From the NCBI RefSeq assembly GCF_000337795.1, contig NZ_AOLP01000008.1:310001-374000 (forward strand): a DNA stretch of 64,000 nt, given 5' to 3'. This document shows, piece by piece, positions 1-64,000 of the stretch; position 1 is the first letter of the stretch; each line of letters opens with the position of its first letter. The stretch comes from Haloferax denitrificans ATCC 35960. GTDB taxonomy: Archaea; Halobacteriota; Halobacteria; Halobacteriales; Haloferacaceae. The translations under genes were made by a program, and so were the position numbers. The notes below the pieces were generated by a model that was not told the origin of the DNA, did no database searches, and worked only from the letters and a program-made list of their open reading frames with translations.

Positions 1-73
1 CGATATCCCACGTTCCGAGGCCGACCTTCGGAAGGTCGTCTCCGCTTGGAAGTCTGACAGTCAAACTCGTCAT
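1..73 (-). CDS. Aldo/keto reductase, N-terminal part only (runs off the window)
   Basis: An ATG on the minus strand at 71-73 opens a frame that stays open to the window edge (24 codons). It encodes a start typical of aldo/keto reductases: a short beta hairpin, then LPKVGLGTWDI, the conserved first strand of the family barrel. Members reduce aldehydes and ketoses with NADPH in the cytoplasm. A TATA-like stretch (gattgata on the minus strand, about position 100) fits a leaderless start. It faces away from the full-length aldo/keto reductase at 217, so two family members share about 140 bp of promoter DNA. Substrate is unknown and most of the gene is missing. Confidence 0.75.
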   Translation of the reverse strand, partial: MTSLTVRLPSGDDLPKVGLGTWDI

Positions 74-216
74 CGGACCGTACATTCGTCCGCCGTCGTA
101 TCAATCTACCCCAGCGCGCGGAGACGAGACTCCCCGCTCCGGATTCGTCCCGGTGGGCCGGCGGGGGGCACGCCGACGGCGAAAGAGTTTACTTGCAGAT
201 ACGGGTGATACGTCGT

Positions 217-1023
217 ATGGTATCACCTCTGCCACCAATCGGGCTCGGAACGTGGGAAAACGACGACCCGACGCAGTGCGCCCGGTCGGTCCGGACCGCC
301 ATCGAACTGGGGTACAGACACGTCGACACCGCAGAGCACTACGGGAACGAATCGGCCGTCGGCGACGGCATCGAGGAAGCCGACGCGCCTCGCGACGAGC
401 TGTTTCTCGCCACGAAAGTCCACCCGATAAGCGGTGGGATGACCCACGACGAAGTCCTCGAAGAGGCCGACGCGAGCATGGAGCGGCTCGGCGTCGACTA
501 CCTCGACCTCCTGTACGTTCACTGGCCGGTCGGGGAGTACGAGGCCGCCGAGACCCTCGGCGCGTTCGAACATCTCGTCGAGGCGGACCGCGTCCGACAC
601 GTCGGCGTGTCGAACTTCGACGTCGACCTCCTCGACGAGGCCCGCGAGGTCCTCGACTCACCGCTTTTCGCACACCAGGTCGAGCTACACCCGTTTTTGC
701 CGCAACGCGAACTCGTCGAAGACGCCCAGCGGCACGAGTACACGCTCGTCGCGTACTCGCCGCTCGCACGCGGCGAGGCCCTCACGAACGAGACCATCTA
801 CGACATCGCCGAACAGTACGAGACGTCGCCCGCGCAGGTGTGTCTCGCGTGGGTGACGAGCCACGAGAACGTCGTCGCGATTCCGAAAGCAACCTCCAGC
901 GCCCACCTCGAAGACAACCTCGGTGCCGCCGCGCTCGAACTGGACGACGAAGACATCGCCCGCATCGACGACATCGAACGGCGCACGCGCTTCGTCGAGC
1001 GCGACGGTGCGCCGTGGCAGTGA
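217..1023 (+). CDS. Aldo/keto reductase
   Basis: A 268-residue protein of the aldo/keto reductase family, NADPH-dependent TIM-barrel enzymes acting on aldehydes, ketones and sugar lactones. Visible marks are IGLGTWEND at the first strand, GYRHVDTAEHYGNE carrying the catalytic Asp and Tyr, the Lys in FLATKVHP, DLLYVHWP with the catalytic His, GVSNF, and the C-terminal IPKATS cofactor loop. The ATG at 217 is chosen because tttactt at 188-194 then lies where a TATA box belongs for a leaderless transcript; an upstream TTG at 193 is less likely. In this sugar-acid island it may reduce glyceraldehyde, glycolaldehyde or a uronate. Substrate is inference; the family call is firm. Confidence 0.93.
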   Translation: MVSPLPPIGLGTWENDDPTQCARSVRTAIELGYRHVDTAEHYGNESAVGDGIEEADAPRDELFLATKVHPISGGMTHDEVLEEADASMERLGVDYLDLLYVHWPVGEYEAAETLGAFEHLVEADRVRHVGVSNFDVDLLDEAREVLDSPLFAHQVELHPFLPQRELVEDAQRHEYTLVAYSPLARGEALTNETIYDIAEQYETSPAQVCLAWVTSHENVVAIPKATSSAHLEDNLGAAALELDDEDIARIDDIERRTRFVERDGAPWQ

Positions 1024-1549
1024 CCCCTCCGGCGGTCCCGCAGAGATACTGAGAGACGGTTGCATCGGAGCCACCGGCTTCGTCGTCGGGAGCGTCGACT
1101 CCTCCGATTAGCGGCGACGCCAATCGGCCGACTCCCCCGTACGCCATCTCTGAGACCCGTCTGCCTCCGAGGGAGGAACGTGGAACGACTGTTCGAAACT
1201 CCACTCCTGCGGGGGTAGTGGCGAGCCGGCTGGTCGGTGTGCGACGAGAGCGAACGTACTCGCTGTTCACCGCGAGCACGTCGAGCGACACATTACAGGC
1301 GTACATGTGTAATTGTTCGAGGACTGGCGCCCTCCGTGTTCGATGATAGTAAACCGCGGTGCGGCGAGCGGCGACCACGCGGAGCGTTCACAGCTACGGT
1401 TCGCTCTGGTAATTCGGGACACGGCGTTATCGACGCCGTCGCGTCACTCCGTGCGAACGTTCAGTCGTGTCGAACGCGACTCAAACGTCCCGACACGGGG
1501 GACCGGTTAAGTCGGTCGCGCGCGAGGCGCCCGTACGGACGTTCAACCG
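1024..1549. other. Intergenic region with a small inverted repeat
   Basis: I see no gene here. The stretch contains the imperfect inverted repeat ATTACA (1292-1297) / TGTAAT (1308-1313). The right arm overlaps an AACAATTAC sequence read on the minus strand (1309-1317), similar to elements before other genes of the island. Open frames through this stretch lack family similarity and a promoter. Confidence 0.5.
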
Positions 1550-1878
1550 ATGACGGGCGACGGCGAGGAGATACTCGACGGGGTCCACCCCGCACAGCTC
1601 GCGGCGGGGCGGCAGGGCAGTGTTCAACACTCCCGTATCGAGTCGGGCGGCTCGTCGGAACGCACAGCCACGAACACGAACAGAACGGATGGGTGTCGTC
1701 GGGGGAGTTGCTGTTCACGGTCGACGACGAAGAGTACCTCGTCGGACCGAACACCTCCTCCGTCATTCCGGGAGCGGTCCCCCGCTCTGCCGAGAACCGC
1801 GGCGAGGTCGACGCCGTCGGTATCGAAGTGTTCTCACCGCCGCGGGTGACACCGCCGTGGGAGGGTGACGACGAATAA
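1550..1878 (+). pseudogene. Cupin-domain protein disrupted by a 1-nt frameshift
   Basis: Two frames together give one complete small cupin of about 109 residues. The first runs from ATG 1550 to about 1650 and ends in SVQHSRIESGG. The second runs from about 1652 to 1878 and carries the metal-binding VGTHSHEHEQNGW, the middle strands ELLFTVDDEEYLVGP, and the second cupin motif with PRSAENRG. The gene length is a multiple of three plus two, so one missing base in gcggctcgtcgg near 1651-1656 restores it. Small haloarchaeal cupins of this type are often placed beside sugar-catabolic genes; their reaction is not known. It is either a real inactivation or a sequencing error. Confidence 0.8.
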
Positions 1879-2176
1879 ACGGGATTCACACCCGAAACTG
1901 ACTCACCAGCCCTTGCGGACGAAACCGCGTGAGCTGAGGTTCGACGCCGGACTACGGGGGAGTTCTTCGAGTTCGGCCTCCTCCGAGCGTCGAGGTGCGG
2001 TCGACGAGTGGAACGGCTCCCTCGACAGCCTCACCCTCGGCGTGCGCCCCCAACGACGGGCGCGGCGGCGACAGCAGTCGGCGATACCAGTCGCGCGTAC
2101 TGACCGCCGACCCGCCGCACCCGCCGCACCCACCGCGGCCGTCCGGCATCATATGAGCACCTCCGAGTCCCATGCC

Positions 2177-2185
2177 AACAATTAT
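2177..2185 (+). promoter_or_regulatory. AACAATTAT element at the lutC-like promoter
   Basis: AACAATTAT ends exactly 25 nt before the chosen ATG at 2211, the position of a haloarchaeal TATA region in a leaderless gene. The same nine bases sit at the same distance before the FAH gene starting at 13713, so this may be a promoter core and operator combined. Confidence 0.5.
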
Positions 2186-2210
2186 CATTTTCGTCCCGTA
2201 TGGTACTGCT

Positions 2211-2717
2211 ATGGCTACTGGTACTATCGGGGCGTTCGAGCAGTCGCTCACAGACGTCGGCGTGGAGTTGACGCGCGCGACCCCTGCGACGTTCTCCGAG
2301 ACGCTCGCGAGCGTCGTCGACGAACCGGCCGTCGGAACCCCGCTCGGCTTCGACGGCGTCTCGCTGAAGGACACCCCCGTAACGACGGAACTCACGCCGA
2401 GAGACCTCACCGAGGCACAGACCGGCGTCACGCCAATCGGGCGCGCCATCGCACAGTACGGGACGCTCGTCGTCGAGTCGAACGCCGCCGGGAACGAACC
2501 CGTCTCGCTTTACCCGCCGACACACGTCGGCGTCGTCCGCGAGAGCGACGTCATCGAGGACGTGACCGAGGCGATGCCGAAGCTCGCCGAGCAGTTCTCC
2601 GACGGCGGGTCGGTCGTCTTCGCCACGGGAGCGAGCGCGACCGGCGATATGGGCGCACTCGTGAAAGGGGTCCACGGGCCGAAGACGGTTCGCGTGGTCC
2701 TCGTGGAGGGACTATGA
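2211..2717 (+). CDS. lutC: LUD-domain protein, LutC-like
   Basis: A 168-residue LUD (lactate utilisation) domain protein like LutC/YkgG. In bacteria LutC works with LutA and LutB to oxidise L-lactate to pyruvate in the cytoplasm. Visible features are the TGVTPIGRAIAQYGTLVV strand region and the C-terminal VFATGASATGDM and VHGPKTVRVVLV strands, where the family binds a ligand. ATG 2211 is preferred over ATG 2172 because the AT-rich promoter element at 2177-2192 then has leaderless spacing. The stop overlaps the next start (ATGA at 2714-2717), which indicates translational coupling to the LutB-LutA fusion. It is shorter than bacterial LutC (about 240 residues). The oxidised hydroxy acid may be lactate or a sugar-acid product. 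Confidence 0.85.
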   Translation: MATGTIGAFEQSLTDVGVELTRATPATFSETLASVVDEPAVGTPLGFDGVSLKDTPVTTELTPRDLTEAQTGVTPIGRAIAQYGTLVVESNAAGNEPVSLYPPTHVGVVRESDVIEDVTEAMPKLAEQFSDGGSVVFATGASATGDMGALVKGVHGPKTVRVVLVEGL

Positions 2718-4906
2718 GCCTCGAAGAGCGCCGGGCGAAAGCGAGACACATCCGTCACTTACTGGAGACCGAAGGCCGCGCGATTCGCGAGAACACGACC
2801 GTGTTCAACGAAGACCGCTACGAAGTCTCCGAGAGCTTCGACGGCTACGAGGGGCTCCGCAGTCGGGCGCGCCGAATCAAGGAAGACGCAATCGACCGCC
2901 TTCCGGAGCTCATCGACCGGCTCCGCGAGAGCGTCGAGGCCAACGGCGGCGAGCTCTACGTCGCCGACGACGCGGCGGACGCCAACCGGTACATCGAAGC
3001 CGTCGTCGACGGCGAGGACGCGGACACCGTGGTGAAATCGAAGTCGATGACGACCGAGGAGTTGGACGTCAACGACCACCTCGAAGCCGCCGGCGTCGAC
3101 GTCTGGGAGACCGACCTCGGCGAGTTCGTCCTCCAGGTCGCAGACGAGTCGCCGTCGCATCTCGTCGGCCCCTCGCTCCACCGCTCACAGGAAGACGTCG
3201 CTCGACTGTTCAACGAACGGTTCGACCCCGATGAGCCGTTCGAGACGGCAGAAGAGCTCACGGCGTTCGCGCGTGACTATCTCGGTGCCCGCATTCGTTC
3301 CGCAGACGTGGGAATGACCGGTGCGAACTTCGTCCTCGCTGATTCGGGCACGATTACGCTCGTCACGAACGAGGGGAACGCCCGCAAGACGGCGGTGACC
3401 CCGAACACGCACATCGCGGTCGCGGGCGTCGAGAAAGTCATCCCGAGCGCCGACGAACTCCAACCGTTCATTGAACTCATCGCGAAGGCGGCGACGGGGC
3501 AACCTATCTCCCAGTACGTCACGATGCTCACCCCGCCCGTGGACTCGCCGACTATCGACTTCTCTCGGCCGACCGAACCGCTCGGTTCGGGCGACGACGA
3601 CAGAGCGTTCCACCTCGTCCTCGTGGACAACGGTCGGATGGCGATGCGAGACGACGACCATCTCGAAGAGACGCTCTACTGCATTCGGTGCGGGGCGTGC
3701 GCGAACTCCTGTGCGAACTTCCAGCACGTCGGCGGGCACGCGTTCGGCGGCGAGACCTACACCGGCGGTATCGCGACCGGGTGGGAAGCCGGCGTTCACG
3801 GGCAGGACTCGGCGGCGACGTTCAACGACTTCTGTACGGGGTGTTCGCGCTGTGCTGACGCCTGCCCCGTGAAAATCGACATTCCGTGGATAAACACGGT
3901 CGTCCGCGACAGAATCAACCACGAGTCGGACGGGGCCGCCTTCGACTTCCTCGTCGAGGGGTTGACTCCCGATGCGGAGCCCGGGGGCCTCGACGTTCAG
4001 AAGCGTCTCTTCGGGAACTTCGGGACGCTGGCACGGGTCGGGTCGGCGACGGCACCGCTCTCGAACCGACTCGCGGAACTCGGGGCGGTGCGGTCGGCGA
4101 TGGAGCGGTTCTTCGGCGTCGACGCCCGGCGCGACCTCCCGACGTTCGAGCGGGAGACGTTCGCCGACTGGTTCGACGCCCGCGAGTCGCCGGACAACGA
4201 CGGGCGCGAGGTGGTCGTCTACCCCGACGCGTACACCAACTACGTGCTCGTGAACCGGGGGAAGGCGGCGGTGAGGGTGCTCGAAGCGCTGGGCGCGCAG
4301 GTCGAACTCGCGACGCCGCAGGAGAGTGGCCGGGCACCGCTCTCGCAGGGGATGATACGGACCGCAACCCGGCGGGCGTCAGCGGTGAGTGCCGACCTGA
4401 CGACGTACATCGACGACGGGTTCGACGTCGTGGTCATCGAGCCCTCCGACCTCGCCGCGTTCCGCCGAGAGTACGGGAAGCTCCTCGACGAGGAGACACA
4501 CGAGCGACTCGCAGGGAACTCCTACGACGTCATGGAGTACGTCTACGGCTTACTCAACACCGGTGCCGACGCGGGCGTTCTCGCCGAGCCGTCGGAGCCG
4601 CTGGCGTACCACAGCCACTGTCAGCAACGCACCATCGGCGTCGAGACGTACACCGAGGCGGTCCTGACGGACCTCGGCTTCGACCTCCTCACGTCGGACG
4701 TCGAGTGCTGTGGGATGGCGGGGAGCTTCGGCTACAAAAGCGAGTACTACGAACTCAGCATGGACGTGGGGAGCGACCTCGAAGCGCAGTTCGCAGACGC
4801 GACCGACCGCACGCTCGTCGCGAGCGGGACCTCCTGTACCGAACAGCTCGGCGACCTGTTCGAACGGGACGTCGTCCACCCGGTCGAACTCATCGCACCG
4901 GAGTAA
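2714..4906 (+). CDS. lutB: Fused LutB-LutA iron-sulfur oxidoreductase
   Basis: A 730-residue protein joining the two other subunits of the LutABC lactate-oxidising system. Residues 1 to about 310 are the LutB LUD domain. Two ferredoxin-type [4Fe-4S] motifs follow, CIRCGACANSC (from about 323) and CTGCSRCADACP (from about 374). The C-terminal part is LutA-like, with one cysteine-rich CCG domain visible: YHSHCQQ near 633 and ECCGMAGSFG near 665. The length equals bacterial LutB (about 475) plus LutA (about 240). The gene overlaps lutC by four bases. In an island of sugar-acid enzymes it would feed electrons from a 2-hydroxy acid, such as lactate or an aldehyde-derived acid, into the respiratory chain. 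The family assignment is firm; the substrate is inferred. Confidence 0.9.
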   Translation: MSLEERRAKARHIRHLLETEGRAIRENTTVFNEDRYEVSESFDGYEGLRSRARRIKEDAIDRLPELIDRLRESVEANGGELYVADDAADANRYIEAVVDGEDADTVVKSKSMTTEELDVNDHLEAAGVDVWETDLGEFVLQVADESPSHLVGPSLHRSQEDVARLFNERFDPDEPFETAEELTAFARDYLGARIRSADVGMTGANFVLADSGTITLVTNEGNARKTAVTPNTHIAVAGVEKVIPSADELQPFIELIAKAATGQPISQYVTMLTPPVDSPTIDFSRPTEPLGSGDDDRAFHLVLVDNGRMAMRDDDHLEETLYCIRCGACANSCANFQHVGGHAFGGETYTGGIATGWEAGVHGQDSAATFNDFCTGCSRCADACPVKIDIPWINTVVRDRINHESDGAAFDFLVEGLTPDAEPGGLDVQKRLFGNFGTLARVGSATAPLSNRLAELGAVRSAMERFFGVDARRDLPTFERETFADWFDARESPDNDGREVVVYPDAYTNYVLVNRGKAAVRVLEALGAQVELATPQESGRAPLSQGMIRTATRRASAVSADLTTYIDDGFDVVVIEPSDLAAFRREYGKLLDEETHERLAGNSYDVMEYVYGLLNTGADAGVLAEPSEPLAYHSHCQQRTIGVETYTEAVLTDLGFDLLTSDVECCGMAGSFGYKSEYYELSMDVGSDLEAQFADATDRTLVASGTSCTEQLGDLFERDVVHPVELIAPE

Positions 4907-5017
4907 GAGACGGGTCGGAGGCTCTCTCAGTGGAGCGGTTTCCCGCACGCTCTCAGGGCTGTCCGTGGCGGCTTCCGCGGGGAAGATTATTGACGGTGGC
5001 CCGCGACCATCACGACG

Positions 5018-6280
5018 ATGCCGCACTCGAAGTACGAGCATCTCGTAACGGAGATGAACGCAGGAGTCGGATGGCGGAACCTCGCGGACGACGGACTGTC
5101 CCGCGACCCGACACGGGACGTCGAGATTACGGCCGTCGACTGCCGAGTGCTCGGCGGGAACTTCCCGTGGAACCTCGTGACCGTCGAGACGGACGCCGGC
5201 GTCCGCGGATACGGTGAAGCGTTCGCCGGACCGGTCAGCGAACACGTCGAGTTCCTCGAAAACGGCCTCGTCGGCGAGAACCCCTACGACGTCGAGCGCC
5301 TCACCGAGCACATGACCCAGATGCTGTCCGGACTCGCCGGGGGCGAAGGCTACTCGCAGGCGGCGGTGTCCGGTATCGAAACCGCCCTCTGGGACGCCGT
5401 CGGGAAGCTCACCGGCCTCCCAGTCTATCAGTTGCTCGGCGGGAAGTTCCGCGACTCGGTCGCCATCTACTGTGACTGCCACGCGGGCGAACACCTCGGC
5501 GAAGGCGGCGACGACCCCCACGAAACGTACGACCCGGCCGTGTACGCCGACGTCGCCGAAGCAGTCGTCGGCGAGGGGTTCGACGCGCTGAAGTTCGACC
5601 TCGATGTCGCGCCGGGGGACACCGACACGGCGACGCGTCGCCTCACGAACGCCGCCGTCCAACACAAGGTCGATATCGTGGACGCGATTCGGGAGCGAAT
5701 CGGGGGGGAGCCGACGCTCGCGTTCGACTTCCACTGGAGTTTCACCGTCGAGACGGCCCTTCGACTCGCGCGCAAGCTCGAACCGTACGACCTCGCGTGG
5801 ATAGAAGACCCCGTCCCGCCGGAGAGCGCCGACGCGCACCGGCGAGTCATGGCGGGGACGACCACCCCAATCCTCGCCGGGGAGAACCTCGTTCGCACGG
5901 AGGGTTTTCTTCCGTTTTTCGAGGCGGGGGCAATCGATATCGCCGCCCCGGACATCCAGAAGTGCGGCGGGTTGAGCGAGTTCCGGAAGATTGCGACCGT
6001 CGCCGACGCGTACGACGTGCCAATCACCCCGCACAACGTCGCGAGCCCGCTTGGGACCATGGCGTCCGTCCACGCCTGTGCGACGGTTCCCAACGCGTTC
6101 GCGCTCGAATACCACGCTCGCGACGTCGACTGGTGGGACGACCTGCACGCGGGCGGTCCACTCATCGAAGACGGTGAGATTACGGTTCCCGAGCGGCCGG
6201 GCCTCGGCATCGACCTCGACATCGGGGAAGTAAACGACCGACTCGCCGCCGGAGAAGAACCGCTGGAAGCCGAGGGCTGA
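5018..6280 (+). CDS. Enolase-superfamily sugar-acid dehydratase
   Basis: A 420-residue mandelate racemase/muconate lactonising enzyme type protein of the enolase superfamily. The N-terminal capping domain is followed by a barrel with KFD (general base Lys), FDFHWS (metal Asp, and a His as in galactonate/gluconate dehydratases), WIEDPVPPES (metal Glu), AGENL (metal Glu) and ITPHNVASPLG (catalytic His). The Asp-x-His pattern favours an acid-sugar dehydratase that removes water from an aldonate or aldarate to give a 2-keto-3-deoxy acid. The barrel needs Mg2+ and acts in the cytoplasm. It is followed after 40 nt by the LarA-like gene, suggesting that epimerisation and dehydration act on related acids. 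Exact substrate not readable. Confidence 0.9.
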   Translation: MPHSKYEHLVTEMNAGVGWRNLADDGLSRDPTRDVEITAVDCRVLGGNFPWNLVTVETDAGVRGYGEAFAGPVSEHVEFLENGLVGENPYDVERLTEHMTQMLSGLAGGEGYSQAAVSGIETALWDAVGKLTGLPVYQLLGGKFRDSVAIYCDCHAGEHLGEGGDDPHETYDPAVYADVAEAVVGEGFDALKFDLDVAPGDTDTATRRLTNAAVQHKVDIVDAIRERIGGEPTLAFDFHWSFTVETALRLARKLEPYDLAWIEDPVPPESADAHRRVMAGTTTPILAGENLVRTEGFLPFFEAGAIDIAAPDIQKCGGLSEFRKIATVADAYDVPITPHNVASPLGTMASVHACATVPNAFALEYHARDVDWWDDLHAGGPLIEDGEITVPERPGLGIDLDIGEVNDRLAAGEEPLEAEG

Positions 6281-6320
6281 CGGCGGCAGGTTTTTCTTCG
6301 AATGTGCGAATATGTGGCAT

Positions 6321-7673
6321 ATGTCAGGCAGTGACGACCGAGGGGACGGACCAGTCCCGATTTCCGAGGAGGCCGTCCTCGAAGTGAGCGGCATGGACTC
6401 GGTCCCGGAGATGGGAATCATCGAACAGGTGTGGGAGACGGACCCGATTCCGAAAGGGGAGCTTCGAGACAGCGTGTTCGATGCCGTCGAACAGCTCGAA
6501 TTCGACGGGGTTCCGGACGGCGGCGAAGTCGCCGTCGGGGCGGGGAGCCGCGGTATCGCGAACCTCCCGACCATCGTGAGCGCCGTCGTCGACGCGCTCG
6601 ACGACCTCGGGTACGAGCCGTTCGTGTTCCCGGCGATGGGGAGCCACGGAGGTGCCACCGGCGACGGCCAACGCGAGATGCTCGAAGCGCTCGGGATAAC
6701 CGAAGCGAGGCTCGGCTGTGAGATTCGAGCGACGATGGATACGGTCGTCATCGGGAAGACGCCGGAGCGGGACGTCGAGGTCCACGCGGACGCGAACGCG
6801 GCGGCCGCGGACGCGATAATCCCGGTCAACCGCGTGAAGCCCCACACGGACTTTCAGGGCGACGTGGAGTCTGGGCTCTCGAAGATGCTCGTCATCGGGA
6901 TGGGCAAACAGCGCGGCGCGAAAACGGCACACGACTGGGCCGCCGACTGGAGTTTCCGGGAGATGCTCCCCGAAATCACGCGCCTGCACGTCGAGAACCT
7001 CCCGATTGCCGGCGGCATCGCCATCGTCGAGGACGAACACGACGACACCGCATTCATCGAGGGGGTGCCGCCGTCGGGCTTTTTGGACCGAGAGGCGGAA
7101 CTCCTCGAACTCGCCTACGAGCACCTCCCGACCATCCCGTTCGACGAGGTCGACGTGCTCGTGGTAGACCGGATGGGAAAGGACATCTCCGGGGCGGGCA
7201 TGGACACGAACGTCATCGGACGAATCGTGTACGGGTTCGAACCGGACCCGCCGAAACCGGACATCACTCGGATATTCGTTCGCGGATTGACGCCGGCCTC
7301 CCACGGGAACGGTTCGGGACTCGGGTCGGCGGACTTCGTCCACGCGGACCTGTTCGAGGAACTGAACTGGGGCGACACGCTGGTCAACGTCCTCACCGCG
7401 AGCACCCCGCGGGCCGCCCGGATTCCGCCGGCCGTCGAAACCGACCGGGGCGGCCTCATCGCCTCGCTGTCTACCATCGGCGTGGGGGCCCTCGAAGCCC
7501 CGCGCGTCGTTCGCATTCGCGACACGATGCGTCTCGGCCGCGTCGCCGTTTCGGCATCGCTCATCGAGGAAGCGCGCGACCGCGACGACCTGCGCGTCGT
7601 CGAAGAGCCCGCACCCGTCGCGTTCGAAGACGGGCAGTTCGTCGACGACGTCCTCGAATCGGGCGACCGCTGA
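6321..7673 (+). CDS. LarA-like nickel-pincer racemase/epimerase homologue (copy 1)
   Basis: A 450-residue DUF2088/LarA-family protein. LarA-type enzymes use a nickel-pincer nucleotide to racemise or epimerise 2-hydroxy acids. Residues matching the LarA active site are visible with closely similar spacing: His109 in GSHGG, His175 in RVKPH, Lys188 in SGLSKM (the covalent cofactor Lys in LarA) and His204 in KTAH. ATG 6321 is chosen because tttttctt at 6291-6298 then has promoter spacing; ATG 6312 is an in-frame alternative. It lies between a sugar-acid dehydratase and mannonate dehydratase, so inversion at C2 of an aldonate is a reasonable guess. No LarB, LarC or LarE cofactor-maker is in the window. 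A paralogue starts at 38198. Confidence 0.85.
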   Translation: MSGSDDRGDGPVPISEEAVLEVSGMDSVPEMGIIEQVWETDPIPKGELRDSVFDAVEQLEFDGVPDGGEVAVGAGSRGIANLPTIVSAVVDALDDLGYEPFVFPAMGSHGGATGDGQREMLEALGITEARLGCEIRATMDTVVIGKTPERDVEVHADANAAAADAIIPVNRVKPHTDFQGDVESGLSKMLVIGMGKQRGAKTAHDWAADWSFREMLPEITRLHVENLPIAGGIAIVEDEHDDTAFIEGVPPSGFLDREAELLELAYEHLPTIPFDEVDVLVVDRMGKDISGAGMDTNVIGRIVYGFEPDPPKPDITRIFVRGLTPASHGNGSGLGSADFVHADLFEELNWGDTLVNVLTASTPRAARIPPAVETDRGGLIASLSTIGVGALEAPRVVRIRDTMRLGRVAVSASLIEEARDRDDLRVVEEPAPVAFEDGQFVDDVLESGDR

Positions 7674-7723
7674 CGGGGCGGAAGACGAGAAACACTGATA
7701 ACACTCGAACGAAATCGTGTGGT

Positions 7724-8677
7724 ATGGAGCCATCACTCATACTACCGCCGGAGCGCGACGAACGGTGGGACCTCGCGAAACAGGTCGGCGTCGAGACCGC
7801 CGTCGTCCACACGCTCGAAATCGGTGACGGGTCGCGCCCGTGGAAGTACGACGAACTGCTCGCGTTGACTCGGGAGTTTCGCGACTACGGCCTCGACGTC
7901 GGGGTTATCGAAGGCTGTGTTCCGATTTCCGACGACACTCGACTCGGTCGCGACGGTCGCGACGAGGAGATAGAGCGGTTCAAGCAGTACCTCCGGAATC
8001 TCGGTTCGCTCGACGTGCCGGTCGTCGCCTACGACTGGATGGCGGGCAAGCGGTGGGCGCGGACCTCCACGGCGCTTCCCGCCCGCGGCGGGTCGCTGAC
8101 GACGGCGTACAGTAACGAGTTCATGGAAGACGCGCCCGAACAGGAACTCGCCCCCGTACACGCAGACGAGTTGTGGGACGCTCTCGAACACTTCCTCAAC
8201 GAGGTCGTCCCAGTCGCCGAGGAAGCGGGCGTGAAACTCGCCTTGCACCCCGACGACCCGCCGATTGAGAACCTCCGCGGCGTCGACCGAATCGTCACGT
8301 CGCCGGAGCACTACGAGCGCGTGATGGAGATGTACGACAGCGAACACAACGGAATCACCCTCTGTCAGGGCAACTTCGCCGCGATGGGCGCGGACATCCC
8401 GGAGACGATTCGACGCTTCGGCGACCGAATCAACTTCGTGCATTTCCGCGACGTCGAGGGAACGAACGAGCGGTTCGTCGAGACGTGGCACGACGAGGGG
8501 CCGACCGATATGCACGCCTGCATCCAGGCGTACCGCGACATCGGGTTCGACGGGCCGGTTCGACCCGACCACGTCCCGACGATGGCCGGCGAGGAGAACT
8601 CGAACCCGGGGTACATGACGCTCGGGCGACTGTACGCGACGGGGTATCTGAAAGGCCTGCTAGAGGCGGTCGAGTAA
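7724..8677 (+). CDS. uxuA: Mannonate dehydratase
   Basis: A 317-residue UxuA-family TIM barrel, which dehydrates D-mannonate to 2-keto-3-deoxy-D-gluconate in glucuronate breakdown. The metal-site motifs are visible: LALHPDDPP (His), LCQGNF (Cys), VHFRDVEG (His), and the late VRPDHVPTM carrying Asp and His. The RGVDRIVTSPEHY stretch is typical of the family. It is shorter than the E. coli enzyme (about 394) and closer to short forms. It follows the LarA-like gene by 50 nt. No fructuronate reductase is present unless an aldo/keto or other reductase here does that step. The substrate may be a related aldonate. Confidence 0.9.
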   Translation: MEPSLILPPERDERWDLAKQVGVETAVVHTLEIGDGSRPWKYDELLALTREFRDYGLDVGVIEGCVPISDDTRLGRDGRDEEIERFKQYLRNLGSLDVPVVAYDWMAGKRWARTSTALPARGGSLTTAYSNEFMEDAPEQELAPVHADELWDALEHFLNEVVPVAEEAGVKLALHPDDPPIENLRGVDRIVTSPEHYERVMEMYDSEHNGITLCQGNFAAMGADIPETIRRFGDRINFVHFRDVEGTNERFVETWHDEGPTDMHACIQAYRDIGFDGPVRPDHVPTMAGEENSNPGYMTLGRLYATGYLKGLLEAVE

Positions 8678-8791
8678 CGACCGGACGCCCGCGGCGTGAG
8701 TCCTCTCGCCCGATGTGAGACGGCGCGCCCGACACGGGTGCGTACAGGAGAATATCGGCCGCCGGTACGCCGAACGAAGTTCCGGGTTCGA

Positions 8792-9832
8792 TCAGGCGAT
8801 TCGGTTGTCGGGGTCCACGCCACCGATGAGGCTCTCGATTCCCTCGGCGATCATGCGGGGTCCGTTCGTCACGGCGTCGCGCGTCGACCCCGCGGTGTGC
8901 GGTGAGAGGACGACGTTGTCCATTTCGAGGAACGGGTGGTCCTCCGGGAGGGGTTCGGTCTCGAAGACGTCGAGCGCCGCCCCCGCAATCGACCCCGTTC
9001 GCAACGCGTCGACGAGCGCGGCTTCGTCTACGAGCCCTCCGCGGGCGGAGTTGACGAGTATCGCGGACTGGTTCATCCGAGCCAACTCGTCTTCGCCGAG
9101 CAGTCCCCGCGTCTCCTCGGTCAGTCGCGCGTGAAGCGTCACGGCGTCCGCGCGTTCGAGCAGGCCGTCGAGCGTCGCGCGTTCGACACCGGCGTCGTCG
9201 AACGCCGCGTCGTCCTGATAGGGGTCGTACGCGAGGAGTTCGGGGCCGAACCCGGAGAGGCGTCGGGCGACCTGTTGGCCGATGTTTCCGAACCCGACGA
9301 TACCGATGGTCATCGCCTCGATGTCGCGGGGTAACCGGCTCGGGTCGAACTCTTGGCTCCACTCGCCGGCGTGGAGCGCCCTCGTGTGGTGCGGAATCTC
9401 GCGGACCGTCGTGAGCAAGAGGCTGACGGCGTAGTCGGAGACCGCGTTCTTGTTCCGTCCGGGCGCGTGGAGGACGGCGACGTCGTTCGCCTCGGCCGCC
9501 TCGATATCGACGTTCTCGACGCCTCCCCGAGCGGCCCCGACGACCTGCAACGAGTCGCCCGCCTCGATTACTGACGCGGAGACGGGCGCTTTGTGCACGA
9601 CGAGGGCGTCCACGCCGTCGAGGTGCTCCTCGATTATCGACGTGTCGTAAGCGGACGGGCCTCGCGACTCCATCTCCATCGTGACCTCTCGGAACCGTTC
9701 CGCGGAGACGTCGCCTTTCCAGTCGATGCGGGAAAACGACACGCCTTCGGATTCGAGGAACGAGGCCGCCTCGTACATGTACTCGCTCGGCTGTTGTGGG
9801 TCTCCACAGAGGAGCACGGTTTCAATCGTCAT
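8792..9832 (-). CDS. D-2-hydroxyacid dehydrogenase (NAD(P)-dependent)
   Basis: A 346-residue D-isomer-specific 2-hydroxyacid dehydrogenase. These enzymes reduce 2-keto acids such as glyoxylate, hydroxypyruvate or sugar-derived keto acids, or run in reverse. The Rossmann motif GFGNIGQQVARRLSGFG, the catalytic Arg in NSARGGLVDEAAL, Glu in LDVFETEPLPEDH, and His in LSPHTAGST are all present. The ATG at 9830-9832 lies inside the end of the FGGY kinase gene (11-nt overlap), so it is the last gene of an aldolase-kinase-dehydrogenase operon. It could recycle the two- or three-carbon fragment made by the aldolase, or oxidise the starting sugar acid. Substrate unknown. Confidence 0.92.
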   Translation of the reverse strand: MTIETVLLCGDPQQPSEYMYEAASFLESEGVSFSRIDWKGDVSAERFREVTMEMESRGPSAYDTSIIEEHLDGVDALVVHKAPVSASVIEAGDSLQVVGAARGGVENVDIEAAEANDVAVLHAPGRNKNAVSDYAVSLLLTTVREIPHHTRALHAGEWSQEFDPSRLPRDIEAMTIGIVGFGNIGQQVARRLSGFGPELLAYDPYQDDAAFDDAGVERATLDGLLERADAVTLHARLTEETRGLLGEDELARMNQSAILVNSARGGLVDEAALVDALRTGSIAGAALDVFETEPLPEDHPFLEMDNVVLSPHTAGSTRDAVTNGPRMIAEGIESLIGGVDPDNRIA

Positions 9833-11372
9833 TCGTTTGGGTCTCCCGCTCAATCGACGTTAATTTTTCCCAGGCCGGGGCGACACCCTCGGCGGCCAGT
9901 CGGTATGCCTCGTGGACCTCCCGGTAGGCGTCGGTGTGCGCGGGCGTCGGGTCGTGTCGACGTTCGACCCCGACGACGTGTTCGACGGCGGATTCGACGT
10001 CGTCGTACAGGCCGACGGCGAGACCGGCGCAGATAGCGACACCTCGGGCACCCGCTTCTTCACCCGTCGGGACGACGACCCGTTCGTCGAGAACGTCGGC
10101 GAACATCTGGGACCACACCGCGCTCTTTGCACCGCCTCCACCGAGACGGACGTCGGTGAGTCCGTCTTCGGACGCGAGTTCGAGCAACCGGTCGCTCAAC
10201 GAGAGGGCGACGCCTTCGTATATCGACCGTAACATCTCGCCTCGGTCGTGTTCGATAGTCAGACCGACGAACGCGCCGCGCTCGTTCGGGTCGTCGGTCG
10301 ACCCCTGCAGGTTCGGGAGGAACACGACCCCGTTCGAGCCGATTGGGACCTCCGCGACCGTCTCGTTCAGTCTGGCGTAGAACGCGTCGTCGGACGCCGC
10401 CTCGTCGTGCCAATCGCGACAGCACTCTCGGGTAAACCAGTCGACCGCGGCCGCGGCGGACCTGCTTCCGCGGTACCGGAGCCACGCGTCGCCGAGGTAC
10501 CGCCGACTCAGCCCTCCGCCGCCGGCGCTGTTCGGCTCGGCGGAGACGTAGATACTCTGCCCCCAGGTGCCGACGATGAGCGACCCCTGCCCCGGTCGGA
10601 ACGCACCCGACCCGAGCGCGACAGCGCCGACGTCGTGAAGTCCGGACGCGACGGGCGTGCCGGCTTCGAGTCCGGTCTCGTCGGCCGCCGCCGCCGTCAC
10701 CTCGCCACAGACTGCCGTGCTTCGAACGACGGGTGGCAGTGCGTCAGCGCAGTCGCCGAGGCCGAGCGTGTCGAACAGCTCCGACGAGTACGCCTCGTCT
10801 TCGATGTCGTAGAAAACGCTCGCCTCCATCTCGTCCGTACAGACGACGTCCGTGAGTCGGTATTTGAGGTAGTCCTTGCAGAACAGGAGTCGGTCGATAG
10901 CGTCGTAGACTTCCGGTTCTTCCTGCCGAATCCATCCGAGGATGCTCAACGGGTCGGCGACGAAGGGCTCGTACCCCGTAATCGCGCGAACCGCCTCCGA
11001 GCGGCCGCTTTCGTCCCACGACTTGACGACGTCACTCGCGCGGCTGTCCAACGACGTGATGCCGTCTCTGACCGGCTGTCCGCGGTCGTCGAGCGCGTAC
11101 AGTCCGTGTCCGTGGCCGGCGACGCCGACCCCGGCGATGGCCCCCGCCTCGACGGTGGACTCCCCGAGAACCTCGCGAATCGTCTCACACGTCACGTCCC
11201 AGAACGCCGAGAGGTCGCGCTCGACGCGGCCGGCGCGGGGGCGCTCGTTCGGGGTCGGTCGAACCGCGACTGCCCGCTCTCTCCCGTCGGTATCGAACAC
11301 CGCGGCTTTGACGTTCGTCAACCCCGCGTCGACTCCGAGGAGGAGCGGTTCGTCGGCCGTTGTCGTTTCCAT
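9822..11372 (-). CDS. FGGY-family carbohydrate kinase
   Basis: A 516-residue sugar kinase of the FGGY family (xylulokinase/gluconokinase/ribulokinase group), phosphorylating a pentose, ketose or sugar acid with ATP. The N-terminal LLLGVDAGLTNVKAAVFDTDG phosphate-binding strand, the middle GVGVAGHGHGLYALD and SLDSRA region, the GLHDVGAVALGSG segment, and the C-terminal VRLGGGGAKSAVWSQMFADV adenosine region match the family. ATG 11372 gives a normal N terminus. It lies 5 nt after the class II aldolase and overlaps the dehydrogenase. A kinase followed by an aldolase suggests phosphorylation of a ketose or keto-acid that is then split to DHAP. The true substrate is not determinable from sequence alone. 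Confidence 0.92.
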   Translation of the reverse strand: METTTADEPLLLGVDAGLTNVKAAVFDTDGRERAVAVRPTPNERPRAGRVERDLSAFWDVTCETIREVLGESTVEAGAIAGVGVAGHGHGLYALDDRGQPVRDGITSLDSRASDVVKSWDESGRSEAVRAITGYEPFVADPLSILGWIRQEEPEVYDAIDRLLFCKDYLKYRLTDVVCTDEMEASVFYDIEDEAYSSELFDTLGLGDCADALPPVVRSTAVCGEVTAAAADETGLEAGTPVASGLHDVGAVALGSGAFRPGQGSLIVGTWGQSIYVSAEPNSAGGGGLSRRYLGDAWLRYRGSRSAAAAVDWFTRECCRDWHDEAASDDAFYARLNETVAEVPIGSNGVVFLPNLQGSTDDPNERGAFVGLTIEHDRGEMLRSIYEGVALSLSDRLLELASEDGLTDVRLGGGGAKSAVWSQMFADVLDERVVVPTGEEAGARGVAICAGLAVGLYDDVESAVEHVVGVERRHDPTPAHTDAYREVHEAYRLAAEGVAPAWEKLTSIERETQTNDD

Positions 11373-11377
11373 GGCAC

Positions 11378-12376
11378 TCACACGTACAGGCTCTCGCCGG
11401 CGCTTCCGGAGAGCGCGGCGACCTCGGTCATCACGTCGGCGATTCGGTCCTGAACCTCTCGACAGACCCGGTGAGGCGTGAAGTCGCGTTTGTTCGGCGA
11501 CCACTCCGTGTCGCCGAAGAACCCCTGTCGGTCGTCGTCGACGCCCTCGGGTGGGAGGATACTCGACTCGTGTTCCCGATAGAACTCACAGGCCGTTCTG
11601 GCGAACTCGTACTGGTATCTGGTGTTCTTGTTCAGCTTACACACCCCGGTCGAGAGGAGGTCTTGGACCTGCCTATCGGACAGTCCCGACGACCCGTGGA
11701 CGACCAGCGGCGTATCGAGGCCGTGGTCCGCCAGCGCCTGCCCCACGTCGCGTGCGATGTCCGGGCGGAGTTCGAGGTCGCGGCCCTTCGAAACGCCGTG
11801 TTCCGTCCCGATGGAAATCGCGAGGAGGTCAACCCCTGTCCTGTCGACGAACTCGACGGCCTGTTCGGGGTCGGTGTAGTACGCCTCGGTCGTCTCGACG
11901 CCGCCTTCGAGGCCCTTAATCATCCCGAGTTCGGCCTCGACGAGCATGTCCTGTTCGCGGTTTCGAACCGTCTCGACCACGTCGCGGGTGCGCGAGACGT
12001 TCTCCTCGAACGGCTCGTGCGACGCGTCGACCATCAGCGAGGAGGGAACCCCGGAAGCGACGCAGGATTCGAGGAACGCGCGGTCGTCTGCGGGGACGTG
12101 GTCGACGTTGAGGAACACGCCGACGTCGGCGTCTTCGCCGAGTTTCTCGACGTGCGTCGCTAAGATATCTAACCCCGTGTGGGGGTCGCCGTTCCCGGCG
12201 AACGCGGCGGTGTCACGTTTCACCTGCACGACGAGGTCCGAATCGACGCGCTCCGCGCCGCGGACGAGTCCGGTCAGGATGTTCGTCTCGGTGATGTTGC
12301 TCGCGACGAACCCGTACCCGCTCGTTCGCGCCCGTTCGTAGACCGTAGATAGCTCCGACCCGCGTGAATATGGCAT
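11378..12376 (-). CDS. Class II (zinc) fructose-bisphosphate-type aldolase
   Basis: A 332-residue metal-dependent aldolase of the FbaA/GatY/KbaY family, which cleaves phosphorylated ketoses to DHAP and an aldehyde. Zinc-site motifs are visible: FLNVDHVP near residue 100, SIGTEHGV near 190, and LVVHGSSGLSD near 220. MVDASHEPFEENV matches the loop after the first metal site. It is the first gene of the minus-strand operon with the FGGY kinase and 2-hydroxyacid dehydrogenase. A TATA-like tattt on the minus strand around 12404-12412 precedes it. The partner genes argue for a ketose 1-phosphate or phosphorylated sugar-acid substrate rather than glycolysis. This is inference. Confidence 0.9.
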   Translation of the reverse strand: MPYSRGSELSTVYERARTSGYGFVASNITETNILTGLVRGAERVDSDLVVQVKRDTAAFAGNGDPHTGLDILATHVEKLGEDADVGVFLNVDHVPADDRAFLESCVASGVPSSLMVDASHEPFEENVSRTRDVVETVRNREQDMLVEAELGMIKGLEGGVETTEAYYTDPEQAVEFVDRTGVDLLAISIGTEHGVSKGRDLELRPDIARDVGQALADHGLDTPLVVHGSSGLSDRQVQDLLSTGVCKLNKNTRYQYEFARTACEFYREHESSILPPEGVDDDRQGFFGDTEWSPNKRDFTPHRVCREVQDRIADVMTEVAALSGSAGESLYV

Positions 12377-12843
12377 TGGGTGTCAATCTCACGGTATGCT
12401 GAAATACGTGTCGGATACTGTTCGAACGTCCCGACGGTCACTGCGCCCGAACCGAGTGGCGACGGCCCGTTCAGCGATGGTGAACACGACTACGGTCTCC
12501 CCGCGTCACTGTGTCACATCGCATCTCGTCACCCTCGGTCGATTCGGCTCGGCCGCCCCAATCTCATTACGGACGTAGAGCTGTAATTCGGCCGCCTCTG
12601 ACTCTGTAGACATCCGTGCGACGATACTGAACGCCCGAACTGTGTGCGGGCCGTCTCACCGATAACGTTCGTCGAAAAACGCGGGGTGGGCGCGTGAAAT
12701 CGCGTCGCCTCGAACTCAATCAGTCTCGGACGTGGGGCAGGATCGTCCGGTGATGGGAAACGGGGTTCGGGGGGCGGGGCGAGTCGAAGTCGAGAACGGT
12801 ACGAACGGTTCGGACGGGAGGCTGTTCCCGAACCACCCGTTCG
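12377..12843. other. Intergenic region
   Basis: It contains the promoter of the class II aldolase gene at its left end and the downstream region of the FAH gene at its right end. I see no gene, repeat or structured RNA in it. Confidence 0.6.
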
Positions 12844-13713
12844 TCAGACGGCCGTGACCGTGTTTTCGAGGACGCCGATGTCGTCGATTTCGATGCTGAC
12901 GTCGTCACCGGGTTTCAGGGTGAACCCCTCTTCGGGGACGAGTGCCGTCCCGGTCAGCAACACAACCATCTCCGGGACGGCGTTGTGTCGGGTGAAGTAC
13001 GACACGAGTTCCTCGCACGACTTCACCATCTCGGATGTCGAGGTCGACCCCTCGTAGAGGACGGTCCCGTCGCGTTCGATGCGCATCGACATTTCGAGTC
13101 CGTGCGGGTCGCTCACCGACTCGGCGGACGCGACACACGGTCCGATAGCACAACAGCGGTCGTACACCTTCGCCTGCGGCAGGTACAGCGGGTTTTCGCC
13201 CTCGATGGAACGACTGCTCACGTCGTTGCCGACAGTGTAGCCGACTATCGCACCCTGATGGAGGACCACCGCGAGTTCGGGCTCCGGGACGTCCCACGTG
13301 GAGTCGCCCCGGACGCCCACAGCCTCGTTCGGACCGACCGTCCGGCTCTCCGTCGCCTTGAAGAATATTTCTGGACGCTCCCCATCGTAGACGTCGAGGT
13401 AGACGTCCGGCGTCTCGCTTTCGGCCTCTCGCGCCTGCTCGCTGATGTGGTACGTGACGCCCGCGGCCCACACCTCGTCGGGAACTACCGGACGCTCGAG
13501 TCGCTCGTCGACGTACTCAGAAGAGAGTCGCTCCGCGTCGTCGAGGAGTCCCGCGGCCACGTCGTCGATAGTCCGCCCAGTGATGTCCGCCGCCCGAGCG
13601 AGGTCACAGAAGGTCTCTACGTTGGAATTGGCGCTCGTGAGGTCGTAGACGTCGCCGCCCTCGGACACAGCGAGTGCTGACCGCTCTGTCCCCGCGAGTG
13701 CGTGGTATCGCAT
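12844..13713 (-). CDS. FAH-family 2-keto-3-deoxypentonate dehydratase-like enzyme
   Basis: A 289-residue fumarylacetoacetate hydrolase family protein. The middle segment (ERPEIFFKATESRTVGP, STWDVPEPELAVVL, SRSIEGENPLYLPQAK, VYDRCCAIGP) closely resembles the archaeal 2-keto-3-deoxy-D-arabinonate / xylonate dehydratases (KdaD, XacE). These make 2-oxoglutarate semialdehyde in the oxidative pentose pathway. EIFFK and EPELAVVL carry the metal-binding acidic residues. It is a single gene facing left, with an AACAATTAT promoter element 25 nt upstream. With an enolase-superfamily dehydratase nearby, a pentonate route is plausible. No 2-oxoglutarate semialdehyde dehydrogenase is visible in this window, so that step would be encoded elsewhere. 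Confidence 0.88.
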   Translation of the reverse strand: MRYHALAGTERSALAVSEGGDVYDLTSANSNVETFCDLARAADITGRTIDDVAAGLLDDAERLSSEYVDERLERPVVPDEVWAAGVTYHISEQAREAESETPDVYLDVYDGERPEIFFKATESRTVGPNEAVGVRGDSTWDVPEPELAVVLHQGAIVGYTVGNDVSSRSIEGENPLYLPQAKVYDRCCAIGPCVASAESVSDPHGLEMSMRIERDGTVLYEGSTSTSEMVKSCEELVSYFTRHNAVPEMVVLLTGTALVPEEGFTLKPGDDVSIEIDDIGVLENTVTAV

Positions 13714-13738
13714 GAAAAGACGGAACGGCCACTACTAC

Positions 13739-13747
13739 ATAATTGTT
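13739..13747 (-). promoter_or_regulatory. AACAATTAT element at the FAH gene promoter
   Basis: Read on the minus strand, AACAATTAT ends 25 nt before the ATG at 13713. This is the same sequence and spacing as before the lutC-like gene at 2211. It could be the TATA region itself or an operator over it. Confidence 0.5.
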
Positions 13748-13967
13748 ATTGAGGAACGAGATTCCCGCACCGCCGCGAGTGGACGAGGGCCTCGCTCACG
13801 CTATGGATGGGTGGAAATACGGAAAGAAGAGACGGGCTGGTTGCGGCGGTATCGCAATTAGTCACGCGGTTGATGGTTGATTGTCTGACGAGTCGCCTCT
13901 CCTTCCCGTACGACATACTGTGTGTTACCGTTGCACATGAATCTTTGGGCTGAAACCGACCGCTCGG

Positions 13968-14699
13968 TCAGTCGGCCCGGACGGTGTGTTCCAGCGTCCG
14001 AATCCCCTCGATATCGACTTCGACACGGTCGCCGTCGGAGAGCGGGCCGACGCCTTCGGGGGTCCCCGTGGAGATGACGTCTCCCGGTTCGAGCGTCATG
14101 TACGACGTAATCTCCGCGACGAGTTCTGGAATCGTGAAGATGAAGTCTGCCCGCGAGGAGTCCTGTCTCGTCTCGCCGTTGACTCTGAGTTCGATGCGCG
14201 CGTCGGCAGGGACCTCGTCGGGCGTCGAGACGACGGGTCCGAGCGGCGCGCTGTTGTCGAACGCCTTGCCGCGAATCCAGTTCTGTTCGACCTCTTGGTC
14301 GTCTCGGTTCGAGATGTCGTTCAGACACGTGAAGCCGGCAATCACGTCCATCGCGTCGTCCGGTTCGACGTTCCGGCACTGCTCTCCGATGACGACGCCC
14401 AGTTCGGCTTCGTAATCGACGCGCTGTTTCCCGGCGGGGAGGGTGACCGTGTCTCCGTGCGCAGCGAGCGCGTTCGGCGGCTTGAGAAACAGCAGGGGCC
14501 GCTCCGGGATGTCCATCCCCGACTCCTCGGCGTGCTTTTCGTAGTTCAGGCCGACGCAGACGATTTTCGACGGTTCGCACGGCGGGAGGACGTCAACGGT
14601 CGCCGGGTCGAACGTTTCGCCGCCGAACGAGATACCGTCGTCGGTCCATTCGCCGGTTCTGACACTCCCCGCTGGGTCGCGAAATCTAACGCGTTGCAT
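13968..14699 (-). CDS. FAH-family hydrolase/isomerase
   Basis: A 243-residue fumarylacetoacetate hydrolase family protein of the short acylpyruvase / 5-oxopent-3-ene tricarboxylate decarboxylase type. Family marks are CVGLNYEKHAEESG, FLKPPNAL, VDYEAELGVVIG (metal Glu residues), GFTCLNDISNRDDQ, KAFDNSAPLGP and STGTPEGVGPL. Such enzymes hydrolyse or decarboxylate diketo acids; sugar-acid examples are 2,4-diketo-3-deoxy-L-rhamnonate and fuconate hydrolases. ATG 14699 begins the normal family N terminus. It diverges from the IclR regulator with about 137 bp between the starts, a usual layout for a regulated enzyme and its regulator. Which diketo acid it acts on is not clear. Confidence 0.88.
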   Translation of the reverse strand: MQRVRFRDPAGSVRTGEWTDDGISFGGETFDPATVDVLPPCEPSKIVCVGLNYEKHAEESGMDIPERPLLFLKPPNALAAHGDTVTLPAGKQRVDYEAELGVVIGEQCRNVEPDDAMDVIAGFTCLNDISNRDDQEVEQNWIRGKAFDNSAPLGPVVSTPDEVPADARIELRVNGETRQDSSRADFIFTIPELVAEITSYMTLEPGDVISTGTPEGVGPLSDGDRVEVDIEGIRTLEHTVRAD

Positions 14700-14799
14700 G
14701 TCTAACGGCGACACGCGCACCCGGCAAAACGGTTTCGCCTTCGACAACTTCGGGCGCGACCGCCTAGCGATGACGAACAGACATACGACAATCGTGAAC

Positions 14800-14808
14800 A
14801 ACAATTAT
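14800..14808 (+). promoter_or_regulatory. AACAATTAT element between the IclR gene and the FAH gene
   Basis: This third AACAATTAT copy lies 28 nt before the IclR ATG at 14837 and 100 nt upstream of the divergent FAH gene. It is a candidate autoregulatory site of the IclR protein, or its TATA region. Confidence 0.45.
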
Positions 14809-14836
14809 TAACGATGAATGTCAACAGGTGGGTAGC

Positions 14837-15601
14837 ATGGGAACGAACATGGCAAACACGATCGGGGCGTTGGGAACCTCGCTCGAGATTCTCGAAGCGT
14901 TGAAAGAACGAGGGTCGGCGGGTGTCACAGAGTTAGCCACCGAACTCGGCCTCCCGAAGAGTACGGTCTACAGTCACCTTCGGACGCTCCGAGAACACGG
15001 ATACGTCGTCCAGCGCGACGAGCGTTACTGCATCGGACTCAAGTTCCTCAGTCTGGGCGAGCACACCCGCGACCGGATGCCCCTGTACGAGGTGGCGAAG
15101 CCCGAAGTGAAAGGACTCGCCGAACAGACGGGAGAGCTCGCGAACCTGCTCGTCGAAGAGCACGGCGAGGGCGTCTACCTCTTCCGCTCGAAGGGCGAAC
15201 AGGCCGTCTCGCTCGACACGCACGCCGGGATGCGCGTCAAGCTTCACTGTACGTCGCTCGGGAAGGCGATTCTCGCGTACCTCCCCGAGGAGCGAGTCGA
15301 CAAAATCATCGAGCGCTGGGGTCTCCCCGCACAGACGGCGACGACCATCACCTCGCGCGAGGCGCTCGAAGAAGAGCTCGCGGCGGTTCGCGAGCGGGGG
15401 TACGCCTACGACAAGGGAGAACGCCTCTCTGGGCTTCGGTGTATCGCGGCGCCCATCAAGAACCCCGACGGCCACGCCATCGGTGCCGTGAGCGTCTCCG
15501 GCCCGACGAGTCGGATGAAGGGCGAACGGTTCGAATCGGAAATCCCGGAACAGGTCATGAGCGCCGCGAACGTCATCGAACTCAACCTGACGTACTCATA
15601 G
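14837..15601 (+). CDS. IclR-family transcriptional regulator
   Basis: A 254-residue regulator with an N-terminal winged helix (GVTELATELGLPKSTVYSHL as the recognition region, then a wing REHGYVVQRDERYCIG) and a C-terminal IclR effector domain from about residue 80 (KLHCTSLGKAILAYLP, RCIAAPIKNPDG, GAVSVSGPTSRM). IclR proteins bind small acids or sugar acids and control adjacent catabolic operons. It is the only recognisable DNA-binding regulator in the window, so it is the likely controller of at least part of the sugar-acid island. ATG 14837 follows a ggtggg purine stretch; ATG 14849 is an alternative. The effector is unknown. Confidence 0.93.
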   Translation: MGTNMANTIGALGTSLEILEALKERGSAGVTELATELGLPKSTVYSHLRTLREHGYVVQRDERYCIGLKFLSLGEHTRDRMPLYEVAKPEVKGLAEQTGELANLLVEEHGEGVYLFRSKGEQAVSLDTHAGMRVKLHCTSLGKAILAYLPEERVDKIIERWGLPAQTATTITSREALEEELAAVRERGYAYDKGERLSGLRCIAAPIKNPDGHAIGAVSVSGPTSRMKGERFESEIPEQVMSAANVIELNLTYS

Positions 15602-15739
15602 CGGCCGCGCGCCGACAGGCACCTCTCACCGAACGTCGCACGACCGCCCTTCGTTTCCCCTCCCGTCCGGCCGCCGTGCCCGCCGGCTTTCTCTCGCGAG
15701 CGCGTCGGCCCGTCGAACGCACCCGAGCCGCCGCGCCGT

Positions 15740-16851
15740 TCACATCGACGGGCCGACGCGGGTGATTGCGAACTCCGTCAAGCCGTGTTCTTCGGCGAGA
15801 CACGCCGTTCCGTTCGCCACGTCGACCAGTCGCTCCAGTACGTCGTCCGGGTCGGCACGCCGCGCGGAGAGGCTGATGTCGTTCGGGAGCGCCGCCGCGG
15901 TCCCCGGGTCGCCGGTCACTTTGACGACCGGGACGAGCGGGTGCCCGGAGAGGATTCCGTCGCCAGTGACGTGCACGACGACGTTCGCCCCGCCGCGGCG
16001 AGCGCAGTCGTCGCCTCGCCGAACCGAGACGGGGCGTCGACGGCGGCGAGGCCCGACGAGAGGGTCGCACGCTCGCCGTACGGGAGCACTTCTGAGACGG
16101 TGTTTCTCCCCCACGCTCGCGTGACCTCCTCGAACGGGCGGTCACGCGCGAACTGGCCGACGCGGGTCGCCCGGGCCGGGTGTCCCTCGTGTCTGTCGAG
16201 AAGGGCCTCCATCGCATCCCGCGCCTCGTCCGTCGCGGCGTCGCGCGCCCCGTCCGGGTTGGCGACTAACCGCTCGTTGCCGGCGGCGACCACGCGACCC
16301 CCGGCGTCGACGATTTCGTCGGCGACGCGGCCGACGAGCGGGTCGGCCGACGCGACCGTGGACGCGTCGAGGTCGCTCGACACGACGCCGAGCGTCAGGT
16401 CGCTGAGGTCGGCGACCGTCTGCGACGTGCGCCGCGACTGGACGAGCTCGGTCGCGGCTTCGACGCCCCGTTCGATGCACTCGTCGGTCCCGCCGACACC
16501 CTGAATGGACAGTTCGCGGACGGCGACGTCACGGGATTCGAGCGCGGTCGCCACCTCGGCGCTCTGGACTTCCTCACAGCCGAGTCCGACCACGACCGTT
16601 CCGGCGACGTTCGGGTTCTGCGCCATCGAGAGGAACGTCCGCCGGGTCTGCTCGTTGTCGGCCCCGAGCTGGGCACAGCCGTGGTCGTGCGGGGTCGCCA
16701 CGGCGTCGTCGACGCGCTCGGCGATTCGTTCGGCGACGAAGTGTGAACAGATGACCGACGGGAGGACCAAGACGTTGTCTCGGACGCCGACCGTTCCGTC
16801 CGCTCGTGGCGTCCCCTCGAACGTCCGACCGGACGCGCTCGGCGTGCTCAT
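15740..16851 (-). pseudogene. Second UxaA/GarD-type large subunit, broken by a 1-nt frameshift
   Basis: The frame from ATG 16851 encodes a UxaA C-terminal-type dehydratase through SRFGEATTALAAAG near residue 290. There it runs out of phase, while the adjacent frame carries the rest: GANVVVHVTGDG, HPLVPVVKVTGDP and EEHGLTEFAITRVGP to the stop at 15740. Adding one G to the GGGG run (plus-strand 15988-15991) restores 370 residues, close to the paralogue upstream. The gene overlaps the SAF-domain gene by four bases (ATGA), so the three genes 18346-15740 form one operon. Enzymes of this family dehydrate altronate, galactarate or related acids with iron. Inactivation may be real or a homopolymer read error. 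Confidence 0.82.
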
Positions 16852-17162
16852 GCGGACTCACCTCTCGCGGCCGCCCGGTCACCGCGACCGCGCGTACTCT
16901 CGCAGTTGTGGGTGTGGACCCACTCGCCGACCTCTATCGCCTGCGTCGCCGTTCCGATGACCTCGCCGTACTTTCGGACTTCGCCGCCCGAGTCAACCGG
17001 TTCGAGCGCGACCTTGTGCCCGAACGGGACGTCCTCCGCGAGGACGACGGTTCGGCCGTCGGCGTCGATTTCGGTTCCCGATTCGAGGTCGTCGACCGTC
17101 GTTCCGACGTTGTCGGACGTGCTCAGTCGAAGGAGCGCGTCGTCCAAGACGCGGCCCTTCAT
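16848..17162 (-). CDS. SAF-domain small subunit of UxaA/GarD-type dehydratase
   Basis: A 104-residue protein equal to the N-terminal SAF domain of altronate/galactarate dehydratase. In many bacteria it is fused to the large domain; here it is separate. Visible motifs are DNVGTTVDDLESGTEI, the VVLAEDVPFGHKVAL strand-loop with conserved Gly-His-Lys, YGEVIGTATQAIEVGEWVHTHNCES, where the last His-x-His-Asn is typical. It overlaps both neighbours by ATGA junctions (17159-17162 and 16848-16851), so the subunits should be made in fixed ratio. It likely forms part of the substrate pocket with the large subunit encoded at 17159-18346. Confidence 0.92.
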   Translation of the reverse strand: MKGRVLDDALLRLSTSDNVGTTVDDLESGTEIDADGRTVVLAEDVPFGHKVALEPVDSGGEVRKYGEVIGTATQAIEVGEWVHTHNCESTRGRGDRAAARGESA

Positions 17163-18346
17163 CCGTCCACCTCCACGGTCAGCTCCTCGGGTTGAATCTC
17201 GTTTATCGCGAACTCCTCCAACCGGCGGTGCTCGGCCTCCGTGCGGCGGCCGTTCGCCACCTCGACGAGCGTCTCGAAGATGCGGGCACCGACCGAGTCT
17301 ATCGACTCGCCGTCGAACACCGTCCCCGCGTTCACGTCGATGTTGTTCGACATCCGGTCCCACGTCTTGGGGTTTCCGGTCACCTTGATGACGGGCGCGA
17401 GCGGGTTTCCGGTCGTGCTTCCCCGACCGGTCGTGAACGCGACGACCTGCGCCCCGCCAGCGACCTTCCCGACGACGCTCTCGACGTCGTACCCCGGCGT
17501 GTCCATGAGGACGAGCCCGCCGTTCGTCGGCAGTTCGTCGCCGTAGTCGACGATGCCGCGAATCGGCGTCGTCCCCCCTTTGGAGATGGCTCCGAGGCTC
17601 TTTTCTTCGATAGTGGTGAGTCCGCCCTCCTGATTTCCGGGCGTCGGCTGTGCACCGCGGAGGTCGACGCCCATCAACTCGGCCATCCCCTCGCGCGCCT
17701 CGACACGTTCGAGGATGCGCTCCCGCGTCTCCTCGGAGACGCATCGGTCGGCGAGGATGTGCTCCGCGCCGATGAACTCCGGCGTCTCGCTGAACGAGGC
17801 GGTCCCGCCCGCCTCGACGAGGCGGTCGCACGCGGCGCCGACGGCGGGGTTGGCGGCGATTCCGCTCGTCGCGTCGCTCCCGCCGCATTCGACCCCGAAG
17901 ACGAGTTCGGAGACGTCGGCGTCTTCGCGCCTCGCGCGGTCCGCTTCCGCTTTCAGTCGGTCGAGGCGGTCCGCGCCTTCCGAAAGCGCGTTCGCGGTTC
18001 CGCCGGACTCTCTGATGGTGAGCGTCTCCGTCGCCTTGCCCGTGGCCGCGATGTCGTCCGCAACCGTTTCGGCGTCGATGTCTTCGGTCCCGAGTTCGAC
18101 GACGAGCGCCGCGCCGACGTTCGGGTTTCGACCGGTTCCGACGAGGACGCGCTCGGTCTGTCGCCGTGCCGGGTCGGGCTGGCTCGTTCCGAGTTGGTGC
18201 GGCGTCGCCCGTGCCCACGCCCCCGCCTCGTCTGCGACCGCGGAAGCGACCGAAGACGCCGCGACTGACGTTGGGATGACGGCGACGTGATTTCGGACAC
18301 CGACCCGGCCGTTCGACCGTCGGTATCCTTCGAACGAATGTCCCAT
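17159..18346 (-). CDS. UxaA/GarD-type dehydratase large subunit
   Basis: A 395-residue UxaA C-terminal family protein, the catalytic part of altronate, galactarate or sulfolactate-type dehydratases/lyases. Motifs: GYRRSNGRVGVRNHVAVIPT at the start, GTGRNPNVGAALVVELGTE, FGVECGGSDATSGIAANP with the conserved Cys, and TTGRGSTTGNPLAPVIKVTG near the end. Such enzymes convert an aldonate or aldarate to a 2-keto-3-deoxy acid using iron. It is first in the operon with the SAF subunit and a second large subunit. An in-frame GTG at 18352 is an alternative start. The HpcH/HpaI aldolase at 35829 could cleave a galactarate-type product. Confidence 0.92.
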   Translation of the reverse strand: MGHSFEGYRRSNGRVGVRNHVAVIPTSVAASSVASAVADEAGAWARATPHQLGTSQPDPARRQTERVLVGTGRNPNVGAALVVELGTEDIDAETVADDIAATGKATETLTIRESGGTANALSEGADRLDRLKAEADRARREDADVSELVFGVECGGSDATSGIAANPAVGAACDRLVEAGGTASFSETPEFIGAEHILADRCVSEETRERILERVEAREGMAELMGVDLRGAQPTPGNQEGGLTTIEEKSLGAISKGGTTPIRGIVDYGDELPTNGGLVLMDTPGYDVESVVGKVAGGAQVVAFTTGRGSTTGNPLAPVIKVTGNPKTWDRMSNNIDVNAGTVFDGESIDSVGARIFETLVEVANGRRTEAEHRRLEEFAINEIQPEELTVEVDG

Positions 18347-18430
18347 GTTCACAGTTCATGGCAAGTACCGTGTTAGTCTTTTCGCCGATGGGGGTGGGAT
18401 TTTAGTAGTAGTCTTTCCGTCTCCCCGTAT

Positions 18431-19720
18431 ATGCTTTCGTCCGGACTCGTCATCGCAGACGACCTCACCGGGGCGACGGACACGGGCCACGAGTTCGCCG
18501 CTCGCGGGCTCCGAACGCTCGTCTCGGCGTCGACCGCGCCGTCGGACACGCCGAGTGCCGACACGGACGTCCGGGTCGTCGATACGGACAGTCGATACGC
18601 CGACCCGTCGAGCGCGGCGGCGGCAGTCCACGACGTCGTCGGAACCGACGACCACTCGTTCGTCTACAAGAAGGTCGATTCGACGCTCAGGGGGAACCTC
18701 GTGGGAGAGACCGACGCCGTCCTCGACGCGACGGCGGCCGACCTCGCGCTCGTCGCACCCGCCTCCCCGAGAAACGGGCGGACGACCGTCGAGGGCTACC
18801 ATCTCGTCGACGGCGTCCCGGTCGCGGAGACCGCCGCCGGCAACGACCCGGACAAGCCCGTCGAGACGTCGCACCTCCCCACGCGGTACGCCGCGTCGTC
18901 CTACTCCGTCTCTCGTCTGCCGGTGAACCGCGTGGCAACGGGGCCGGCGGCCGTCGCGGACGCGTTACGGGAACAGGCTCGGACGGGTCGCGGAATCGTC
19001 GTCGCCGACGCGTCGCACGAACGGCATCTCGAAGCCCTCGCTGACGGCGCGGCGCGCTCGGGGTTGAACGTCGTCTACGTCGGGAGCGCGGGGCTCGCGA
19101 GGTACGTCGAGACGCCGCCCCCCCGCGGTGCCGGGCCGGCGTCGGTCCCCACGCGAGACCGAACGGTCCTGTGTGTCGTCGGGAGCACGAACCCGACCAC
19201 GCTCGACCAACTCGACGCACTCCCCGCGGAGTCGGTCGTCTCGCTGGACCTCGATGCGGCCGTTGAAGACCCGGCCGGTGCGAGTGCCGAGGCCGCGGCG
19301 GCCTGTTCGTCACGCCTCGCGGACCGCGGCGTCGCGGTGCTGGTCTCCGCGCCTGACGAAGACGCCCCGCGCCGCGCGCTCGACGCGGGCCGACGGCTCG
19401 GCATCGACGACCAGACGGTCCGCGCTCGGGTGGCCGAGACGCTGGGTTCGACCGTCGAACGGCTCTGGGTCGGGGGAGCCCCGGCACCGGAGTCGGTGTT
19501 CGTGACCGGCGGTGCGGTCGCCGCCGACGTCTTCGAATCGCTGGACGCGGCCGGCGTGGTCCTCTCCGGGACGGCCGTCGAGGAGGGCATTCCGCTCGGC
19601 CGTCTGTCTGGCGGCGTCGCCGACGGCACCCCGGTCGTGACGAAGGCCGGCGCGTTCGGGACTCCCGGGGCAATACGTAAGTGCATCGCCCGTTTGGGTG
19701 GGGACGATGCGTACGAGTAA
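18431..19720 (+). CDS. Four-carbon acid sugar kinase (DUF1537 family)
   Basis: A 429-residue kinase of the OtnK/DtnK (DUF1537) family, which phosphorylates threonate, erythronate or a 3-oxo form of them. The N-terminal domain shows IADDLTGATDTGHEFA and VYKKVDSTLRGN, the signature of the sugar-acid binding half. The C-terminal nucleotide domain includes FVTGGAVAADVFESLDAAG and the last TKAGAFGTPGAIRKCI. It overlaps the PdxA2-like gene by 14 nt. In the bacterial D-threonate pathway DtnK and PdxA2 together make DHAP and CO2, and this pair fits that logic. Promoter: an AT-containing stretch before ATG 18431. Stereochemistry of the substrate cannot be told. Confidence 0.9.
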   Translation: MLSSGLVIADDLTGATDTGHEFAARGLRTLVSASTAPSDTPSADTDVRVVDTDSRYADPSSAAAAVHDVVGTDDHSFVYKKVDSTLRGNLVGETDAVLDATAADLALVAPASPRNGRTTVEGYHLVDGVPVAETAAGNDPDKPVETSHLPTRYAASSYSVSRLPVNRVATGPAAVADALREQARTGRGIVVADASHERHLEALADGAARSGLNVVYVGSAGLARYVETPPPRGAGPASVPTRDRTVLCVVGSTNPTTLDQLDALPAESVVSLDLDAAVEDPAGASAEAAAACSSRLADRGVAVLVSAPDEDAPRRALDAGRRLGIDDQTVRARVAETLGSTVERLWVGGAPAPESVFVTGGAVAADVFESLDAAGVVLSGTAVEEGIPLGRLSGGVADGTPVVTKAGAFGTPGAIRKCIARLGGDDAYE

Positions 19721-20708
19721 ACCCCTGATTGCCGTGACGATGGGCGACCCCGCGGGTATCGGTTCGGAAGTCGCCGTCAAGGCGTTCCCGTCCGTGACGG
19801 AGTTCGCTCGCGTGGTCGTCGTCGGCGACCTCGGCGTGATGCGACGCGCGGCGGACGCCTGCGGCGCGGAGTTCGAGATGCGCGCGGTCGATTCCGTCGA
19901 CGCCGTCGACGACGACCCGACCACGCTGTCTGTCCTCGATTGCGACAACGTCGACGACCTCGTCCACGGCGAACTCCGCGAGGAATACGGTGCCGCGAGT
20001 CTCGAATACGTCGAACGCGCCATCGACCTCGCGGTCGAAGGGGAGATAGACGCAATCGTCACCGCCCCCATCAACAAGCAGGCGACGCGGATGGCGGGAA
20101 GCGAACACGCGGGTCATACCGGGCTCCTCGCCGCGCGGACCGGCACGGAGAACTTCTCGATGATGCTCATCGAAGACGACCTGCGCGTGACCCACGTCAG
20201 CACGCACGTCCCACTCCGCGAGGCGTGCGAACTCGTGACGACCGAGAACGTCCTCGAAACCGTCCGCGTGACCGACGACGCGCTGAGGCAACTCGGCATC
20301 GACGACCCCAGCGTCGCCGTCGCCGGGCTGAACCCCCACGCCGGCGACGGCGGCCTCCTCGGCGACGAGGACGACGACGAAATCGCGCCCGCAGTCGAGC
20401 GTGCCGTCGCAGACGGCATCGACGCGACCGGACCGATAAGCCCCGACACCGTCTACGTCCGCGCCGCCCGAGGCGAGTTCGACTGCGTCGTCTCGATGTA
20501 TCACGACCAGGGTCACATCCCGCTGAAGATGCTCGGCTTCGACGCGGCGGGGGGCGTAAGCGGCGTCAACATGACTATCGGGCTCCCCATCGTCCGAACG
20601 AGCGTGGACCACGGGACCGCCTTCGACATCGCGGGGGAGGGAATCGCAAGCGAGACGAGTATGGTCGATGCGATTCGGGTGGCCGCCGACGTCAGCCGTC
20701 ACCGCTGA
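19707..20708 (+). CDS. pdxA2: PdxA2-like 4-phosphothreonate/erythronate dehydrogenase
   Basis: A 333-residue PdxA-family enzyme, NAD-dependent and metal-using. Standard PdxA oxidises 4-phosphohydroxy-L-threonine in vitamin B6 synthesis. PdxA2 relatives oxidise 4-phospho-D-threonate or -erythronate, which then decarboxylates to DHAP. Visible: VTMGDPAGIGSEVAVKA, TAPINKQATRMAGSEHAGHTG (metal His), VSTHVPLREAC, GLNPHAGDGG and VSMYHDQGHIPLKMLGF. Archaea make pyridoxal phosphate by the DXP-independent PdxS/PdxT route, so a catabolic role is favoured. The ATG at 19707 lies within the end of the DUF1537 kinase gene, so the two are co-translated. A GTG at 19698 is a less likely start. Confidence 0.9.
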   Translation: MRTSKPLIAVTMGDPAGIGSEVAVKAFPSVTEFARVVVVGDLGVMRRAADACGAEFEMRAVDSVDAVDDDPTTLSVLDCDNVDDLVHGELREEYGAASLEYVERAIDLAVEGEIDAIVTAPINKQATRMAGSEHAGHTGLLAARTGTENFSMMLIEDDLRVTHVSTHVPLREACELVTTENVLETVRVTDDALRQLGIDDPSVAVAGLNPHAGDGGLLGDEDDDEIAPAVERAVADGIDATGPISPDTVYVRAARGEFDCVVSMYHDQGHIPLKMLGFDAAGGVSGVNMTIGLPIVRTSVDHGTAFDIAGEGIASETSMVDAIRVAADVSRHR

Positions 20709-20761
20709 TATCGACGACGGCGACGGCGACGGCGACGACGACGAACCTGCCGAACCGATGC

Positions 20762-21859
20762 TCACCACGACGTGATTTCGACGTCGCGCAGGGGTCGTTC
20801 GAGGGGAACGCTCACTTGCCCGCCCGTGTACTCGGAGACGTACAGCGCGACGATAATCTCCAGCGACCGCGTCGCCTCCTCGCCCGTCGATGGGTTCTCC
20901 GCGTCGCCGCGGAGCATCGCCTCGATGTGTCTCGCCGCGTTCGGGAACGCGTTGCGGTAGTCTTCGTCCCACGTCCACGCACCGTCGATACCGGGGAGGT
21001 CGGTCTCGACGTGCTCCCCGTCTTCGAGGCGCCAGTACCGCCACTCCCCGTCGTCGTTGTTCATGTACAGTTTCCCCTCGGTGCCGATGAACTGGAGCGT
21101 CATCGACGAAATCTCGCGCGGGATGGTACAGTCGACGGTGACGAACGTGTCGTCGTCCATGACGACGAACCCCCCACCGCCGGCGTCGTCGACCTCGGCC
21201 GCCGCGTCGAGCGAGTCGACGGCTTCGTTCTCCCCGTTGATGTAGCCGGCGACCCGGTCGGCACGGGCGTCGAGCAGGTAGACCAGCGTGTCGAGGAGGT
21301 GGGTGGAGTTACGCATGAGCTCCATACGGAACTGCGTCGCCACCGAGCGAACGTCGCCGAGAAGCCCGTCTTCGACGAGGTGGTCGCGGAGGCGACGCAG
21401 TTTGTCGGTGAACCGAAACGAGTGGTTCACGACGAGCTCTGTGTCCGTCTCGTCGCAGACGGCGACCATCTCCTCCGCGTCGGAGACGGCGGAAGCAATC
21501 GGTTTCTCACACCAGATGACGTCAGGGTCGGCCGCCGAGCGGGCCGCGTCGATGACGTGGTCGGCGTGGAGGTACGAGGGCGTACAGACCGAGACGACGT
21601 CGAGGTCTTCGTTCGCCAGCATGGCTTCGTGACCGATGTACCGCCCCGCTTCGGGGATGTCCCACGCCTCGCCGAAGCGGTCGAGTTTCGTCTCGTCGAC
21701 GTCGGCCACCGCGACGAGTTCGATGTCCTCGGTCTCGTCGTACCCCCCGGCGTGGCTCGCACGCACCTTCGCCTTCCCGATTTGCGACTCGTCGTGCATC
21801 CCGAGGATTCCCATGCCAGCGATGCCTCCCGTTCCGATGATTCCGGCCCTGTAGGTCAT
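20762..21859 (-). CDS. Gfo/Idh/MocA-family oxidoreductase
   Basis: A 365-residue NAD(P)-dependent sugar oxidoreductase. The Rossmann start GIIGTGGIAGMGILGMHD, VAVADVDETK, VCTPSYLHADH, the WCEKPIA catalytic Lys, and MRNSTHLLDTLVYLLDA with the second-domain His are present. The GMGILGMHDESQIG insertion after the glycine loop is a little unusual. Enzymes of this family oxidise or reduce inositols, glucose, glucuronides, or open sugar-acid derivatives in the cytoplasm. It starts 2 nt after the second enolase-superfamily gene stops, so they form a two-gene operon. Convergent to pdxA2 with a 53-nt gap containing a short gacggc repeat. Confidence 0.92.
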   Translation of the reverse strand: MTYRAGIIGTGGIAGMGILGMHDESQIGKAKVRASHAGGYDETEDIELVAVADVDETKLDRFGEAWDIPEAGRYIGHEAMLANEDLDVVSVCTPSYLHADHVIDAARSAADPDVIWCEKPIASAVSDAEEMVAVCDETDTELVVNHSFRFTDKLRRLRDHLVEDGLLGDVRSVATQFRMELMRNSTHLLDTLVYLLDARADRVAGYINGENEAVDSLDAAAEVDDAGGGGFVVMDDDTFVTVDCTIPREISSMTLQFIGTEGKLYMNNDDGEWRYWRLEDGEHVETDLPGIDGAWTWDEDYRNAFPNAARHIEAMLRGDAENPSTGEEATRSLEIIVALYVSEYTGGQVSVPLERPLRDVEITSW

Positions 21860-21861
21860 GA

Positions 21862-23037
21862 TTACTCGTAGCTGTGGACACTGCCGGTCGCGTTCGCTTC
21901 GACGTACTCCCAGTCGTAGTCGACGCCGAGGCCCGGCCCGTCCGGGACGGGAACGGTCCCGCGTTCGTCGATGGTATCGAACATATCCGAGTAGTCACCG
22001 CGGTAGACAGGGGGCTGGGTGTTGTTTGCGAGCGGGTGGACGAGCGCGAGTTCGTAGTAGTTCGCGTTCCGGGCGGCCGCCATGCAGTGTCTCTGCGCGG
22101 GGCCGGGCGCGTGGAACTCCACGTCGAGGCCGAAGCCCTCGGCGACGCGGACGATTTTCATCGCGCCGGTGATACCGCCGTCGTACTCGGGGTCCGCGCG
22201 GACGAAGTCGGTCGCCCCGCTGGCGACGAAGTCGGTGTGCGGTTCGAGCCCGCGGACGTGCTCGGTCTGGAGGAGCGGCGTGTCGATGAGTTCGCGGAGC
22301 TTCTGGTGGCCGTGCTGAGAGATGCCGCCGTCCCGATAGGGGTCTTCGAGCCAGAGGTAGTCGTACTCGTCGCACGCGCGACCGACTTTCAACGCGTCGG
22401 CGAACGTCGCCAGTTCGCACGCGGGGTCGACCATCAGGTCCATCTCGTCGCCGACGCGTTCGCCCACCGCCCGGACCGTCTCGACCTCTCGGCGCACGTC
22501 TCGCGCGTCGTCGCCCCCGCCCCAGCCGTGAATCTTGAACCCGGGGAACCCGGCGTCGCGACACTCCTCGGCGAAGTCGGCGTAGGCCTCGGGGGAGTCG
22601 AGACCGCCAGCATCGTCGCCGTGATACGTCGACGCGTACGTGGGAAGCCGCGTTCGGTACGTCCCGAGGAGTTCGTGGATTGGCGCGTCGTAGTACTTCC
22701 CGGCGAAGTCCCACAGCGCGATGTCGACCGGGCCGATTCCCATCCGGTCGTACTTCCGGAGCGCCCGCTTTATCTCGCTCCAGTGGCGCTCTCGTTCGAG
22801 GGGGTTCTTCCCGACGAGGTAGTCCGCGAACGTGTTAATCTGCGCCGCGCCCGGCGAGTTCCCACCGATGTACTCTCCGGTGATTCCCTCGTCGGTGTGA
22901 ATCTGCAACGCGAACAGTTTCCGCTCGGTCGTCTCTCCGGGGTCGTAGACGAGATTGAACCCGTGTCCGTCCGTCCCGACGTCGTCGAGCGTGTAACTGA
23001 ACTCTGTCGACTCTATCTTCGTGATAGTCGGTGCCAT
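21862..23037 (-). CDS. Enolase-superfamily enzyme, second copy
   Basis: A 391-residue mandelate racemase/muconate lactonising type enzyme. Candidate active-site residues are the Lys and His of FKIHGWGGG, the metal Asp of LMVDPACEL, Glu of WLEDPYRDGG, Glu of QTEHVRG, and His in EFHAPGPAQRH. The K-x-H pattern differs from the K-x-D of the copy at 5018, so the two probably act on different diastereomers or even different reactions (dehydration versus epimerisation or cycloisomerisation). ATG 23037 is supported by a TATA-like catttatta (plus 23061-23070). First gene of an operon with the Gfo/Idh/MocA oxidoreductase. Confidence 0.9.
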   Translation of the reverse strand: MAPTITKIESTEFSYTLDDVGTDGHGFNLVYDPGETTERKLFALQIHTDEGITGEYIGGNSPGAAQINTFADYLVGKNPLERERHWSEIKRALRKYDRMGIGPVDIALWDFAGKYYDAPIHELLGTYRTRLPTYASTYHGDDAGGLDSPEAYADFAEECRDAGFPGFKIHGWGGGDDARDVRREVETVRAVGERVGDEMDLMVDPACELATFADALKVGRACDEYDYLWLEDPYRDGGISQHGHQKLRELIDTPLLQTEHVRGLEPHTDFVASGATDFVRADPEYDGGITGAMKIVRVAEGFGLDVEFHAPGPAQRHCMAAARNANYYELALVHPLANNTQPPVYRGDYSDMFDTIDERGTVPVPDGPGLGVDYDWEYVEANATGSVHSYE

Positions 23038-23393
23038 ACGTCGGCTCACACAGGGGCTCCTAATAAATGCTCTCACGCCACCGGCACCCGGTCTCCCGAA
23101 ATGCACCGTGCGTTCGCCTTCTGAGAGAAGCGACGCTCGAACCGCACGACCTCGGTGAGCCGTCGACACCGGTCGGCGGTCGATGACCGCCCCCGCGACC
23201 GCGGAATCAGATGGTCCCAGCGCCCGCCCTGTCGAATCCGTCTCACGGTCCTCGTTTACTATCGTCGCACAGAATCACGATTCGTTCTTCTGAGGCGGTT
23301 CTACGTGGCTTGAGCGGTGTTTCAAAAATCTCTTTACAGTTCTATGGGTGTAATCTATGATTCGGAGACAATTATTGCGACAGCAGTTCAAGT

Positions 23394-23442
23394 CCATGAA
23401 CGATTGTACTGTGTGTCGTGAGTTTATAATCATAGTTCATGG
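23394..23442. repeat. Inverted repeat with interrupted stem
   Basis: CCATGAAC at 23394-23401 pairs with GTTCATGG at 23435-23442. Next to the loop GATT and AATC can extend the stem across a three-base bulge. A TATA-like tttataat lies in the loop. It could be an operator or a hairpin of a small RNA. Confidence 0.5.
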
Positions 23443-23944
23443 TCGAGGCGCGAAGAAACCCACTGAACGTACACATATTTTGGTCTCGCAATCGGCGCGT
23501 CGCCGTCAATCTCACTCAGACGTCGACGATTCTCACGTTCACCATGGATAAACGGCCGTTGGCAGGACCGATGAAGACGGTTCCGTGGAGGCGACTCCGA
23601 ATCGCCGTTCGACCGCGTCCAACGCGTCTTTTCGAGTAACGACTAGCGGAGCCGTCCGGCGGTTTTCGACGGGCCGTCGACTGACCGAATCAACGACGTT
23701 CGATTCCACGGCCGCCCCCTGTTCGATACTGTCGCACGAATTTCGCGAACGGGTATGGGTGCGGATTTGACTCCGTGTGGTGCCCGCCGTTTCGTCAACC
23801 GGGTCCTCTAGAAGGACGGCGGGTGGTGCGGGAGATTCTCGCGTTTCCGACGCCGACGAACCGGACAGCGTGTGGTCTCGCCCCCCTCGACTCACCTCTC
23901 GGTCACTTGGTTGTCGAGGTGAGAGCCGGAGAACAGGACATAGA

Positions 23945-23952
23945 TTTATATA
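23945..23952 (+). promoter_or_regulatory. TATA box of the chaperonin homologue
   Basis: TTTATATA lies 22 nt before the ATG at 23975, the spacing expected of a leaderless haloarchaeal transcript. It supports that start over the longer open frame. Confidence 0.7.
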
Positions 23953-23974
23953 CTGTGGTACGTTGCGGCACACT

Positions 23975-25657
23975 ATGGCTCACGATACGAACGCGGAGAC
24001 GGGCGACTGGCTCGCCCGCGACGAGGCGGCACGAGCGTACGTCGTCGGGGCGACCCGTGCGGTCGAGTCTCTCCTCGCTTCGACCTACGGCCCCCGGGGG
24101 TCCACATCGCTCGTGCAGACGGTCGACGGGCAACAGGTGCCCGAGACCGTCGTGACGGCCGACGCGGGTCGACTCCTCGACGCAATCGAACGCGGTGACG
24201 GGTTCGTTCACCCGATTGCCGCGCTGTTCGTCGACGGACTCGACTCCGTCCGGCGCGGACTCCACGACGGGACCACGACCGCCGCACTCCTCGCCGCCGG
24301 CCTCGTCGACGAGGGCGCGCGACTCGCCGAAACGGGCCTTCACGAGGGCACGCTGACTGTCGGATACGCGATGGCGGCGAACCGTGCGGGCGAGGTGCTC
24401 GACGACCTCGCCCGCCCGATATCCCCCACCGACCGCGACCGCCTTCGCGAGGTCGCCGAGACGTCGATGACGACCGACCTCTCGCCGTCCCGTCGAGACG
24501 CGTACGCGGACGTCGTCTCGACGGCGGTCGCCGAACTCGCGGGGTCGACAGAGGGACAGTGGTTCGACACCGACGACGTCAGCGTGCGAACGCGCGCAGG
24601 TGACGGGGTCGAACTCGTCCGCGGTCACGTCATTCGGCGGCGACCGGGTGCACACGAGACGAGCGAGAAGAGCCGGCTCTCGTTCGACTGGACACCGTCA
24701 GTCGAGGGTGTTCTGTCGGACGCCAGAATCGCCGTCCTCGAACGCGACATCGATGTCGAAGCGACGGCGACAAACTTCGGAAGCGGCGGCGCGGCCGTCT
24801 CGCTCGGCTCTGCGGGGTCGGTGGCGGCCTACACGGCGGCGCGTACCGACGCGATAGACGACGTTGCGGCGAGCGTGGCCGACCTCGGTGTCGACGTGCT
24901 CGTCGTGCGCGCCGAACTCGACGATGCGGTCAAGACCGCGCTCGAATCGCGGGGCGTCGCGGTCGTCGACCGGGCGCAGTACCCGAAATCGGATATCCAC
25001 CGCGTCGCCCGTGCGACGGGCGCACAGGTCGTCGGCCACGTCTCCGACCTCGACGAGTCGAAGCTCGGCCGAGCGGGGCGCGTGACCGAGCGACGAGTCG
25101 GTGACGAGAAGTGGACGACCATCGGGGAGTGCGAGGGGTCGGTGTTCACCGTCGTCGTCGGGACGCCGACCGAACAGGGGCGGACGGCTCACGAGCGACT
25201 CGTCGAAGACGCCGTCGAGACGACGGCGATTGCGGCGCTGGACGGACAGGTCCTCCCGGGCGCTGGCGCGGCACCGCTCGCGGTCGCTCGGGACCTTCGA
25301 CGGTTCGCGGGCGGCGTCCGGGGGAAAGAGCAACTCGCAATCGAGGCGTTCGCCGACGTGTGCGAATCGCTCGTGCGGACGCTCGCCCGTAACGCCGGCT
25401 ACGACCCGCTCGAAGTCGTCGCGGCCGTTCGAACCGCACACGCCGACGCGGCGGCCGACCCGGCACCGGTCGGCCTCGACGTTACACGAGGTGAACCGGC
25501 CGACGCGTGGGAACTCGGCGTCGTCGAGCCTCGTCGAGTCTTCTCACAGGCGCTCGACAGCGCCGTGGCGACGTCGGAACAGCTCTCGACCATCGATGCC
25601 GTCGTCTCGCCCGGTCTCGATTTAGACGAACTCGACCCGCAGATAGAACACGACTAG
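23975..25657 (+). CDS. Divergent group II chaperonin (thermosome/TCP-1) homologue, ATPase residues kept
   Basis: A 560-residue member of the TCP-1/Cpn60 group II family, far from standard thermosome subunits. Nucleotide-site motifs are altered but the key aspartates remain: TYGPRG near residue 38, TADAGRLL with Asp63 in place of the NDGAT motif, HDGTTTAALLAAG with Asp98 in place of GDGTTT, and Asp412 in VEDAVETT, the hydrolysis position. GAGA replaces GGGA. The later GKEQLAIEAFADVCESL and NAGYDPLEVVAAVRTAH are family-typical. It converges on a second divergent chaperonin at 25715, 57 bp away. It may fold or assemble specific clients or form a mixed ring with that partner. Regular thermosome genes are expected elsewhere in the genome. 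Confidence 0.88.
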   Translation: MAHDTNAETGDWLARDEAARAYVVGATRAVESLLASTYGPRGSTSLVQTVDGQQVPETVVTADAGRLLDAIERGDGFVHPIAALFVDGLDSVRRGLHDGTTTAALLAAGLVDEGARLAETGLHEGTLTVGYAMAANRAGEVLDDLARPISPTDRDRLREVAETSMTTDLSPSRRDAYADVVSTAVAELAGSTEGQWFDTDDVSVRTRAGDGVELVRGHVIRRRPGAHETSEKSRLSFDWTPSVEGVLSDARIAVLERDIDVEATATNFGSGGAAVSLGSAGSVAAYTAARTDAIDDVAASVADLGVDVLVVRAELDDAVKTALESRGVAVVDRAQYPKSDIHRVARATGAQVVGHVSDLDESKLGRAGRVTERRVGDEKWTTIGECEGSVFTVVVGTPTEQGRTAHERLVEDAVETTAIAALDGQVLPGAGAAPLAVARDLRRFAGGVRGKEQLAIEAFADVCESLVRTLARNAGYDPLEVVAAVRTAHADAAADPAPVGLDVTRGEPADAWELGVVEPRRVFSQALDSAVATSEQLSTIDAVVSPGLDLDELDPQIEHD

Positions 25658-25714
25658 CTCGAACGCGATTTTCAAACCCCCGCAGAACAGAGATAGTGAC
25701 GACCGACCGTTCGG

Positions 25715-27271
25715 TTACTGCACCGGCGGCGACGGTTCGTCGTCCGCGAGGTTCGACGCGGAAAGCTGGCCGTCGATTCGGATGAGTTGGACCGCGAGGT
25801 CGGTCGCCGCGCCGAGGATAGCACGCTGGAGGCGACGGGGTTCGACGACCGGGTCGGCGTCGAGAACGTCCCGAATCTCGCCCGAGAGCGCGTCGACGCC
25901 CATCGACGAGCGGTCCTCCGTGTGGGCGACGCGCAGGCGGAGCACGCTCGTCCAGCCGTCGAGTCCCGCGCTGGCGGCCAACCCTCGCGGGATTTCCGTG
26001 AGCGCGCGAGCGAACCCCTCCATCGCGAGCTGTTCGCGGCTCGCGGTCCCGCGTGCGGCCTCCCGAACCGACCGTTCGAGGTCGATTTCCGTCGCCCCGC
26101 CGCCGGGGACGACCCGCTCGTCGGCGAGCGCCTGAAACGTCGCGCTAATCGCGCTCGTTGCACTGGCTTCGAACGCCGAGACCGACCGCGGGTCGGGTGC
26201 CCGACACAGGAGCGTGTACATCCGCTCGGCGGTCCCTTCGACGGTGACGAACTCCCGTCCGGCGAGTCGCTCGAACCCCACGTCGGCGGCTCCCATCGTC
26301 TCGGGAGTCACGTCTTCGAGCGTGGGGACGACCCGCCCACCGGTGTTGCGAACGAGACGCCGCATGTCGTCGTCGTCGACGCGCTCGATAGCGGTGAGTC
26401 CCGCGTCCGCCACCCGCGTCTTCACGCGGTCGTTGACTGCGCCCTGCGTCGCGATGAACCGACACCCGGCGTCGGCGGCGTTCGACAGCATCCGTCGGAA
26501 CTCGTCGCGCTCGTACGCACCGACGTCCGCCCGGTCTTCGAACGACTCCACGTCGAGGGAAATCGACTGTTTGGACGAGTCGGTGGCCCCGCCCAGTCGG
26601 GGGACGTCCACCGTCGACGAGAGGAGCGCGACGCCCGCGTCTCGTTGTCGACGGGGCATCGCATCCGAGACCGGTGGCGTCTCGATGACGACGCCGTCGA
26701 CGAGTTCGGTGTCGCCGACGCCGCCGATTCGCGCGACCACGTCGACGTTCGTCCGACCGCCGTCGACGGAGTCGTCGGCCGCCGCGTTCGTGACGGCGCT
26801 CGCGATGGCTTCGCTCACACGTCGGCGAGTGGCCGGGTTCCGCGTCCCCGTGAGTGCGGTCTCCGCGACCCGCTCGGCACCGACGAGTGAGAGCGGGCGG
26901 GCACGCGCGTCGAGTCGTTCGCTGGCGATGTCGAACGCGTCTCTGAACCCGCGTGCGACGGTCGTCGGGTGAAGTCCCCGTTCGATGAGGTCGTCCGCTT
27001 GGCTGAGCAGTGCACCCGTCAACAGCACCATCCGAGTCGAGCCGTCTCCCCACTCGTCACGGAAGTCGGTCGCCGCGTCCCGGAGAAGGGTCGTCGCGGG
27101 GTCGTCGAGTTCGAGGCGTTCGAGGAGCAGGGTACTCGAAGCGGTCGTGGTCACACGCCCGCCCGATTCGACGACGAGTTTGTTCGTCCCGAACGGCCCC
27201 AGCGTCGTCCCCACGAGGTCGCACACGCGGTCGACGTCGGCGAGGAGCGCGTGCCGTGCGTCGGAGTCCAT
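25715..27271 (-). CDS. Divergent group II chaperonin homologue lacking catalytic aspartates
   Basis: A 518-residue TCP-1/thermosome relative. LGPFGTNKLVVESGG matches the nucleotide loop LGPKGMDKML; the next motif NDGAT is TASST (Asp replaced near residue 45). WGDGSTRMVLLTGALL keeps Asp77 of GDGT, but the hydrolysis Asp in the DA motif before GGGA is replaced (SATSAISATF, then VVPGGGATEIDLE). C-terminal SREQLAMEGFARALTEIPRGL and VAHTEDRSSMGVDALSGEI are family-typical. So it probably binds ATP poorly or cannot hydrolyse it. ATG 27271 is chosen over GTG 27292. It diverges from the sugar ABC operon across 131 bp. Probably a structural partner of the chaperonin at 23975. Confidence 0.87.
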   Translation of the reverse strand: MDSDARHALLADVDRVCDLVGTTLGPFGTNKLVVESGGRVTTTASSTLLLERLELDDPATTLLRDAATDFRDEWGDGSTRMVLLTGALLSQADDLIERGLHPTTVARGFRDAFDIASERLDARARPLSLVGAERVAETALTGTRNPATRRRVSEAIASAVTNAAADDSVDGGRTNVDVVARIGGVGDTELVDGVVIETPPVSDAMPRRQRDAGVALLSSTVDVPRLGGATDSSKQSISLDVESFEDRADVGAYERDEFRRMLSNAADAGCRFIATQGAVNDRVKTRVADAGLTAIERVDDDDMRRLVRNTGGRVVPTLEDVTPETMGAADVGFERLAGREFVTVEGTAERMYTLLCRAPDPRSVSAFEASATSAISATFQALADERVVPGGGATEIDLERSVREAARGTASREQLAMEGFARALTEIPRGLAASAGLDGWTSVLRLRVAHTEDRSSMGVDALSGEIRDVLDADPVVEPRRLQRAILGAATDLAVQLIRIDGQLSASNLADDEPSPPVQ

Positions 27272-27369
27272 AATCGTCCTGTCGACGGTCACTCATCATA
27301 AGTGTACGGGACTGCCACACAATGGCATTCTCGGATTGTATATGATAATTCGGCAATAATGGGGAAACA

Positions 27370-27375
27370 TTTAAG
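27370..27375 (+). promoter_or_regulatory. TATA box of the sugar ABC operon
   Basis: TTTAAG preceded by the purine-rich gggaaaca, which fits a BRE, lies 27 nt before ATG 27403. It gives a leaderless or very short-leader transcript. Confidence 0.65.
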
Positions 27376-27402
27376 CCCCTCCTGTATGTTGACCTTACCA
27401 CA

Positions 27403-28986
27403 ATGTCACGTAGTGGCACGGGCAGTGGTGAACGTAGTGAAGACGCCAGCAACGAGACCGACAACCAGCCATCGAGACGACGATTCATGCAGTCGGCGGC
27501 GGCCGCGTCGACTGTCGGGGCACTCGGTGCGCTCGCGGGTTGTACTGGTGGCGGCGGAGAGAACACCGACGATAGCGGGTCCGACTCGAACACGGACTCT
27601 GGGTCAGACTCGAACACGGATTCGGGGTCCGACTCCAGCGGTTCCGAGAGCATTACCATCGACTACCTGAACGCACAGGCGGCCGAGAACTCTTCGATTA
27701 AGTCGCACTTCCAGGAGTCGCTCAGCACCTTCGAAGAACAGCAGGGTAACGTGACGGTGAAGATGCAGACGGCGTCCTACGGGGACATCCGGTCGAAGCT
27801 CGCCTCGACGGTGTCGAGCGGGAACCCGCCGACGATGGCCGAGTCCGGCGGTGGCGGTCTCCAGTTCTACCTCGACGGGAAGGTGCCCGACCATTCCCCG
27901 TTCATCGAGGGGACGGACCGACTCCCCGGCGACTACACGGCGGCGAACCTCGACTCCGCGAAGTACCGCGGTGAGTACTGGTCCGCGGGCGGGATGCGCC
28001 ACACGAACAGTAACCTCGGAATCAGTCCGAAGCTGTTCAGCCAAGTCGGCGTCAGCGACCCGGCCTCGGAGCTCTCGACGTGGAGCGGCTTCCTCGACGC
28101 AGTCCGTCGAATCGACGAGCAGACCGACGCCATCGCCTACGAGGAAACCGGCGTCCCCGGCGACCTCGAATCCTACTGGGGGTACGCGCGGACCGCGTAC
28201 ACCGGCGGTACCGACCCGTGGATGCGTCAGAGCGACGACCCGGAGAACCCGACTATCGTCGTCGCCAACGAGGACCACGAAGACCAGGGCAAGACCGACG
28301 GCATGATCAAGACCTGCGTCAAGATGGCCCACGAGTTCAGCAGTTCGGAGTCCGCCCAGCGCGGTGACGAGGAGATTCCGTCTCTCATGCTGACCGGCAA
28401 GGTCGCGTCGTTCAACTACGCCGTCCCGACGGCGAACCGCTGGCGCGCCATCAAAGAGGACGTCCAGTTCGGCTGGAACGACGGCGAGGGCGACTTCATG
28501 CTCCTTCCGCACCCGAAGGTCGACGCCGAGTTCGGTAGCAACTTCGGCATCAGCGAACTGGAGGGCGTCGAGGGCGAACACGGCGGCCACATGTGGGCGC
28601 TCGAACAGCAACAGACGCTGTTCAACGCGAGCGACGCGGAACAGAACGCCGCGTGGGACCTCAACATGTTCCTCCTCGGCGACGACGAGTTCGTCCTGCC
28701 CGCGTGGGGCGAACACTACGAGTCGCTCCCCGGACTCCAGCCCAAACTGCAGAAGATTCTCGACGAGTACGAACTCGCACAGAGCACCGAGCAGGCCTAC
28801 AAGAACGCCGACACCTACGGCAAGCAGTACTCGACGACGGGTGCGTCCTGGGACGTCAGAGACACCGACCCGATTCGGTGGACCGACATCAACGAGACGA
28901 TAAGCGAGGCCATCGCCGGACAGCACTCCATCGAGGAGACGCCGTCGCTCGTCCGCTCGCGCATTCAGGACCGCCTGGCGCAGTAG
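27403..28986 (+). CDS. Sugar ABC transporter substrate-binding lipoprotein
   Basis: A 527-residue extracellular solute-binding protein (family 1, sugar type). A twin-arginine signal SRRRFMQSAAAA is followed by the lipobox LAGC near residue 48, so it is exported folded and anchored by a lipid. A low-complexity linker of Ser-Asp-Asn-Thr-Gly repeats follows. The body shows the MalE-like VTVKMQTASYGDIRSKL start and YAVPTANRWRAI. It is longer than usual (about 420-450). It is first in the gene set with two permeases and an ATPase. Given the surrounding enzymes the cargo may be a sugar acid, uronate oligomer or glycoside; the sequence does not say which. Confidence 0.92.
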   Translation: MSRSGTGSGERSEDASNETDNQPSRRRFMQSAAAASTVGALGALAGCTGGGGENTDDSGSDSNTDSGSDSNTDSGSDSSGSESITIDYLNAQAAENSSIKSHFQESLSTFEEQQGNVTVKMQTASYGDIRSKLASTVSSGNPPTMAESGGGGLQFYLDGKVPDHSPFIEGTDRLPGDYTAANLDSAKYRGEYWSAGGMRHTNSNLGISPKLFSQVGVSDPASELSTWSGFLDAVRRIDEQTDAIAYEETGVPGDLESYWGYARTAYTGGTDPWMRQSDDPENPTIVVANEDHEDQGKTDGMIKTCVKMAHEFSSSESAQRGDEEIPSLMLTGKVASFNYAVPTANRWRAIKEDVQFGWNDGEGDFMLLPHPKVDAEFGSNFGISELEGVEGEHGGHMWALEQQQTLFNASDAEQNAAWDLNMFLLGDDEFVLPAWGEHYESLPGLQPKLQKILDEYELAQSTEQAYKNADTYGKQYSTTGASWDVRDTDPIRWTDINETISEAIAGQHSIEETPSLVRSRIQDRLAQ

Positions 28987-29023
28987 GCCGGAGGGAGACT
29001 CCTCGACAGGGCACCCCAAACGG

Positions 29024-29030
29024 TTTTATA
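29024..29030 (+). promoter_or_regulatory. TATA box of the permease genes
   Basis: TTTTATA lies 23 nt before ATG 29054, so the permeases have their own promoter as well as any read-through from the binding-protein gene. Confidence 0.6.
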
Positions 29031-29053
29031 CGATATTATAATACAACGATACC

Positions 29054-29995
29054 ATGTCACAAGAGACCGCACAACACATCAGACAGAAGTATGGGCTAGA
29101 GGAGACCACGCTCATGGACCGGGTCCGGGAGAACTGGATTGGCTACCTGTTCATCGTCCCGACGTTCGTGATGTTCACAATCCTGTTTTACTACCCCATC
29201 GTCAGAGGTGTCTTCCTGACGTTCACGAACACCCGACTCGGCGAGGCCGGTAGCTTCGTCGGTCTCGAAAACTACTCGTGGCTGTTGACGAACGACCTGT
29301 TTCACTTCGCGTTCGGCTGGACGTTGGCCTTCGTCTTCGGGACGACGCTCCTGCAACTGGTCATCGGCCTCGTCGCGGCCCTGCTGTTGAGCGAACTTCG
29401 AAGCCGGTGGCGAGACTGGACGAGCGCGATTATCATGTCCCCGTACTTCTCCGCGCCGCTCGCGGGAGGTGTCATCTGGATGTGGTTCCTGAACAGCGAC
29501 TTCGGGATGCTTCCCATGATAATCTCGGACTTCCTCGGCGTTCAGGCGCCGTCGTTCCTCGCCGACGGGATTTGGCCGTACGTCTCCCTCATCGTCGCCC
29601 AGTCGTGGCACGACTACGGGTACGCCGGCATCATCTACGCCGCCGCCATCGTGGGTATTCCCCGCGAGCAGTACGAGGCGGCGGCGCTGGCCGGTGCGGG
29701 GCGTCTCCGACGCTTCCGTGACGTGACGCTACCCCACCTCGTCACGCCGACGATTATCATCCTCGCGCTCCGCACCGCGTGGAACGTCGCGGAGTTCGCA
29801 CAGCCGTTCGAGCTGACCGGCGGTGGACCGGGGACTCGGACGATGTTGATGAGTATCCTCACGTACGAGACCGCGTACGTCAACCTGCAGTTCTCGCGGG
29901 CGTACACGCTCGGGATGGCCATGATTCTCGTCTCCATGACGGCGGCCATCTTCTACGTGACCGTCATCAAGGACGAAGAGGAGCTGTACGTCTAA
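29054..29995 (+). CDS. Sugar ABC transporter permease (MalF/UgpA type)
   Basis: A 313-residue inner membrane permease with six predicted hydrophobic helices. The first is FIVPTFVMFTILFYYPIVRG, the YYP sequence being usual for this class. The EAA motif that docks the ATPase is EAAALAGAGRLRRFRDVTLP near residue 215. It pairs with the second permease starting 3 nt after its stop. Together they form the channel for the solute brought by the lipoprotein at 27403. Confidence 0.93.
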   Translation: MSQETAQHIRQKYGLEETTLMDRVRENWIGYLFIVPTFVMFTILFYYPIVRGVFLTFTNTRLGEAGSFVGLENYSWLLTNDLFHFAFGWTLAFVFGTTLLQLVIGLVAALLLSELRSRWRDWTSAIIMSPYFSAPLAGGVIWMWFLNSDFGMLPMIISDFLGVQAPSFLADGIWPYVSLIVAQSWHDYGYAGIIYAAAIVGIPREQYEAAALAGAGRLRRFRDVTLPHLVTPTIIILALRTAWNVAEFAQPFELTGGGPGTRTMLMSILTYETAYVNLQFSRAYTLGMAMILVSMTAAIFYVTVIKDEEELYV

Positions 29996-29997
29996 CC

Positions 29998-30831
29998 ATG
30001 ATTAACGAAACTCGCCGCAGTCGATACCTGCTGTACGCCGCTCTCGGAGTCTTCGCGCTCTTCGCGTTGACGCCGTACTTCTGGGTCGTCCGAACGTCGC
30101 TTTTGACGAACTTCGCCGCGATTAACCCCGAGACGGGCTACCTCCCGGCGCTGGACGCCCTGACGCTCACAGCGTACACCGACATCTGGAACCAGTTCGA
30201 CTTCGTGACGTTCTTCCAGAACAGCGTCATCGTGTCGGTATCGGCGACGCTCATCTCGTTGGTGTTCTCGATTCCGGGCGCCTACGCGTTCGCACGGCTG
30301 GACTTCCCCGGGCGGAAGCTCCTGTTCTACACCGCCGTGTTCACGATTATGTTCCCCTGGATCGTCATCACCATCCCGGTGTACGAGGTGTTCTACGTCT
30401 TCGGACTGATAAACACCCTGCCGGGCATCATCATCGCGCTGTCTATCTTCGTCCTGCCGCAGACCATCTGGCTGTTACAGGGCTTTTTCAGACAGGGCAT
30501 CCCGGAGAACATCGAGGAGGCGGCGCTCATCGACGGGCACACGGAAATCGGTGCGTTCCTCCGCATCGTCCTCCCGCTTTCGGCACCCGCGGTGGGCGCG
30601 GCCGCCCTCTTTTCGTTCCTCACGGCGTGGAACAACTTCCTGTGGGTGTTCGTCCTCACGAGCGACGAAGACGTCCGAACCGCAACCGTGGCGATTCACT
30701 TCATCCTCGGGAGCGACGTGCTCCGCGAGTGGAACATCCTCATGGCGGCCGTGGTGCTACTGGTCGCACCGCCGGTCGTCTTCTACGGCCTCTCACAGCG
30801 GTACGTCGGAGAAGGCCTCGGAGGTGCCTGA
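29998..30831 (+). CDS. Sugar ABC transporter permease (MalG/UgpE type)
   Basis: A 277-residue permease with about six membrane helices beginning LLYAALGVFALFALTPYFWV. The conserved motifs are PGAYAFARLDFPGRKLL and the EAA loop EEAALIDGHTEIGAFLRIVL near residue 180. The ATG at 29998 lies 2 nt after the stop of the first permease. It forms the other half of the translocation pore. Substrate follows from the binding protein and is unknown. Confidence 0.93.
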   Translation: MINETRRSRYLLYAALGVFALFALTPYFWVVRTSLLTNFAAINPETGYLPALDALTLTAYTDIWNQFDFVTFFQNSVIVSVSATLISLVFSIPGAYAFARLDFPGRKLLFYTAVFTIMFPWIVITIPVYEVFYVFGLINTLPGIIIALSIFVLPQTIWLLQGFFRQGIPENIEEAALIDGHTEIGAFLRIVLPLSAPAVGAAALFSFLTAWNNFLWVFVLTSDEDVRTATVAIHFILGSDVLREWNILMAAVVLLVAPPVVFYGLSQRYVGEGLGGA

Positions 30832-30920
30832 AGCGGCGGGGTTCAGTGGCGGCCACCGTCCGCCACTTCGGGGACACGCATAAATAACAGACCGACAAAC
30901 CAATCACACAGTACGTTACC

Positions 30921-32075
30921 ATGGCACGCGTTGAATTTGACAACATTACGAAAGTATTCGAAGACACGTCCGGCCCAATCATCGCCGTCGAGGAGCTGTC
31001 GCTCGACATCCCCGACGGCGAGTTCGTCGTCTTCGTCGGCCCGTCGGGGTGCGGGAAGTCGACGACGTTGCGAATGCTCGCCGGACTCGAATCGATTACC
31101 GACGGGGAGCTTCGCCTCAACGGCGAACCGGTAAACAACGTCTCACCCCGCGACCGCGACATCGCGATGGTGTTCCAGTCGTACGCGCTGTACCCCCACA
31201 AGACCGTTCGCGGCAACATGGGGTACGGCCTCAGCCTGAGCACCGACCTCAACGACGAGGAGGTCGACCGGCGAGTCGTCGAGGCCGCGGAGATGATGGG
31301 TATCGAGGACCTGCTGGACAAAAAGCCCGGTAGCCTCTCGGGCGGCCAGCAACAGCGCGTCGCGACCGGTCGCGCTATCGTCCGCGAACCGGCGGTGTTC
31401 CTGTTCGACGAACCCCTCTCCAACCTCGACGCCCAACTCCGCAAACACATGCGGACGGAGCTGTCGCGCATCCACTCCGAACTCGGCATCACGACGATAT
31501 ACGTCACCCACGACCAGGAAGAGGCGATGACGATGGCCGACCGAATCGTCATCCTCAACGACGGACAGCTTCAGCAGGTCGGCTCGCCGAAGGAGGTGTA
31601 CTACCGCCCGGCGAACACGTTCGTCGCCGACTTCATCGGGAGTCCGAGCATGAACTTCTTCGACGTCGACCTCGAAGTCGCAAGCGACGGGACCGGAACG
31701 CTCGTCGGCAACGGGTTCACCTACAGCGTCTCGGATTCGCTCGTCGACCTCGTCGGCGGCGAGGGCGAATACATCCTCAGCGTCCGACCGGAGAACCTCA
31801 ACGTCGACCCGTCGGCCCCCGACGAACGGTCCTTCGAGGCGACCGTCGACGTCGTCGAGGTCATCGGCTCTGACAACTTCATCTACCTCGACGTCGCGGG
31901 CAAAGAGTGTCGCCTCCGCGCCCCGTCCGAAGTCGAACCCGAAGAGGGCGACGTCATCACGGTGAGCTTCGACGAAGCCGACCTCCACCTGTTCGACCGC
32001 AACACCGAAGAAGCGCTGATCCACGGGCACGAACGAGCGGAATCGTCGCCGAAGATGATCGAATCGGAAGCCTAA
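30921..32075 (+). CDS. Sugar ABC transporter ATPase (MsmX/UgpC/MalK type)
   Basis: A 384-residue ATPase. Walker A GPSGCGKSTT, Q loop VFQSYALYPH, signature LSGGQQQRVATGRAIV, Walker B VFLFDEPLSNLD and the switch TIYVTHDQ are all present. The C-terminal TOBE-like part (from about 240; SVRPENLNVDP) is present, so regulation by an enzyme IIA-like factor is not expected but other control may apply. It has its own upstream AT-rich cataaataac at about 30879-30888. It powers the two permeases before it. One such ATPase may serve several importers. Confidence 0.94.
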   Translation: MARVEFDNITKVFEDTSGPIIAVEELSLDIPDGEFVVFVGPSGCGKSTTLRMLAGLESITDGELRLNGEPVNNVSPRDRDIAMVFQSYALYPHKTVRGNMGYGLSLSTDLNDEEVDRRVVEAAEMMGIEDLLDKKPGSLSGGQQQRVATGRAIVREPAVFLFDEPLSNLDAQLRKHMRTELSRIHSELGITTIYVTHDQEEAMTMADRIVILNDGQLQQVGSPKEVYYRPANTFVADFIGSPSMNFFDVDLEVASDGTGTLVGNGFTYSVSDSLVDLVGGEGEYILSVRPENLNVDPSAPDERSFEATVDVVEVIGSDNFIYLDVAGKECRLRAPSEVEPEEGDVITVSFDEADLHLFDRNTEEALIHGHERAESSPKMIESEA

Positions 32076-32167
32076 CGGACCGCGACCACCCGCCTCACGC
32101 CGGAGCGACGCCGTCGGATTTCCCTCCGCGGGGGAACGCTTTTGCTCTCACTCGGCGACGTTCGTGT

Positions 32168-33223
32168 GTGACATACTCCATCTCGATTCTTCCGGGGGAC
32201 GGTATCGGCGTCGAAGTCATCGATGCGACGCGGCCGCTCCTCGACGACGCCGCACACGCGGGCGGGTTCGAACTCGAAACGACGCGATACGACTGGGGGA
32301 GCGAACGCTACCTCGAAGCGGGGTCGATGATGCCGGACGACGCCATCGAGACGCTCGAACCGTACGACGCGATTCTCCTCGGTGCCGTCGGACACCCGGA
32401 CATCCCGGACCACGTGACGCTCCGCGGGATGATGCTCCCGATTAGAAAGGCGTTCGACCAGCAGGTCTGCAAGCGCCCCTCGGTGCTCTTCGACGGCGTC
32501 GAGAGCCCGCTCCGCGGATACGACGGGGGCGATATCGACTTCGTCGTCTACCGGGAGAACACCGAAGGCGAGTACGCCGATGCGGGTGGTCACGAACATC
32601 GGGGCTACCCGCACGAAGTCGCGGTGCAGACGGCCGTCTACACCCGCCAAGGGACCGAGACAATCGTCCGTGCGGCGTTCGAGGCGGCCCGGTCGCGCGA
32701 GGGCCGGCTGACGAACGTGACGAAGTCGAACGCACAGGCACACGGGATGGTGTTCTGGGACGAAGTCGTCGAGGAGGTCTCGGCCGACTATCCCGACGTG
32801 ACCGTCGAACGCCTGCTCGTCGACGCGGCGTCGATGGACCTCGTCCGTCGACCGGACGAGTTCGACGTGCTCGTGGCGTCGAATCTCTTCGGCGACATAC
32901 TCACCGACATCGGCGCTATCGTCAGCGGGAGCATGGGGATGGCCCCCTCGGCGAACATCAACGTCGAGGGTCACTCCCCGTCGATGTTCGAGCCGGTCCA
33001 CGGGAGCGCCCCGGACATCGCGGGGCGGGGAATCGCCAACCCACTCGCGACTGTCCTCTCGGTTTCGATGCTCTTCGACCACCTCGGCGAGAGCGAGGTC
33101 GCCCGTGACATCTGGCGCGCGGTCGAGTCGCAACTCGCCGACGCCGACGCACCGCGAACCCCCGACCTCGGTGGGTCAGCCACCACCGAAGCGGTCGTCG
33201 AAGACATCAGAGCGCGCCTCTAA
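32168..33223 (+). CDS. Tartrate/D-malate-type dehydrogenase (isocitrate/isopropylmalate dehydrogenase family)
   Basis: A 351-residue NAD- and metal-dependent beta-decarboxylating dehydrogenase. LPGDGIGVEVIDATRPLLDD, VYRENTEGEYADAGG, VTKSNAQAHGMVFWDEVV and FEPVHGSAPDIAGRGIANP are present. The ENTEGEY motif with YADAGG resembles tartrate dehydrogenase/D-malate dehydrogenase (DmlA) rather than leucine LeuB. The start is a GTG at 32168 giving TYSISILPG, with gcttttgctctc before it at promoter spacing. It would oxidise and decarboxylate D-malate, tartrate or a related four-carbon acid to pyruvate or glycerate. This links to the four-carbon acid pair at 18431-20708 and the LarA-like genes, but is inferred. 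Confidence 0.87.
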   Translation: MTYSISILPGDGIGVEVIDATRPLLDDAAHAGGFELETTRYDWGSERYLEAGSMMPDDAIETLEPYDAILLGAVGHPDIPDHVTLRGMMLPIRKAFDQQVCKRPSVLFDGVESPLRGYDGGDIDFVVYRENTEGEYADAGGHEHRGYPHEVAVQTAVYTRQGTETIVRAAFEAARSREGRLTNVTKSNAQAHGMVFWDEVVEEVSADYPDVTVERLLVDAASMDLVRRPDEFDVLVASNLFGDILTDIGAIVSGSMGMAPSANINVEGHSPSMFEPVHGSAPDIAGRGIANPLATVLSVSMLFDHLGESEVARDIWRAVESQLADADAPRTPDLGGSATTEAVVEDIRARL

Positions 33224-33230
33224 TCGTCCG

Positions 33231-34367
33231 ATGCGCCGCCTCACCGGGAACCGCGATGGCGACGCGCGTCGGTTCTCGGCGCGACTGCGCCGTCTCGACG
33301 CGGAGACGTTCGCCCGACTCGTGTCTGACCTCTGGGTCGAACGCGGTCGGTCCGTGACGCGGGAGGGGACCACCGTCGCTGTCGACGACGGGCGCACCAC
33401 GCGTCGCCTCGTGGTGTGTCACCGCCCTCCGCCGACGGTCGCCGGCGATGTCGTCGTCACGTCCCGACTGTCCGACGACCCGGGCGTCGTCGACGCGGCC
33501 GAGTTACTCGATATCGTTCGGTACGCGGTCGACAGAGAGCGGTCGGCCGAGATACTCGTGAGCTATCTCGACCCCTCGGCGGACCGGTTTTGCTCGCCGC
33601 GATTCGGCCCCGACGACGACGCGCGCGGCGTCGACTGGCGGGCGACGCCAACGGGTGGCACCGTCGTCGCTGTCGTGGTGGTACTGCTCTTTGCGGGCCT
33701 CGGCGTGGTCCTCGCCCACGGCGGGTTGCCATCGGTCGCGGATGTCCCCGCCACTGCGACGGCCGACCAGCGCGAGGCGGAAGCCGCGACGACGGCGCGA
33801 CCGCAGTCCGAGAGCGTCGTTCGAGCGGGTGCGAACGGTACCGAAACCGCGTTTTCCGACGCCGAGACGGTCTCGTACTCGGCCTTCGGATGTCCCTCTC
33901 CACCGAGAAACGTTCACCCGTCGGCACTCGCCCCGGCCGTCGTGCCGGGAGCGAGCGCCGGCGGACTCGACGGGTGGCAACGGACTTCGGCGGCGTCCGA
34001 CCCGACCGCCGAGATGGACCGGCCTCCCGCCCCGACTGCGCGGCACGCGGCGATGTACGTGCCACCGTCCGGCCACAGGCTGACACTCGGAATCAGCCTG
34101 TGGCCGTCTCGGCAAGCCGCGCAGTCGGTCGCATCGACGTTTGCACCGCGCGACGAGACGGTCGCACGGTGGGGTCAGTACACGCTCATCGTCAGTGGGA
34201 CCACGCCGGACGGCGACCCCCTCGCGAGAGACCGGACGACCGTCTGGTCTCGACCGCTCCTCTCGGAGGTGCGGTCCCCGTCGGGGAGTCGGCTCGGGTA
34301 CCGGTGTGTCGACGCGTTGCTCGACGAGGCCACCCGTCGACGGCCGCGACCCCCGACCACCCCATGA
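33231..34367 (+). CDS. Membrane-anchored protein of unknown function, possible restriction-endonuclease-like N-domain
   Basis: A 378-residue protein I do not recognise by name. Residues 1-115 resemble the haloarchaeal Mrr-like/endonuclease-fold domain in general pattern (LRRLDAETFARLVSDLWVERG, then a strand with VDDGRTTRRLVVCH), although the usual active-site D-x-K pattern is not clearly present. One strong membrane helix follows (TVVAVVVVLLFAGLGVVLAH, about residues 143-162). The rest is an extracellular, Ala/Thr/Pro-rich part with a late globular segment (about 275-350). It starts 7 nt after the dehydrogenase and is followed by two other unknown genes. I give no function. Confidence 0.7.
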   Translation: MRRLTGNRDGDARRFSARLRRLDAETFARLVSDLWVERGRSVTREGTTVAVDDGRTTRRLVVCHRPPPTVAGDVVVTSRLSDDPGVVDAAELLDIVRYAVDRERSAEILVSYLDPSADRFCSPRFGPDDDARGVDWRATPTGGTVVAVVVVLLFAGLGVVLAHGGLPSVADVPATATADQREAEAATTARPQSESVVRAGANGTETAFSDAETVSYSAFGCPSPPRNVHPSALAPAVVPGASAGGLDGWQRTSAASDPTAEMDRPPAPTARHAAMYVPPSGHRLTLGISLWPSRQAAQSVASTFAPRDETVARWGQYTLIVSGTTPDGDPLARDRTTVWSRPLLSEVRSPSGSRLGYRCVDALLDEATRRRPRPPTTP

Positions 34368-34401
34368 AAGGTTTATGGTCGAAGAAACGAGACGAACGAA
34401 C

Positions 34402-34686
34402 ATGACACACGGACCGGACGCGGTTCACGCTCTCGTCGAGGAGTCGGGCTGGGAGTACCCCGTCTCAGTTCGCCGGATGGAGCGCGAGCACGCGTTGGCG
34501 AACGTGCAGGTGGACGCGGACGGGAACTCCATCATGCTCGCAGAGCTACTCGGAGACGCCGAGGTGGACCGATTCGAGAGTTACGAGGACCTCGTCACCA
34601 AACTCGGACCGGTGTTCGAAGCCGAGAGTAAGCGGCGGAAAGTCGGGCTCTTCGGTCGCCTCAAACAGACGTTCCTCGGGGGGTGA
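34402..34686 (+). CDS. Small protein of unknown function
   Basis: A 94-residue acidic protein, not recognised. It has a compact N-terminal half (ALVEESGWEYPVSVRRMERE, VQVDADGNSIMLAELL), a helical FESYEDLVTKLGPVFEAESK, and a basic C-terminal tail ending GLFGRLKQTFLGG that could be amphipathic. A TATA-like tttatgg at 34371-34377 fits the ATG at 34402. It stops 4 nt before the next gene, so these two are co-transcribed. No enzyme motif is visible. Confidence 0.7.
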   Translation: MTHGPDAVHALVEESGWEYPVSVRRMEREHALANVQVDADGNSIMLAELLGDAEVDRFESYEDLVTKLGPVFEAESKRRKVGLFGRLKQTFLGG

Positions 34687-34690
34687 CGAG

Positions 34691-35764
34691 ATGAACAAAC
34701 TCCGCGGGTTCGTCGTCGGTGGCTGTCTGACGCTCTCTGTCGCGCTCGCCTTCGTTGGCCTCCACTACGGCCTCGGCCCCGCTTCGAGAGACGGGTACGT
34801 CACGGCGCTCGTCGCCGTCGCCCTCCTCCCGACGATTCCGCTGGTAGCCGCACACGCGAAGTTCGCGCTCCGACGGCTCGCCGAGTACCGACGAAACGGC
34901 TCAGGACTCAGTTTCGAGCGCGACTCCATCTTCGTCTCGGCCGATACGGTGGGCGACGCCGAGCGGGCACTCAGCGACATCGAAGCGGCCGTCGAGGCGG
35001 CGGACGAGTACGACGAGTGTCGCCGCGACAGATTCGGTGAGGGGCGCGGCCTCAACGTTCGCCACACCGGGTTCCACAACTCGTTCGTTCGCGTCGCCAG
35101 CGACGGCCGCCTCGTCGTGACGGGGGCGTCGCAGAACACGCACTCGCTGGCGTCGCTCGTCGAGCGCGTCGCGTCGCTGACGATGGAACGAACCCGCAGT
35201 CACCCCTTCTTCGCCCGCAAGCCAGTTCGAGGCGCGCCGCGGGCGTTCCTTGGGCTCGCGCTCGTCGTGGTGTTCGTCTTCGGTGCCGGCGGCGTCGTGG
35301 GTGCGGCCTATCCGGCCGACGCGTACAGCGCACCCGAACGGGTCGTCCTCGTCGGCTACGACACGCGCGCGGTGGCAACCCCCGGATACGACGCGACCGA
35401 CGCCACGCTCGACAAGGCCGCGTTCCTCGTCGACTCACTCGGCGAAGAGGCGGTCGAAATCGGTTGGGACCGCGACGACGCGGACAAGCTCACCACCCAC
35501 GGGCGACAGGCGGTCTTCCTCTCCGAGACGGTATCGACACAGCTCGGCGCGGTCCGGGAAGACGCGTCGGCGACGGGCGAGCGCGAACGCGTCGCCGCAC
35601 TCGAAGCCGACCTGCACGCCGCGGAGTGTCGGGTCGCCGCGCGGATAACCAGCCGCGTCGAATCGGGGAACGTCGCGGGAGACGCGAGCGCCCTCGTCAG
35701 TGCGGGCGAGTCGCTCCGCGCGAGCGCGGCAGACGCCGGCTACGCCTGTGCGACTGAGGCGTGA
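34691..35764 (+). CDS. Membrane protein of unknown function
   Basis: A 357-residue protein not recognised. It has two N-terminal membrane helices (about 7-27 and 36-55), a cytoplasmic alpha/beta part (about 70-170) with GLNVRHTGFHNSFVRVASDGRLVVTG-like strands split over two segments, a third helix near 185-207 (FLGLALVVVFVFGAGGVVGA), and a long C-terminal helical part with two Cys (AAECRVAAR and GYACATEA) that may bridge outside the cell. It belongs to a three-gene block of unknown function inserted between sugar-acid genes. Confidence 0.72.
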   Translation: MNKLRGFVVGGCLTLSVALAFVGLHYGLGPASRDGYVTALVAVALLPTIPLVAAHAKFALRRLAEYRRNGSGLSFERDSIFVSADTVGDAERALSDIEAAVEAADEYDECRRDRFGEGRGLNVRHTGFHNSFVRVASDGRLVVTGASQNTHSLASLVERVASLTMERTRSHPFFARKPVRGAPRAFLGLALVVVFVFGAGGVVGAAYPADAYSAPERVVLVGYDTRAVATPGYDATDATLDKAAFLVDSLGEEAVEIGWDRDDADKLTTHGRQAVFLSETVSTQLGAVREDASATGERERVAALEADLHAAECRVAARITSRVESGNVAGDASALVSAGESLRASAADAGYACATEA

Positions 35765-35828
35765 GGCGACCGCTTGCCCCCCCCGAGTATTGCGAAGCTA
35801 TACCTACTCGAAATCCGAGAGTGCTCAC

Positions 35829-36605
35829 ATGGTCGAACACGATGGGCTGAAACGCGCCGGCCAGTCGCCGGACCAGTTGGTTGGAACGTGGGCCGTGATT
35901 CCCCACCCAAGCACCGCGGAGCTACTCGCCGGCGTCGGATACGACTTCGTCGTCTTGGACGCGGAACACACGCCGATGTCGTACGAGACGATGGAGAACA
36001 TGGTCCGCGCGGTCGACGCGGCACCGGGTGAGACGGAAACTCTCGTCCGGGTGCCGGACGACGACCCCGCGACGCTGAAACGGACGCTCGACCTCGACCC
36101 GACCGGGGTGCTCGTTCCCATGGTCGAGACGGCGGAACAGGCCGCGGCCGTCGTCGACGCCAGTCGCTATCCGCCGGCGGGAACGCGAGGGCTCGGCCTC
36201 GGCCGCGCGACGGGGTACGGACGCGCGCTCGGCGAGCACGTCGAGTCCGCCGAGGAGACCGTCGTGAGGTACGTTCAACTGGAGTCCGAGCGCGCGGTCG
36301 CGAACGCCGAAGCCATCGCGGCGGTCGAGGGAATCGACGGCGTGTTCATCGGACCGGTCGACCTCTCGATGTCGATGGACCGCTTCGGAGAGTGGGACGA
36401 CGGAGACTTCCTCGAAGCGGTCGACCGCGTTGTCGAGGCCGCGTCCGACGCAGAGGTGGCGGTCGGAACTCTCGCGACCGACGCCGCCGAGCGGGAGACC
36501 CGACTCGACTGGGGTGTCGACTACCTGGTCGCCGGCGTCGACGCGCTCCACCTCTCCGACGGTGCCGTCGAGGCTTTGGACCACAGTACCACTCTGAGCG
36601 AGTGA
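35829..36605 (+). CDS. HpcH/HpaI-family aldolase
   Basis: A 258-residue class II pyruvate aldolase of the HpcH/HpaI/GarL/RhmA family. DFVVLDAEHTPMSYETM (catalytic His and substrate site), RGLGLGRATGYG, VQLESERAVANAEAIAAV with the metal Glu and FIGPVDLSMSM with the metal Asp are seen. These enzymes split 2-keto-3-deoxy acids, for example 5-keto-4-deoxyglucarate to pyruvate and tartronate semialdehyde. With UxaA/GarD-type subunits in the island a galactarate/glucarate route is possible. Promoter: a cgaagctataccta stretch (TATA-like, about 35798-35808) before ATG 35829. Substrate is inference. Confidence 0.92.
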   Translation: MVEHDGLKRAGQSPDQLVGTWAVIPHPSTAELLAGVGYDFVVLDAEHTPMSYETMENMVRAVDAAPGETETLVRVPDDDPATLKRTLDLDPTGVLVPMVETAEQAAAVVDASRYPPAGTRGLGLGRATGYGRALGEHVESAEETVVRYVQLESERAVANAEAIAAVEGIDGVFIGPVDLSMSMDRFGEWDDGDFLEAVDRVVEAASDAEVAVGTLATDAAERETRLDWGVDYLVAGVDALHLSDGAVEALDHSTTLSE

Positions 36606-36754
36606 CACTGCGACGGCGCGCCCGCCGTTCGGTCGCCCCGACACTCTCCCCTCGGTCTGCGACGCTGTCGCGTAGCTCCTCGGACGGATTTCGCATCGCC
36701 TCCGAGTCGCTGTCGAGCCCACGGTGACCGGAGAATGTGAGGGTGCGAACGCCG

Positions 36755-37657
36755 TCAGCGATACGCGGCGACGGTCGTCTCGACGAGCGACGAAATCTCG
36801 TCGCGGGCGGTCCCGTCGAGGGCGACGAGCGGGGGTCTGACCTCGGCCGTTTCGAGGACGCCGCGGGCGCGGAGGGCCGCCTTCGTCGCCGGCGCGAAGC
36901 CGTGTTCGACGCACTGTTGGAACAGCGGCGCGATGTGTCGCTCGTGGATTCGTCGCGCCTCGGCGACGTCGCCGCGGTCGGCCGCGGTCGCGGCGGCGAC
37001 GAACGCTTCGGGGACGACGTTCGAGAGCGCGTTGACGCCCCCGGTCGCGCCCAGCACGAGCCCCGGGACGAGGTGGCTGTCGAACCCCTCGAACAGTTGG
37101 AACGCGTCTGGAGTCCGTCGAAGGAGCTCCGAGAAGTAGTTCAAATCGCCGCTCGAATCCTTCAGACCGCGGATAGCGCCGTGCTCGGCGAGGTCGACGA
37201 CGGCGTCCGCGCCGAGCGACCGGCCGACACAGGCGGGGATGTTGTAGAGGTACAGCGGGAGTGCGCTCTCGTCGGCGACCGACTCGACGAACGCGACGTC
37301 ACCGGAGGGGTCGTTCGACCCGTGGAAATACGGGAGCGTGATGAGCGCGGCGTCTGCGCCGACCTCGGCCGCGGCGTCGATTCGGTCGACGGTCGCCGCG
37401 ACGCTCGTCGCCGCGGTGCCCGCCATCACAGGCCTGCCGGCGGCCCGTTCGACCGTGGTTTCGAGGACCGCCCGGAACTCGGCGTCGTCGAGACTCGCGA
37501 ACTCGCCTGTCGTCCCGCACGGGACGAGTCCGTCGACGCCGCCATCGACGACGTGGTCGACGAGCGCTCCGAGCGCTTCGTGGTCGACCGTACCCCCGTC
37601 GAACGGCGTGACGAGCGGGCAGTGTACACCATCGAACCGTCGTGCTCCGTCTGTCAT
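36755..37657 (-). CDS. DapA-family aldolase (2-keto-3-deoxy acid aldolase type)
   Basis: A 300-residue dihydrodipicolinate synthase/N-acetylneuraminate lyase family protein, class I pyruvate aldolases. VPCGTTGEFASL, YLYNIP with the catalytic Tyr, and GLKDSSGD with the Schiff-base Lys are present. Outside lysine synthesis, archaeal members are 2-keto-3-deoxygluconate aldolases or 2-keto-3-deoxy-L-pentonate dehydratases. Its place in the sugar-acid island supports cleavage of KDG made by mannonate dehydratase. Convergent to the HpcH aldolase (149-nt gap), and divergent from the universal stress protein. Confidence 0.9.
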   Translation of the reverse strand: MTDGARRFDGVHCPLVTPFDGGTVDHEALGALVDHVVDGGVDGLVPCGTTGEFASLDDAEFRAVLETTVERAAGRPVMAGTAATSVAATVDRIDAAAEVGADAALITLPYFHGSNDPSGDVAFVESVADESALPLYLYNIPACVGRSLGADAVVDLAEHGAIRGLKDSSGDLNYFSELLRRTPDAFQLFEGFDSHLVPGLVLGATGGVNALSNVVPEAFVAAATAADRGDVAEARRIHERHIAPLFQQCVEHGFAPATKAALRARGVLETAEVRPPLVALDGTARDEISSLVETTVAAYR

Positions 37658-37716
37658 CGTCTCGTACTCCCGCCGGTGGCAGTTATATGTTCTCACGACT
37701 CGGCGCGAGGCGTCAA

Positions 37717-37726
37717 GATTTATGTA
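37717..37726 (+). promoter_or_regulatory. TATA region of the universal stress protein gene
   Basis: GATTTATGTA lies 23 nt before ATG 37750, consistent with a leaderless transcript. Confidence 0.6.
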
Positions 37727-37749
37727 CATATGAGAAGACATGGCACACG

Positions 37750-38178
37750 ATGACGATACTGGCAGCAGTCGATGGCGAGCAGAAACCGGACCGCGTCGTG
37801 ACGATTGGCGAAGACCTCGCGAACGCGTACGACGACCAACTCGTCGTCGTCAACGTCCTCAACCAGAAAGAGTTCGAAGAGCGAGACGACGTCCACCAAG
37901 CGGGGTATACGGTCGAGGACGGCCAGAAAGACGCCGAATCGGTGGCTCGGTCCGTGGTCAAAGCGACGACTGACCGACCGGGACACGTCGAGACGCGCGG
38001 CCTCGTCGGTGAAGTCGTCGACGAACTGCTGGGCGAGACGGAGCGGCTAGACGCGTCGTATCTCGTCATCGGCGGGAGAAAGCGAACGGCGGTGGGGAAG
38101 GCGCTGTTCGGCAGTACGACCCAGTCGGTCCTCCTGAGCGCGGACGTCCCCGTCGTCGCGGTCATGGACGAAAAGTGA
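37750..38178 (+). CDS. Universal stress protein (UspA family)
   Basis: A 142-residue Usp-fold protein. The N-terminal strand MTILAAVDG has the usual Asp, and the C-terminal ATP-binding loop IGGRKRTAVGKALFGSTTQSVL fits the G-2x-G-9x-G-(S/T) signature. Such proteins bind ATP and act under stress or as regulators. It sits 19 nt before the second LarA-like gene and probably shares its transcript, so it may serve that enzyme or its energy state. That link is inference. Confidence 0.92.
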   Translation: MTILAAVDGEQKPDRVVTIGEDLANAYDDQLVVVNVLNQKEFEERDDVHQAGYTVEDGQKDAESVARSVVKATTDRPGHVETRGLVGEVVDELLGETERLDASYLVIGGRKRTAVGKALFGSTTQSVLLSADVPVVAVMDEK

Positions 38179-38197
38179 ACACGGGACTCAGGCACAG

Positions 38198-39517
38198 ATG
38201 GTGACACTCGACCTCCCCAGCCGAGAGCGACTCGAAGCGGTGAACGACGCCACGCTCGACGACCTTCCAGCCTTCGCGACCGTCCGCTCGGTTTCGGACC
38301 CACCGGAGGTAGACGACGTCCGAGCGAGCGCCGTCGAGGCAGTCGACGACATACCGGCGTTCGAGACGCTTCCATCGGGGTCGTCGGTGGCGATTACGGC
38401 GGGAAGTCGCGGGATTCACGACATGTCGGCCGTCCTCGCGGCGGTGGTCGAGGAACTCCAAACCCGGGACCTCGACCCGTTTATCATGCCCGCGATGGGG
38501 AGCCACGGCGGCGCGACCGCGGACGGTCAGGTTCAGACGCTGGCCTCGCTCGGCGTCACCGAGGCGTCGATGGGCTGTGAGGTCCGCTCGTCGATGGCCG
38601 TCGAGCGAGTCGCCGAAGACCCGAACGGCGAGCCGATATACGCGGCGAAAGACGCGCTCGAAGCCGACGCCATCCTCCTCGCGAACCGCGTGAAACTCCA
38701 CACCGACTACCGCGGTCCAATCGAATCCGGGCTCTGTAAGATGGCCGTCGTCGGGCTCGGGAAGCACCGCGGTGCCGAGAACATGCACAACGCCGCAATC
38801 GCTCGCGGCTTCGACGAGGTCATCCCCGAACGCGCGCGGATACTGCTCGACGAGACCGATATCGTCGGCGGCATCGCCGTCGTCGAAAACGACCACGAGC
38901 GCGCCGCCTTCATCGAAGGCGTCCCCGCAGAGGAACTCCCAGAACGCGAGACGGAACTGCTCGAACGGTCGAAAGAGCTGTTCCCTTCGCTCCCCGTCGA
39001 CCAGTTGGACTTCCTGATGGTCGACGAACTGGGGAAGAACATCAGCGGGACGGGGATGGACACGAACGTCGTCGGCCGGGTCTGGTTCCACAACCAGCCC
39101 GAAGTGAACTCGCCGGAGATAACGCGAATCTACGTTCGGTCGGTCACACCGGAGTCACACGGTAACGCAATCGGCATCGGCCTCGCCGACTACGTCAACC
39201 AATCCCTCGTCGAAACGATCAATTTCGAGGACATGTACGTCAACATCACCACGAGCGGCGAGCCCGAGCGCTCGAAGATTCCGTTCGTCGTCCCCTGCGA
39301 CGCGACGGCCCTTATCCTCGCGGCATCGATGACCGGCGTTCCCGACCTGAGTGAGATGCGCATCGGCCGCATCACAAACACCCTCGAACCCGGGACGATG
39401 CTGGCTTCTGAGCCCGTCCTCGAAGAACTATCGGGACGAGACGACGTCGAGATTGGCGACCGTCGACGCCTCGAATTCGACGCCGACGGCACGCTCGTCT
39501 CGGCTATCGAAGAGTAG
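38198..39517 (+). CDS. LarA-like nickel-pincer racemase/epimerase homologue (copy 2)
   Basis: A 439-residue paralogue of the protein at 6321. The candidate LarA residues are kept: His103 in GSHGG, His168 in NRVKLH, Lys181 in SGLCKM and His197 in ENMH. The distances between them match copy 1 within one residue, except for local shifts. Copy differences are in the loops around KLHTDYRGP and the C-terminal part, so a different substrate is likely. It follows the universal stress gene closely and ends the sugar-acid island. The family epimerises or racemises 2-hydroxy acids; lactate, malate, or aldonates are all possible. Confidence 0.84.
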   Translation: MVTLDLPSRERLEAVNDATLDDLPAFATVRSVSDPPEVDDVRASAVEAVDDIPAFETLPSGSSVAITAGSRGIHDMSAVLAAVVEELQTRDLDPFIMPAMGSHGGATADGQVQTLASLGVTEASMGCEVRSSMAVERVAEDPNGEPIYAAKDALEADAILLANRVKLHTDYRGPIESGLCKMAVVGLGKHRGAENMHNAAIARGFDEVIPERARILLDETDIVGGIAVVENDHERAAFIEGVPAEELPERETELLERSKELFPSLPVDQLDFLMVDELGKNISGTGMDTNVVGRVWFHNQPEVNSPEITRIYVRSVTPESHGNAIGIGLADYVNQSLVETINFEDMYVNITTSGEPERSKIPFVVPCDATALILAASMTGVPDLSEMRIGRITNTLEPGTMLASEPVLEELSGRDDVEIGDRRRLEFDADGTLVSAIEE

Positions 39518-40422
39518 TCACGACGCGCGTCGGTCCGGGCGAACGGCACTCCGGCCACGAGTCGCGTCGACGCGGCACGTTCCGCGACAGGCCACGGGCC
39601 GGATAAACTCGATTTCGCTCGTCGTCGGCAGTCAACCCGACTCGATTGTTAGTCTTAACTGTCGAGCGAGTACGTCCGACGCTTCGAGTCACTCGCGACA
39701 CATAACAAAATGAATAGATGTACTTATCTCTGTCATACCTTAATTAGCACAAAGCAGTTGTGTTCGTCCATCGAGCGGGTATCCCGTTCGGTAAGTGCAT
39801 TCGAATAGCTTCTACTACACAATACTCCCCCGGCCATTTGGGTGCGACAACCCGCGGATTTCGGACTCATTCGACTTTTCTTGGGTGTCCGAAACCCGTT
39901 GTCGATGGTGATTCACCCCGTATGAGAACCACGTATTCATCCGATTCACGGTCTGTACTTCTCCCGTTTCGAACACCCCCTGCGGTGAACCGAGCGACGA
40001 GGACAGTTCTGGAGGCCCCGGACCGTGTGGTGGCAAGGGGTGCAGTCATCTGAATTGTCTTGCGCTATTCTCTCAAAGCGGAGGTCGACAGCTTGGACGG
40101 CAGGCACGTCGACCTCGACACCACCCGGGGTCGAAGCTAGCAGTCTGTTGCACGGAGATAATCGATACACACAGGGGCTGGACGGGCGATGAGCGACGCT
40201 GAGAGTCGAGAACCTCCGATTCGACTTCTCCATCGTGACCTGTCCATCAAATACGTGTGTTGACACAACTTCGAACGGGTAATGAGAAGCACCTGACTCG
40301 GCAGTCGAGGACAACCGTACGCGCCGTGCTCTCGTGAAGAACGAGTCGTCGTTCGCGGAGTCGGTCGCACCCGTTCACGCACCGATTTGAAGACGCACCA
40401 AGCGGCGAAACGCTCGCGGCAA
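39518..40422. other. Intergenic region, AT-rich in its first half
   Basis: No gene is supported. Positions about 39640-39830 are AT-rich with several TATA-like words (cataacaaaatgaat, ccttaattagc). The right half is of normal composition and is downstream of the minus-strand formate dehydrogenase gene. This gap divides the sugar-acid island from the C1/molybdenum genes. Short open frames in it show no family similarity. Confidence 0.55.
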
Positions 40423-43400
40423 TCAGTCGTCGCCGCGTGGGGCGCTCCCAGCGCCCGCGTCCGGAGTCCGAAGCACGTCCGGGTCGGCGTCCGGTCCGAG
40501 CGGTTCGACGCGCACGCTCGACACTTTGTACTCCGGAATGCCGGCCTGCGGGTCGAAGGTCTCCTGCGTGAGTTTGTTGACCGCGCCGGCCGCGAAGTGC
40601 ATCGGGATGAACAGCGTTCCATCGCCGACGCGGTCGGTCACGGTCGCCTTGACGACGATGTCGCCGCGGCGGGACTCAACCCTGACGTACTCGCCGTCCG
40701 AAACGCCGAGTTCCGCGGCCGTCGTCGGACTGACCTCGATGAAGCTCTCGCCGACGTGGCTCATGAGGCCCTCGACGCGTCGGGTTATCTGTCCGGTGTG
40801 CCAGTGGTAGAGGACCCGCCCGGACGTGAGCGTGAGGGGGTACTCCTCGTCTGGCAGTTCGCCGGGGTGGCCGCCGTCCGCCGGCACGAACCGGGCCAGC
40901 CCGTCGTCGAAGTTGAAGTTCCCCTCCTCGTAGTCGTAGAGGTACGGCGTCCCGGGGTGGTCTTCGTCCCAGCACGGCCACTGGAGTCCGTGCTCGTCGC
41001 CCGATTCGAGACGGTCGTAGCTGACGCCGCCGTAGATGGGGACCAGTTCGCTAATCTCGTCCATCACTTCCCGCGGGTGGTCGTAGCCCCAGTCGTAACC
41101 GAGTCTGGCCGCCAGTTCCTGGGTTATATCCCAGTCTTGACGCGCCTTTCCGGGCGGTTTCGCGGACGCTCGAACCCGCTGGACGCGACGCTCGGTGTTG
41201 GTGAACGTGCCGTGTTTCTCGGGCGAGGTCGCCGCCGGCAACACCACGTCGGCGTGCTCTGCGGTCTCGGTCATGAAGATGTCCTGTACGACGAGGAAGT
41301 CCAAGCTGTCGAGCGCCTCGCCGGCGTGCTGGATATCGGGTTCCGAGAGCGCGGGGTTCTCCCCGACGATGTACATCCCGCGGAGGTTGCCCTCGTGGGC
41401 CTCGGAGAGCATCTCCGGCACCTTGAGGCCGGGTTCTGTCGGCGGGCGCTCGCCCCACGCCTCGGCGAACTTCTCGCCGACCTCGTCGTCGGCCGGGTCC
41501 TGATACCCGGGCAGGCTCCCGGGCAGGGTTCCCATGTCGCCGCCGCCGCCCTGCACGTTGTTCTGGCCGCGGAAGGGCGACAGCCCGGCACCCGGTTTCC
41601 CGACCTGCCCGAGCGTGAGCGCGAGGTCGGCCATCGCCAGCAGGTTCTCCGTGCCGTGACTGGACTGGGTCATGCCCATCGCCCAGCCGAAGACGACGTT
41701 CTCGGCGTCGGCGAGCGTCTCGGCGGCCGACCTCAGTTCGTCGGGCGAGACGCCGGCCAGTTCCTCGACTTTCTCGGGAGTGAACGCCTGAACTTTCCGT
41801 TTGACCTCCTCGAACCCTTTCGTATGCCGTTCGATGAACGCCTCGTCGTGCAGGTCGTGCTCGACGAGGTAGCGGATGAGGCCGTTGAGCCACGCCACGT
41901 CGTAGCCGGGCGTCGTTCTCGTGTACTGATCGGCGTGTTCGGCGATGCCGATTTTCCGGGGGTCGAACACCACGAGGTCGGCCCCGTCGCGGACGTTCTG
42001 CTTGATGCGAGTCGCCAACACCGGATGCGACTCGGTCGTGTTCGACCCGCTGATGAGGTAGGCGTCGGCCTCGCCGATGTCCTCGTTGATGCGGTTCGTC
42101 ATCGCGCCGTACCCGAGCGTCTGTTGGAGCGCCGCCACCGTCGACGAGTGACAGAGCCGGGCGCAGTTGTCGATGTTCTTCGTGCCGAGCACCTGCCGCG
42201 CGAACTTCTGGACGAGATACGCCTCCTCGTTGCTCCCCTTCGACGACGCGAGGCAACTGACCGCGTCGACGCCGTGTTCGTCCTGAATATCGCGGAGTTC
42301 GCCGGCGACGTAGTCGAGCGCCTCGTCCCACGACGCCGTCTCGAACTCGCCGTTCTCGTTTCGAATCAGCGGCCTCGTGAGCCGCTTTTCGCTGTTGGCG
42401 AACTCGTGTCCGAACTTCCCCTTCACGCACGTCGAGAAGTTGTTGGCCGGGGCCGTGTTCGGGTCCTCGACGGGCTGGACGCCGAGGGCGTTCCCGTCTT
42501 TCCCCCACATCTCGAACCGACAGCCGACCGCGCAGAACCCACAGGTCGTCTCCGCTTTGTCGAGGTTGCCCAGCCGGTAGTCGCTGACGAGCGACGCGAC
42601 CTGGAACAGCCGACCCTCCGGCAACGTTCGGGCCGCGATGTTCTCGGCGGTGTGTTCGCCCGCGAGCATGGCCTTCCGACCGTACTCCCCGAGGAAGTCG
42701 GACGCTCGGCGCTTGCTCTGGGCCATGTATCGGGCGACGCCGCTCCGTCCGTCCTGTCCCGCCTCGGCTTCGACACCGGCGCTCCCCGCGCTCCCGGGGA
42801 CGGGCGAGCGGTTCGGTGCCGTCGTGTCGTCGAGGGTCTCTACGTCCTCGTGTTCGATGACTCGCCCCACGGAGTTCCGCTGTGTGAATCCCGGGAGCGG
42901 GAGGGTCCCCGCGCCACCGATGTCCTTCTCGGTCAGGGCACCGGTCGGACAGACCGTGGCACAGTGCCCGCAGGAGACGCAGTCGGAGTCGGCCATCGTC
43001 TCGGCGTCGGACTGGAAGCCGATTCGGGTGTCCTCGCCGGACCCCTCGATACGGAGGACTCCTTCGACCTGCACGTCGTTACAGCCCTCGACGCACCGGT
43101 TACAGAGGATACACTTGTTGCGGTCGATCTGGATGAACGAGGAGCTGTCGTCGAGCGGTTCGTACTCGCTACGGTCGTCGAAGACGCCGTAGCGCGGGTG
43201 GTCGACCCCCTCGCTGATGGCCGTCTCCTGTAGCTCGCACCGGCCGTTCCCGTTGCAGGTCGTACAGCGCAGGTTGTGGTTGGAGAGGACGAGGTCGAGG
43301 TTGACGCTCCGGCACTCCTCTGCGGCCGACGTGTCGGTCTCGACGGTCAGGCCGTCCGTCGCCGGGAACGAACAGGAGGGGACGACCCCGTGTTCGTCCG

Positions 43401-43749
43401 TCTCGACCATGCAGGTTCGACACTCGCTCCGAGGGCCGATTTCGTCGCTCGCGTCGCCCTCGCGGTCGTAGTAGCAGAGCGCCGGAACGTCGGCGTCCTC
43501 GTCGAGACTGTCGGCACCGGGGTCCACGCTCACAACCTCGTCGTCGACGGCTTGCATGGCGTCGATGACGGTCGAACCCGGCGGGACGGTGACCGGAGTC
43601 CCGTTGACGGTGACCGTCGTCGGGCGCTCGCCGTCGGTTCCGACGGGCGGGTCGTTCGCGGTCCCGGTCTCGAACTCCGCCGTGACCGGCGTCTCGTGCT
43701 GTGGGTCGTCTATCTCCGGAACGCCCGGAAGTGGGTCGTCAGTGCTCAT
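40423..43749 (-). CDS. fdhA: Formate dehydrogenase alpha subunit, NuoG-like N-terminus
   Basis: A 1108-residue molybdenum/tungsten bis-pyranopterin oxidoreductase that oxidises formate to CO2. Domains: a NuoG-like [2Fe-2S] domain (CYYDREG, CRTCMVE, about 90-150), a His-Cys cluster (HNLRCTTCNGNGRC), two [4Fe-4S] motifs (CILCNRCVEGC, CVSCGHCATVCP), a Mo-domain cluster CGFCAVGC near 430, and the active-site NCARLCHS in which the catalytic residue is Cys and not selenocysteine. The C-terminal cofactor domain includes GTLFIPMHFAAGAVN. No signal peptide, so it is cytoplasmic and would pass electrons on through its clusters. It is coupled by ATGA to the NuoF-like gene, its presumed partner. Confidence 0.93.
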   Translation of the reverse strand: MSTDDPLPGVPEIDDPQHETPVTAEFETGTANDPPVGTDGERPTTVTVNGTPVTVPPGSTVIDAMQAVDDEVVSVDPGADSLDEDADVPALCYYDREGDASDEIGPRSECRTCMVETDEHGVVPSCSFPATDGLTVETDTSAAEECRSVNLDLVLSNHNLRCTTCNGNGRCELQETAISEGVDHPRYGVFDDRSEYEPLDDSSSFIQIDRNKCILCNRCVEGCNDVQVEGVLRIEGSGEDTRIGFQSDAETMADSDCVSCGHCATVCPTGALTEKDIGGAGTLPLPGFTQRNSVGRVIEHEDVETLDDTTAPNRSPVPGSAGSAGVEAEAGQDGRSGVARYMAQSKRRASDFLGEYGRKAMLAGEHTAENIAARTLPEGRLFQVASLVSDYRLGNLDKAETTCGFCAVGCRFEMWGKDGNALGVQPVEDPNTAPANNFSTCVKGKFGHEFANSEKRLTRPLIRNENGEFETASWDEALDYVAGELRDIQDEHGVDAVSCLASSKGSNEEAYLVQKFARQVLGTKNIDNCARLCHSSTVAALQQTLGYGAMTNRINEDIGEADAYLISGSNTTESHPVLATRIKQNVRDGADLVVFDPRKIGIAEHADQYTRTTPGYDVAWLNGLIRYLVEHDLHDEAFIERHTKGFEEVKRKVQAFTPEKVEELAGVSPDELRSAAETLADAENVVFGWAMGMTQSSHGTENLLAMADLALTLGQVGKPGAGLSPFRGQNNVQGGGGDMGTLPGSLPGYQDPADDEVGEKFAEAWGERPPTEPGLKVPEMLSEAHEGNLRGMYIVGENPALSEPDIQHAGEALDSLDFLVVQDIFMTETAEHADVVLPAATSPEKHGTFTNTERRVQRVRASAKPPGKARQDWDITQELAARLGYDWGYDHPREVMDEISELVPIYGGVSYDRLESGDEHGLQWPCWDEDHPGTPYLYDYEEGNFNFDDGLARFVPADGGHPGELPDEEYPLTLTSGRVLYHWHTGQITRRVEGLMSHVGESFIEVSPTTAAELGVSDGEYVRVESRRGDIVVKATVTDRVGDGTLFIPMHFAAGAVNKLTQETFDPQAGIPEYKVSSVRVEPLGPDADPDVLRTPDAGAGSAPRGDD

Positions 43750-45266
43750 AGTTTGTCAGCGCAGGCGCCGCTCGGACAGCGGCCGTTCGCGTGTGCTTCG
43801 AAACTCGATTCGAACTCGTCCATCGCAGTCAGCACCGGGCGCGGGGCACGAGCCCCGATTCGACAGTTGCTCGACCGGGTCATGACCCGACCGAGTTCGC
43901 GTATCTTCTCCCGGTCGAGCGAGCCACGGTAGACCGCTCGCACCAGTTCGGTGAGTTGGACGGTTCCCTCCCGTCCCGGCACGCACCGCCCGCTGTTGGC
44001 TTCCGACGCAAAGCGCGCTCGCTCTCCGGCAGTGGCGACCGCACACCGCTCGTCGTTCAACAGTTCGACGACGCCTTCGGTTCCGAGGCCGGCCGCGGTC
44101 AGTTCAGCTGTGGTCGGCGTCACGTCCAACGTCCGAGTGACCCCGCCGAACACCCCGCCGACGCAGGCCATCTTGAACGAGCCCTCCAGTTCGACGGCGT
44201 CCCGAGCCGTCGAGAGGCGGGCGTCAGTGTCCAACTCTATCGTCGCGGGTGCGGCCACGTCGCCGGTGACAGTCAGCAGTCGCGTCGTCGAGGCGGAGCC
44301 GTCTGCGTCGGACTCCGTCGTGTCCGAGAGCGCGAGATGTACCCGGGCGAACGTCCGCGGCGTGTGGATAACCGTCGGGCGACCGTAGAGTCCGTACTCG
44401 GCCGGCGACGGTGGCTGGAGACGCGGCTCGATTCTGTCCGCGCCCTCGATGGCTTCCAGCGCCGCCGTCGGCGCGCCGGCGCGGTACTCGTCCGGGCCTG
44501 CGACGACCACCGGAGCGACCGGGAGTTCGTCCGCGGCGGCGTCAATGGCCTGCTGGAGACGCGCTCGAAGTTCGGTGTCGGTCTCGGCGACGTGGATGAC
44601 CGCATCGGTCGTGTCGAGGTACTCGGCGACGGCCGCCACCCCGTCGAGCACCGACATCGGCGACCCGGCGAGGAGCGTTCGGTCCGCCCGCTGGCGGTCG
44701 TCCGCGTCGTTCGCGTTCACGACGACGACTGGGTCGCCGTCGATCTCTCGCGCGCGTCGCCAGGCATCTGCGACCGGTTCGTCGACGCTGGCGTCGCCCC
44801 TGCCTCGACCGACGAGGCCGGCGTCCGCGATAGCGCCCGCGTCTCTGTCGAGCGAGCGAAACTGACACGCCGCCGGGTCCAGCGGGTCGACCCACCCGCA
44901 GGGACCGAGGGCGCGTCGCTGACCCACTGCGAGCGGTCCACCCGACGGGACCGGTAAGGTCGTCGTCTCGGCGTCGTGGTCGACGACCGCCGCGGCACCG
45001 TCCGTCGGTAACGCTCCCGCTTCCACGTCGGCGACGATATCTCGGACCCTCGATGTCTCCGGGGCCGGGAAGAACGCGGTCCGCCCCGACTCGGTCGCGA
45101 GAACCAACGGGTCGTACTCGCTGATTCCGGTGGGTCCCGTTCGGAGGACCGGAACGGAGTCGGCGGCGGCGCGTGCGGTGCTCAAGACGCGCTCGCCGTG
45201 CTCCGTTCGTCCGGCTCCCGAGACCCGGACTATCGGCGACCGGACCTCGTCTCCTGTGCGATTCAT
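43746..45266 (-). CDS. Degenerate NuoF-like subunit partner of formate dehydrogenase
   Basis: A 506-residue protein with the outline of NuoF/FdhB, the NADH- and FMN-binding subunit of complex I and NAD-formate dehydrogenase. Where NuoF has GLRGRGGAGFPTGLKW this protein has GLVGRGRGDAS (residues 150-160), and NADESEPGTFKDRELL is replaced by NANDADDRQRADRTLL. The SCG-x-C-x-x-C cluster is NSGRCVPG, keeping one Cys of three; the last Cys stays in RSSNCRIG. The final RCPSGAC is kept. FMN, NADH and [4Fe-4S] binding are therefore doubtful. It is cotranslated with fdhA. It may be a scaffold or use another acceptor. ATG 45266 is chosen over GTG 45272. Confidence 0.8.
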   Translation of the reverse strand: MNRTGDEVRSPIVRVSGAGRTEHGERVLSTARAAADSVPVLRTGPTGISEYDPLVLATESGRTAFFPAPETSRVRDIVADVEAGALPTDGAAAVVDHDAETTTLPVPSGGPLAVGQRRALGPCGWVDPLDPAACQFRSLDRDAGAIADAGLVGRGRGDASVDEPVADAWRRAREIDGDPVVVVNANDADDRQRADRTLLAGSPMSVLDGVAAVAEYLDTTDAVIHVAETDTELRARLQQAIDAAADELPVAPVVVAGPDEYRAGAPTAALEAIEGADRIEPRLQPPSPAEYGLYGRPTVIHTPRTFARVHLALSDTTESDADGSASTTRLLTVTGDVAAPATIELDTDARLSTARDAVELEGSFKMACVGGVFGGVTRTLDVTPTTAELTAAGLGTEGVVELLNDERCAVATAGERARFASEANSGRCVPGREGTVQLTELVRAVYRGSLDREKIRELGRVMTRSSNCRIGARAPRPVLTAMDEFESSFEAHANGRCPSGACADKL

Positions 45267-45293
45267 TCTCACTGCTGAAGAGACACGGCGGGG

Positions 45294-45302
45294 TTAAAAA
45301 AA
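45294..45302 (-). promoter_or_regulatory. TATA box of the formate dehydrogenase operon
   Basis: On the minus strand TTTTTTTAA lies 27 nt before ATG 45266, so the operon is probably leaderless. An inverted repeat lies directly upstream. Confidence 0.65.
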
Positions 45303-45308
45303 TCACCC

Positions 45309-45332
45309 CACCCACTCGCGTCGGAGTGGGTG
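45309..45332. promoter_or_regulatory. Perfect 9-bp inverted repeat upstream of the formate dehydrogenase operon
   Basis: CACCCACTC (45309-45317) and GAGTGGGTG (45324-45332) are perfect inverted arms around a six-base spacer. It lies 6 nt upstream of the TATA box of the minus-strand operon and about 70 nt before the small gene at 45403. This is the expected place for an activator or repressor site. Confidence 0.6.
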
Positions 45333-45402
45333 AAAAGTGACCGTTTCCGACCGGACAGCGAGCGGAGCAAAGAGCTAAGGCGGCGACGCGTCGTCTACCG
45401 TG

Positions 45403-45678
45403 ATGATGACGAACCCACGGTTCGACGACGTTCGAGCAAAGGCGGCCGACGCGACTCGCGAAGACGACGTCCAGTCCGTGTACACCGGACTCGTCCACGA
45501 CGACGGTCGGCACGAGTACTACTTCGCCAACGACACCGAAGAGGCGTCGGAGTTGCGCGAGACGGCGGCCGTCCAACTCGGGATGCTGGTTCGGGTTCTC
45601 GCAGACCGCTCCGATAGCGACGTCGACGAAATCACCGACCTCGCGGCGGAGCGAGCCGAGAACATGCGGTTGAAGTAG
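45403..45678 (+). CDS. Small uncharacterised protein
   Basis: A 91-residue acidic protein of unknown family, with helices at the start (FDDVRAKAADATRED) and end (ITDLAAERAENMRLK) and a central VHDDGRHEYYFANDTEEASEL. ATG 45403 or 45406 or GTG 45400 could be the start. It diverges from the formate dehydrogenase operon and shares the inverted repeat region, so it may be co-regulated. No metal or catalytic motif is seen. Confidence 0.68.
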   Translation: MMTNPRFDDVRAKAADATREDDVQSVYTGLVHDDGRHEYYFANDTEEASELRETAAVQLGMLVRVLADRSDSDVDEITDLAAERAENMRLK

Positions 45679-45785
45679 TCGCACGTGCCGACACCGGGCG
45701 CTCGGACACGCGTTCTCGTCGGTGAGTGCCGTCAAAAACCCTCACGCGGGTCGGGCGCAGTTGCGTCCGCTCGAAACCGCCGACC

Positions 45786-46166
45786 CTACTTGGTCACCGC
45801 GACCGCTTCGATTTCTATGGCGGCGCCTTTCGGCACGTTTCCGACCTCGACCGCGCTACGCGCCGGCGGCTCCTCGTCGAAGAACTCGCTGTACGCCTCG
45901 TTGAACTCCTCGAAATCGTCGATGTCGTCGAGGAAGACGGTCGTTTTGAGCACGTCGTCGAGGGAGCCGCCTTCCGAGACGAGAATCGCTTCCACGTTTT
46001 CGAGACACTGCGTCGTCTGGTCGCCGACCGGGGCGTCGTCGAGTAGCTCCCCGTCGGGCGTGAGCGGCAGTTGGCCCGCGGTGAGGATGAGGTCGCCGTT
46101 CGTCGTCGCCTGACTGTACGCGCCAACGGCCGCCGGTGCGTCCGAAGTACTAATGGTGCGCTTCAT
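45786..46166 (-). CDS. ridA: RidA/YjgF family protein
   Basis: A 126-residue Rid-family protein. GAYSQATTNGDLILTAGQLPL at the start (in two parts), the substrate Arg in PPARSAVEVGNVPKGAAIEIEAVAV, and ENVEAILVSEGGSLDDVLKTTVF match RidA. RidA removes reactive enamine/imine intermediates from PLP enzymes in the cytoplasm. The TATA-like ATTTAAT (plus 46191-46197) lies 24 nt before its ATG. Its link to neighbours is not apparent. Confidence 0.94.
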   Translation of the reverse strand: MKRTISTSDAPAAVGAYSQATTNGDLILTAGQLPLTPDGELLDDAPVGDQTTQCLENVEAILVSEGGSLDDVLKTTVFLDDIDDFEEFNEAYSEFFDEEPPARSAVEVGNVPKGAAIEIEAVAVTK

Positions 46167-46190
46167 GGCCGGCAGTTTTGAACGGCCCGT

Positions 46191-46197
46191 ATTAAAT
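46191..46197 (-). promoter_or_regulatory. TATA box of the RidA gene
   Basis: ATTTAAT on the minus strand, 24 nt before ATG 46166. Confidence 0.6.
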
Positions 46198-46390
46198 CCA
46201 CGTCCGGGACGAGACGCATCGCACGATGTGTGAGAACCCAGTCAGTTTGTGGTTATCTCTCGGCTTGTACGCTTCACTTACTCGCCCCTCGAACACAGAT
46301 CACAATCGAACTGACAATTTGAAAACGGAACACTGGGACTACTTAAACCAACGACGTATCAGAATCCGCGAAACGCGCTCGCACCGGAGC

Positions 46391-46397
46391 TATATAT
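46391..46397 (+). promoter_or_regulatory. TATA box of the formaldehyde dehydrogenase gene
   Basis: TATATAT lies 36 nt before ATG 46434, so the transcript probably has a short leader of 10-15 nt, unlike most genes here. Confidence 0.6.
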
Positions 46398-46433
46398 GCC
46401 ATCCGTTCGCAGAGAGCGAGCGGAGTCAGAACG

Positions 46434-47597
46434 ATGTCAATGAACGCAGTCGTCTACAAAGGCGAACGAGAGGTCGCGGTCGAAGCAGTCGAAGAGCCCC
46501 AGATTCAACACCCGAACGACGTCGTCATCGACATCACGACGACCTGCATCTGCGGGTCCGACCTACACATGTACGAGGGTCGGACGGCCGCGGAACCCGG
46601 AATCGTGTTCGGCCACGAGAACATGGGTATCGTCGAGGAAGCCGGCGAGGCCGTCAGCGGCCTCGAAGTCGGCGACCGCGTCGTCGCCCCGTTCAACGTC
46701 GCCTGCGGCTTCTGTGAGAACTGTGAGAACGGCTACACCGGGTTCTGTACGAACGTCAATCCGGGGTTCGCCGGGGGAGCGTACGGATACGTCGCCATGG
46801 GCCCCTATCAGGGAGGGCAGGCCGAGAAGCTCCGCATTCCGTACGCCGATTTCAACGCGCTCAAGCTCCCGGACGGGCGGGAGCACGAGGACTCGTTCGC
46901 GCTCCTCGCGGACATCTTCCCGACGGGGTGGCACGGTACGGAGCTCGCCAACCTCGAAGCGGGCGATTCTGTGGCGATTTACGGTGCCGGTCCGGTCGGC
47001 CTGATGGCCGCCTACAGCGCCAAACTCAAGGGTGCGGCCGAGATTTACGTCGTCGACCGCGTGCCCAGTCGCCTCGCGCTCGCCGAGGAACACTGTGACG
47101 CCACGCCCATCAACTTCGAGGAGGGCGACCCCGTCGAACAGATTAAGGAGCTTCACGGCGGCGGTGTCGACAAGGGCGTCGACGCGGTGGGCTATCAGGC
47201 CATCGACCCGGACAAGGAAGCCGACAGCGCGTACGACCCCGCCCGCGAGAACCCGGCCGTCGTCATCAACAACCTCATTCGGACGGTCCGGCCGACCGGA
47301 GAACTCGGGATTCCCGGTCTCTACGTCCCCGACGACCCCGGCGCTCCCGACGAGATGGCCGCGCAGGGCCGCCTCGGCATCGACTTCGGCCTGCTCTTCG
47401 AGAAAGGGCAGGCACTCGGCACCGGCCAGTGTAACGTCAAGGAGTACAACAGACAGATCCGCGACATGATAATCGAGGGCCGCGCCGACCCGAGCTGGGT
47501 CGTCTCCCACCGCGTCGACCTCGAAGACGCGCCCGAGATGTACGAGAAGTTCGACAACCGCGAGGAGGGCGTCACGAAGGTCCTGCTGGAACCCTAA
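46434..47597 (+). CDS. Zinc alcohol dehydrogenase family, glutathione-independent formaldehyde dehydrogenase type
   Basis: A 387-residue medium-chain zinc dehydrogenase. CICGSDLHMYEGR (catalytic Cys), FGHENMGIVEE (His-Glu), the structural zinc set CGFCENCENGYTGFC, and the NAD loop IYGAGPVGLMAAYSAKL are clear. The long insertion with GGAYGYVAMGPYQGGQAEKLR and DIFPTGWHGTELA are typical of the glutathione-independent formaldehyde dehydrogenase subgroup, which works as a formaldehyde dismutase or dehydrogenase. Formate made could go to the formate dehydrogenase on the other side of RidA. ATG 46440 is an alternative start. Confidence 0.88.
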   Translation: MSMNAVVYKGEREVAVEAVEEPQIQHPNDVVIDITTTCICGSDLHMYEGRTAAEPGIVFGHENMGIVEEAGEAVSGLEVGDRVVAPFNVACGFCENCENGYTGFCTNVNPGFAGGAYGYVAMGPYQGGQAEKLRIPYADFNALKLPDGREHEDSFALLADIFPTGWHGTELANLEAGDSVAIYGAGPVGLMAAYSAKLKGAAEIYVVDRVPSRLALAEEHCDATPINFEEGDPVEQIKELHGGGVDKGVDAVGYQAIDPDKEADSAYDPARENPAVVINNLIRTVRPTGELGIPGLYVPDDPGAPDEMAAQGRLGIDFGLLFEKGQALGTGQCNVKEYNRQIRDMIIEGRADPSWVVSHRVDLEDAPEMYEKFDNREEGVTKVLLEP

Positions 47598-47666
47598 CGG
47601 TAACCGTCGCTTCCCGCTCTGATTTTCACCGATACGCCTTTGACGGTCACCCCGCTATTCCGGTCT

Positions 47667-47828
47667 ATGTGCCAGTACTGTAGCTACCGGTACCACGATG
47701 GCTGGACCCAGCTGTTGGAGTACGACGAGACGTACCAGACGGCAGTCGGCGGTGAGTCGGAGTCGACCTACGGCTTCCACGAGTCGTGGGACGAACTCCG
47801 AGACGAAGTCGACTTCGACGCGACCTAA
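47667..47828 (+). CDS. Small CxxC protein
   Basis: A 53-residue protein beginning MCQYCSYRYHDGW; the Cys pair could bind zinc or a cluster. The rest is acidic and aromatic (GWTQLLEYDETY, YGFHESWDELRDEVDF). Its stop is directly against the stop of the convergent COG0523 gene (47828/47829). Small zinc-finger-like proteins of this size are common in haloarchaea, and their role is unknown. ATG 47667 is the natural start. Confidence 0.7.
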   Translation: MCQYCSYRYHDGWTQLLEYDETYQTAVGGESESTYGFHESWDELRDEVDFDAT

Positions 47829-48962
47829 TCAAGGGGATTCACGGGGAAACGGGTCGTCGGGATACGCCGCCGCCCGCTCGTCCGTCGTCGCCAGACAGTC
47901 GTCGAGTTCTCCGCACAGTGCCGCCTCGTCGAGGTCGCGGCCGATGAACACGAGTCGCGTCGCGGGGTCGTCGTCTTCCCACCGACCGATGGGGCCGGCC
48001 TGTACCGACGGTCCCGCCTGACTCACGCCGAGAACCGCCTCGGGACGACTCGCGACCCACGCGAACCCCTTCGCGCGGACGACGTTCCCCCGCCAGTCGT
48101 CGAGCCACGCGTCGAGTCGGTTCGGGTGGAACGGGCGGTCTCGACGGTAGACGAAGGACTCGACACCGTGAGCCGTCGCGGCCGAGACGCCCCCGTCGTG
48201 TGCATGCTCGTTTCCGTGGTCGTGGCCGTGGCCGTGGTTCGCCTCGGCTCCGTCGCTCGTGAGCGCCCGTTTCCAGCCTTGGTGGCGTTTCGCCGCCTCG
48301 AAATCGAAGCGCCCCGTATCGAGAACCCGCGTCGGGTCGACTTCGCTGTACGTCGTCCGGTGGAGGCTCGCGCGCGGCTGGAGTTCCCGAATCTCGGCTT
48401 CGACGGCGTCCAGCGCATCGCCGGGAACCATGTCGCACTTGTTCAGCAACAGCACGTCACAGAACTCGACCTGCTCGACGAGCACGTCCGTCAGCGGTCG
48501 TTCCGGGTCGGGGGCGGCGTCCGGAAGCGATTCCGCCGGGTCGAACGCCTTCCAAAACCCGTAGGCGTCGATGACCGAGACCGTGGTGTCCAACCGGAGT
48601 CGTTCCGGCAGATTACCCTCGTTCGACTCCCCCGTCAGCGTGCGTGCAATCGGGAGCGGTTCGCTGATGCCAGAGGCTTCGACGAGAAGATAGTCGAACG
48701 AACGGGTCTCCGCCAGCCGCGTCACCTCGGTCACGAGGTCGTCCTGTAGCCGACAGCAGATACAGCCGTTCGAGAGGTCGATTACCCCGTCGTCCGACTC
48801 GGAGGCGACTAACTCCGCGTCGACGTTCAGTTCGCCCATGTCGTTGACGACGACGGCTATCTCCCTCCCGCCGGGGTCGTCCAGGAGTCGATTGACCAAC
48901 GTCGTTTTACCCGCGCCGAGTGGACCGCTAACGACCGTAATCGGTATTTCGGCTGTGGACAT
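47829..48962 (-). CDS. COG0523 (CobW/P47K) GTPase metallochaperone
   Basis: A 377-residue GTPase of the CobW/ZigA/ZNG1 family that hands metals to client proteins. Walker A GPLGAGKTTLVN, the metal motif GCICC, switch ASGISEPLPI, and NKCD for guanine are present. A His-rich loop near residues 245-260 (HGHGHDHGNEHAHDGG) should bind zinc, nickel or cobalt. The C-terminal CobW domain (SFVYRRDRPFHPNRL) is intact. It lies between a zinc dehydrogenase and Mo/W genes. Zinc delivery to the dehydrogenase is a guess. Confidence 0.93.
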   Translation of the reverse strand: MSTAEIPITVVSGPLGAGKTTLVNRLLDDPGGREIAVVVNDMGELNVDAELVASESDDGVIDLSNGCICCRLQDDLVTEVTRLAETRSFDYLLVEASGISEPLPIARTLTGESNEGNLPERLRLDTTVSVIDAYGFWKAFDPAESLPDAAPDPERPLTDVLVEQVEFCDVLLLNKCDMVPGDALDAVEAEIRELQPRASLHRTTYSEVDPTRVLDTGRFDFEAAKRHQGWKRALTSDGAEANHGHGHDHGNEHAHDGGVSAATAHGVESFVYRRDRPFHPNRLDAWLDDWRGNVVRAKGFAWVASRPEAVLGVSQAGPSVQAGPIGRWEDDDPATRLVFIGRDLDEAALCGELDDCLATTDERAAAYPDDPFPRESP

Positions 48963-49191
48963 ATCGATAGTGTGTGACGCCTCGCGGGGGGCTGTAATCA
49001 ATGCTGGGCCACCCCGCGCAAACTGGGTGTCGAACCCTCACGCCGCGGCCCTCGGTTCGAAAACACGTCATTTTCCATTACTGATAGGTCGAGCTTCGCG
49101 GCGGTTCGCGCCGGTCGCGCTCGCGAACTCGCCCGTTCGGGCGAAACGATTGGCATCATCTTTTTGGTCGCCGGTACTGACGAACGACCAG

Positions 49192-50946
49192 ATGGCACCC
49201 TCCGTCCCCGAACGACTCCTCGCGGTCGACCTGTCTTCCGGCTCGGTCGAGAGTCGGCCGATTCCGGCCGAGTGGCGACGGCGATACGTCGGCGGGAAAG
49301 GGCTGGGTGCCCGCTATCTCTACGACGAACTCGACGCCGGCGTCGACCCGCTCGGCGAGGAGAACGCGATGCTGTTCATGCTCGGCCCGCTTTCGGGGTA
49401 TCTCCCGGAGGAATCGAGATACGCCGCCATCACGAAATCCCCGCTGACGGGGTGTTTCCTCGACTCGTATGCGGGCGGCGAGTTTCCCGATTCGCTGGCC
49501 GGTGCGCTCGGGTCGCACATGGGCCTGCTCGTGACGGGCGTCGCGTCCGAGCCCGTCCACCTCGTCATCGAAGACGGGGACGCGACGATTACGCCGTCCG
49601 AGACGTGGGGGGCCGACACGGTCGAAACGGCGGGAGCGTTCCCCGACGCGTCGGTCGCGTGTATCGGCCCCGCGGGCGAACGGCAGGTCGCCTACGCCAC
49701 TATCGCCTCCGACGCCGGCGAGCACCACGCGGGTCGAGGTGGTGCGGGAGCGGTCATGGGTTCGAAGCGGCTGAAGGCAATCGTCGCGCGGGGAGACCCT
49801 CCGGACGGGTTGGACGACCTGCGGGAGGCCTACGCCGAAAAGTACCGAGAGACAGCCACGGGGCGGTGGCTCCGGACCAGTGGAACCGTCGAAACCATCG
49901 ATTTCGCGAACGAAATCGGTGCGCTCTCGACGCGAGGCTGGAGTGACGGACAGTTCGAAGCGGCGGACGAGTTAGGCATCACGACAGTCGAAAACCGGGC
50001 GGTCGGCCGCGAACACGATGACACGACAGAACCGGGTGGGTTTCGCGTGGCGACTGACGACGGAGACCACGTCCCACGCGGCGCGACCGCGATGACGCTC
50101 GGAGCCGGCCTCGACATCCACGACTTCGACGCCGTCGCCGAACTGGGACAGACCTGCGACCGGCTCGGAATGGACCTCATCAGCGCCGGTAATGCGGTCG
50201 CGTGGACGGTCAAGGCCAACGCCGTCGGCGTCCTCGACCGCCCACTGTCGTTCGGCGACGCCGACGGGGCACGGGCCCTCTTAGGAGAGATTGCGGAGCG
50301 CGAGTCAGCCCTCGGCGACGCGCTCGCGGACGGGGTCGAGGCGGCGGCGACGCGGTTCGGCGGACGGGACCTCGTTCCCACGGTGAAGTCGATGGAGCTA
50401 CCGGCCTACGACCCGCGCGGCGCGCAGAGTATGGCACTCGCCTACGCGACCAGCGACCGGGGTGCGTGCCACCGACGGGCGCGACCCATCGAACGCGAGG
50501 CGTTCGACGGGGGCTGGGGAGCCGACCGGACCGCGGCGGAGGTCATCCGCGAACAGGACCGGCGGTCGGTGCTCTGGAGCCTCGTCGCCGACGACTTTTT
50601 CGGCGACGCGCTCGACGACCTCGGGCGAGCGTGGCTCGAATCGGTCGGCCTCGACCCCGCAGGAGGACTCGCGACAGTCGGCGAGCGGATTTGGAACCTG
50701 ACGCGGCTGTTCAACGTCCGCGAAGGCATCTCGCGCGAGGACGATTCGCTCCCGGCCGCGCTCCGAGAGCCGCTCGAGACGGGGCCGCGCGCTGGTGCCG
50801 CCGTCGACCGCGACGGCTTCGACTCGATGCTCGACGCGTACTACCGCCGCCGCGGCTGGAACGAAAACGGCGTGCCGACGACCCGGACTATCGACCGTCT
50901 CGACCTTACTGAACTCACCGATGACTTCGACACCCTCGATGATTGA
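49192..50946 (+). CDS. Aldehyde ferredoxin oxidoreductase family protein without the usual Cys triad
   Basis: A 584-residue AOR-family protein; canonical members use tungstopterin and one [4Fe-4S] cluster to oxidise aldehydes to acids. The N-terminal pterin domain is typical (RRRYVGGKGLGARYLYDEL, PLTGCFLDSYAGGEFPDS, HHAGRGGAGAVMGSKRLKAI). Where AORs have C-x2-C-x3-C about residues 265-300, this protein has GREHDDTTEPGGFRVATDD and no Cys. The later DRLGMDLISAGNAVAW, ATSDRGACHRRARPIE, and NLTRLFNVREGISREDD are conserved. So the fold and pterin pocket look kept while the cluster is probably lost. ATG 49192 has a TATA-like ctttttg at promoter spacing. It is followed by YqeC and MobA genes. Confidence 0.87.
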   Translation: MAPSVPERLLAVDLSSGSVESRPIPAEWRRRYVGGKGLGARYLYDELDAGVDPLGEENAMLFMLGPLSGYLPEESRYAAITKSPLTGCFLDSYAGGEFPDSLAGALGSHMGLLVTGVASEPVHLVIEDGDATITPSETWGADTVETAGAFPDASVACIGPAGERQVAYATIASDAGEHHAGRGGAGAVMGSKRLKAIVARGDPPDGLDDLREAYAEKYRETATGRWLRTSGTVETIDFANEIGALSTRGWSDGQFEAADELGITTVENRAVGREHDDTTEPGGFRVATDDGDHVPRGATAMTLGAGLDIHDFDAVAELGQTCDRLGMDLISAGNAVAWTVKANAVGVLDRPLSFGDADGARALLGEIAERESALGDALADGVEAAATRFGGRDLVPTVKSMELPAYDPRGAQSMALAYATSDRGACHRRARPIEREAFDGGWGADRTAAEVIREQDRRSVLWSLVADDFFGDALDDLGRAWLESVGLDPAGGLATVGERIWNLTRLFNVREGISREDDSLPAALREPLETGPRAGAAVDRDGFDSMLDAYYRRRGWNENGVPTTRTIDRLDLTELTDDFDTLDD

Positions 50947-50997
50947 ACACCGCACGAACGCCTGGACGACGAACCGCGCACACCCCGTGGAACGAAC

Positions 50998-51729
50998 ATG
51001 ACGCTCGCCGATGCCCTCTGCGCTCGAAGCGGCGTGGTCTGCGTCGTCGGCGCGGGAGGCAAAAAGTCCACGCTGTACGCGCTGGCGCGGCGACTCGACC
51101 GCGCCGTCGTGACGGCGACGGTCCGCATTCCCATCTTCGACCAGCACGTCGCCGACGTGGTCGTAACCGACGCTCCGGTCGCCGCGCTCGAACGGGCGAC
51201 CGACTGGCCGGTGGGCGTCGTCCCCGACCGCGACCGCGACGACCGCTACCGGGGGTACGACCCCGACGTGGTCGACGCCATCGGGGATTCGGACGTTGCC
51301 GACGCCGTGTTAGTGAAGGCCGACGGCGCGCGGATGCGCGAGTTCAAGGCCCCGGGCGACCGCGAACCACAGCTCCCGGCGACCGCCGACACCGTCCTCC
51401 CCATCGCTAGCGTCCACGCGGTCGGCGAGCCGCTCACTGACGACGCCGTCCACCGGCCGGAACGAGTCGCCGACCTCACCGGCCTCGACCTCGGCGACAC
51501 GATTCGCCCGTCCGACATTGCGACCGTGCTCACGAGCGAGCGCGGCGGCCTCGCGGACGTCCCCGACGGCGCGACAGCGGTCCCCGTGCTGAACAAGGTC
51601 GACGACTCCGCGCTCGAAGCGGTCGCGCGCGAAATCGCTTCGGAGGTTCTCGCTCGGTCCGACGTTCCGCGCGTCGCCCTGACGCGGTTGACGGCTTCAG
51701 AGCCCGTCGTGGCCGTCGTGGAGCGCTAG
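50998..51729 (+). CDS. yqeC: YqeC-family putative molybdenum-hydroxylase accessory protein
   Basis: A 243-residue protein of the YqeC family, named for its link to selenium-dependent molybdenum hydroxylases. It has a P-loop-like VVGAGGKKSTLYALAR at the start, VLVKADGARMREFKAPGD in the middle and VPVLNKVDDSALE near the end, suggesting a nucleotide-binding maturation factor. It follows the AOR homologue by 51 nt, so it may mature or insert its cofactor. No selenium hydroxylase or selD is in the window. Its stop overlaps the stop of the convergent MobA by a shared CTAG. Confidence 0.86.
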   Translation: MTLADALCARSGVVCVVGAGGKKSTLYALARRLDRAVVTATVRIPIFDQHVADVVVTDAPVAALERATDWPVGVVPDRDRDDRYRGYDPDVVDAIGDSDVADAVLVKADGARMREFKAPGDREPQLPATADTVLPIASVHAVGEPLTDDAVHRPERVADLTGLDLGDTIRPSDIATVLTSERGGLADVPDGATAVPVLNKVDDSALEAVAREIASEVLARSDVPRVALTRLTASEPVVAVVER

Positions 51730-52337
51730 CCCAACTGCTCCGCCGCGCGGGCGAACTCTTCGGGGGTGTTGATGTTCTCGAAGGTGTCGAGACTCGCGTA
51801 CTCGCGCACCTCGTCTTCATCGACGACGACGTAGTCGAGCGTGAACAGCGGGTCGATGATTTTGTGGCTTCCCTCGGCCAGCGCGGCCTCGCAAGCGTCG
51901 GCCATCGCCGAGGCCCGGTACACCGCGTGGGTCGGTTGGAACCAGCCGTCACCGACCCGCGGCACGGCGGCGTCGCGGCCGCCCGCCCGCTCGAACAGTC
52001 GGTCGACGAGCGCGGGGTCGAGAAAGGGCATGTCGCAGGCGGCGACGAACGCGTACTCCGTCTCCGCGGCCCGCAGGCCCGTCATGATTCCAGCCATCGG
52101 CCCCTCGTCGCGGTCCGTGTCTTCCGCAATCGTCATCGGGCGGTCGTAGCCGTCGAGCGCGGCCCGGAGTGCATCCGTCTGTTCCGGTCGGCAGTTGACG
52201 ACGAGGGCGTCGATGACGCCGGACATCCGATCGGCGACGCGGCGAACGAGAGGAGTCCCCGCCAGCGAGGCGACCGCCTTGTCCTCCTCGCCGAACCGCG
52301 TCGAGTATCCCCCGGCGATGATGACACCAGTTCGCAT
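51726..52337 (-). CDS. mobA: Molybdenum cofactor guanylyltransferase
   Basis: A 203-residue MobA that joins GMP to molybdopterin to make the bis-MGD form used by formate dehydrogenase. AGGYSTRFGEEDKAVASL is the GTP loop (GGxSxRxGxxK), LVVNCRPEQTDAL, DEGPMAGIMTGL and FVAACDMPFLDP carrying the metal Asp are present. ATG 52337 is the normal family start. Formate dehydrogenase in the same 12-kb block should need its product; the AOR homologue would not if it uses plain tungstopterin. Confidence 0.93.
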   Translation of the reverse strand: MRTGVIIAGGYSTRFGEEDKAVASLAGTPLVRRVADRMSGVIDALVVNCRPEQTDALRAALDGYDRPMTIAEDTDRDEGPMAGIMTGLRAAETEYAFVAACDMPFLDPALVDRLFERAGGRDAAVPRVGDGWFQPTHAVYRASAMADACEAALAEGSHKIIDPLFTLDYVVVDEDEVREYASLDTFENINTPEEFARAAEQLG

Positions 52338-53252
52338 ACTGGACGTGTTCACCTTCGTCGTGGAAAGCAGTTGTGCTCCGAACCACCCGCCAATCGACGG
52401 GCGACTACGCCGTCGGTGCCGACGCGTCCGGGCGAGCGCGTCTCCACAAGAACGGCGAGGGGTTCTGATACTCCGAGTATAGGGCGTGAGAGGGCGAAAG
52501 CGAGTCGCAATTATGACACAGCTAGCCGTGTTATGACATTCTGACACTCCGTAGCGGTAACGCAGTAATCGGATATGAAGGGATTGAACTACAGGGTAAC
52601 GGGAACGATGGGAACATCGCCGTCCCCCGGGGGGATGTACTCCGACCACGAGTGCCTGGGTACGTCTCGATATCTCAGCACTACCCAATCGTACTAAGAA
52701 GATATTCAATCGGACGTTGAACGCAATAGTATTGTTCATATCACGTATTATTCTCGGCAGGGTACCCTCGAGATTCCACCCGCGAATCCGCGAACCGGTC
52801 GACTCGAAGTACACGACTGTTCGAATGCACGCCGGCGATGTTCAGTCGCGTTAATCGGGAACGGCGCAGAGTGAATCGCGAAACCGAAGTCTAATCGAGA
52901 CTGAAAGGTGCGGAACGTCTCCACCGCAGAGTCCTGTTTTTCATTCACTCAGAAGCGTAACACAATCGCCGGTTCGGGCCCGCAGTGCGCGAACACCGCG
53001 ACATCGGTAATCACGAGTGCCACAGTTAATCGTGTATTATATGTTCAATATTACTTAGTGTCTATGGTCGGGTTTGAGATGACTCCGTCGGTGACGGTCC
53101 CGGCGTGTTAGACGGACTTCAGTTATCGGAATCACCCGGGACGTGTGCTCGGCGTCGGGGGACGAGCGACGCGAGGGCGGCGGGAGATACCGCGACGCAG
53201 TGGACGCTCCTGGGCCGCCGCACTGAGGTGTGTCTCGGTGGGCGTCGTCGTC
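52338..53252. other. Non-coding, lower-GC region
   Basis: No gene is supported. Positions about 52480-53110 have many stops in all frames and AT-rich patches (gttcatatcacgtattattc near 52735, and tattatatgttcaatattac near 53035). A short palindrome cccccggggg lies near 52627-52636. This looks like a decayed or insertion-prone spacer beside the gene fragments that follow. Confidence 0.55.
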
Positions 53253-53498
53253 TCAGTCGTTGGCGGACTCCGCGCTCTGAACCGGTCGGCTCTGTTCCCG
53301 CGCAGTTCGCTTGCCGAGTTCGCCGCCCGCGACCATCAGCGCCGCGAGCATCACGAGCGCCCCGACGAGGAGGGTGGTCAGCACGTCGGGGTCTTGGAAG
53401 TTCTGCGCGACGACGACTAACGCGGCGGAGATGTTCCGCTGTGCCGTCCCCAGCGCCAACACCGACAGCGTTGCGAGCGATTCGAGGACGACGGTCAC
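53253..53498 (-). pseudogene. C-terminal fragment of a bile-acid:sodium symporter family transporter
   Basis: An 81-codon open stretch whose product matches only the end of BASS-family transporters: LSVLALGTAQRNISAALVVV then NFQDPDVLTTLLVGALVMLA and the tail GGELGKRT. The GTAQRN region carries conserved polar residues of the sodium site. About 200-250 residues of N-terminal membrane helices are missing, and an in-frame stop lies upstream at 53517-53519. So this is a remnant of a transporter, not a gene start. It lies among other fragments. Confidence 0.72.
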
Positions 53499-53626
53499 CG
53501 TCGGTGGTCCCCCGAGTCACTCCTGTGCCATGATGCGGTCCATCTCGGCCTCGGGGCGAACGAACGCGTCCCCCCTGACGTCGACGGTCACCCGGGCGAT
53601 GTCGCCGGGTTCGCTCACGTCACACA

Positions 53627-53878
53627 CGCTTCGCGGTCGAGGGCGTCGTCCTCCTGTACTTCGCGTGGTCGCTCCGGAGCGAGCGCGGGTGGGTCTGGTC
53701 CGCGGCGAGCGGTGCAGTCTCGCTGGTCCTCGCCGGACTCCTCTTCGTCGGGTTCCCCGCGACCGCCGCGTGGGCGCTCGGACTGCTGTTCGGCGTCAAC
53801 CTCCTCGTGACCGGTCTGTCTATGGTCGTCGTCGGGAACGGTGCCAAACGGCCGGTGTCGCGTCGTCGCCGTCGGTGA
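53627..53878 (+). pseudogene. C-terminal fragment of an HdeD/DUF308-like membrane protein
   Basis: An open stretch without a start codon that translates to two or three hydrophobic helices typical of the end of HdeD-family proteins: FAVEGVVLLYFAWSL, then a GWVW-like turn, AVSLVLAGLLFVGFPATAAW, ALGLLFGVNLLVTGLSMVVV, and a basic tail ending in Arg residues at the stop 53876-53878. Family members are about 180-200 residues with six helices, so roughly half is absent. A remnant, on the opposite strand from the transporter piece next to it. Confidence 0.68.
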
Positions 53879-54252
53879 CGCGCCCCGATACGGGTGTCTG
53901 AACCCGCCCGCGGCGCTCGATTTGTTTGTCTCTCCACCTTCCGCGCTCTCTCGTCAGTTGGCGCTGTCCGCCGCGACTCCCTCCGGTCGTTTCCGAAGCG
54001 GTGCGGTCCGGTGTCACGGAATAAATGTACTCGAAAGCGCACTTTCAATTACATGCTTATTTCTGTAACGGGTGACGTTCCGAACAACCGTGAGCGGCCG
54101 CGTGCGGGCTGATACGGCGCGTCCTCGCCGCCCCGACCCACACCGCCCCGCCTCGAACCAACGACACTCGATTCATCGCCGCGGAAAGAGCTATCTGTCG
54201 AACTCGCGTCGTATGACGTGTACTCCGCGGGTACGCGCCCGACCACCCACTC
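53879..54252. other. Intergenic region before the AI-2E transporter gene
   Basis: I see no gene. It contains an AT-rich stretch near 54018-54068 and the start region of the next gene. Confidence 0.55.
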
Positions 54253-55593
54253 ATGCCAGACGAACCCACCAGCGACTCGGCGGCGTCGGTACCGACGGAC
54301 GGCTCACCGCTGGAGCGACTCGCGGCGACGCTCCGGTCGCTCTCGCTCGAACGGGCGCGCGTGGCTCTCTGGCTCGTCGCCTTCGCCCTCATCGTACAGC
54401 TCCTGTATCTCGGCTGGCGGTTCGTCGGAACCGTCGTCATCGGCCTGTTCGTGTACTACGTCACGCGTCCGATGTTCAGACGCATCAACAGCCGCATCGA
54501 GTCGCGGACCGTCGCCGTCGCCGTGACGTTGGTGACGGTGGCGCTCCCACTACTGTTCGTGGTCGGCTGGGCGTTTGCGATTCTGGTGGGGTCGCTGAAC
54601 GAACTGCTCGAATCGGACGCCTTCGGCGACCTCGAGGTGTTCCTCCAGCCCTACTTCGACTTCACCGCGCTCGTCGCCGAGGCGGGGCGGTTCGTCGACG
54701 AGGTTCTCGCGGACCCGAGCCGACTCGCGGACCTCCAGCTCGGACCGGCTCTCGGTGAGGTAGTCGGCTCCGCGCTCTCTTGGCTTGGAGTGGCGTTCAA
54801 CGCCGGCATTCACGGCTTCATCGTCCTCATCTTCGTCTTCTATCTCCTGCGGGACGACTATCGCCTCGCCCGCTGGGCGCGCGCCAACTTCATCGAAGAC
54901 GGCGGGGTGCTGGACGCGTACTTCACGGCGGTCGACAGCGACCTCCACAACGTCTACTTCGGCAACATCCTGAACGCGCTGTTGACCGGGGTCCTCGCGG
55001 CGGTGGTGTACACGCTTCTCAACCTCTTTGCACCCCCCGGCGTCGGGGTTCCCCAGGCGGCCTTCCTCGGTCTGCTCGTCGGTATCGCGAGCCTCGTTCC
55101 GGTCATCGGCATCAAACTCGTCACTTGGCCGGTCGCCGCCTACCTCCTCGGGCGCGCGCTCTGGCTGGACCCGGAGGCGCTCTGGTTCCCCGTCGTCTTC
55201 CTCCTCGTCTCGTTCGTCGTCGTGGACTACATCCCGGACCAGGTGCTCCGTCCGTACGTCAGCGGGCGGACCCTCCACGTCGGCGCGGTGATGCTCGCGT
55301 ACACCGTCGGTCCACTGCTTTTCGGCTGGTACGGCATCTTCTTGGCCCCGTTGCTGTTCGTCGTGACGTTCGAGTTCGGACGGATGGTCTTCCCGTGGCT
55401 ACTCCACCCGGAACGGCCCCTCGTCGCGACACCGGGGCTCTCCGAAGAGCCGCCCGAGGGGGGACCGGAAACGGAAGCGACGACCGAGTCGCTCCTCTCG
55501 GACGACCCCGTCGGCGATAGTCTGACAGACGCCGGGGACGACCAACGTCTCCCCGGACCCGCCGAGAGTAGCGGGACGAACAGCGACCAGTAG
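54253..55593 (+). CDS. AI-2E family transporter (UPF0118/PerM)
   Basis: A 446-residue membrane protein of the AI-2E exporter family. Hydrophobic helices at about 36-70, a helix near 95-115, a long soluble amphipathic part (about 115-180), and a five-helix C-terminal half with FIVLIFVFYLLRDDYRLARW, LVGIASLVPVIGIKLVTWP, and LVSFVVVDYIPDQVLRPYVSG, all usual for the family. The last about 65 residues are a charged, Glu/Thr-rich tail. The substrate in archaea is unknown; AI-2 is unlikely. Intact within a decayed neighbourhood. Confidence 0.92.
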   Translation: MPDEPTSDSAASVPTDGSPLERLAATLRSLSLERARVALWLVAFALIVQLLYLGWRFVGTVVIGLFVYYVTRPMFRRINSRIESRTVAVAVTLVTVALPLLFVVGWAFAILVGSLNELLESDAFGDLEVFLQPYFDFTALVAEAGRFVDEVLADPSRLADLQLGPALGEVVGSALSWLGVAFNAGIHGFIVLIFVFYLLRDDYRLARWARANFIEDGGVLDAYFTAVDSDLHNVYFGNILNALLTGVLAAVVYTLLNLFAPPGVGVPQAAFLGLLVGIASLVPVIGIKLVTWPVAAYLLGRALWLDPEALWFPVVFLLVSFVVVDYIPDQVLRPYVSGRTLHVGAVMLAYTVGPLLFGWYGIFLAPLLFVVTFEFGRMVFPWLLHPERPLVATPGLSEEPPEGGPETEATTESLLSDDPVGDSLTDAGDDQRLPGPAESSGTNSDQ

Positions 55594-55622
55594 ACGACGT
55601 GGCGGTGGTGTCTCGCGACCGC

Positions 55623-55859
55623 GGTTAGGTTCGAGACGGCGCGACCGCCGTTCGTGGAGGTCACCGCGGTCGGCCGCCCGTCGAGGCCCAGCCGCTGGAC
55701 GTAGCTCGGCGAGTCGAAGAAGTCGTAGCCGGGGTTCGGCTCGTAGTCGTCGGTCTTGCCGCCGCCGATGAGACACTCGGGGTGGTCCTCCTGATACGCC
55801 GGTTCGTCGCCGCGCTCGTCGGTCACGTGGACGTACTCCGCGCCGGCGACGCGACTCTC
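55623..55859 (-). pseudogene. Internal fragment of a ComB-family phosphatase
   Basis: A minus-strand stretch translates to VAGAEYVHVTDERGDEPAY, then DDYEPNPGYDFFDSPSYVQ, and DGRPTAVTSTNGGRAVSNLT, which is the middle of haloarchaeal 2-phosphosulfolactate phosphatase (ComB)-type proteins. STNGGRAV is the conserved active-site region. A stop lies just before it in frame (55860-55862), and after 55623 the frame runs without similarity into the antisense of the AI-2E gene. Both ends are missing, so it is a gene remnant. Confidence 0.68.
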
Positions 55860-55938
55860 TCACTTCGGTCGGTCGCACGAGCGAGACTCTGATAGCCGGG
55901 GACGCACCGTCCGCGGTCGCATCGACTCCACCTAATAG

Positions 55939-55966
55939 TCAGAAACGTAATGAGTTTCGTTTCTGA
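55939..55966. repeat. Perfect 9-bp inverted repeat
   Basis: TCAGAAACG (55939-55947) and CGTTTCTGA (55958-55966) flank a ten-base spacer in an AT-rich spot. It could be a terminator hairpin or an operator. It lies about 410 nt before the DoxX gene, with no gene between. Confidence 0.5.
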
Positions 55967-56378
55967 ACTAAGATATGATTTTACCCCGTGAATTCCGTCT
56001 CGAACGCGGGTGAAGGCGGCGACTCGCCCGACGGCGCTCCGTGTTTTCTGAATCCCCACCAAAACCACGTGTAGCACTGATATCGACGTGTCTGAGTGCT
56101 GTGGCTGAACGGGGGGAGCCAGTCTCCGAGCGGAACCCACTCGCGAACGCTCGTATCGCCGTTATTAACGTTCTATGTGGGAATTCTGAGTTCGACGCTC
56201 CCGAATGGGGCCGTCTACACCGAGGTCGGGCCTCTCTGCCGACTCCTGCAGTTCGAGACAGTAACTACCAGATTACAAACGTCATTACTGTCTAGATAGT
56301 GACTTTCGAACTCGCCCGCGACTACTGCGTCGCTGTCGCCGACAGCGTCTTTGACCGCCGGGCCAACGTCGATTCGAG

Positions 56379-56819
56379 ATGGCTCTCGCCGACGAACGAC
56401 TCCGCCGATTCAAGACGCCGCTCCGGTACGTGATGGGCGCACTCTACGTCCTCGCTGGAGTGATGCACTTCGTCGTGCCGAACGCGTACGCGCAGGTCGT
56501 CCCGCCCGTCTTCCCGGCGGCGCTCGCGCTCGTCTACGTCTCGGGCGTCGCCGAAATCGCCCTCGGCGTCGGCGTCGTCTTCCGCCGCACTCAGCGCGCC
56601 GCCGCGTGGGGACTCGTCGCGCTGTTGGTCGCGGTCTTCCCCGCGAACGTCTACATGGCGACGAGCGACATCGTACTCGAAGGCGTCCCGGCGGCGCTTC
56701 GGGAGCCCTCGGACGCCGCGCTGTGGCTCCGCCTGCCGCTTCAGGGCGTGCTCGTCGCGTGGGCGTGGTGGTACACCCGACCGGCGCCCGCCGACGCCGA
56801 TGAGACGTCTTCGGCGTGA
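56379..56819 (+). CDS. DoxX-family membrane protein
   Basis: A 146-residue protein with four hydrophobic helices. The first carries VMGALYVLAGVMHFVVPNAY, the pattern of DoxX/DoxD-like proteins. VSGVAEIALGVGVVF and VFPANVYMA are also family-like. DoxX proteins sit in the membrane and are thought to work in redox or sulfur-related roles. Promoter: tctttgac at about 56348. Single gene. Confidence 0.9.
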   Translation: MALADERLRRFKTPLRYVMGALYVLAGVMHFVVPNAYAQVVPPVFPAALALVYVSGVAEIALGVGVVFRRTQRAAAWGLVALLVAVFPANVYMATSDIVLEGVPAALREPSDAALWLRLPLQGVLVAWAWWYTRPAPADADETSSA

Positions 56820-56982
56820 CGGTCAGGACGAACTGGCGTGGTCACCCGGTAGTCGCCGCTACGCCCTCGAACGCCCGTCTCTATTGTTCCCAAAATAGCG
56901 CTATATGGCCCGCCCAACCGTCGAAACGGCTACGTTAGGTTCATAGCAATCCCCTTTAGCGGCCGGTCGTGTTTCCCGAGTG

Positions 56983-58131
56983 ATGGTATCAACCAGACGG
57001 AGTTTCATCGGGGGTTCTGCCGCGGCGGTGGCGGGTCTCGCCGGCTGTCTGACCACGAGCAGTTCCGAGAGTGACGCCGCCTCGACGGGTTCCGGTGGCG
57101 GCGACGCGGAGACGTACGAGGTAGGCTATCAGGACTTCCAGACGAACGTCGAGGCCACCGCGTTCCCCGATATGCTGTACTTCTACTGCGTGCAGTCCGG
57201 GTGGATGAACTGGCCGTCACTGATGCAGTCGTTCGAGGACGCCTACGGTGTGGCCGTCCACGACGACGACCGCTCGTCGGGCGAGGCGCTCCAGCACATG
57301 CGCTCGCACTCGAACAACATGACCCACTCCGGGTACAACGGCGGCTACACCTACGGTATCGTCGCCCGGAACGAGGGCTTCACGCAGGCGTACAAGCCGG
57401 AGGGATGGGACAAGGTGCCTGACTCGCTCAAGACCGGCGACGGCCACGTCACGGCGACCCGCCGAGTGACGACGGCCGTGACCTACCGGAAGGACATCTA
57501 CGAGGAACGCGGCCTCGACGAGCCGACCACGTGGGAGGACCTGCTCCAGCCCGAAATCATGCAGGACCTCGCGCTCCAGACCCCGCAGGCGGCGGTCGGG
57601 CTCGCGGCGGCGCTGTCGGTCAACAACGCCCGCGGCGGCAGTATGGACGACCTCCAGCCCGTTATCGACTACTACGAGCGGATTCAGGAGGGCGGCGCGG
57701 AGTTCACCGACAACTTCCTCGCGCAGTTCTCCCGCGGCGAGTACGCGACGTTCATCCGGTACGACTACTCCGGGCTCGACCTCAAGTACAACAACGACGA
57801 GGTCGCGGAGGAGAACGTCGGCGTCGCGCTTTTGGGCGGCGAAAACGGGAACAAGGGCGCGCTCAACATGCCGTACGGCTACGCGCTCTTGGAGGGCGCG
57901 CCGAACCCCGAGGCGGGGAAGCTGTTCATGGACTACGTCCTCTCGCTGGAGGGCCAACAGCAGTTCCTCGACGCCTACGTCAGGCCGATTCGCTCCTCGG
58001 AGCTGGAGCTTCCCGACGAGTTCATCGACCCGGCCGAGTACGACCGAACGGAGTTCCAAGTCGACTACGGTCGGTTGGTCGACCGGCAGGAGGACATCAT
58101 CCGAGAGATAACGCGCGGCGCGAACATCTGA
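56983..58131 (+). CDS. ABC transporter substrate-binding lipoprotein (spermidine/putrescine or iron/thiamine-like)
   Basis: A 382-residue solute-binding protein. A twin-arginine signal STRRSFIGGSAAAVAGLAGC with the lipobox Cys near residue 22 is followed by a Ser/Gly-rich linker. The body has VTYRKDIYEERGLDEPTTWE and the PQAAVGLAAALS stretch of the PotD/AfuA-type class II binding proteins. It starts an operon with two permeases and an ATPase, spaced by only 2 nt, then overlaps. ATG 56983 is preferred to GTG 56980. Cargo could be a polyamine, iron, thiamine or an organic phosphonate; no residue decides. Confidence 0.9.
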   Translation: MVSTRRSFIGGSAAAVAGLAGCLTTSSSESDAASTGSGGGDAETYEVGYQDFQTNVEATAFPDMLYFYCVQSGWMNWPSLMQSFEDAYGVAVHDDDRSSGEALQHMRSHSNNMTHSGYNGGYTYGIVARNEGFTQAYKPEGWDKVPDSLKTGDGHVTATRRVTTAVTYRKDIYEERGLDEPTTWEDLLQPEIMQDLALQTPQAAVGLAAALSVNNARGGSMDDLQPVIDYYERIQEGGAEFTDNFLAQFSRGEYATFIRYDYSGLDLKYNNDEVAEENVGVALLGGENGNKGALNMPYGYALLEGAPNPEAGKLFMDYVLSLEGQQQFLDAYVRPIRSSELELPDEFIDPAEYDRTEFQVDYGRLVDRQEDIIREITRGANI

Positions 58132-58133
58132 GG

Positions 58134-59072
58134 ATGTCCGACCGACACGCCGAGAACAGTCCGCTCTCGACGCTCCGGGCGCTCGCGGCGCGAGTCGTCG
58201 GCGCGGTCGAGACCGTCGCGAACCCCGTCACCGAACGAGAGCGCGAGTACCGCCGCATCGTCGCGCTGTGCGCGCCGTTTTCGGTGCTGTTGCTCGTCGC
58301 GGGGCTGTATCCGCTTTCTGAAGTCGTTCGCATCAGCGTCTCGACGGCCCAGTACCGGTCGGTCGGCTTCTCCCTCGACGCCTACGCGACGCTGTTCGGC
58401 GACCCCTACTACCGCCGAGTGGCGTTCGACTCTCTGTGGCTGACCACCGGAACGACGCTCGTCTCGGTCGGGCTCGCCGTCCCCATCGCGCACGCCCTCG
58501 AAAAGTACGACCTGCCCGGCGAGGACCTCCTCGTCACGCTCGTCTCGTTCCCCATCAGTCTCCCCGGTATCGTCGCCGCGTTCATGATTCTGGTGCTGTT
58601 CGGGAACAACGGCGTCGTCACCGCGGTCGCGGCCGCCCTCACCGGGAGCCGCCCCACCGACCTCGCCTTTGCGGTCAGCGTCCCGGGGCTGTTCGTCGCC
58701 TTCGTCTACTCGATGGTGCCGCGCGCGACGCTCATCCTCCGCGGGACGTACGCCGAGGTCGACTCGGCCGCCGAGGAGGCCGCGCAAGCCCTCGGCGCGA
58801 CGCCGTTCGAGACGTTTCGGTACGTCACGCTCCCGCAGATTCGGCCGGGAATCACCGGCGCGCTGATTCTCACGTTCCGGACGGGGCTGGCGATATTCGG
58901 GACGCTCGTCGTCATCCAGACGCTCGTCGTCTGGACGCTCCAACTCTCGCGGGAACTCGGCGTCGGCTACGACGTGCAGGTCGCCGGCGCGATGGCGACC
59001 GTCTACTTCGCGTTCACGTTCCTGTTCACCGTCCTCGGACTTCGGTACACGAGCGCGGAGGTCGGCATATGA
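58134..59072 (+). CDS. ABC transporter permease (first, PotB-like)
   Basis: A 312-residue permease of the binding-protein-dependent class with about six helices (IVALCAPFSVLLLVAGLYPL as the first). FPISLPGIVAAFMILVLF and the EAA loop EEAAQALGATPFETFRYVTLP are typical. It begins 2 nt after the binding-protein gene and overlaps the next permease by ATGA (59069-59072). Confidence 0.92.
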   Translation: MSDRHAENSPLSTLRALAARVVGAVETVANPVTEREREYRRIVALCAPFSVLLLVAGLYPLSEVVRISVSTAQYRSVGFSLDAYATLFGDPYYRRVAFDSLWLTTGTTLVSVGLAVPIAHALEKYDLPGEDLLVTLVSFPISLPGIVAAFMILVLFGNNGVVTAVAAALTGSRPTDLAFAVSVPGLFVAFVYSMVPRATLILRGTYAEVDSAAEEAAQALGATPFETFRYVTLPQIRPGITGALILTFRTGLAIFGTLVVIQTLVVWTLQLSRELGVGYDVQVAGAMATVYFAFTFLFTVLGLRYTSAEVGI

Positions 59073-59950
59073 GGCCGTCCCTCTCGCGTCGGTTCGGGCG
59101 GTCGGCCGTGACGCTGACCCTGTTTTCGACGGTCGCGTTCCTCATTGCGCCCATCGTTCTCACCGTCGTCGCGTCGTTCGCCGCGAGTTGGACCGGCGTC
59201 CTCCCCTCGGGGTTCGTCACCTTCGAGAACTGGCGGGCGGTGCTGGGGCTCGCTGACACGATTGGCTCACAGCGCAGTATGGGATGGGACCCCCTGTTCA
59301 GTCTCCCGCTCGGCGGCGAGACGCTTTCGGTGTTAGTCCCCGCGGAACTGGCGTTCAGTATCGGGCTGGCGCTCGGCGGCGTTCTCATCAACCTCGTCGT
59401 CGGCGTGCCCATCGCGTACGCGGTCGCTCGGTACGAGTTCCCGGGCAGAGAGTGGGTCAACGCCGTTTCCGTCCTCCCGCTCGTTCCGGGTGTTATCTTG
59501 GGCGTCGCGTTCCTCCGGGCCTACCCGGACCTCTCGGCGACGAGCTTCGGCCTTATCGTCGGCTACTCGCTCCTGAAAGCGCCGTTCATGGTGATGGCCG
59601 TGCAAAGCGAGTTCGAGTCGATGCCGCTCCGACAACTGGAGGAGTCCGCCCGCTCGCTGGGCGCGTCGTGGCCGCGGACGTTCCTGACGGTCATCGTGCC
59701 GAACGCCCGCTCGGGAATCGTCTCGGGGGCCATCATCTGTTGGGCGCTCGCGGCCGCGGAGTTCAACTTCTCGTACATCGTCTGGGCGAAGGGAACCCAG
59801 CCGCTCGCGCTCTTCTTGCAACGACACATCTCGAACAGCTCGTTCACCAAAGCGGCGGCCGCCGTGTCGATGTTCTTTTTCATCATCGTCGCGGTCACGC
59901 TCCTCTTACAGCGGGTCGGTCGCCGCGGATTCGACACCAGAGGTAGCTAA
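59069..59950 (+). CDS. ABC transporter permease (second, PotC-like)
   Basis: A 293-residue permease, with an N-terminal helix LTLFSTVAFLIAPIVLTVVA, the PIAYAVARYEFPGREWVN motif, and the EAA-like loop EESARSLGASWPRTFLTVIVP. About six helices. Its stop overlaps the ATPase start by one base (TAATG at 59948-59952), so the operon is tightly coupled. Confidence 0.92.
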   Translation: MRPSLSRRFGRSAVTLTLFSTVAFLIAPIVLTVVASFAASWTGVLPSGFVTFENWRAVLGLADTIGSQRSMGWDPLFSLPLGGETLSVLVPAELAFSIGLALGGVLINLVVGVPIAYAVARYEFPGREWVNAVSVLPLVPGVILGVAFLRAYPDLSATSFGLIVGYSLLKAPFMVMAVQSEFESMPLRQLEESARSLGASWPRTFLTVIVPNARSGIVSGAIICWALAAAEFNFSYIVWAKGTQPLALFLQRHISNSSFTKAAAAVSMFFFIIVAVTLLLQRVGRRGFDTRGS

Positions 59951-60690
59951 TGGCAGACGTGACACTAGACGCGGTTCGGAAGGAGTACGGCGGCACGACG
60001 GCGCTCGACGGCGTTTCGATCACCGTCTCGGACGGCGAGATTCTGGGCGTGCTCGGCCCCTCGGGGTGCGGGAAGACGACGACGTTACGAACCGTCGCCG
60101 GCTTCGAGACGCCGACCGACGGAACGGTCAGGTTCGACGGCGAGGACGTGACGAACGTCCCCCCGGAGAACCGCAACGTCGGGTTGGTCTTCCAAGAGTA
60201 CGCCCTGTTCGACAACATGACCGTCGCCGAGAACGTCGCGTTCGGGCTGAGGATGCGGGGCGTCGGAAAGCGCGAGCGACGAACTCGGGCCGAGGAACTG
60301 CTCGAACTGCTCGACATCGGCGAGATGGGCGACCGCGACCCGACGACGCTCTCCGGCGGCCAACAACAGCGCGTCGGGCTGGCGCGCGCGCTCGCCATCG
60401 AGCCGAACATCCTCCTCTTGGACGAGCCGATGACGGGACTCGACGCCCAACTGAAGGCGCGCCTGCGGACCGAAATCGGCGCGCTTCTCGCCGAGTTGGA
60501 CGTCACCGGCCTCTACGTCACCCACGACCAGGAGGAGGCGATGGTGATGTGCGACCGCGTCGCCGTGTTGAACGAGGGTCGCGTCGAACAGGTCGGCACG
60601 CCCCGCGAAATCTACGAATCGCCGGCGAGCGAGTTCGTCTCGGAGTTCGTCGCGCTCGACGCGCCCGACCTCCCGTTCGTCCGCTGGTGA
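59950..60690 (+). CDS. ABC transporter ATPase (PotA/FbpC-like)
   Basis: A 246-residue ATPase without a C-terminal TOBE domain. Walker A GPSGCGKTTT, Q loop VFQEYALFDNM, signature LSGGQQQRVGLARALA, Walker B ILLLDEPMTGLDA and LYVTHDQEEAM are present. The NVPPENRNVGLVFQEYALFD sequence is that of the iron/polyamine subclass. It drives the importer encoded before it. Confidence 0.94.
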   Translation: MADVTLDAVRKEYGGTTALDGVSITVSDGEILGVLGPSGCGKTTTLRTVAGFETPTDGTVRFDGEDVTNVPPENRNVGLVFQEYALFDNMTVAENVAFGLRMRGVGKRERRTRAEELLELLDIGEMGDRDPTTLSGGQQQRVGLARALAIEPNILLLDEPMTGLDAQLKARLRTEIGALLAELDVTGLYVTHDQEEAMVMCDRVAVLNEGRVEQVGTPREIYESPASEFVSEFVALDAPDLPFVRW

Positions 60691-60728
60691 TTCGCTGGTG
60701 GTTCGCTGATGAGTCAACTGGAATCGAC

Positions 60729-61979
60729 TCACGCGCTTGCCGGACCGCCCGCGACCGCCGACCGACCGCCGGCGGCGACCGCGTCCGGCGGGAGATGCGG
60801 AAGGCGATAGACGCGGCCATCGCGTTCGAGTCGGAGCGTCTCGGTTCCGAACAGTCGGTCGGTGACGCTCCGGACGCGCTCTAGTTCGGCGCGCGACTCA
60901 GAGGCGAGTCGCCACTGCGGCCCGAACAGCCGGTCGTAGCCGACGAGTCGCCCGTCTCCGGACGCCCCGTCGGCCCCGTCGCAGACGCGGAACTCCATCG
61001 CCAGATACCGGAACGACCAGTCGAAGACGCCCAGCGCGGTGAACCCTCCAGCGACGACCACCGCTCCCCCGAGCAGTTCGACCGCGACGCCAGGGGTCGT
61101 CGCGGTGCTGAGCAGGCCAATCAGCGTCAGCCCCGCGCCCACGACGACTGCGAGCGGGGACCGGAGCCCGCGGACGACTCCGCCCACGACGACCGCCGAC
61201 GGCTTCGGGCGGACGATTTCGGACACCTCCCGCGAGCTCTCGATTCGCTCCCACTCGGGGGTGTCGGGAGCGAATCCGAGGTCGACCGACGTGCGCTCGT
61301 CGAACGCCTCCAGTCGGTCGCGGTAGACGTCGACGATGTCGGCGAGCAGTTTCACCGCGAGGACGAACGCCAGCACGAACGGCGCGGGAGCACCCGCGAT
61401 GACGAACCCCCCGCCGACGAGGAGCGCCGAACCGGTCCCCGCCATGGACGTGAGCGCCGACCGAAGCGGCTGTTGGGGCGGGACCGACGCGTAGGTTCCG
61501 CCGAGCAAGTACCGACCCACGTCGACGGCTCGGCCGACGACGACGGCGAGCACGCCCAAGCCGACGGAGAGCGATTCCGCGTCGGTCATCGTCGCGCCCG
61601 TCGTCTCTCCGACGCCGCCGACTCCGATTGCGCCGAAGAGGAGCCACCCCACGCTTCCGACGGCGAGGGTCACCAAGATGACTGGGAGGTTCGCGACCTG
61701 AATCGATAGCGGCAGGACGGGCAGATTGATGCGCCCGCGCTTTTCCGACAGGGCACCGAACACGAGCCACGAGAAGCCGTTCGCGTCGTAGGTCGGTTTG
61801 CCCTCCGCGAACAGCGCCTTCACCGCGGCACCGACGAGGCACGCGCCGAGTTCGACCCAGTAGACAGACAACAGCGCCACGAGCGACCAGTCGAGCGCGA
61901 GCACGCCGACGAGCGGCACGGCGTTGACCGCCATCAACACCGCCACTTTCGCTCGCCGCCTCTCGCTGGGTGTGAGCAT
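60729..61979 (-). CDS. DUF6498-like membrane protein
   Basis: A 416-residue haloarchaeal membrane protein. The N-terminal NAVPLVGVLALDWSLVALLSVYWVELG matches the DUF6498 pattern also seen at 62523. Further helices appear at about 90-125, 135-160, 185-215 and 275-330. The C-terminal 80 residues are soluble (VCDGADGASGDGRLVGYDRLFG). No catalytic motif; function unknown. The two family copies flank a small membrane gene and face away from each other. Confidence 0.8.
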   Translation of the reverse strand: MLTPSERRRAKVAVLMAVNAVPLVGVLALDWSLVALLSVYWVELGACLVGAAVKALFAEGKPTYDANGFSWLVFGALSEKRGRINLPVLPLSIQVANLPVILVTLAVGSVGWLLFGAIGVGGVGETTGATMTDAESLSVGLGVLAVVVGRAVDVGRYLLGGTYASVPPQQPLRSALTSMAGTGSALLVGGGFVIAGAPAPFVLAFVLAVKLLADIVDVYRDRLEAFDERTSVDLGFAPDTPEWERIESSREVSEIVRPKPSAVVVGGVVRGLRSPLAVVVGAGLTLIGLLSTATTPGVAVELLGGAVVVAGGFTALGVFDWSFRYLAMEFRVCDGADGASGDGRLVGYDRLFGPQWRLASESRAELERVRSVTDRLFGTETLRLERDGRVYRLPHLPPDAVAAGGRSAVAGGPASA

Positions 61980-62101
61980 TGTTGCTACAGAGACATTTCG
62001 CTCGGAACAGTTAGGTGGTCTGACTCACGGCGGGCGGTCGGAACCGCACCTCCACGACCGAAAACCAAGCGTTGATACTGTCAGATTATTATCTATCTTA
62101 C

Positions 62102-62449
62102 GTGCGTCCCTCGCTCCGATATCTCGTCTCGCTCGTCGTCGGTCTCGTCGTCGCCGGTGTGGCCGTCTCGGCCACCAACACGCCGGGGTTCCTTCCCGTG
62201 GCAATCGCCCCGTTGTACGCGGCGACCACCGCGCTCGTCCTCCACCACCGCGACGGGTGGAAGCGACTCTTCCGATTCGGAAACCAACGCTGGAGCGACC
62301 GAAAGCGGGGAGCGCTCGGGGGCGGCATCGGCGCGCTCAGTTTCTCGCTATTGCTCAACGTCTCGATTCCGGCCGGCCTCGTCGGAATCGGGCTGATGCT
62401 TTTCGGCCAGGCGCTCACGGTCGCAGACTACGAGTCGCTCCCCGAGTAG
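62102..62449 (+). CDS. Small membrane protein of unknown function
   Basis: A 115-residue protein with hydrophobic helices at about 8-25, 33-50 and two near 75-110. The start is uncertain: GTG at 62102 gives MRPSLRYLVSL; a TTG at 62072 is an in-frame alternative. AT-rich gattattatctatc precedes it. It ends 73 nt before the next gene start. I recognise no family. Confidence 0.65.
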   Translation: MRPSLRYLVSLVVGLVVAGVAVSATNTPGFLPVAIAPLYAATTALVLHHRDGWKRLFRFGNQRWSDRKRGALGGGIGALSFSLLLNVSIPAGLVGIGLMLFGQALTVADYESLPE

Positions 62450-62522
62450 TCGCCCGCCGCCGGGGCGATTCGAGCGCGGGTTTCATCAGCTATATCACCG
62501 GATGTGCGAAACGACGCATTCG

Positions 62523-63950
62523 ATGGCCCCTCCACGGTACGGCGACGCCTCGTCCTCGTCTCTCCCCGCCGGACTCGGGTTCCTCCCGGTGCTCTCCGCG
62601 AATCTCCTCCCCCTCGCCGGCGTGCTGTGGTTCGACTGGGACCCGGAAACCCTCCTCGCGGTCTACGTCCTCGAACTGCTGTTGCTGTTCCCGCTTTCGG
62701 GCGTGAAAGCGCTGTTCGCCGGCCGGCCGCCGACCTCGTCCCGCGACGGCGGCGTGCTCAGCCTGTCCGAAAGCGACCTCGTGGACAAGCGCGGGGGCGT
62801 CACCCTCCACGACCGACTCCCGCCAGTGTATCCGCGGAACGTGCCCTTCGCGACCGCCGTCGTCAGCGGCGGCGCGTGGGTCGGCGTCTTCCTCCTCGCA
62901 CCGCTCTCGGAGGTCGTCTCGGTGCTCGACGTGCTCGCCCGCCCGGAGGCGGTCGTCAGCGTCGCCGCGCTCGTCGTCGGCCAAATCGGTGAGACGGCGG
63001 CCACGTTCCTCCGCGGCGACCGATACGCGGAGCGCTCGCCCTACGCCCTCGTCGAAATCCCCGCCCGGCAAGCGATGTTCCTCGCGTGCTTCCTGTTCGT
63101 CGTCGTCCTCGGCGGCGCGACGGTCGCGCTCACGGGGTTCGTGTTCGTGAAACTGCTCTTCGAGTGGTCCGGGTTCCGCGCAGAGCAGGGCGGCGGCCGG
63201 CTGACGGACTGGCTCTCCGGCCCCGACGGCGACGCGGCCCGGGACTCCCTCGACGTTCCCGATGGCCGACCGGCGGACGCAATCGACGTGGACCGCCGCG
63301 CGGTCGTCGCGGCCGCGGTCTGGCGTGCGGTCACGACGACAGGGCCGTTTTACGTCACCATGGCCGCGATGGTCTGGCTCGGGGGGACCGCGTTCGTCGT
63401 CGAGGGGACTCCCTCGCTCGCTGTCTGGGTCGGGTTCGGCCTGTTCGGACTCGCTCTCCTCGCGTTCATGCTCGTCGGCGACGTGGTCGAGGACACCCTC
63501 GCGAGCGGGTGGCTGACCTACCGCCGGTTCGGCGACCGACTCGTCGCTCACGACCGCCTGACCGGCGAGCCACAGTGGGTGGCGGCGGTCGGCGACCTCC
63601 GCGACGCCGAGGTCGTGGCGACCCGCCCCACCGACCGCTATCTCGGCACGCGAACCGTCGCGGCGACGGTCGGCTGGGGCGACGAGGAGGCGGAACGCAC
63701 GCTCGGGCCGGTCGCGGACGCCGAGGCGTTCGTCGAGGCGTTCGACCTGCCGGTCGAATCGGTGGCCCTTTCGCCGCTCGACCGGCGCTTCGTCGGGGCC
63801 GCCGTCGCCTCGGTCGTCCTCACGGCGGTCGGCGTCGTCACCGTGCTGGTCACCCCGCTCGGCCCGTCCACGAGTTGGCTATTCGCGTTGTTCCTGTTCC
63901 CGGTGTTCGCCATCGTTCCCAAGGGGTTCTGGTCGCTCGCGCACCCGTGA
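62523..63950 (+). CDS. DUF6498-like membrane protein, second copy
   Basis: A 475-residue protein with NLLPLAGVLWFDWDPETLLAVYVLELLLLFPL-like N-terminal helices (split in two), the DUF6498 mark shared with 60729-61979. Other helices lie at about 110-145, 180-215 and 280-320, with two more near the end (about 420-460). Between them are soluble segments with many Asp/Arg. TATA-like tatatcacc lies at about 62491-62499. Function unknown. Confidence 0.82.
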   Translation: MAPPRYGDASSSSLPAGLGFLPVLSANLLPLAGVLWFDWDPETLLAVYVLELLLLFPLSGVKALFAGRPPTSSRDGGVLSLSESDLVDKRGGVTLHDRLPPVYPRNVPFATAVVSGGAWVGVFLLAPLSEVVSVLDVLARPEAVVSVAALVVGQIGETAATFLRGDRYAERSPYALVEIPARQAMFLACFLFVVVLGGATVALTGFVFVKLLFEWSGFRAEQGGGRLTDWLSGPDGDAARDSLDVPDGRPADAIDVDRRAVVAAAVWRAVTTTGPFYVTMAAMVWLGGTAFVVEGTPSLAVWVGFGLFGLALLAFMLVGDVVEDTLASGWLTYRRFGDRLVAHDRLTGEPQWVAAVGDLRDAEVVATRPTDRYLGTRTVAATVGWGDEEAERTLGPVADAEAFVEAFDLPVESVALSPLDRRFVGAAVASVVLTAVGVVTVLVTPLGPSTSWLFALFLFPVFAIVPKGFWSLAHP

Positions 63951-64000
63951 GGCGAGAGTCGGGACTGTCGATTTGGCGAGTGAGTTCGTGTGAGCGAATT

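Follow-up and report, generated by a model that had tools for sequence, protein, structure and literature searches.

Chaperonins are generally seen as housekeeping machines, and client-dedicated members are rare. The closest described relatives of the genes considered here are the archaeal alpha/beta thermosomes (Haloferax Cct1-3 and those of Thermoplasma, Thermococcus KS-1 and Mm-cpn), a family whose rings are often hetero-oligomers of two or three subunits. The vertebrate BBS/MKKS proteins (MKKS, BBS10 and BBS12) are divergent group II chaperonins with a dedicated assembly role. An altered ATP-hydrolysis motif is found in some of these chaperonin-like proteins (PMC2846930). MmoG, a GroEL-like protein encoded in the operon of soluble methane monooxygenase clusters, is thought to serve that system (PMC9324122), and offers a case of a chaperonin gene placed next to the metabolic system concerned. 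When hydrolysis was blocked in one subunit type of the Thermoplasma alpha/beta thermosome, the complex still assembled and the other subunit type cycled ATP; the dead subunit was proposed to stay loaded with ATP and capable of substrate binding (PMC5983026). In Mm-cpn, the D386A mutant binds ATP but does not hydrolyze it (PMC5019054).

Here, we describe two divergent chaperonin genes, A and B, in a 64,000-nucleotide stretch of Haloferax denitrificans ATCC 35960 (contig NZ_AOLP01000008.1, positions 310,001 to 374,000), referred to below as the window. We see roughly an even chance that A and B together make an additional group II chaperonin reserved for a single ABC sugar (acid) importer, each supplying one subunit type of a mixed ring that would act on a client from that importer. 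Such a system would differ from the BBS/MKKS proteins, which are eukaryotic and of an unrelated lineage, in consisting of two inseparable partners, one degenerate and the other mostly intact. It would differ also from MmoG, which is group I-like, single and serves an enzyme, whereas A and B are group II proteins that occur as a pair and are tied to an importer. Searches of an open-access library brought up nothing recognizable as the A/B pair.

Gene A (23975..25657, forward strand, 560 aa) and gene B (25715..27271, reverse strand, 518 aa) are open, full-length reading frames in convergent orientation, with 57 bp (25658..25714) between their stop codons; the coordinates, layout and gap given in an earlier note on this DNA were all confirmed. 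The pair is flanked by sugar-acid genes on one side and by a CUT1-type ABC importer on the other. No known RNA element reached the gathering threshold anywhere in the window. PDB, NCBIfam and Pfam searches placed both proteins among the group II chaperonins. The Pfam Cpn60_TCP1 model matched over its full length, with 317 bits for A and 336 bits for B against a cut-off of 34, covering model positions 2-487 and 3-484, respectively, of 490. Both proteins share the fold of the archaeal thermosomes over their full length. However, they are only 30-33% identical to the canonical subunits of their own genome, and none of the cut-offs (400-671 bits) of the NCBIfam thermosome models NF041082, NF041083 and TIGR02339 was reached (292-296 bits for A, 299-309 bits for B). 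The genome has exactly five Cpn60 genes, consisting of three canonical genes located elsewhere and the A/B pair. A and B are therefore extras beyond the canonical chaperonin set and, in contrast to the thermosomes, are encoded in an importer island and in few genomes.

Alignment with the genome's own three canonical Cct proteins showed that the catalytic aspartates of A at the NDG, GDGTTT and DA positions are Asp63, Asp98 and Asp412, a set that A shares with the thermosomes. The corresponding residues in B, which also carries the family signature CRAPDPR, are Ser45, Asp76 and Ser373, so that B, unlike the thermosomes, lacks the two hydrolytic aspartates. Each of the residue calls in the earlier note (Asp63, Asp98 and Asp412 in A; aspartate losses with retention of GDG in B) proved right. 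Neither protein has the lysine that corresponds to Mm-cpn K161 or the GGM tail of Cct1 and Cct2. The engineered Thermoplasma thermosome with a dead alpha or beta subunit, a mixed hydrolyzing/non-hydrolyzing ring, may be regarded as a laboratory version of the state proposed for A and B, with the differences that another aspartate (that of GDG) was mutated there and that the thermosome is a general folding machine (PMC5983026).

The same pattern was seen across 21 genomes. The NDG aspartate of B was lost in all 21 and the DA aspartate in 20 (G116 has the sole B with Asp at this site), while the GDG aspartate was kept. The catalytic set of A was complete in 17 genomes, and the other four each lacked one aspartate, with Ser at NDG in G179, Asn at DA in G165 and G203, and Thr at DA in Halosimplex. 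The suggestion of an active/inactive subunit pair therefore holds for B, which is nearly always stripped of its hydrolytic aspartates, but is weakened by the four A proteins and by the G116 B protein; judged from these sequences, the division is a rule, strong yet not absolute, rather than a law. The dN/dS ratios from five genome pairs were 0.10-0.24 for both A and B, indicative of purifying selection; B is thus not decaying. This, together with the recurrence of the pattern in 21 genomes, argues that the pair is not a product of chance or decay.

AlphaFold models of A and B, built from alignments of 17 orthologues each, had a mean pLDDT of 82 and displayed the full three-domain fold with a group II apical domain. 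The top Foldseek matches to both models were Mm-cpn and KS-1 thermosome chains, which matched end to end with a TM score of about 0.8-0.88. A conserved four-residue insert is present in the stem loop of A, and none in that of B. Since the stem loop of thermosomes is a contact site between neighboring subunits, this insert may matter for A/B contacts. A chaperonin fold could also have been repurposed as a nucleotide or sugar sensor or a scaffold, with a part in regulating the importer or its genes and none in folding. The loss of hydrolytic residues in B and some A proteins and of the K161-position lysine in both is consistent with such a role, as is the linked membrane protein c10 (see below). 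MmoG, too, is an operon-encoded protein of unknown function, for which roles in active-site assembly, activity and folding are merely suggested (PMC9324122). Nevertheless, we consider a purely regulatory role unlikely, as conservation is about even across the three domains, the models predict an intact fold throughout, and most A proteins have the full catalytic set.

Orthologues of A (E-value 1e-124 or better) were found in 17 of 392 genomes of the order, representing 12 of 95 genera, and orthologues of B in the identical 17; the searches scored only the best candidates in each genome. A wide gap in score separated these 17 genomes from the rest in the searches with A, B and permease 1 of the importer, and not one of the 392 genomes had either chaperonin gene without the other. 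Among the listed members of the genus, only the species of the window and Haloferax massiliensis have the pair. When the B alignment was run against 84,980 species, each represented by a single genome, it picked up 13 loci, all from haloarchaea, and extended the list to Halogeometricum pallidum, Halegenticoccus soli and Halosimplex aquaticum. A separate search of plasmids turned up the pair in Halomarina sp. BND7 and on two more plasmids from Haladaptatus. Of the 17 genomes, 15 have A and B side by side in convergent orientation. In G116, a distance of about 3.4 kb separates them, occupied by c10 and the binding-protein gene, and on the Haladaptatus sp. QDMS2 plasmid (G130), they are separated by about 31 kb, B being still near the importer. 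The latter is the one instance among the 17 of the unlinked orthologues that, according to the earlier note, would refute the proposed pair. On a further point which that note had proposed to check, the two genes always co-occur, and the importer is adjacent or at least in the same genome.

The importer genes, all on the forward strand, form a complete CUT1-type set. An SBP_bac_1 substrate-binding lipoprotein (27403..28986) is followed by permease 1 (29054..29995), permease 2 (29998..30831) and an ATPase of the UgpC/MalK type (30921..32075; UgpC). The binding protein has a Tat signal and lipobox (RRRFMQ...ALAGC), which a regular expression detected in 19 of 20 binding proteins; the lone miss, in Halogeometricum pallidum, is probably due to an over-extended ORF start that moves the signal outside the scanned stretch. 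An orthologue of the binding protein was present in all 18 pair genomes searched, and the next homologue beyond these genomes was weaker by many orders of magnitude. Permease 1, searched independently over the same 392 genomes, had orthologues in exactly the 17 genomes with A and B, with a large gap to anything else. The structural relatives of the binding protein gave merely weak matches, to Lmo0181 and XylA, as a clue to the substrate. The B and binding-protein genes diverge from a shared promoter region (27272..27402) with TATA-like elements on both sides; inspection by eye of 14 such intergenic regions revealed TATA-like boxes and no conserved palindrome that might serve as a shared operator.

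The sugar-acid genes beside the pair encode an enolase-superfamily (MR/MLE) sugar-acid dehydratase (21862..23037, reverse strand), an oxidoreductase, PdxA and a four-carbon-acid kinase. A gene for a tartrate-dehydrogenase-like enzyme (32168..33223, forward strand) lies 3' of the importer and is found at this position in 9 of 18 loci. It is followed by the gene for c7 (33231..34367, forward strand), a protein with one hydrophobic span that had homologues in 12 of the 20 pair loci inspected. In a clustering of the neighboring genes, all loci of sufficient length shared the binding protein, two permeases and ATPase, while the catabolic enzymes, including the dehydratase and the tartrate-dehydrogenase-like enzyme, varied between loci, which identifies the importer as the constant partner. 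The enzymes could be ruled out in this capacity, since close homologues of the dehydratase (roughly 73% identity or more) are far more widespread, occurring in 140 of the 392 genomes, about 120 of them without the pair. Of the earlier suggestion that the chaperonins were dedicated to the island enzymes or the importer, the second part is thus supported, in that one orthologous importer is always present, and the first is weakened. TIM barrels, such as the dehydratases and aldolases of these islands, are classic chaperonin clients, and sugar-acid enzymes are near almost all pair loci, as expected if the pair helped to fold them. However, given their variation between loci and the many dehydratase genomes that lack the pair, as well as a Halosimplex locus with pair and importer and no sugar-acid genes within the fetched stretch, this explanation is quite unlikely.

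A further gene of the island, c10 (34691..35764, forward strand), encodes an uncharacterized membrane protein with about three hydrophobic spans and no Pfam match, listed in the public record of G130 as "hypothetical protein". All 18 pair genomes searched have a single homologue, the 42 other genomes searched have none, and c10 is likely to be a further component of the system. Alignment of the homologues showed two N-terminal hydrophobic spans and a central one, and a conserved (G)FHNSFVRV motif.

In a phylogeny with Cct1-3, as proposed in the earlier note, A and B each formed one clade (SH-aLRT 100) outside the canonical clade, and the inner groupings of the two clades matched nearly perfectly. 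The deep part of the tree, on which a sister relationship of A and B would depend, consists of long branches. Pairwise distances in A and B were highly correlated (r 0.94). The distances in A also tracked those of the importer ATPase (0.885) more closely than those of the binding protein (0.69); co-evolution thus does not single out the binding protein. Some A and B sub-groupings unite genomes of different GTDB families and, since these matching groupings cut across families, the unit appears to have been transferred whole, moving as one. The pair unit is plasmid-borne in Haladaptatus and Halomarina. Such plasmid locations and family-crossing gene trees would also be expected if the pair merely traveled with the importer on mobile islands and plasmids, with no functional coupling, and tight linkage alone would make the co-inheritance of A, B and importer likely. 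We nevertheless regard simple hitch-hiking as very improbable. None of the 392 genomes has one without the other, and A, B and importer have been kept together where the gene order is broken (G130, G116, G210 and G380). Furthermore, both chaperonin genes are under purifying selection, and four other divergent chaperonin types also adjoin importers.

If A and B are indeed a chaperonin dedicated to the importer, they would co-assemble into one ring, in which B would bind ATP without splitting it. Half of each ring would then be ATP-locked and open to the client, while A would cycle. This arrangement is consistent with the Thermoplasma (PMC5983026) and Mm-cpn D386A (PMC5019054) experiments. The client would come from the importer itself, the binding lipoprotein being the most plausible candidate because its Tat signal implies that it must fold in the high-salt cytosol before export, and c10 may tie the chaperonin machine to the membrane. 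Folding before export is common to Tat substrates; however, most haloarchaeal binding proteins are Tat lipoproteins, and most of these manage without a private chaperonin. The strict genetic bond of the pair to a single importer, found in hosts near a tractable laboratory model and with one subunit nearly always devoid of hydrolytic residues, makes it possible to test how far the subunits of a hetero-chaperonin can specialize into hydrolyzing and non-hydrolyzing roles, and whether halophiles require dedicated assistance in the cytosol to fold the proteins that they export by Tat.

An initial survey of the pair genomes and a sample of others, which drew on a targeted list of 27 genomes, revealed other divergent haloarchaeal chaperonins. 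A permease with an ATPase or binding protein, taken to mark an importer, was present within about 5-8 kb on each side of 9 of 16 divergent copies, compared to 0 of 15 intermediate and 0 of 20 canonical copies. The difference between 9/16 and 0/20 (Fisher p 1e-4) is indicative only, given that the 16 include several relatives and that part of the transporter queries were taken from the same loci. This suggests that the importer link extends to a wider class of divergent chaperonins. A more far-reaching proposal, which we hold tentatively and think rather doubtful, is that group II chaperonins have been enlisted time and again in haloarchaea, each for the private use of a single ABC importer. 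A and B would then be the most elaborate example, a natural half-dead hetero-ring that works with c10 to fold or hold the Tat-exported binding protein and to pass it to the export machinery, making chaperonin, export and import one transferable unit.

The survey also bears on the possibility that A and B have no ring of their own and join the canonical rings of Cct1-3, where their role would be client-specific or regulatory, like that of CCT subunits or BBS-type proteins. Three or more canonical subunits are encoded in every pair genome checked. Several solo divergent chaperonins (L150, L156 and a hydantoinase-linked group, see below) have lost catalytic aspartates with no partner encoded alongside, which rules out the notion that a dead subunit occurs only beside an encoded active partner and keeps the possibility of joining canonical rings alive. 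Conversely, the strict co-occurrence and mirrored evolution of A and B fit mutual partners rather than two independent guests, and neither protein has the GGM tail of Cct1 and Cct2. We consider entry into canonical rings conceivable, yet doubtful.

Several further chaperonin genes were noted. One solo divergent group (L145, L147, L151, L157 and L159) keeps both catalytic aspartates and adjoins a second, different type of ABC sugar importer. A thermosome-like gene on the Halorussus vallis plasmid NZ_CP100002.1 (L211, 7932-9551) has an ABC transporter cluster on either side and an alpha-glucuronidase gene nearby. The hydantoinase-linked solo group (L007, 8204-9991, and L148, L149 and L158) has Lys at the catalytic Asp position, with 67-69% identity among L007, L148 and L149; it adjoins hydantoinase-like and deacetylase-like genes, named by eye from sequence, and no importer. 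The intermediate extra chaperonins (L160-L169, L171 and L172) share a C-terminal GYPWA(V/I)GH-like motif, and their DA site is often changed; no importer is nearby. Finally, chaperonin genes with a single in-frame TAG, possibly reflecting pyrrolysine or other recoding, were observed in G429, G394, G403 and G421, all from one genus of the phylum.
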